A DNA stretch of 23,088 nt from a virus, in IMG/VR virus record IMGVR_UViG_3300023284_002685, positions 1 through 23,088 of that record. One strand, 5' to 3'. Shown here piece by piece: positions 1 through 23,088 of the stretch. How positions within the stretch are numbered: the first letter of the stretch is position 1; every line of letters starts with the position of its first letter. Under the pieces are notes generated by a model, which worked only from the letters and a program-made list of their open reading frames with translations, searched no databases and was not told the origin of the DNA. Made by a program: the position numbers and the translations under genes.

Positions 1-258
1 GAGTCCATGAAAGCAGGTGTGGCCGCATTGCCAAATGAGAGTTTGATTATCATGGCAGCAGTGCTTGACGGAGTTGCGACCACATTTATCAAACCTGATC
101 AACTGCCTGCGGGTGGTGGGCCAGCCGGAGGGATGTCGGACGCAGATCGTCGTGAGAAAGGTAAAGAACTCATGGCGAGCAAAGAATTCCGAGATCCGTT
201 TCATCCGAGGCATAAAGAAGTCAAAGCTCAAGTGGATGAGCTTTACAACCGAAAGTAA
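1..258 (+). CDS. C-terminal end of a scaffold-like capsid assembly protein (partial)
   Basis: The reading frame is open from the first base (codons for Glu-Ser precede the first Met at 7) and stops at 256-258, so this is the 3' end of a gene that begins outside the window. The visible 85 residues have a Gly/Pro linker (around residues 36-44) followed by a charged helical tail containing SKEFRDPFHPRHKEV. Tails of the form '...YRdP.HP.H....' followed by a short amphipathic helix occur at the ends of phage scaffold/assembly proteins encoded just upstream of the major capsid gene, and the position here fits. The function rests on this short motif and on gene order. The catalytic or core part of the protein is not visible. 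Confidence 0.55.
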   Translation, partial: ESMKAGVAALPNESLIIMAAVLDGVATTFIKPDQLPAGGGPAGGMSDADRREKGKELMASKEFRDPFHPRHKEVKAQVDELYNRK

Positions 259-292
259 GATATCATGGCGTATTAACATTTTGCAATAAAGT

Positions 293-430
293 GATGGGGC
301 ACTGCTAAGGCAGTCCATCTACTAGTGGTTAAGTCCACTCGCCTAGCCGGCGTAACCGGACAGGTCAACGCCCATTTAGTTCTTAGTGAATGGAGTACGT
401 TACCGAAAACACGAATTGTTTTTGGCTAAC
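293..430 (+). promoter_or_regulatory. Structured leader of the major capsid gene (five tandem hairpins)
   Basis: The 202-base gap before the capsid gene holds no gene but is dense in stems. Hairpin A: 293-297 pairs with 315-319 around ACTGC (301-305)/GCAGT (310-314), loop TAAG. Hairpin B: AGTGG (324-328)/CCACT (335-339). Hairpin C: CGCC (340-343)/GGCG (349-352). Hairpin D: 372-378/387-393, seven pairs with one G-U. Hairpin E: 399-411/417-430, thirteen pairs with one G-U and one bulged C, loop CGAAT. The capsid Shine-Dalgarno AAGGAG (446-451) follows 15 bases later. No T-run follows hairpin E, so it is not an intrinsic terminator. A cis-acting RNA, a processing site or a stabiliser of capsid mRNA are all possible. 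I do not recognise a known RNA family. Confidence 0.5.
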
Positions 431-460
431 TAACGAAACCCATTTAAGGAGAACTAAACC

Positions 461-1348
461 ATGCCAGCAGATACAATTGATAGAAATCTAATCATTCAGT
501 TCTCGGACATGTTGCATGTTGAATCGCAACAGATCAAGTCCAGGCTGCGTCCTTTCTTCGTGATCAAACCTATGGTCGGCGATCTTTTTGCCTATGACGG
601 ACTTGGAAGTGTCGAAGCCCGTGAAGTAAATGGCCGTATCGTCAAAACCGTGTTCGATGATATCGAGCATTTAAGACGCAAGATTCGTAGACGTCGTTTC
701 GTCGTTACATTGCCGATCGATGCTTCTGATGTTCGTGGGTTGCTTTTGGATCCACAAGGTCAGTATGCTTCAGCTTGTATTCGCGCAATGGAACGTCAAT
801 TTGATCGTGTCGGTGTGGAAGCTGCTTTTGCAGATGTCGCAACTGGCCGGGATTTCGAAACCACCGTTACGTTTGCTAACGATGGCGGGTCGACCGTTAA
901 TGCAACGGCTGGCTTGACGTATGAGAAGTTACTCGAAATCAATCAAAATTTCATGGACAATGAAGTAGGTATGGATATTCCGGAGCCGATGTTGTTTTTG
1001 ATCGCCGGCGACGAGCATACCGCGCTCATGAAAGAAACCGAACTTACCAGTGGTGATTTTAGCCGACAATTTGTGGTCGATAAAGGCGTGATCGCTACGG
1101 CGGCGGGTCTTAATTTGATCGCTTATGGTGGTGCGGTTCAGAATCCTATTTTGTCGGTGAGTGGTGGTACAAGAGATTGTGTCGCTACGACAAGTCGTGG
1201 GCTTGCTTACGGTCTTTCGAAAGAAATGACTGTAAAGGTTGAAGATCGACCTGACTTCGTAGAATTGAAACAAGTTCAGATCGTTGGGGAACTTGGTGCG
1301 GTTCGAACCGAAGGCAAACTCATGCAGAAAGTTCAAACAACCGATTAA
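461..1348 (+). CDS. Major capsid protein
   Basis: This 295-residue protein would form the icosahedral shell. The N-terminal part has an HVESQQIKSRLRPF segment and a GSVEAREVNGR segment, followed by a strongly basic patch (HLRRKIRRRRF) and a PIDASDVRGLLLDPQGQYA segment. This pattern is familiar from major capsid proteins of short-tailed marine and environmental phages, which adopt the HK97 fold. The length is typical for that fold. The start is fixed by AAGGAG at 446-451, nine bases before the ATG. It lies between a scaffold-like gene and a small capsid-associated gene, which is the usual place. The identification comes from remembered family resemblance and context; no catalytic residues exist to check. 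Confidence 0.8.
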   Translation: MPADTIDRNLIIQFSDMLHVESQQIKSRLRPFFVIKPMVGDLFAYDGLGSVEAREVNGRIVKTVFDDIEHLRRKIRRRRFVVTLPIDASDVRGLLLDPQGQYASACIRAMERQFDRVGVEAAFADVATGRDFETTVTFANDGGSTVNATAGLTYEKLLEINQNFMDNEVGMDIPEPMLFLIAGDEHTALMKETELTSGDFSRQFVVDKGVIATAAGLNLIAYGGAVQNPILSVSGGTRDCVATTSRGLAYGLSKEMTVKVEDRPDFVELKQVQIVGELGAVRTEGKLMQKVQTTD

Positions 1349-1353
1349 TCGAA

Positions 1354-1380
1354 TGGGTTTTGAATTGTAATTTTAACCCA
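1354..1380 (+). other. Hairpin between the capsid gene and the next gene
   Basis: TGGGTT (1354-1359) can pair with AACCCA (1375-1380) around a 15-base AT-rich loop, beginning six bases after the capsid stop codon. There is no T-run after it. It may protect the 3' end of a processed capsid message or tune expression of the following gene, whose AAGGAG lies at 1390-1395. This is structure seen in sequence only. Confidence 0.3.
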
Positions 1381-1404
1381 CTAAGCTAAAAGGAGAATTT
1401 AATC

Positions 1405-1911
1405 ATGGCTGTTGAAGATAAATATATTGATGCATTAGTAGCGGCGGATAAAAAGGTAACATCCGCGTTTATTCACGGTAGTGAGGCTATTATCGGAGTT
1501 GCAACGTTCGAAGTTGCAGTGGCTGATGATGATCTTTCGAAGTACCGGATTTTTGCCAATGTTCCGGCAGATTTAATTCCGGTTCGTATCGAGATTTATA
1601 ACGATGCGATCACTTCAGGTACAGACTATGATCTTGGGTTTTATAAACCCCTGATTGATGGTCAAGGTGGTGGAGTCATTGATGCGGATAAACTGGCCAA
1701 TACTTTGGACATGTCCTCGGCTGCTGGTCGTGGATCGCCAAAGGACGGGTTGGAGAATCTTAACATCGATGAAATCCGGGAACGTATCTATGAATTAGCA
1801 GGGGATACGCTCGCGACCCGAGAATTGGGCTACGATATTGTGTTTACAGCCAATACCGTAGGCAGCGCCGTCGGAACGATTTCGGTGGTTGCGTTTTTCG
1901 TGCAAGGTTAA
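1405..1911 (+). CDS. Capsid-associated (decoration-like) protein
   Basis: The product has 168 residues and is acidic and beta-rich by composition, with no membrane segment or signal peptide. The centre has a YDLGFYKP segment and a D-A-D-K-L-A-N-T-L-D-M-S-S stretch; the C-terminus ends in an alternating hydrophobic strand (TANTVGSAVGTISVVAFFVQ). Proteins of this size and style are often encoded directly behind the major capsid gene in T7-like environmental phages and are presumed head-decoration or head-completion proteins. AAGGAG at 1390-1395 precedes the ATG. It is the last gene before a strong terminator, so it shares the capsid transcript. The precise role is inferred from position. Confidence 0.55.
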   Translation: MAVEDKYIDALVAADKKVTSAFIHGSEAIIGVATFEVAVADDDLSKYRIFANVPADLIPVRIEIYNDAITSGTDYDLGFYKPLIDGQGGGVIDADKLANTLDMSSAAGRGSPKDGLENLNIDEIRERIYELAGDTLATRELGYDIVFTANTVGSAVGTISVVAFFVQG

Positions 1912-1933
1912 TAGAAACGCAATTAGCGCAACT

Positions 1934-1966
1934 AAAAAGGGCGGAGCAAAAACTCCGCCCTTTTTT
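1934..1966 (+). terminator. Strong intrinsic terminator after the capsid genes
   Basis: GGGCGGAG (1939-1946) pairs perfectly with CTCCGCCC (1953-1960) around a CAAAAA loop. It is preceded by five A (1934-1938) and followed by six T (1961-1966), so the stem can extend to 13 pairs and could act in both directions. It lies 22 bases after the stop at 1909-1911 and 15 bases before the tail genes. This would give excess transcription of the capsid genes over the tail genes, as in T7-like phages, where a terminator follows the capsid gene. Confidence 0.92.
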
Positions 1967-1980
1967 ATTCAGGGGGTAAC

Positions 1981-2625
1981 ATGGCTCTTAGTGCACCTAA
2001 TTCACCAGTAGATATTGGAAATCTTTCTCTCGACCTATTGAAGCAAGCCCCTGTTGTTCAGTTGGATCCACCTTCAACAACTACGGAACAATTGCTTGCT
2101 CGGTGGTATCAGCCTTCAAGACAAGCTGCGCTTCGTGCTCACCCGTGGAACTTCGCATTGAAACGAATTACGATCACCCCCACCGGCACAGCGCCTGTTT
2201 TCGGATTTACTCACGCCTATGATCTCCCCAATGATTTTATTAGATTCATCGATATCAAAGATGATGAGGGTTTCGTTAAACGTCCGGGCACGTATGAAAT
2301 GGAGAATAATCAACTTCTTTTAAACGGAGAAGATAACACTGCCATTAATGTCAGGTACGTTCGGGACTTCACAGAAGTCAATAAGATGGACGCGCTTTTT
2401 ATAGATTTCTTTGTGTTTACATTGGCTCTTAAAATCGGCCCTAAATTCACAGGTACAGAGGCCAGACTTAAAACTATTGCTGAAATGCAAAGAGAAATTT
2501 CTACTGAAGCGCGAGCGATCGATGGACAGGAGCGACCTGCTAAACGTGTTCAAAGATCGAAGTTTATAAAAGCCCGTCAATCTTCTCAGTCAAGAGTTGC
2601 TGGCCAATTTACGGTGTTTGAGTAA
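1981..2625 (+). CDS. Tail tubular protein A (T7 gp11-like)
   Basis: The 214-residue product matches the head-to-tail adaptor of short-tailed phages. The N-terminal half has the hallmark A-R-x-A-A-L-R-x-H-P-W-N-F-A type segment (here RQAALRAHPWNFALKR, about residues 42-57), followed by the YDLPNDFIRFIDI segment that T7 gp11 relatives share. This protein would form the ring joining the portal/head to gp12-like protein. The length is close to T7 gp11 (196 residues). GGGGG at 1972-1976 precedes the ATG closely. The gene ends in TAATG, overlapping the start of the tail tubular protein B gene, which is its expected neighbour and partner. Confidence 0.9.
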   Translation: MALSAPNSPVDIGNLSLDLLKQAPVVQLDPPSTTTEQLLARWYQPSRQAALRAHPWNFALKRITITPTGTAPVFGFTHAYDLPNDFIRFIDIKDDEGFVKRPGTYEMENNQLLLNGEDNTAINVRYVRDFTEVNKMDALFIDFFVFTLALKIGPKFTGTEARLKTIAEMQREISTEARAIDGQERPAKRVQRSKFIKARQSSQSRVAGQFTVFE

Positions 2626-5183
2626 TGGCCAAAAGAGAAGTAACCCTCCAGAATTTCGCAGGGGGTGAATTATCGCCTAGAGTGTATGGGCGTTTTGATC
2701 TCCCTATTTATAGGAGCGGGGCTAGGCGGATGGAAAATTTCATCGCCGAAACGCAAGGCCCCGCTCGATTCCGAACCGGCACCCGTTTCGTTCTCCATTC
2801 CCGCAGAAATAAAGTTGCGAATTTACTCAGATTTGAATTCAATGATATCCAAGCTTATCTGTTAGAGTTCACAGATGGGTTTCTTCGGTTCTATCGTGAT
2901 AACGGTATCATCACCGAAGATGAAGTGGCGATCACGGGTATCACACAAGCGAATCCTGGGGTGGTCACTTCTACGGCGCACGGGCTATCTAATGGGGATG
3001 AAGTGTTTCTCGAACAAATTTTAGGAATGACAGAGGTAAACGGGAAAACGTTTTTAGTGGCCGGTGCTGCTGCAAACACCTTTCAACTCACAGATATTGA
3101 CGGGAATAATATTGATACTACGAACTTCACTGCGTATTCAAGCGCGGGAGTTTTCAAAAAGATTTTCGAACTTGCCACGCCTTACACTGAAGCTAACGAT
3201 CTTTTTCAATTGCAAATTACGCAGAACGCCGACACAGCTTACATCGTCCATCCTTTTTATGAACCCCGTAAATTGACACGAACGGGGCATACAGCATGGA
3301 CTTTAGTGCTTTTTACTCGAACAGCCGATCCGTTCACAGCCGAAAAAGTCATAACGGGGATTACGAATGCAAATCCTGGAGTTGTTACGTCTGTCGCGCA
3401 CGGTTTTATTGACGGCCAAAAAGTCATCATAGAAAACGTGGTCGGGATGACCGAAGTAAATTCGGAGGTTTATATAGTCGCCAATAAAACCGCAAATGAT
3501 TTTCAACTTACGGATATAGATGGGGTCAACGTGGATACGACAGGATTCACGGCGTATGGGAGTGCGGGGACTATTTCCCCCCAGAATTTATTGCCAAGTA
3601 CAGTGGCATTTCATGAATCGCGATTATTCTATGCTGGCCCCGATGCTGCTCCGGATAAATTTTTTGGGAGTCGATCTCCTGATAATGGAGGCACTACTCG
3701 ATACGATGATTTTACAAACGGAACTGATGCGGATCATGCAGTTGAATACACTATTGCAGATGCGGAAGTTAATAAGATTCTCACTTTAGTGGGCCTGGAT
3801 CGTTTGCTTTTCGCGGGAACTTTCGGGTCTGAAATAAAAATTACCGGTGACACAACAGATAAAGCGATTACGCCAACTAGTGTTAGCGTTCGTCCCATCA
3901 ATCGATTAGGGGTCGCGGATATCCCCGCCATCAACAAAGAGAATATTGTGATCTACGTACAACGTGGGCGCAGGACGATCCGCAGTTTGGAATTCGATGC
4001 GCTTTCGGATGCTTTTATTTCAATTGATCGTAATTTGGTCGCAGATCACATCACTGAAGGATTGGTTAAAGCGATGGCTTGGCAATCTGGCCGACCGGAT
4101 ATTCTTTGGAGTGTTAAAGATAGTGGTGAACTTATAGGGCTTACTTTCAAATCACGTGAAGATGTATCTGGATGGCACAGACACAATACAGAGGGCGCGG
4201 ATAAATTCTTAACGCTTGCTTCGATGCCGCGACCTACGGGATTCGAACAGGTTTGGTTTCAAGTAGAACGTGTGATAAACGGGGTTACACGTAGGTACAT
4301 TGAATTTTTTGCAGATCAGGCTGTAATTCCGGAACGATTAGATTTTTTCACGGGTGAAAAAAATAAGGTAGTGGATGACGCGGTGTTTCAGAAAGCGATG
4401 GCGGAAACACAGAAGGAATACATCCATGTAGATTCGTGTCTGACTTTTGACGGAACGGCGGAGGGTGTTGCGGCTGGTGCTGCGATAACCCCGGCTGCGG
4501 TAACAGGGACTTCAGTAATTTTTTCATCAAATGCTGGTGTATTTAAATCGGGGGATGTAGGAAGGGAGATTTGGAAAAAAGCAATTGATGGCGTGGGAGA
4601 AGGGCGCGCAGAAATAACAACTGTCACAAATGCCTCGGCTGTAGTTTGTAAAATCCTGGATGATTTTGATAATATTGATGCAATGGCAGCTGGGAATTGG
4701 TATTTGACGACAGACACGCTGAGTAATTTGGAGCATTTAGAAGCGAGGACTGTGAAAATTGTGGCGGATGGTGGGGCGCATTCAGATGAAACAGTTTCAG
4801 GAGGTTCGATTACGTTAGATTATCAAGCTTCTAAAATCCATGTTGGTCTTGGGTATGTAGGATTCGTACAGCCTATGTCAATTGAAATCGGGGGCATCAC
4901 AGGGCCTTCTCAAACAAAACCTGTAAATGTTTATAAAGTAGGAATTAAATTTGAGGATTCTTTAGGCGCTGAATTCGGGACGGATATCTACAACCCCGAA
5001 GAGATTCCTTTTTCTATGATGCCTTTGGTTGTGGGTTCACCGCAACCGCTATTTACAGGTGTTCAATTTGTTCCGTATGACGATAATTGGGAAAGAGATA
5101 AAAATGTGTATATCAGGCAACGTCAACCAGCTCCATGCAATGTGCAATTGTTAGCGATTCATGCAATCAGTGACGATGACTAA
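2625..5183 (+). CDS. Tail tubular protein B (T7 gp12-like nozzle)
   Basis: The 852-residue product begins with a segment diagnostic of the gp12-like family: LQNFAGGELSPRVYGRFD at residues 8-25, then ENFIAETQGPARFRTGTRFV at 37-56. The family forms the tail nozzle below the gp11-like ring. Two copies of a roughly 75-residue module (residues 102-176 and 242-316) are inserted in the N-terminal half and resemble the FCCH-type beta domain found in some phage tail proteins. The C-terminal part has beta-rich text with a Y-K-V-G-I-K-F-E strand and ends in VRRQ-like basic residues. The start uses TAATG coupling to the preceding gene with no clear Shine-Dalgarno. Length is similar to T7 gp12 (794) plus insertions. 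Confidence 0.9.
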   Translation: MAKREVTLQNFAGGELSPRVYGRFDLPIYRSGARRMENFIAETQGPARFRTGTRFVLHSRRNKVANLLRFEFNDIQAYLLEFTDGFLRFYRDNGIITEDEVAITGITQANPGVVTSTAHGLSNGDEVFLEQILGMTEVNGKTFLVAGAAANTFQLTDIDGNNIDTTNFTAYSSAGVFKKIFELATPYTEANDLFQLQITQNADTAYIVHPFYEPRKLTRTGHTAWTLVLFTRTADPFTAEKVITGITNANPGVVTSVAHGFIDGQKVIIENVVGMTEVNSEVYIVANKTANDFQLTDIDGVNVDTTGFTAYGSAGTISPQNLLPSTVAFHESRLFYAGPDAAPDKFFGSRSPDNGGTTRYDDFTNGTDADHAVEYTIADAEVNKILTLVGLDRLLFAGTFGSEIKITGDTTDKAITPTSVSVRPINRLGVADIPAINKENIVIYVQRGRRTIRSLEFDALSDAFISIDRNLVADHITEGLVKAMAWQSGRPDILWSVKDSGELIGLTFKSREDVSGWHRHNTEGADKFLTLASMPRPTGFEQVWFQVERVINGVTRRYIEFFADQAVIPERLDFFTGEKNKVVDDAVFQKAMAETQKEYIHVDSCLTFDGTAEGVAAGAAITPAAVTGTSVIFSSNAGVFKSGDVGREIWKKAIDGVGEGRAEITTVTNASAVVCKILDDFDNIDAMAAGNWYLTTDTLSNLEHLEARTVKIVADGGAHSDETVSGGSITLDYQASKIHVGLGYVGFVQPMSIEIGGITGPSQTKPVNVYKVGIKFEDSLGAEFGTDIYNPEEIPFSMMPLVVGSPQPLFTGVQFVPYDDNWERDKNVYIRQRQPAPCNVQLLAIHAISDDD
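2928..3572 (+). repeat. Duplicated FCCH-like module within tail tubular protein B
   Basis: Copy 1 (2928-3152) and copy 2 (3348-3572) encode near-parallel sequences: both contain ANPGVVTS.AHG, then GMTEVN, then F.LTDIDG, then DTT.FTAY.SAG. The spacing between copies is 420 bases (140 codons). The two DNA copies have diverged at many third positions, so the duplication is not recent. In phage structural proteins such modules are generally surface-exposed beta domains that may bind glycans or neighbouring subunits. The family name is from memory of the sequence pattern. Confidence 0.75.
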
Positions 5184-5625
5184 AATTAAGATTATTGGGT
5201 TTCATCCGGAACATGTTAATTTGATGGATCTTAGACCAGAAGAACACAGCATACTTAAAACGGTCGAAGATGTTAAAGGTCGGATGATCGAAGTGGAAAA
5301 GATGTCTGTTCAGGCAGGCACGTTTATGTATGATGGAGTTATTATTTTTGCGGCTGGTTTTTATATTTACTGGCCTGGGGTTGCTGAAGGTTGGAATTTA
5401 TCGACTACGCATATTGAAAAAGCGCCCATGTTTTTTGCCAGAACTATGAAGAGGTATGTGGAATCAATTGCAGAGACTTTTAAATTACATCGTATTCAAA
5501 CAACAGCATTTGACGATCCTTTCCATGAGCGGTGGATGGGATGGTTAGGTTTTGAAAAAGAGGGCACAATGAGAAAATTCACACCTGATAAAAAAAATCA
5601 ATGCATGTACGCGAGGTTATTCTAA
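5176..5625 (+). CDS. GNAT-like protein in the T7 gp13 position
   Basis: The 149-residue product starts TKIKIIGFHPEHVNLMDLRP and has the layout of phage GNAT-like proteins (DUF2833 type): a beta strand with VIIFAAGFYIYWPGVAEGW, a helix with RTMKRYVESIAETFKLHRIQT, and a WMGWLGFEKEGTMRKF segment matching the final GNAT strand and 'GF..EG..R' motif. In T7 relatives the gp13 slot after gp12 holds a protein of similar size needed for virion assembly. Whether it acetylates anything is unknown, because the acetyl-CoA loop (R/Q-x-x-G-x-G/A) is not evident. The ATG at 5176 overlaps the previous gene by eight bases; an in-frame ATG at 5161 is the alternative. Neither has a good Shine-Dalgarno. Confidence 0.65.
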   Translation: MTKIKIIGFHPEHVNLMDLRPEEHSILKTVEDVKGRMIEVEKMSVQAGTFMYDGVIIFAAGFYIYWPGVAEGWNLSTTHIEKAPMFFARTMKRYVESIAETFKLHRIQTTAFDDPFHERWMGWLGFEKEGTMRKFTPDKKNQCMYARLF

Positions 5626-6101
5626 TGGCCGCGGCGATTCCAATAGCGCTTGCTGTTGTTGGCGGAGGGTTTGGCATTGCGGGAGGATTCGCAGCCGATA
5701 AAGCAGCTAAAAAAGAGGCCAATGCTCTTCGTGATGAGGGGATTTTATTAGAACAGGAATCTGTCCAAGAAGGTAAGCGCAGAGGCACAGAGATTCGTAA
5801 ATTCGCTAAGAGTCAGAAACTCGCTTTTATTTCGAGTGGAGTCGTTTTTTCAGGGTCGCCACTTTTGGTAACCGATGAGACTTTAACTCTCGGGCAAGAA
5901 GAAGTTAATTCGATTGTTAGACGAGGCACAGCTCAAAAGAATTTAGCTTTTCAACGCGCAGATATTACTCGGCGACGAGGACGCGCTGAATTAATTAACA
6001 GTTTTAGTGCTGCATTTACCAATACGGCAACGGCAACTGCTGGTTCGAGTGTTTTTAGTGGCGGTGGCGGTGGCAGCGGTGGTAGTGGAGGCGGTGCGTA
6101 A
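5625..6101 (+). CDS. Small internal virion protein (T7 gp14-like position)
   Basis: The 158-residue product begins with a hydrophobic Ala/Gly-rich helix (residues 2-27, AIPIALAVVGGGFGIAGGFA) followed by a long charged helical region (residues 27-75) and ends in a Gly/Ser-only tail. This matches small ejection proteins such as T7 gp14, which insert in the outer membrane during DNA entry. The ATG at 5625 forms TAATG with the previous stop, with GAGG eight bases upstream; an in-frame ATG at 5601 would lie inside the previous gene. The Gly-rich tail doubles as the ribosome binding site of the next gene (GGAGG about nine bases before its ATG). The role is inferred from position, size and composition. 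Confidence 0.68.
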   Translation: MAAAIPIALAVVGGGFGIAGGFAADKAAKKEANALRDEGILLEQESVQEGKRRGTEIRKFAKSQKLAFISSGVVFSGSPLLVTDETLTLGQEEVNSIVRRGTAQKNLAFQRADITRRRGRAELINSFSAAFTNTATATAGSSVFSGGGGGSGGSGGGA

Positions 6102-7672
6102 TGGGTAAAGTATCTGAATTCCAAACTAGAAAATTTGCTTCTTCGGCAGTTGGTACTCCTGGAGTGGATTTTAGTGCAGCTCAGGCACTTCAAGCGACAG
6201 GTCAAGGTTTGCAAAGGGTAGCTAACGAAGTTAGTAAAGTGCAGCAGAAACGTAAAGAGGTTAAAGATACAGCTTTGGCGAATCGTAATGTCACCGAATT
6301 CAGTTCCAATATAACACGTGAATTCGAGGCGCATAAAGTCAGGCAATCTGATTTTCGAGGGGAACCTCAAGACCGAGCGCAGGAGTGGGAAAAATTCAGT
6401 CGCAACATTTTTGATAATCAAGCTAAGTTAATTCCCACTGAGGAAGCGCGATTACTTTTCCAACAGCAGGGCGAGATTATTCTTCGTAGATCGATAGTGG
6501 ATGAAGTCAAAGAGGCCAGCGCTAATCAAATCAACTTGGCTTTTGATGATGGGGTTGCCACTGTCAATAATATGGCCGTGGAAGCGTCTGAAATTGGGCA
6601 GAGTCTTACGATGGATTTCAATGTCAAAACCAGAAAGTTTAATGAATTGATGGCACAACTTCCGGGGGTATCGGCTACTTTCGAACCTTTATTAGATACT
6701 GAACGTCGATCCAAATTCAATGAAGAATCCCCTGAAATGATGGTCAATGGAATGTTATCCGGATTGATCGAAACCTCTCCGCAAGAAGCGGTTGTGTTCT
6801 TACAGAGGGATGATGTGAAGAAAATTCTAGGTGTTGAGAAACATGCGAGTCAGTCTAAGGACGCCGTTAAACGCGTCGTGGATTTTAAGAATGTCATAAA
6901 AGAGAAACAATTTTTAGCAGTAGCCGCTGAGAATTCTGATTTATTTGGTAGGGTTTTATCTGGTGGTGGCAGTCTGGCTGAGATTGACAATCTAGAAAAT
7001 CCCATAGCTCGTAAAATCATGCGTAGCGCTTGGCTGGAGAATAACCCCATAAGTGCTGCGGAATTGCTGGGGAGAGAAGCTGGGATGTTGAAGAAATTTG
7101 AAAGTTTTTTCAAGACCGATTTTTTAGGAAACATTACGAATGATCTTAAGAAAGATACCTCCCCCGAAAATATTCTGGATTACCAGTTGGATGTGATGAA
7201 GAGTTTCGAGGATGGAATCGTCACCAAGGAACGTCTTATTGCGTCGGCTAAAAAGTTCCCAGATCTCTTAGTTCAAGCTCTTCAAAATAAGAATAAAAAG
7301 AATCCGCTGATGGACGCAGTTGTAACAGGACTTAATGTATTTAGGGGAGTGGCTGGGGGCCCCACTTCAGTAGCAGGAGTGGTTACGGCGGGCGGAGCCG
7401 AAGTTGATGAACCTCTTGACGAAGAATCTCAATTACGAAAGACTGAAATGACGAATATTTATTTAGATCGACTAGACCAATTAGAGGATTTAGAGAACCT
7501 GGATTCAGTATTAGAAGCTATCGGTTTGACAGTTCGCCAATTCCAAATAAAGACAAATGTTAATCGATCGCGATATGAGTTGGATCAAACGGTGGAAACA
7601 GCTTCCGGTTTGCAAAAAGTTGTGGGATATGATGTGGATGGCGAACCCTTAGTAGAGCCGGTGATTAAATAA
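6101..7672 (+). CDS. Internal virion (ejection) protein, T7 gp15-like position
   Basis: The 523-residue product is almost wholly helical by composition, with no signal peptide. The N-terminus (SEFQTRKFASSAVGTPGVD) is a typical opening of gp15-like ejection proteins in environmental podoviruses, and the next 120 residues are coiled-coil-like (LQRVANEVSKVQQKRKEVKD). Such proteins form the trans-envelope conduit with the gp14-like and gp16-like partners. T7 gp15 is longer (747 residues). The gene has TAATG coupling at both ends, consistent with stoichiometric expression of the three ejection proteins. The function is inferred mainly from its place between gp14-like and gp16-like genes. Confidence 0.7.
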   Translation: MGKVSEFQTRKFASSAVGTPGVDFSAAQALQATGQGLQRVANEVSKVQQKRKEVKDTALANRNVTEFSSNITREFEAHKVRQSDFRGEPQDRAQEWEKFSRNIFDNQAKLIPTEEARLLFQQQGEIILRRSIVDEVKEASANQINLAFDDGVATVNNMAVEASEIGQSLTMDFNVKTRKFNELMAQLPGVSATFEPLLDTERRSKFNEESPEMMVNGMLSGLIETSPQEAVVFLQRDDVKKILGVEKHASQSKDAVKRVVDFKNVIKEKQFLAVAAENSDLFGRVLSGGGSLAEIDNLENPIARKIMRSAWLENNPISAAELLGREAGMLKKFESFFKTDFLGNITNDLKKDTSPENILDYQLDVMKSFEDGIVTKERLIASAKKFPDLLVQALQNKNKKNPLMDAVVTGLNVFRGVAGGPTSVAGVVTAGGAEVDEPLDEESQLRKTEMTNIYLDRLDQLEDLENLDSVLEAIGLTVRQFQIKTNVNRSRYELDQTVETASGLQKVVGYDVDGEPLVEPVIK

Positions 7673-10600
7673 TGGCACAAAGACTAAGTGAAGTTTTAGC
7701 TGTTCAAGCACCCTCAGCGGATGTGACTCAGCCGCAAGAAATACAGTCTGTCGCCCGTTTAGGAGATGTTGTTAGCACAGAGCCGCATCGTGTCACGGAA
7801 TTCCCTGAGCGTGAATTAATGATTGAAGTGCCTGAGGGGATTAAAAAAGAAGTCGCTGCTGAAGGAATCGATCCGGGCGTTGCTTTCAGAGAGGGCTTAG
7901 AATCTAAAGGAGAAATAGGATTCTTTGAACAATGGCGTCGGCAAGATATATCCGAGATGATTCCGTTTAATCCTGAAGCGGCAGTCAAAGCTACGGGAGT
8001 TCTCCTGTCCATTAATCGTCTCAAAGGAGACGATGCAGACCCCAATAAGGCTCGACCGGATAATGATCCTCAAAGAATCGAAGATTTCGATCGGGTACGA
8101 AATTTCCTAATGACGGCGGAGGAAGAACGAATTCGTGGGTTCAGTACAGGCGGAAATGTAGCTCGGGGTATTGCTATGTTGCCTGGTTTTGCGATCGAGT
8201 TTATGTCTACTGGTGGAGCGGCCACTATGGCGAAATTAGGGGTTCGTAAAGTAATCCAATCCTCCATGCGTCAAATCGTAAAAAGTGGATCTCTTAAATT
8301 CGCTGCTCGAACTTCGGGAGCGCTTGCAGGGGCCTCAGCGCGAACTGCGCTTATGCCGCATCGTGTCATAGGGGATTTCGCCGAAAGACAAATCACGGCC
8401 AATTTAGAGTTGACAGATGATGGGATCAGCATCGCCAAAAAGGCTACTCAAACCCCAATGATTTCAGGGGTTTCTGCTTTTGGGAGTGTCTTAATTGAGA
8501 ATTTTAGTGAAGTGACAGGAACCTTTTTGAATAAAGCTGGGAAAGCTGTTGGGAAGAACATAAGTTCCAGATTTACGAATATACCCTTACCGTCCGCGCT
8601 TATAAATGGATTAATCAAAGTCTTTAGAAAATTGCGTCCGGATAAAAATATTCGGGGACTTTTCACTAAAGCTGGTTTCAATGGGATCCTTGAAGAAATG
8701 GGGGAAGAGCGTGTCGGTAATTTCTTGAGGGCACTTACAGGTATTGAAAGTTTTGATGCAGATAATCCACACAGCGTGATGGATCGTGTTATCTCGTCCA
8801 TTCCTAATTCGGAAGAGTTGTTGGTCGAAGGTTTAGTTTTCTCTTTTCCCGCGACTCTTCAGCTGACGGCAAGTGGGGGGATCAAACTCATTCAGAAACG
8901 TAAAAAAGACGGCAAGGTAAAAGAGCCTAAACTGAATGAACTCACTGACGAACAGATTGATATGATTCTGCGGGAAAAGGGGGATGAAGAGGGAGCCGAA
9001 GAGATCATAGTCCCTGAGGAAATCAAGAAAGAGGTTCGCGAAGAGGAAAGAGCGAAGGCCGAGAAAGCTCAAAAGAAAGCTGTTACAGGAGCTCGAAAAG
9101 AAGAGCGTGATAAGCAACTTGAGCTCGCTGAAAATCGTTTGCTAAAACAACAACAAAGACAAGGGGTTATTGCTAAGAAGCTGGCCGAGACAAGCCGTAA
9201 TGCCAATGAGTTTTTTGAGGGAATATTAGGGGTGCTTACAACCAGATTGGCGGGCATTAATCCCAAATTGAAATTCAAACTTCGTAGATTTGAGTTCGAT
9301 TTAAAACGTAGGATCCAGAACGATGAAAATGCTGTGGTTCCCTACATGACTAAATACAATGCGATGACCCAGACTGACAGGGATAATTTAGATTTCGGCC
9401 TGAAGAATGGGGATATGGTGGTGATAGATCCTATTTTAGATAAGAATGACATGCAGGGGGAGTTTAAAGAAGTTCGCGAAATGTTAGATGGGATGTATAA
9501 ACGGGTACGTTCAGTGGGTCTGGACGTAGAATATCTTGAGAATTTCCATCCCCGTTCGGTGAAAGATGTAGAAGGGTTGTTGGAATTTTTTCGCGGAACT
9601 CCTGTGTGGGTTCAACTTGAAGCAGCCATTCGTAAAAAAGATAACGCTACGGGCAGCTATATGTCGCGAGAAGAAAGAGTGATGGCTATTAATTCACTTC
9701 TCCGGGGTGTTAAAAATCCGATCCTTCAGTTAGAGAATCCCAATGCTTTGAAAGATCGAAAGATTGATCATATTACGCCGGAGATTGATAAGTTTTATTA
9801 CGAGGCAAAAGATTCTCTGCTCCAATACATTTACACAGTTAATAATTTTATAGAGACGAGTCGGTTTTTTGGGAGAGTTCGAGAATCGAGTGAAGTGGAA
9901 CCTACAAGACTAGAAGAGGAAGCCACCGGGGCATTGCAAGCAGAATCTAAAGGACTGCAAGCCAAAGACTTCGGGGAATTCAAACTCGAAGATAGTATCG
10001 GGGCTCTTGTGGCGGATTTAACGGCGTCGGGGGATATATCCTTTGAGCAAGCAAAAGAAGTGAGCGAGATTTTTCGTGCACGTTTTACACAGCGCGGAAC
10101 GACCGGGATTATTACAACACTTAAAAATATTTCTTATATTGATATTCTTGGCTCGCCTATCAACGCCATCACACAAACTGGAGATATGGCACTGGCTGGG
10201 TATAAGAGTGGGAGCTTGAATGTTCTAAGATCTTTTTTCGAAACTGAACGGCTTACTAAAGAGGACATAGGCGTTGGAGAAATCTCAATTGAATTTTCAG
10301 GGGGGAGTGCATCACATAAAGCTGTCAAAGCTGTTTTCAATGCTAACGGATTTACGTTTATGGACACGTTGGGTAAAGAGGCGCTTATCAATTCTTCGTA
10401 TCTGAAGTACAAAGACGCGGTGGTATCCAAAGAAGCGGAAACCCGTAGAGACTTCCTACCTATTTTCGGAGAAGAAACAGATTCAGTTATCGAAGATCTT
10501 AAAAATGACCGAGTAAGTGAGAATGTACGTTTTCTGTTATTTTCTGATCTCTCAGACATGCAACCGATTTCCCTTTCTGAAATGCCGGAGAAGTACAATA

Positions 10601-11106
10601 CCGGCGGGAATGGCAGAATTTTCTACATGCTTAAGAGTTTCACCATTCGTACTCTAAATACGGTGCGGGAAGATGTATTTCAGAAGATGAAAACAAATCC
10701 CAAACAGGCTATGAAAAATCTTATGGGTTTGAGCGTTGCCTTAACACTTTCCGGGGCTGGGCCGGATCTAGTAAAAGATTTCATTTTAGGAAGGCCTATT
10801 AATCCGACGGATATTCTGGTCGATAACATTTTAAAGATAGTCGGCTTTAGTAAATTTCTTGGGGGGCAGGTATTAAAAAGTGGGGTTACAAGAGCCGCGG
10901 AAGAGATTGTATTCCCACCATTGAGAGTTTTAGATTCGGTTTTCAAAGATGGCTACAATGCGGTTATGAAAGGGGCTATCTATCCTCAACAATGGGAGTC
11001 AGTTAGGAGTATTCCAGTAGGCGGAGAACTTTATTATTGGTGGTTTGGGAAGGGTGTAGAAAAGAAATCCAAGGGTAAAAAGCGCAGTCTTTCTAAGCCA
11101 ATATAA
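7672..11106 (+). CDS. Large internal virion (ejection) protein, T7 gp16-like position
   Basis: The 1144-residue product is the largest in the window. Near residues 160-190 there is a hydrophobic Gly/Ala stretch. About residues 440-520 are a highly charged coiled coil (KAEKAQKKAVTGARKEER and similar). The C-terminal 200 residues contain FYMLKSFTIRTLNTVRE and finish with IPVGGELYYWWFGKG and a Lys-rich tail; this combination recalls the LPD38-type region of large polyvalent phage proteins. I see no lytic transglycosylase motif at the N-terminus, unlike T7 gp16. It probably enters the host with DNA and spans the envelope. TAATG coupling links it to the preceding ejection gene. The general class is fairly sure, the biochemical role is not. 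Confidence 0.7.
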   Translation: MAQRLSEVLAVQAPSADVTQPQEIQSVARLGDVVSTEPHRVTEFPERELMIEVPEGIKKEVAAEGIDPGVAFREGLESKGEIGFFEQWRRQDISEMIPFNPEAAVKATGVLLSINRLKGDDADPNKARPDNDPQRIEDFDRVRNFLMTAEEERIRGFSTGGNVARGIAMLPGFAIEFMSTGGAATMAKLGVRKVIQSSMRQIVKSGSLKFAARTSGALAGASARTALMPHRVIGDFAERQITANLELTDDGISIAKKATQTPMISGVSAFGSVLIENFSEVTGTFLNKAGKAVGKNISSRFTNIPLPSALINGLIKVFRKLRPDKNIRGLFTKAGFNGILEEMGEERVGNFLRALTGIESFDADNPHSVMDRVISSIPNSEELLVEGLVFSFPATLQLTASGGIKLIQKRKKDGKVKEPKLNELTDEQIDMILREKGDEEGAEEIIVPEEIKKEVREEERAKAEKAQKKAVTGARKEERDKQLELAENRLLKQQQRQGVIAKKLAETSRNANEFFEGILGVLTTRLAGINPKLKFKLRRFEFDLKRRIQNDENAVVPYMTKYNAMTQTDRDNLDFGLKNGDMVVIDPILDKNDMQGEFKEVREMLDGMYKRVRSVGLDVEYLENFHPRSVKDVEGLLEFFRGTPVWVQLEAAIRKKDNATGSYMSREERVMAINSLLRGVKNPILQLENPNALKDRKIDHITPEIDKFYYEAKDSLLQYIYTVNNFIETSRFFGRVRESSEVEPTRLEEEATGALQAESKGLQAKDFGEFKLEDSIGALVADLTASGDISFEQAKEVSEIFRARFTQRGTTGIITTLKNISYIDILGSPINAITQTGDMALAGYKSGSLNVLRSFFETERLTKEDIGVGEISIEFSGGSASHKAVKAVFNANGFTFMDTLGKEALINSSYLKYKDAVVSKEAETRRDFLPIFGEETDSVIEDLKNDRVSENVRFLLFSDLSDMQPISLSEMPEKYNTGGNGRIFYMLKSFTIRTLNTVREDVFQKMKTNPKQAMKNLMGLSVALTLSGAGPDLVKDFILGRPINPTDILVDNILKIVGFSKFLGGQVLKSGVTRAAEEIVFPPLRVLDSVFKDGYNAVMKGAIYPQQWESVRSIPVGGELYYWWFGKGVEKKSKGKKRSLSKPI

Positions 11107-11118
11107 CCAGGAGGCAGT

Positions 11119-12546
11119 ATGACGGTTGCAAATACAACTCGAAAAATTCAAGCAGATGGTGATGGCGCTCAGACAGCTTTCACTTTCCCTTTCAAGATTT
11201 TTTCAGAGACGGATCTGGAGATCTCTAAGGTCACAAAAGCTACGGGGGCAACCTCTCTTCAGGTAATCACTACGGATTACACAGTCGTTATCGATCCCGT
11301 AAATGAAGGCGGTACGGTTACTTACGTCGTCGCGCCTACTGCTCTTGAAGCGTCTCTCATTGTTCGAGAAATAGCTGTCACGCAACCGACAAATATCCCC
11401 AGCGTCGGTAATCTTCGCGAAGAACAACTGGAAAATGAATATGATCGATCGCGTATGATTGATCAGCAATTGCAGGAACAGATTGATCGTTGCATACAGG
11501 TGGCAATCACTGAAACTGCAGCCCCTGGTTTTCCTGTGGCGGCGGCGGATAAAATTATTGGTTGGGATAGTACGGGAACTAATCTTATCAATGTGGATCA
11601 AGATGTCACAGTTACAGACGCCGATTACGCTGCCTCTATTACTTTTGGTTTAGATGCGGCCAAGGCCGCAGCTCCTGTTCTGGGGGATATTTTCTACGCA
11701 ACTGATACGGAAAGAGAATATTTTTGTTGGGTGGCGGGTACGTGGTCAACTAGAAGAGTGTATGAGGGGCAAGTAAATTGGGCTCAAGGGGCTGACATAG
11801 CCTCGGCAACCACCACGGATATCGGGGCCGCAACCGGTAATTTCATTGATGTTACAGGTACGGTGACAATTACGGGCCTCGGAACCGTTCAAGCCGGCAC
11901 TCTTAGATTGGTCACATTCACAGGAATATTGATCCTTACCCATAACGCCACTTCATTAATTTTGCCGGGGGCGGCAAATATCACCACGGCAGCGGGTGAT
12001 ACGGCGATTTTTGTATCGTTAGGCTCCGGAAATTGGCGAGCGATTAGTTTTTCAAAAGCTGCTGGGACTCCAATAGTTGCGGGGGCTGTGCCTGATGGCA
12101 GCGTTGTCCAAGTTGTCAATACTCAAGATGGTGCTGTTGCAACGGGTACTACGACACTACCTAACGACGATACCATTCCTCAGAATACCGAGGGCGATGA
12201 ATATATGACTTTAGCCATCACACCCGCTTCGACAACTAATAAACTTCTGATAACGGTTACTATTGTTTTGAACCATTCTGCTGTTGAACAACTTGCAGCA
12301 GCACTTTTTCAAGATACGACAGTGAATGCATTGAAGGCAGTTCAGGGAAGTGCCCAGGCCACAGATAAACTCGCAGTTCTTACATTCTCACATTTCATGA
12401 CTGCAGGTACAGTTGCAGCCACCACTTTTAAAGTGAGAGCCGGATCGAGTGTTGCTGGAACGACAACTTTTAATGGAGATGGTACGAGACTTTATGGCGG
12501 AGTGATGGGCTCAAGCATCACGATTACAGAGATCCAAGCATCGTAA
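11119..12546 (+). CDS. Tail fibre with T7 gp17-like N-terminal anchor
   Basis: The 475-residue product has an N-terminal domain (residues 1-130) with the pattern of the T7 tail-fibre anchor: TAFTFPFKIFSETDLEI, later NLREEQLENEYDRSRMIDQQLQEQID. This domain attaches fibres to the tail. The middle has a GDIFYATDTEREYFCWVAG segment common in phage appendages. The C-terminal 140 residues (VVNTQDGAVATGTTTLPNDDTIPQNTEG onward) form a beta-rich tip seen in many phage and prophage adhesins and probably a trimeric head. AGGAGG at 11109-11114 gives a strong ribosome binding site. It follows the ejection genes directly, as gp17 does in T7. The receptor is unknown. Confidence 0.88.
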   Translation: MTVANTTRKIQADGDGAQTAFTFPFKIFSETDLEISKVTKATGATSLQVITTDYTVVIDPVNEGGTVTYVVAPTALEASLIVREIAVTQPTNIPSVGNLREEQLENEYDRSRMIDQQLQEQIDRCIQVAITETAAPGFPVAAADKIIGWDSTGTNLINVDQDVTVTDADYAASITFGLDAAKAAAPVLGDIFYATDTEREYFCWVAGTWSTRRVYEGQVNWAQGADIASATTTDIGAATGNFIDVTGTVTITGLGTVQAGTLRLVTFTGILILTHNATSLILPGAANITTAAGDTAIFVSLGSGNWRAISFSKAAGTPIVAGAVPDGSVVQVVNTQDGAVATGTTTLPNDDTIPQNTEGDEYMTLAITPASTTNKLLITVTIVLNHSAVEQLAAALFQDTTVNALKAVQGSAQATDKLAVLTFSHFMTAGTVAATTFKVRAGSSVAGTTTFNGDGTRLYGGVMGSSITITEIQAS

Positions 12547-12575
12547 ATGCAGTATAAAATAAAAGGAGTTTTATT

Positions 12576-13463
12576 ATGAGCGGTGAAGAAAAAGATTTCA
12601 TGACCCCTGAGGAACGTGATTTAGAAGAAAGACGGCAACGAACTCTCGGAGCTTATCAAGAACAGATTTCAGGTTTTAAAAAAGAAATCGACGCTCTGGA
12701 GGTAGAGAAAAAAATTCTGCAAGAAGAGATTGATAAAAAAATCCAAACAGGGTCGGAGTATATCGCAGCTAAACTTGAAGATATGACTCAAGAACAGCGG
12801 GATCTTCAAGCGGCCAACAAAGAACTTAAAGCCGAAGCAGAACAATTAGCAGAGGCTATTAAGGAGCGTACTGCGACTCGCGATGGGATCCAAACAAGAT
12901 TTGATAAGGTTCGCGATCAGTTAGTGAAGCAAGAAGAGGAACTCAAACAGCAAGAAGGGGCTCTAGTTGAGCGAGAACAGGATCTTAAAAAAGCACGTGA
13001 AGCGTATATTCTTTCCCATGAAGCCTTAGCTGAAGAGAAAGAGAAATTTTCTCAGGAACGAGAAGTTATTCAAGATACATACAATAAAAATTTCGAAGAG
13101 CAGGAGAAAAAGACAGAAGCGTTGGCTGCGGAACGGGCAACATTAGAGACTGCTAAATCTTCGGTTCTTTCGCAAAGGGAAGCTCTTGAGGATAGGTTGC
13201 CCGAACTTGAACGTTTGAAATCCGAAATCAAAGTCCAACAAGAGGAAGTGGATGCTTTCAACAAGGGCATGGAAGAACTTGTCAAAGAGAAAGCGCTTCT
13301 TAAAGATTGGCATTCGAAACTCAAAGACAATGAGAATCAAATGAACATCATGCATGAAGCCGTGGCCAAAAGACGAGTTGATCTTAGGCATCGCGAGAAT
13401 GCAATGCGGGAAGCAGAACAAAATTTAGCAACTAGAATCAAAGAGTCTCAACCTAGCACTTAA
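12576..13463 (+). CDS. Long coiled-coil protein of unknown function
   Basis: The 295-residue product is nearly all Glu/Lys/Gln/Ala-rich heptad-like sequence from about residue 10 to 285, with no Pro inside the rod and no Cys. The predicted form is one long rod of roughly 40 nm if continuous. There is no signal peptide or membrane segment. AAGGAG at 12563-12568 supports the ATG. Its place between the fibre gene and further appendage-like genes suggests a structural stalk, chaperone or tape-like role, but no family is recognisable beyond generic coiled coil. Confidence 0.6.
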   Translation: MSGEEKDFMTPEERDLEERRQRTLGAYQEQISGFKKEIDALEVEKKILQEEIDKKIQTGSEYIAAKLEDMTQEQRDLQAANKELKAEAEQLAEAIKERTATRDGIQTRFDKVRDQLVKQEEELKQQEGALVEREQDLKKAREAYILSHEALAEEKEKFSQEREVIQDTYNKNFEEQEKKTEALAAERATLETAKSSVLSQREALEDRLPELERLKSEIKVQQEEVDAFNKGMEELVKEKALLKDWHSKLKDNENQMNIMHEAVAKRRVDLRHRENAMREAEQNLATRIKESQPST

Positions 13464-13480
13464 AATAAAGGAGTCTGATC

Positions 13481-13915
13481 ATGGCCGAAGTTATCGCCGG
13501 AGTTAAAATTGATGTTATCCAACTTGGAACACATATTGATGGCATAGGAGCTATTGTCGTCAATGCGACAGCGGTTGCCCGCAGTGTTTCTTTTCTTATG
13601 CCCCGCGATGCTGTTTTCGGAGTGCGTTTGAAGTTCTCTTCGGGTGGCTCAGTGGATGTGAAGGTCGAACTCGAACAGGGATCTGTGCGTCTGGATGATC
13701 GTGCTGCAGACACCACAAAATACGCAGTAGCTGAAAATAGTTCAGGAACGACTCAGGGGCTTATCCGTTCAGGCATCACGGATGAGCTTTCTCACACCAT
13801 TCAATTCGCTCCTGTCTATTCGCCTTTTGCGCGGATACTTTTAACAGGACAAGGTGCTAACGCAGCTGATACGCAGTTAGATGAATTCGAATTGATTTAT
13901 GTGAAAGGGCAATAA
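13481..13915 (+). CDS. Small beta-rich protein, probably virion-associated
   Basis: The 144-residue product alternates hydrophobic and polar residues in short strands (SVSFLMPRDAVFGVRLKFSS, SVDVKVELEQG, FARILLTGQG) and ends with DEFELIYVKGQ, which is the look of a beta-sandwich. There is no signal or membrane segment. A Shine-Dalgarno (AAGGAG at 13469-13474) precedes the ATG. It lies one base before the next fibre-like gene. I do not recognise the family; a small appendage or baseplate-like piece is plausible from context. Confidence 0.5.
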   Translation: MAEVIAGVKIDVIQLGTHIDGIGAIVVNATAVARSVSFLMPRDAVFGVRLKFSSGGSVDVKVELEQGSVRLDDRAADTTKYAVAENSSGTTQGLIRSGITDELSHTIQFAPVYSPFARILLTGQGANAADTQLDEFELIYVKGQ

Positions 13916-13916
13916 C

Positions 13917-15989
13917 GTGAAGAAACCGATATTGGCAGTACTTCTTATTTGCGCGATGTTCCTACTCCAAGGATACCGTTGGGGTGGGTATGATCGTGGA
14001 AGTGATGATGCTGTCAATATCGGTACGGACACAACCCTTTTCGGAAATAATCTCTCAGTTCTAGATACGGATGTCCAAGCAGCTTTGGATACTCTGGATG
14101 ATATCTCCATCGGAGCGATGCTTGTGTTGGATCTGGGCGATAATGCTTCAAATGAGTCTTTAGATTTGAACAAAATCGCCACCACAGGCGATACTAACAG
14201 TGTGTTCACCGAACCATCCGCGGACAAGCTCCTGATCGACCTGGGGCAAAATTGGCCCACTGCGGACGTAGCCAATTCAGGGGACTCAGCTACAGCCTTC
14301 TTTTCCTCTGGAACTGTTGAAGCTGCTCGACTTCCAGACGCAGAAGGACTCAATACCTCATTGACTGCCGGATCTGTTGTATTCTCAGATGGCAGCAACC
14401 TTGCCCAAGACAATACCAATTTCTTTTGGGATGACGCTAATGATGTTTTGACATTAGGAGGCGTTACTTCTGTAGCTGGAGTTCGTTTGTTGCTCCCTAT
14501 GGAGAATGATGCTGTGACACCCACCTTCGCTTTCGGTGATGGCAATACGGGATTTTACGAAAGTGATGACAATACTATAGCTGTGGCAACCGCTGGACTC
14601 GTACGCTTTTCTTTTTTGACGAATAGAATTGACTCAGCGGCTACGGGTGGTTTTGGTATTTCCTATGTGGCAGCCAGCGCTACTGCCCCGACATTCCGAC
14701 CCGACAAGATGGATCTGGACACAGGATTAGGGCAAGCGGCTGAAGATCAATTGTCTTTAATCGCCGGAGGAATTGAAGGGATTCGTATCACAGAATCGGG
14801 ATCCGTTATTTCTGAATACAGATTCTTTGGTCTTGATTGTTCAGGAAATGCAAATGGTGGTGCAATCACAGCAGATGCTTCGGGGATTCTCTCTTGCACT
14901 GATGATGAGTCTGGAGGGCTTCCGGTGGTGGATACGACTTCAATTGCCGAAGGTTCAGCAGATGCGACTAAGGAAGTTAGATTTGAGGTAGATGGATTGA
15001 CTACTGGCACCGTCAGGGTCTTGACTGTGCCAGACTTTGATTTAACGATTGCGGGAACAGCAGCGCCTACATTCACGACAAGCATTACGGTTACGGGCGG
15101 TGGAGTTTTAGATGCTGATGGAATGGATCTCGACACCGGAAACGATTATGAAATTAATGGAACAGCGGTCTTGGATGCCACAACTCTTGGAGCGGCTGTT
15201 GTCAATTCATCGCTTACTTCAGTCGGCGCTTTAGCATCCGGATCAATCGCAGCGGGTTTTGGAGCAATTGATAACGGAACTTCGAATATTACGAGCGGTG
15301 GTCTCTGGCGCATCGATGTTGACGGAACTGCGATCAATGCTGTTGGCTCTTTGAACTTTGGAGCAACCGCAACAGACTCAGCCATTTATTGGAACGGAAC
15401 GAATCTTGAAATCGACACAACTTCAGCAATCGATTTCTCAATAAGTGGAACGCCCGAAGTGACCATTGATAGCGGCGGAATCAATCTGATCACAGGAGAT
15501 GCTTACGAGATTAATGGAACCTCAGTTTTAAATGCCACAACTCTTGGTACAGCCGTTGTCGCCTCGTCGCTTACAAGCGTTGGAACTTTAACGGGTGGAG
15601 ATGCAGACGCTGTGATTACTAGACCAGTTGTACTCAAATGGCAAACTGAAGCTGGAACCCAAGGAACCGGAAATAGCGCAACTTGTTTTACAATTCCCAT
15701 AGAACTTAATGGGATGGATCTTGTAAGTGTTGGGGGTCACGTTTACACGAACTCTTCTAGTGGAACACCTACGTATCAAATTAGAAACCAAACCGATACC
15801 GCAGACATGCTTTCCACGACCTTGACAATCGATGCAAATGAACCCGATTCTTCCACCGCTGCAACCGCAGCCGTCATTGACGGAACGAATGATGATGTTG
15901 TGACGGGTGATGAAATCTGTGTTGATAAAGACGTCGCAGGGACGGGGGAGGCTGGGGATGAGATCCGTCTCGGTTTTAGTACTCCTTAG
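13917..15989 (+). CDS. Repetitive tail-fibre-like protein with N-terminal signal-like segment
   Basis: The 690-residue product is Gly/Thr/Ser/Asp-rich with fibre motifs common in environmental phages: LSVLDTDVQAALDTLDD (residues about 47-63), an NFFWDDANDVLTLGG segment, GLDCSGNANGGAITADASGILSC and two copies of a YEINGT.VL.ATTLG.AVV..SLTSVG module. The N-terminus is unusual for a virion protein: MKKPILAVLLICAMFLLQGY has a basic start and a 16-residue hydrophobic core like a Sec signal or anchor, without a clear cleavage site or lipobox Cys. The start is GTG at 13917, with AAAGGG upstream. The alternative is that the hydrophobic end is a membrane anchor. It overlaps the next gene by 32 bases. 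Confidence 0.72.
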   Translation: MKKPILAVLLICAMFLLQGYRWGGYDRGSDDAVNIGTDTTLFGNNLSVLDTDVQAALDTLDDISIGAMLVLDLGDNASNESLDLNKIATTGDTNSVFTEPSADKLLIDLGQNWPTADVANSGDSATAFFSSGTVEAARLPDAEGLNTSLTAGSVVFSDGSNLAQDNTNFFWDDANDVLTLGGVTSVAGVRLLLPMENDAVTPTFAFGDGNTGFYESDDNTIAVATAGLVRFSFLTNRIDSAATGGFGISYVAASATAPTFRPDKMDLDTGLGQAAEDQLSLIAGGIEGIRITESGSVISEYRFFGLDCSGNANGGAITADASGILSCTDDESGGLPVVDTTSIAEGSADATKEVRFEVDGLTTGTVRVLTVPDFDLTIAGTAAPTFTTSITVTGGGVLDADGMDLDTGNDYEINGTAVLDATTLGAAVVNSSLTSVGALASGSIAAGFGAIDNGTSNITSGGLWRIDVDGTAINAVGSLNFGATATDSAIYWNGTNLEIDTTSAIDFSISGTPEVTIDSGGINLITGDAYEINGTSVLNATTLGTAVVASSLTSVGTLTGGDADAVITRPVVLKWQTEAGTQGTGNSATCFTIPIELNGMDLVSVGGHVYTNSSSGTPTYQIRNQTDTADMLSTTLTIDANEPDSSTAATAAVIDGTNDDVVTGDEICVDKDVAGTGEAGDEIRLGFSTP
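15147..15600 (+). repeat. Tandem fibre module, two copies 357 bases apart
   Basis: The segment starting at 15147 (YEINGTAVLDATTLG) recurs at 15504 (YEINGTSVLNATTLG) and both continue to SLTSVG. The copies are exactly 119 codons apart. The DNA copies share GCCACAACTCTTGG exactly but differ elsewhere, so this is an established fibre repeat, not an assembly duplicate. Confidence 0.75.
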
Positions 15990-17148
15990 TCTTTTATTCC
16001 TACCCATAGCGCCTAGTCCTTCGGCTTATGCCGGAGATACCACAGGTCTTGTAGCTGAGTATTTCCTTGATGAAGAGAGTGGAACTCGTGTAGATGAGAC
16101 TGCCAATAACAATGACTTAACAGATAACAATACAGTCTTGTTTGCTTCGGGTCAGTTTGGTAACGCTGCTGATTTTGAACTTGCCAATTCAGAATATTTG
16201 AGCATAACGGATGCTGCTCAAACTGGTCTTGATATAACTGGCGATCACACTATGGGGTGCTGGTGGAATCCAGAAACGATCACAGGCTCCAAGTGGTTAA
16301 TCAATAAAATCGGTTCGTCTGATTTTAACGGTTACGGAATATTTATGCCTTCCACTGGAGATATTAGCGTACGAATCCAGGCTGCAACAGCTTCATCAAT
16401 TAAGGGTTCGGCCATATTTGCCGTTTCAACTTGGGATCACGTAGTCTATACTTTTGATGATAGTGATAATGAACTTGAAGTGTTCGATCAAGGAACAAGT
16501 TGCTGCACAGCCGGAAATTCAGCCACTCTAACAAATAATGCAAATAACTTTGAGATTGGAAGGCTTGGGGATAATTCAGATTTCTATGATGGTTTAGCTG
16601 ATGAATGTTTTGTTTTTAGTCGAGAATTGACTGGAGCAGAAATCACCGATATTGCGGACAATGGACTAGCTGCTTTCGTATCCCCACCATTTCCTCCTAG
16701 AGCAATTCTTATGAATGTTTCAGTGGGATTCTCTAATCTTCTCATGAACAAATTGTATTATTATAATCTCGTTTACGAATATCGAAAGAAAATGATGAAA
16801 CGCGGGGATAATTTAGTGCCTTCTATTCCTGCGTGGATGAGAATTTTTGAAGTTCCGGAAGCGCTGGCCGAAATCAGCGCTGCGGTGACAACCGCCGTGA
16901 CAACAGAGTGGGATAAGAAGAAACAAGTTGCCACTCAGCCCGACGGAAAATATCAACAAGTTCTGAAACACGTTATTGATGAGGTCACATACGAGACTCA
17001 TGTTTATGATGGGCCTCAGGGGGTTGGCTATATTCAGATTGCCTGTAAGATGGATGCAGGTAAGGAAATGTGCAAAGAACGTGAGTTCGGCCCAGAGAAT
17101 AGGAATCTCAATATCAATTGGAAAGAAAAGAAAAGGATAGGGGCATAA
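15958..17148 (+). CDS. Secreted LamG (concanavalin-like) domain protein
   Basis: The 396-residue product has a textbook Sec signal: Met-Arg start, hydrophobic core SVLVLLSLLFLPIA and a likely signal peptidase I site after S-A-Y-A (residue 25). Residues about 30-222 read as a LamG/concanavalin A-like domain: GLVAEYFLDEESG, FGNAADFE, then an HTMGCWWNPETI strand, WDHVVYTFDDSDNELEVF, and the closing YDGLADECFVFSRELTGAEI. The C-terminal 170 residues are unrecognised and contain several Lys-rich stretches. GGGGAG just upstream chooses the ATG at 15958 over one at 15907, which would bury the signal. It overlaps the previous gene by 32 bases. Glycan binding is the usual LamG role; the ligand and location (periplasm or outside) are inferred. 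Confidence 0.75.
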   Translation: MRSVSVLVLLSLLFLPIAPSPSAYAGDTTGLVAEYFLDEESGTRVDETANNNDLTDNNTVLFASGQFGNAADFELANSEYLSITDAAQTGLDITGDHTMGCWWNPETITGSKWLINKIGSSDFNGYGIFMPSTGDISVRIQAATASSIKGSAIFAVSTWDHVVYTFDDSDNELEVFDQGTSCCTAGNSATLTNNANNFEIGRLGDNSDFYDGLADECFVFSRELTGAEITDIADNGLAAFVSPPFPPRAILMNVSVGFSNLLMNKLYYYNLVYEYRKKMMKRGDNLVPSIPAWMRIFEVPEALAEISAAVTTAVTTEWDKKKQVATQPDGKYQQVLKHVIDEVTYETHVYDGPQGVGYIQIACKMDAGKEMCKEREFGPENRNLNINWKEKKRIGA

Positions 17149-17456
17149 TGATCGAGATGGAACCTTGGCATTTAATCGCGATGATAATCAGCATCATCAC
17201 TCTCTTGGGAACGATTGAGTGGAGAGGATCCTCAAAGAGAGCGCAGATTTATATTCGCCTCGATGCCACTAAGAAACTTCTCCGAGAAGAACTCGTTCGC
17301 AAAGATGTGAACCAAGCCAATATGAAACACCAAGACGATCAGATCACCGAACTTAAAAAAGAACTCGACATCATAAAAACCCAAACTGCGCTTTTACCTG
17401 GTTTGCAACATCACATTCAAATGATAATGGCGAAGTTGGAAATAAATGCCCGATGA
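17148..17456 (+). CDS. Small membrane protein with coiled coil, possible lysis accessory
   Basis: The 102-residue product has one N-terminal membrane segment (HLIAMIISIITLLGTIEW, residues 8-25), a basic flank and then a helix with heptads (QDDQITELKKELDIIKTQ), ending LPGLQHHIQMIMAKLE. The layout resembles DUF2730-like or inner-membrane spanin-like phage proteins, which share one membrane anchor plus a coiled coil. The ATG at 17148 forms TAATG with the LamG stop. It sits next to a likely holin, so a lysis role is suspected but unproven. Confidence 0.5.
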   Translation: MIEMEPWHLIAMIISIITLLGTIEWRGSSKRAQIYIRLDATKKLLREELVRKDVNQANMKHQDDQITELKKELDIIKTQTALLPGLQHHIQMIMAKLEINAR

Positions 17457-17634
17457 TGTATATTGGAAGCATAAATACGATCAATTGCTTCACGTAACGA
17501 TCGACACGTTACTGATTATGCGAATGAGAAAAATGTACTTAATAAGTCCTGAGGAATATAACAAAGAGTACGCGGAACTCAGTGCGAAAATGGATGAAAT
17601 AGTTCTACAAACCCAACAGGAAAAAGGAGATTAA
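17446..17634 (+). CDS. Small protein of unknown function (62 residues)
   Basis: The product is short, charged and helical (YWKHKYDQLLHVTIDTLL, SPEEYNKEYAELSAKMDEI), without a membrane segment or recognised motif. It overlaps the preceding gene by 11 bases and its stop is one base before the next gene, so it looks like a real member of the small-gene cluster. Only a weak GGAA precedes the ATG. Confidence 0.5.
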   Translation: MPDDVYWKHKYDQLLHVTIDTLLIMRMRKMYLISPEEYNKEYAELSAKMDEIVLQTQQEKGD

Positions 17635-17635
17635 C

Positions 17636-17962
17636 ATGGACACTTTTTTGCAAACTATTTTCAATCTCGGTTCTGCGATCTTTACGGTGATGTTGCCTAT
17701 TATCGGAGCGCTTGCAGGTAAATTACTTCACCGTTGGATCGCTGCTTCCAATACACAAATGGATGATCGCGCTGCGGCTGTTATTGTGGCTTGGGTGGAA
17801 GATCAGTACAAAGGTGGTAAGGGCGAAATTAAACGCGACGCTGCCACTAAAAAGTTGGTTGAATGGTCGAAGGGCCGTTTGAAAAAAGAAGATGCTGAAG
17901 GGCTTGTCCGCGCTGCATTTCAGGCGGGCTCGAACGCAGGTGGCCCACTAAAAAAAGGCTAA
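17636..17962 (+). CDS. Holin-like protein (LLH type)
   Basis: The 108-residue product has an N-terminal hydrophobic segment (FNLGSAIFTVMLPIIGALAGKLL, residues 9-31) followed by a soluble helical part with AAAVIVAWVEDQYKGGKGE and a KLVEWSKGRLKKEDAEGLVRAAF segment. This arrangement fits phage holin superfamily 6 (Holin_LLH), where one membrane helix is followed by 'V..VEQ.Y.g..g..K...A'. A holin would time inner-membrane permeabilisation. AAGGAG before the ATG gives strong translation. No endolysin is recognised beside it. The family match is from memory of the pattern. Confidence 0.6.
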   Translation: MDTFLQTIFNLGSAIFTVMLPIIGALAGKLLHRWIAASNTQMDDRAAAVIVAWVEDQYKGGKGEIKRDAATKKLVEWSKGRLKKEDAEGLVRAAFQAGSNAGGPLKKG

Positions 17963-18031
17963 TCTCCACTGGCTATCGTGCCGTTAAGATCGGTGGAGTT
18001 ATCGCACGGCATACTTCATTAACTACGGGTT

Positions 18032-18061
18032 TTGACAACGATTTCAAAGAACGAGTCAAAT
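18032..18061 (+). promoter_or_regulatory. Possible sigma-70-type promoter
   Basis: A perfect -35 TTGACA (18032-18037) is followed after 18 bases by TCAAAT (18056-18061), four of six matches to the -10 consensus. It lies in the 138-base gap upstream of the next gene. The gap also holds a weak inverted pair TGCCGT/ACGGCA. A promoter here would allow the last two plus-strand genes to be expressed independently of the late genes. Confidence 0.3.
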
Positions 18062-18100
18062 GGGGTCTTAAGTTTAGGATCCCCTTCTAAACAGGAGGAT

Positions 18101-18646
18101 ATGATGAATTTTAACAAAAAATTTCTAGCTCTTTTAATGGGCTTGTTTTTGGTTTCAAGCTCTGCTTATGCGACGCTGGATTTTCGCGATTCAGGCACTA
18201 AAGTGGGGCCATTCCATAAGGTCAATTTTAATTCGGGTTGTACAGTCACGGCAAATGGTGGAGAAGCTGTAATCAATTGTGTTACGGCTGCGATCACGGG
18301 GGGTACGATCGACGGAGCTGTTATCGGAGGCGTTACGCCGGCAGCAGGTACGTTTACCACACTTATCGCGACTGCCGGAACGATTGATGGCAACATCATA
18401 GGCGGCACTACGGCAGTAGCTGGTACTTTCACCACACTTACCGGAACAGATATTATCTCAACACACTACCTGCAACTCTACGTAACGACTTCTGCTTTTC
18501 GTCCCGCATCAGGAGCTACAGCGGGCAGCATGTTGGCGTTAAGTAATGCAAATGGTGTGAATGATTGCGGTAACGCAGGTGGTGGATCCACATTTAACGT
18601 TTGTGTTTCTGACGGAACCAATTGGCTTGATCTAGACGTTGGTTAA
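18101..18646 (+). CDS. Signal-peptide protein with phage fibre repeats
   Basis: The 181-residue product begins with a clear Sec signal (basic N-F-N-K-K, core FLALLMGLFLVSSS, cleavage after A-Y-A near residue 24). The mature part holds two copies of a fibre repeat, GTIDG..IGG.T...GTFTTL, of the kind found in tail fibres, and a C-terminal AFRPASGATAGSMLALS region with four further Cys-bearing loops (NDCGNAGGG, FNVCVSDGTNWLDL). AGGAGG at 18093-18098 supports ATG at 18101 (an adjacent ATG is at 18104). Its stop overlaps the next start as TAATG. A secreted or surface fibre-like protein is suggested; the function is unknown. Confidence 0.68.
   Translation: MMNFNKKFLALLMGLFLVSSSAYATLDFRDSGTKVGPFHKVNFNSGCTVTANGGEAVINCVTAAITGGTIDGAVIGGVTPAAGTFTTLIATAGTIDGNIIGGTTAVAGTFTTLTGTDIISTHYLQLYVTTSAFRPASGATAGSMLALSNANGVNDCGNAGGGSTFNVCVSDGTNWLDLDVG
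18302..18451 (+). repeat. Two 75-base fibre repeats
   Basis: Units beginning at 18302 and 18377 encode GTIDG..IGG.T...GTFTTL twice, 25 codons apart. The DNA copies have diverged at many third positions. Short Gly/Thr repeats of this form build triple-beta fibre shafts in phage tail fibres. Confidence 0.7.
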
Positions 18647-19752
18647 TGTTCAATAAATTTGCACTGCTTTTGCTTTTTTCCAACTTGGTCTTATTCGTCC
18701 CCTCCTGGGGGCGGATAGACCAAGGGGAAATTTTCGGATTCTGTTCCTACATTGCAATTCTCATCAGTTCCTTCTTCGTAGCATCTCAAAAAAAAATCGA
18801 TACAAGAGCAATTGGAATCTTGGCTGTGATTGCCTTGGTGTCTTATTTTTTTAATTTCAATGACATCGTTACACGTTATGGATTCTTACAATACCTAGCC
18901 ATTCTTTTGGCATTGATTGTCTTATCCAAACGACTGACATTAGATGAATTCGACATTTCAACTTTGGCCTCTCTTTATTTTCTTCTTACACATATAGTTC
19001 TGATGGCACAATACGTCGAACCTAAAGCACTGCACATTTTCAATACTGCAGAGGTAAGCGGCTTCACACAAATCCCTTGGGCGCTGGGGACTGTGACGGT
19101 ATTGCTGTTGCCCTTCATACTGAGGATCCACTGGAGTTTTATATTGCTCGCGATCCTACCTCTTTATGCCTCGAAATCAGTAATTTGTTGTGGGATTGCA
19201 GCGTTAATTTTTCTAATAATGATGTGGCAGGTTCATCGAAAAATCGCGATCGCGCTGTTGTTGACCGGGTTCTTTACAACGGCTGGGTTACTCATAAAAG
19301 ATTTCGAAATTGACCGACAACCGGATCATTTGACTCTTAATGTGGCCGGGCATCGTTTTGCAGTTGACTCAATGCGTTTTGAAGTCTGGAAACGAAGCGC
19401 TCCCTATCAAGAAAATCTATGGGTCGGGGAAGGTTTAGGATCCTGGGCGCACAAAGGATTTGTTAATCGCAACGGCAGCACGTATTACCACTGGCGCTGG
19501 GCGCACAATGAAGTGTACCAATATTATTTTGAGCAGGGAATTGTGGGGGCGGTGGCGTTACTGCTTTGGCTCGGGTATCTTTTTAAGCGATCGGATCTGA
19601 CATGTCGATTAGTTTTGATATCTTTGTTTTTGACGAGCATGGTGCATCCGACTTTCCATTATCAAAGGACTGCCTTCTTAGCGTTCTTCCTTCTTGCCTT
19701 CGTGTACTCTAAGACAGGAACGAAAGATCTTGCAACACAAAATCATCACTAG
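18646..19752 (+). CDS. O-antigen ligase/polymerase-like membrane protein
   Basis: The 368-residue product is polytopic: about nine to eleven hydrophobic segments, with a large loop around residues 220-290. That loop and what follows carry the O-antigen ligase (WaaL, Wzy_C) signature: R244 in SMRFEVW, W-V-G-E-G-L-G-S-W (259-267) and H287-N288 followed by nine residues and G298-x-x-G301, matching H[NSQ]x9GxxG. WaaL joins O-antigen to lipid A core; related Wzy proteins polymerise O units; both act on the periplasmic side. A phage copy could alter the host surface. It is TAATG-coupled to the signal-peptide fibre gene and overlaps a minus-strand gene by 44 bases at its end. Ligase and polymerase cannot be told apart by sequence alone. 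Confidence 0.8.
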   Translation: MFNKFALLLLFSNLVLFVPSWGRIDQGEIFGFCSYIAILISSFFVASQKKIDTRAIGILAVIALVSYFFNFNDIVTRYGFLQYLAILLALIVLSKRLTLDEFDISTLASLYFLLTHIVLMAQYVEPKALHIFNTAEVSGFTQIPWALGTVTVLLLPFILRIHWSFILLAILPLYASKSVICCGIAALIFLIMMWQVHRKIAIALLLTGFFTTAGLLIKDFEIDRQPDHLTLNVAGHRFAVDSMRFEVWKRSAPYQENLWVGEGLGSWAHKGFVNRNGSTYYHWRWAHNEVYQYYFEQGIVGAVALLLWLGYLFKRSDLTCRLVLISLFLTSMVHPTFHYQRTAFLAFFLLAFVYSKTGTKDLATQNHH

Positions 19753-20077
19753 ATGAAAGAACCAAGCAATATACTTTAGGCTGCCACTTCACTCTGCCCT
19801 TTTTAAGTTTTCTCCAGCCATGAATTTCAATTTCGTTTCCCGATCGGAGCCATGCTTTAGCGGCGGGGAGCTTACTTATCTTTTTAACTCGCTCTGAAAC
19901 ATTGGATCCCGTTGTGGTTTGTACCGCGAGAAGATGGCCATAACCAATCCCCACGATATCAATGAATCCAAAGAGATCCTTCCGACGTTTAGCAAAGGGG
20001 TTCCAATGCTCGGACACATCGGCGATGTAGCTACGGTCACGAAGATATTTTAATGATCGTTGTGTGGGCGATCGCAT
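19709..20077 (-). CDS. Small PD-(D/E)XK-like protein
   Basis: The 122-residue product begins SPTQRSLKYLRDRSYIADVSEHW and contains DLFGFIDIVGIG (D34, D40) followed by LLAVQTT (Q53-x-T55) and a HGWRK segment. This order (acid in a first strand, then a hydrophobic strand ending in E/Q-x-K) is that of PD-(D/E)XK nuclease or resolvase-like folds, often found in phages as short proteins. The last position is Thr instead of Lys, so catalysis is uncertain. It starts inside the previous gene (28-base overlap), suggesting coupled translation, and ends 44 bases inside the O-antigen ligase-like gene on the other strand. No strong Shine-Dalgarno is visible. Confidence 0.6.
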   Translation of the reverse strand: MRSPTQRSLKYLRDRSYIADVSEHWNPFAKRRKDLFGFIDIVGIGYGHLLAVQTTTGSNVSERVKKISKLPAAKAWLRSGNEIEIHGWRKLKKGRVKWQPKVYCLVLSSSDDFVLQDLSFLS

Positions 20078-20295
20078 ACTAAGGAGTCACATACCCTTCT
20101 TAATTCAGTTATGTAATCGAAAGTTTTGGCGTAGCTGCCTTTGACCATAATTAAATCGCTGGAGTTACTGACAGCAATTGCTGTTTCATATTCGTGAGCC
20201 GCATCGCGCTCTACGAAACAAATAATCTGATGAACCGGAATACATATTTTTCTTCCTGTACTTGCGTTTGTAAATTCAGCCAATATGATTTTCAT
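20050..20295 (-). CDS. Small FlbD-like protein of unknown function
   Basis: The 81-residue product (starting MKIILAEF) has a ICIPVHQIICFVERD stretch followed by SSDLIMVKGSYAKTFDYI. Small phage and bacterial proteins with the FlbD-like pattern (strand, polar linker, then 'V.eSy..v...I') look like this, but no function is assigned to them. The ATG at 20293-20295 overlaps the polymerase stop in ATGA, and GAGG lies eight bases upstream, which chooses this start over a longer frame that would run 90 bases into the polymerase gene. Confidence 0.55.
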   Translation of the reverse strand: MKIILAEFTNASTGRKICIPVHQIICFVERDAAHEYETAIAVSNSSDLIMVKGSYAKTFDYITELRRVCDSLVCDRPHNDH

Positions 20296-22202
20296 TTCAT
20301 GTACCTCGTTCCCGACCAGATTTCGGCCTTTATGGGAAGCCCCTCCGCCCACGGCGGAAGAGATTCCATGATTGCTTGAAAACATAACTTGCCTGCACCA
20401 GTACTCTCCGCCAAAATTTCATCGTGGATGGAGAGCAGAACTTCGTAACCATAATCCTCTGCTTTTAGAAGTGCAAAGGCGATTAGATCACGTGCAACAG
20501 CCTGTGTAATATTCTCAGCTATCTTCCCACCATAAGTGGATACTCGCTCCCATTTTTTCGTCTTAGCATTGATGGTTCTGTAGGTAAGCGCGATTTTATC
20601 TTCGCCCCAAGGAGTCAAAACATTTTGGAGTCTTGGACGGAAGTACGCGAGCACTCTGCCGGAGGGGAGTTTACAAAACAGAAATCCTTGAGTGACGCCC
20701 CATGTGATCATTCCTTTTTTGACGACACGCTTGGTTCGAACCGCCTCTATGGCTGCAGCTTCCTGATCCCACCAGAATCGACACACCGCGTAATATTTAC
20801 TTCGGTATGCTTTTATAACTCTCTCTGCCAGACTTTTTTCTATGACCAAATCGCCATAAGTTTTGCAGGTTTCAATAAATTTCTCCCATCCCATGCCGTA
20901 CCCGCACCCGAGTATTCCGCGTTTGCCGAGCTCTCGCTGTGCTTTATCGATGCCCTCACGTTCGTAAATGGTTTTTGCGAGGTCAACATAGATGTCTTTA
21001 TTTTGTCTGAAGAGTTCAACTCCTTTGTGATCACCGGCCAGCCACAGCAACACACGCGCTTCTATGGCATTGTAGTCACCACCGTAGAGCGTTTTGCCAG
21101 GAGTGGCTACAAACACCCCGCGCAGGATCTGGCTTAGGGTTTCCATGACGTTGGGGTAGCATAACTGAAAGCCCTCCAGATCTCTCTTCTTTAGGATCCT
21201 AATACACTGTTCAGCGTCCCCGTCATAGCGCTTAGGGAAGTTCTGAGGCTGCACCCCTTGACCCGCCCAGCGCCCTGTAGAGGCCCCGTGGTAGACAAGG
21301 AGGTTACGCAGCCTCCCATCTGAGCATAAAGCCTCTAAAATAGTGCTGTATTTGGCCGTACTGGTTCGGCCTATGTCTTGCCTTATTTGCAGCACTTCAC
21401 GCACCTGAGGGGGCAAATCGTCCGATTTTAGGGCATCTGCTAGGGGTTCCTTGGCAATGGACTTAAGGGACACTTTCTGAGTATTGATCCAATCGGTCAT
21501 CTTAGCTATCTCAGAAGCTTTTTTAACTGCTCCACGCGTCAGTATAGTAAGCTTTTTGTTGAGTCGATCGACATATTCAGAGCTTAATCCCACCGCTGCT
21601 TCCACCAAATCGCGATCGATGTGGACTCCGCGAAGATTCATTTTCTGATCTAGTTGCCAGATCTCACGTTCAGAATCCGATAACTCACGAAGTTTCAAAT
21701 AAAGTTCCCGCCCCGCATGGATATCATCCAAACAATATTCGAATAGAGTTTTGAAATCTTCAGGTTTGGTATCCCATTTTGTCTGGCCGATCTTTGGTTT
21801 GCAGAGTTTCAGCATCATGCGATGACCGGCTTCGTTTTTTTGTTTGTCGAGCCCCATTACGAAGCCAGCATCTTTAAGACTACGCGGTAAAGCTAAAGCC
21901 GCTGCCATCGCAGCGGAACAAGTCCAATTTTCTTCGGGGATATCTGGCCATCCATGATCTTTCACCATGACATTTCGCCAGATAGCTTTTTCGAACAGAA
22001 CATTGTGCGCAATAAAATTCTGAGATTGAGGATTGGAGAAAACTTCAGGCATCTCTTCTCCGGGGATCCAGAGTTGCGGGGGTTCATTCTCAACGCAATA
22101 GCCCAAGCACAAAACTTCAGTTGAGGGATCCTCGCCGTAACGCCAAGCCCCGGTCTTTTTGAGGTTGGCGTTACTGCGAGTTTCAAAGTCAATGACTATC
22201 AA
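20292..22202 (-). CDS. Family A DNA polymerase with 3'-5' exonuclease
   Basis: The 636-residue product replicates the phage genome. Proofreading motifs are intact: Exo I D5-F-E7, Exo II around N67 (AHNVLFE), Exo III Y156-x3-D160. The polymerase part has motif A with D376 (GGDYNAIEAR), motif B region with K427 and Y435 (RELGKRGILGCGYGMG), and motif C H593-D594-E595. All catalytic acids expected for a functional family A enzyme are present. The start is TTG at 22200-22202, overlapping the TGA of the upstream gene, with GAGGAA eight bases before it. It sits between the DUF2815 gene and a small coupled gene; this polymerase/DUF2815/DUF2800 grouping is common in phages and prophages. Confidence 0.96.
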   Translation of the reverse strand: MIVIDFETRSNANLKKTGAWRYGEDPSTEVLCLGYCVENEPPQLWIPGEEMPEVFSNPQSQNFIAHNVLFEKAIWRNVMVKDHGWPDIPEENWTCSAAMAAALALPRSLKDAGFVMGLDKQKNEAGHRMMLKLCKPKIGQTKWDTKPEDFKTLFEYCLDDIHAGRELYLKLRELSDSEREIWQLDQKMNLRGVHIDRDLVEAAVGLSSEYVDRLNKKLTILTRGAVKKASEIAKMTDWINTQKVSLKSIAKEPLADALKSDDLPPQVREVLQIRQDIGRTSTAKYSTILEALCSDGRLRNLLVYHGASTGRWAGQGVQPQNFPKRYDGDAEQCIRILKKRDLEGFQLCYPNVMETLSQILRGVFVATPGKTLYGGDYNAIEARVLLWLAGDHKGVELFRQNKDIYVDLAKTIYEREGIDKAQRELGKRGILGCGYGMGWEKFIETCKTYGDLVIEKSLAERVIKAYRSKYYAVCRFWWDQEAAAIEAVRTKRVVKKGMITWGVTQGFLFCKLPSGRVLAYFRPRLQNVLTPWGEDKIALTYRTINAKTKKWERVSTYGGKIAENITQAVARDLIAFALLKAEDYGYEVLLSIHDEILAESTGAGKLCFQAIMESLPPWAEGLPIKAEIWSGTRYMK

Positions 22203-22783
22203 CCGAAGATTTCCTCATCGACTTCAGCGTTTGCACCGGATCCTTCTCCGCCCAGATCTTCAAGGGCATCGAAATCTTCTTCCGGCTTAGAAACAGCGCC
22301 ACCTAATGGTTCGCCATCAGCGACTTTCTGAAGGCTGATTAAACCAAAGCTGACACCACTTTTTCCCATCTTCGACCACGTGAAAGCATTCACTTTCGCT
22401 ACCGCATAACAGCCGGCATAGAAATCTTCCGGGTCAATGATGCGTTGAAGCTTGCCATCCACTATAGCTGGACGACGTTTCGTGGATGCATTGACAAAGA
22501 TGACCCCTTGGCCGTAGCCTTCGAGATCTTCTTTTTCAGCACCATCACGCAATGGGCCCTTCAACGGTTTTGGAATTTTATCTCCCCATTTTTCCCGTGC
22601 AGCTGTGGCAAGGAGGGCTTTAAACTCCGTCCACATTTTCTGCTGTTTGGGATCCTTACCAATTGCGTCCACATCAAAGAGCATACTCAGCGAAAATTTC
22701 TTCGGTTGCCCGTCGAAAGCTGAGTGCGCCTCAAAAATGTGGGGGAAACTTACTCTGAACTTCGGTGTGATCAATGTTTTCAT
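22199..22783 (-). CDS. DUF2815 single-stranded DNA-binding-like protein
   Basis: The 194-residue product opens with TPKFRVSFPHIFEAH and PKKFSLSMLFD, the marks of the DUF2815 family, whose members are thought to be phage ssDNA-binding proteins in polymerase operons. The middle contains PLRDGAEKEDLEGYGQG and the FVNASTKRRPAIVD segment. The C-terminal 30 residues are acidic (ending DEEIFG), like the protein-interaction tail of SSB proteins. AAGGAG at 22794-22799 (read on the minus strand) precedes the ATG. The stop overlaps the polymerase start, so the two proteins are probably made together. Confidence 0.88.
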   Translation of the reverse strand: MKTLITPKFRVSFPHIFEAHSAFDGQPKKFSLSMLFDVDAIGKDPKQQKMWTEFKALLATAAREKWGDKIPKPLKGPLRDGAEKEDLEGYGQGVIFVNASTKRRPAIVDGKLQRIIDPEDFYAGCYAVAKVNAFTWSKMGKSGVSFGLISLQKVADGEPLGGAVSKPEEDFDALEDLGGEGSGANAEVDEEIFG

Positions 22784-22811
22784 TTTATTGTTCTCCTTTG
22801 TTTTAGTCGGT

Positions 22812-23088
22812 TTAGGTTAAAGCGTCGAAGTCGGTTTCAACGGACGGTTGCACTTCTTCGCGTGGATCATGCTCCGGAGCCAGAGTGTTTCCTGTCTCGG
22901 GTTTATGAAACAAATCTTCGATCAAGTGCTTGTCCTTTTTACCGAGTTCTTTTTCGATCTTCGCCGGTGTTTTCAGTTTCCGTTCGAAGATTCTTTCCTC
23001 TGGCAAAAAATTCCCAAGAGCGTCCACAGTTTCATCATCTGATATCCAGAATTTTATTGCGCACAATGTTCTGTTCGAAAAAGCTATC
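22812..23088 (-). CDS. DUF2800 nuclease-like protein, C-terminal end (partial, edge suspect)
   Basis: The visible C-terminal residues read ISDDETVDALGNFLPEE, then KTPAKIEKELGKK, then PETGNTLAPEHDPR, matching the C-terminal end of DUF2800 proteins, RecB-like PD-(D/E)XK family members encoded next to DUF2815 and polymerase in phages. The nuclease core lies beyond the window. The frame is open to the edge, but bases 23047-23088 are an inverted copy of part of the polymerase gene, so only about 22812-23046 (78 codons with stop) is credible coding sequence of this gene. The gap to the next gene is 28 bases, with that gene's ribosome binding site in it. Confidence 0.65.
   Translation of the reverse strand, partial: IAFSNRTLCAIKFWISDDETVDALGNFLPEERIFERKLKTPAKIEKELGKKDKHLIEDLFHKPETGNTLAPEHDPREEVQPSVETDFDALT
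23047..23088. repeat. Exact 42-base inverted copy of polymerase Exo II region
   Basis: The plus strand of 23047-23088 is the exact reverse complement of 21981-22022, which encodes the Exo II segment (N-F-I-A-H-N-V-L-F-E-K-A-I) of the polymerase on the minus strand. The match runs to the last base of the window and breaks at 23046 against 22023. A coding-derived perfect inverted repeat that reaches the edge is typical of fold-back chimeras at contig ends. Confidence 0.85.

Follow-up and report, generated by a model that had tools for sequence, protein, structure and literature searches.

A putative Wzy_C-family glycan transferase encoded by the last late gene of a podovirus fragment

Main finding

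The stretch of DNA analysed here (the window) is a linear virus fragment of 23,088 bases from an IMG/VR record. The final late gene of the window (18646..19752, + strand, ATG start, 368 aa) encodes a polytopic membrane protein, P0001, for which the function of Und-PP-glycan transferase is proposed. Membership in the Wzy_C (PF04932) superfamily is well supported by the sequence, and so is the reaction predicted from it, transfer from a lipid-diphosphate donor. Our preferred reading, held at slightly better than even confidence, is that P0001 is a periplasmic glycan transferase made late in infection, which would remodel the surface glycan of the host.

Membership in the Wzy_C superfamily

In a Pfam search, residues 165-306 of P0001 matched Wzy_C with 34.9 bits against a curated cut-off of 31.7 (E 1.6e-8), and no other family appeared when the scan was extended to E 10; neither PglL_A (PF15864) nor Wzy_C_2 was matched in P0001. 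Two relatives from other virus records, P0002 and P0003, scored 46.6 and 67.5 bits with PF04932, both above the cut-off. With P0001 alone no PDB sequence was matched; a profile made of the three proteins matched the solved WaaL 7TPG (E 4.2e-10) and, over almost the full length, the O-oligosaccharyltransferase 9RMK (E 2.7e-9). A preliminary description of this DNA had placed the protein in the WaaL/Wzy_C family and had suggested a comparison with PF04932; the placement is borne out by a score above the cut-off and by the profile match to a solved WaaL. Searches of PHROGs and NCBIfam with P0001 gave no significant match, and hhalign with E. coli WaaL or D3 Wzy-beta as single sequences gave no usable signal, but the HNE motif of WaaL was in register. 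AlphaFold models built from the three sequences, with few homologues in the input, had pLDDT values of 39.8 and 38.4.

A crude hydropathy scan detected 10 membrane segments in P0001, whose real number is probably 11-12, and a single 77-residue loop (residues 218-294) that contains R244 and H287. This topology agrees with the 10-12 helices and the large loop in the C-terminal half that are expected of the family. The residues named previously, i.e., R244, W259, G261, G263, L264, G265, H287, N288, G298 and G301, are all at the positions given for them. Likewise, R244, W248, G261/G263/G265, H287-N288-E289, Q292, G298 and G301 are invariant in P0001, P0002 and P0003. Counted along the printed profile alignment, R244 (codon 19375..19377, +) falls on Arg-265 of 7TPG, and H287 (codon 19504..19506, +) on His-313. 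In 7TPG, Arg-191 and Arg-265 bind Und-PP, Arg-265 at the diphosphate, and His-313 is proposed to activate the acceptor (PMC10920833). This protein, the O-antigen ligase WaaL of Cupriavidus metallidurans (7TPG/7TPJ), is similar to P0001 in the core Arg and His. The two proteins differ in that 7TPG is a bacterial LPS ligase with Arg-191, whereas the phage protein has Lys177 in that place (also a Lys in P0002, and an Ala in P0003), in a weak region where the correspondence depends on the alignment; with this reservation, the Lys would argue against surface-glycan remodelling.

It is highly improbable that P0001 is an unrelated transporter, or another polytopic protein that carries the motif by chance. 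The Pfam margin of P0001 itself is small, and its sole NCBIfam line is a weak antiporter model; at 12.8 bits, where the cut-off is 114, this line does not give the firm placement in an unrelated transporter family that the preliminary description had named as the outcome contrary to its claim. On the other hand, P0002 and P0003 are firm Wzy_C members whose core residues coincide with those of P0001 in the alignment. Composition shuffles of P0001 contained HN-x9-G-x-x-G in 225 cases out of 200,000 and W-x-G-x-G-[LIV]-G in 90 out of 200,000, and both motifs together in 0 out of 200,000. The PF04932 score, the core residues common to the relatives and the profile match to 7TPG led us to reject a transporter with a chance motif. 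Within the superfamily, ligases, polymerases and protein O-oligosaccharyltransferases have a common core, and are inseparable by sequence in this case.

The genomic setting

The capsid and tail proteins of the window are nearest to those of MW202485 (capsid 58% identical) and HTVC010P (31%); therefore, as judged from these proteins, the phage is an HTVC010P/MW202485-like podovirus and not a strict relative of T7. The virion gene block had been described as T7-like, which holds in the broad podovirus sense but not as strict T7 kinship. An integrase (PF00589) was detected in D3, used as a control, but not in the window, in the related virus records G007 and G014, or in MW202485 and HTVC010P. For this reason a lytic life style is likely; nevertheless it is not proven, because the window and the IMG/VR records may be incomplete.

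The Wzy_C gene closes the late (+) block, in agreement with the distal position first attributed to it. Its ATG overlaps the stop codon of the preceding gene (TTAATG), and at the 3' end it shares 44 nt with the convergent gene 19709-20077 (-). The preceding gene (18101..18646, +), with AGGAGG upstream, encodes a small Ser/Thr/Gly/Ala-rich protein that has a signal-peptide-like N-terminus and no Pfam or PHROG match. The late block also includes, upstream of the Wzy_C gene, a holin-like gene (17636..17962, +) that marks a lysis neighbourhood, and a gene (15958..17148, +) for a LamG/ConA-like protein (PF13385, E 5e-17, Pfam), likewise with a signal-peptide-like N-terminus. The latter is a lectin-fold product encoded in the late block, near a glycan enzyme gene.

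The convergent gene (19709..20077, -) is small and forms the replication-side border of the slot; the genes for a DNA polymerase and a single-strand-binding protein lie behind it. Its product is 47% identical to a homologue encoded beside the Wzy_C gene of G007 (L011). Similar proteins (45-54% identical) occur in ten other virus records, and no Pfam or PHROG match was obtained. The conserved stretches GFIDIV...LAVQTTTGSN and IHGWRKLK suggest, by eye, a PD-(D/E)XK-like nuclease or resolvase.

The third-position GC of the Wzy_C gene (0.47) resembles that of the replication genes (0.43-0.49) and not that of the late genes (0.35-0.43), despite its location on the late strand. Scans for a promoter or terminator belonging to this gene gave counts no better than those of shuffles, and tRNA and Rfam scans gave 0 matches in the window. 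Other O-antigen genes were not recognised in the scanned parts of the window, which is a fragment whose companion genes may lie outside.

The holin-like gene near the late distal end is relevant to the proposal that P0001 disturbs the envelope: late in infection it would consume or sequester Und-PP-linked glycan, and so help lysis or halt the synthesis of cell wall and O-antigen. The chemistry of the Wzy_C superfamily recycles the same lipid carrier that is needed by peptidoglycan, which would fit this proposal, as would the fact that VG_p25, the Wzy_C gene of phage VarioGold, also borders lysis genes. However, the Wzy_C gene is on the replication strand in G007 and among structural genes, not lysis genes, in a further record, L051. 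In addition, conservation of the catalytic residues points to an ordinary transfer reaction, and a role in envelope disturbance appears improbable.

Distribution among related viruses

The frequency of the Wzy_C gene was estimated from the window and 37 virus records fetched by their relatedness to other window genes, and the gene was present in two of these, the window and G007 (43 kb). In G007 the gene for P0002 is on the replication strand, behind the DNA polymerase gene and the homologue of 19709-20077. P0003 is encoded between capsid and tail genes in L051 (6 kb), a record left out of the frequency because the Wzy_C alignment itself had led to it. As optional cargo, the gene is present in three virus records at three different places, and it may have been gained or moved more than once. 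In tblastn searches, P0001 had no match in phages and plasmids, and P0002 and P0003 had none in phages. Bacterial relatives were likewise absent when P0001 and the P0001/P0002 alignment were used against genome contigs, with pattern scans that reach close relatives only.

The closest long relative of the window, G014 (capsid 68%), has no Wzy_C gene. Its late distal end carries an alpha/beta-hydrolase-like gene (region L037:4861-5484 and 5474-5971), and near the same end MW202485 carries a gene annotated as GDSL esterase, i.e., other possible surface-active enzymes occur at the late distal ends of near relatives. On its replication side, G014 has a RuvC-like gene where the window has 19709-20077 (L037:4861-5484, 5474-5971). 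Judged from G014, the convergent border is a variable slot on both sides.

If the gene were a passenger that came from bacteria and had no selected function in the phage, this would account for the small number of related records that carry it, each at a different place, and for its lack in G014. Nevertheless, this reading is quite unlikely, given that the reading frame is intact and the core residues are conserved, that the gene is tied to the late operon by the start-stop overlap and to the next gene by the compact 44-nt overlap, and that its composition is inside the range spanned by the other genes of the window. Moreover, the virus Wzy_C proteins have diverged strongly (P0002 and P0003 show just 24-30% identity with P0001), and hence are not fresh captures.

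Exported proteins as possible acceptors

Protein O-oligosaccharyltransferases, which have the same domain as P0001, are absent from the preliminary description. A PglL/PilO-like enzyme of this kind would transfer host Und-PP glycan to Ser/Thr of exported phage proteins, and the 18101-18646 product, the first candidate, is a possible acceptor. We regard this function as the main alternative to surface-glycan remodelling, though an unlikely one. It agrees with the profile match to 9RMK over nearly the whole length, and with the fact that the start of the Wzy_C gene overlaps the stop of an exported-protein gene both in the window and in L051, where the neighbour is a small lipoprotein-like gene; the Wzy_C gene of VarioGold also adjoins a signal-peptide gene. 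PglL genes typically adjoin the genes of their substrates and lie outside LPS loci (PMC3643930), and the PglL/PilO-type enzymes (9RMK; PMC3643930) share with P0001 the Wzy_C core and an adjoining exported-protein gene. They differ in that P0001 lacks a PglL_A or Wzy_C_2 match, although PilO is also without the PglL motifs (PMC3643930), and in that the neighbour of the P0001 gene is not a pilin gene. Furthermore, the Wzy_C gene of G007 is not beside an exported-protein gene, and G014 has signal-peptide proteins without Wzy_C.

ORFs with a signal peptide were counted in 3 of the 3 Wzy_C records and in 2 of 36 others (one-sided p 0.001, post hoc). This enrichment is a lead and not a result, as the count uses a home-made score on stretches of partial, related records and the hypothesis was formed after looking, which also weighs against the O-oligosaccharyltransferase function. 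In an extended version, this phage group would send some of its own proteins, virion-like ones among them, through Sec, and its own Wzy_C-family O-oligosaccharyltransferase would then attach to them the lipid-linked glycan of the host. This version is unlikely; if true, the phages would encode a pathway for protein glycosylation in the periplasm.

In the late or structural blocks, signal-peptide-like N-termini were observed in the products of 15958-17148, 18101-18646 and possibly 13917-15989 of the window, as well as in those of L034:12139-12597, 14532-14873 and 15986-16900, L051:1736-2272, and L037:3825-4160. By the single home-made score, such proteins are present in the three Wzy_C records and G014, and in almost no other related record. 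Genes of this type are directly behind the capsid gene in G007 and L051. The product of L051:4976-5998 is a virion structural protein (phrog_3287, E 7e-28) whose family homology begins at residue 31; it starts with MKKLLLTLLLSLSLTCGFAQ, a signal-peptide-like extension before the start of the family. A literature search on signal peptides of tailed-phage structural proteins returned nothing specific among the papers listed.

Phage precedents and the proposed role

Wzy-beta of phage D3 (NP_061525.2) is a proven O-antigen polymerase that bears Wzy_C and has the essential residues Arg254, Arg270, Arg272 and His300 (PMC4815439); phage O-antigen polymerases convert the host serotype (PMC4815439, PMC9658991), as the preliminary description had stated in general terms for other O-antigen modifying enzymes of temperate phages. 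A second published phage Wzy_C protein is VG_p25 (UYD72073.1) from VarioGold (PMC9658991), which shows 31% identity with Wzy-beta. With PF04932, Wzy-beta scored 21.9 bits only. A tblastn search with Wzy-beta detected 12 phage records, eleven from Pseudomonas phages and VarioGold, and P0001 had no detectable tblastn similarity to Wzy-beta or VG_p25. P0001 is a new, divergent addition to the known phage Wzy_C proteins, and its phage group and gene position are unusual. A literature search for surveys of viral PF04932 returned nothing specific among the papers listed.

Wzy-beta is similar to P0001 in being phage-encoded and polytopic, with a Wzy_C region and an Arg and a His in a large periplasmic loop. 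The D3 gene is cargo between tail and lysis genes of a temperate phage, oriented opposite to the late genes, and its product works with iap and oac, whereas no acyltransferase was found among the late-end proteins scanned in the window. The gene of VG_p25, a Wzy_C protein of putative function, is beside lysis genes and directly adjoins the signal-peptide gene VG_p26; VarioGold is also temperate and this gene too is opposite to the late genes, in contrast with the late strand location in the window. The genes of Wzy-beta, VG_p25 and P0001 are all found between tail/fibre and lysis or replication genes, a usual place for cargo. A lysogenic conversion cassette of the D3 type was set aside for the window: the gene lies on the late strand, no integrase was detected in the window or in the long records closest to it, and Wzy-beta has no tblastn match to P0001. 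The first two of these points also make the earlier analogy with temperate phages weak.

Surface-glycan remodelling remains the best reading because phage Wzy_C proteins are known and Wzy-beta is a proven polymerase. We infer the activity, acceptor, timing and benefit as follows. P0001, as a member of the Wzy_C (WaaL / inverting Wzy / O-oligosaccharyltransferase) superfamily, would be a polytopic glycosyltransferase of the inner membrane, produced late together with the virion and lysis proteins. It would take up, on the periplasmic side, the undecaprenyl-diphosphate-linked glycan made by the host, with R244 holding the diphosphate and H287 acting on the acceptor, and would pass the glycan to a surface acceptor, either lipid A-core or a growing O-chain. 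The surface polysaccharide of the infected cell would be altered, similarly to the effect of Wzy-beta, and glycan-binding phages or the phage's own progeny may then adsorb less to the infected cell or its debris. The interpretation in the preliminary description is thereby supported in part, for the family assignment; an effect on LPS that blocks superinfection would be a possible consequence. Against this role, late expression would leave little time for a change in LPS, P0001 is not related to Wzy-beta by tblastn, and no accompanying O-antigen gene was seen in the scanned parts.

The published cases used for comparison, D3 and VarioGold, are both temperate and convert their lysogens. In the window, the Wzy_C enzyme is encoded at the late distal end of a podovirus that seems to be lytic, and one may ask what such a phage gains from moving glycans shortly before lysis; candidate gains are that progeny are kept off debris, that kin are excluded, or that the exported proteins of the phage itself are decorated.

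Regarding annotation, D3 Wzy-beta is an O-antigen polymerase, yet the group to which it belongs, phrog_19842, carries the name 'polymerase' and the category DNA, RNA and nucleotide metabolism; two Pseudomonas phage records annotate members of phrog_19842 as phosphatidate cytidylyltransferase.
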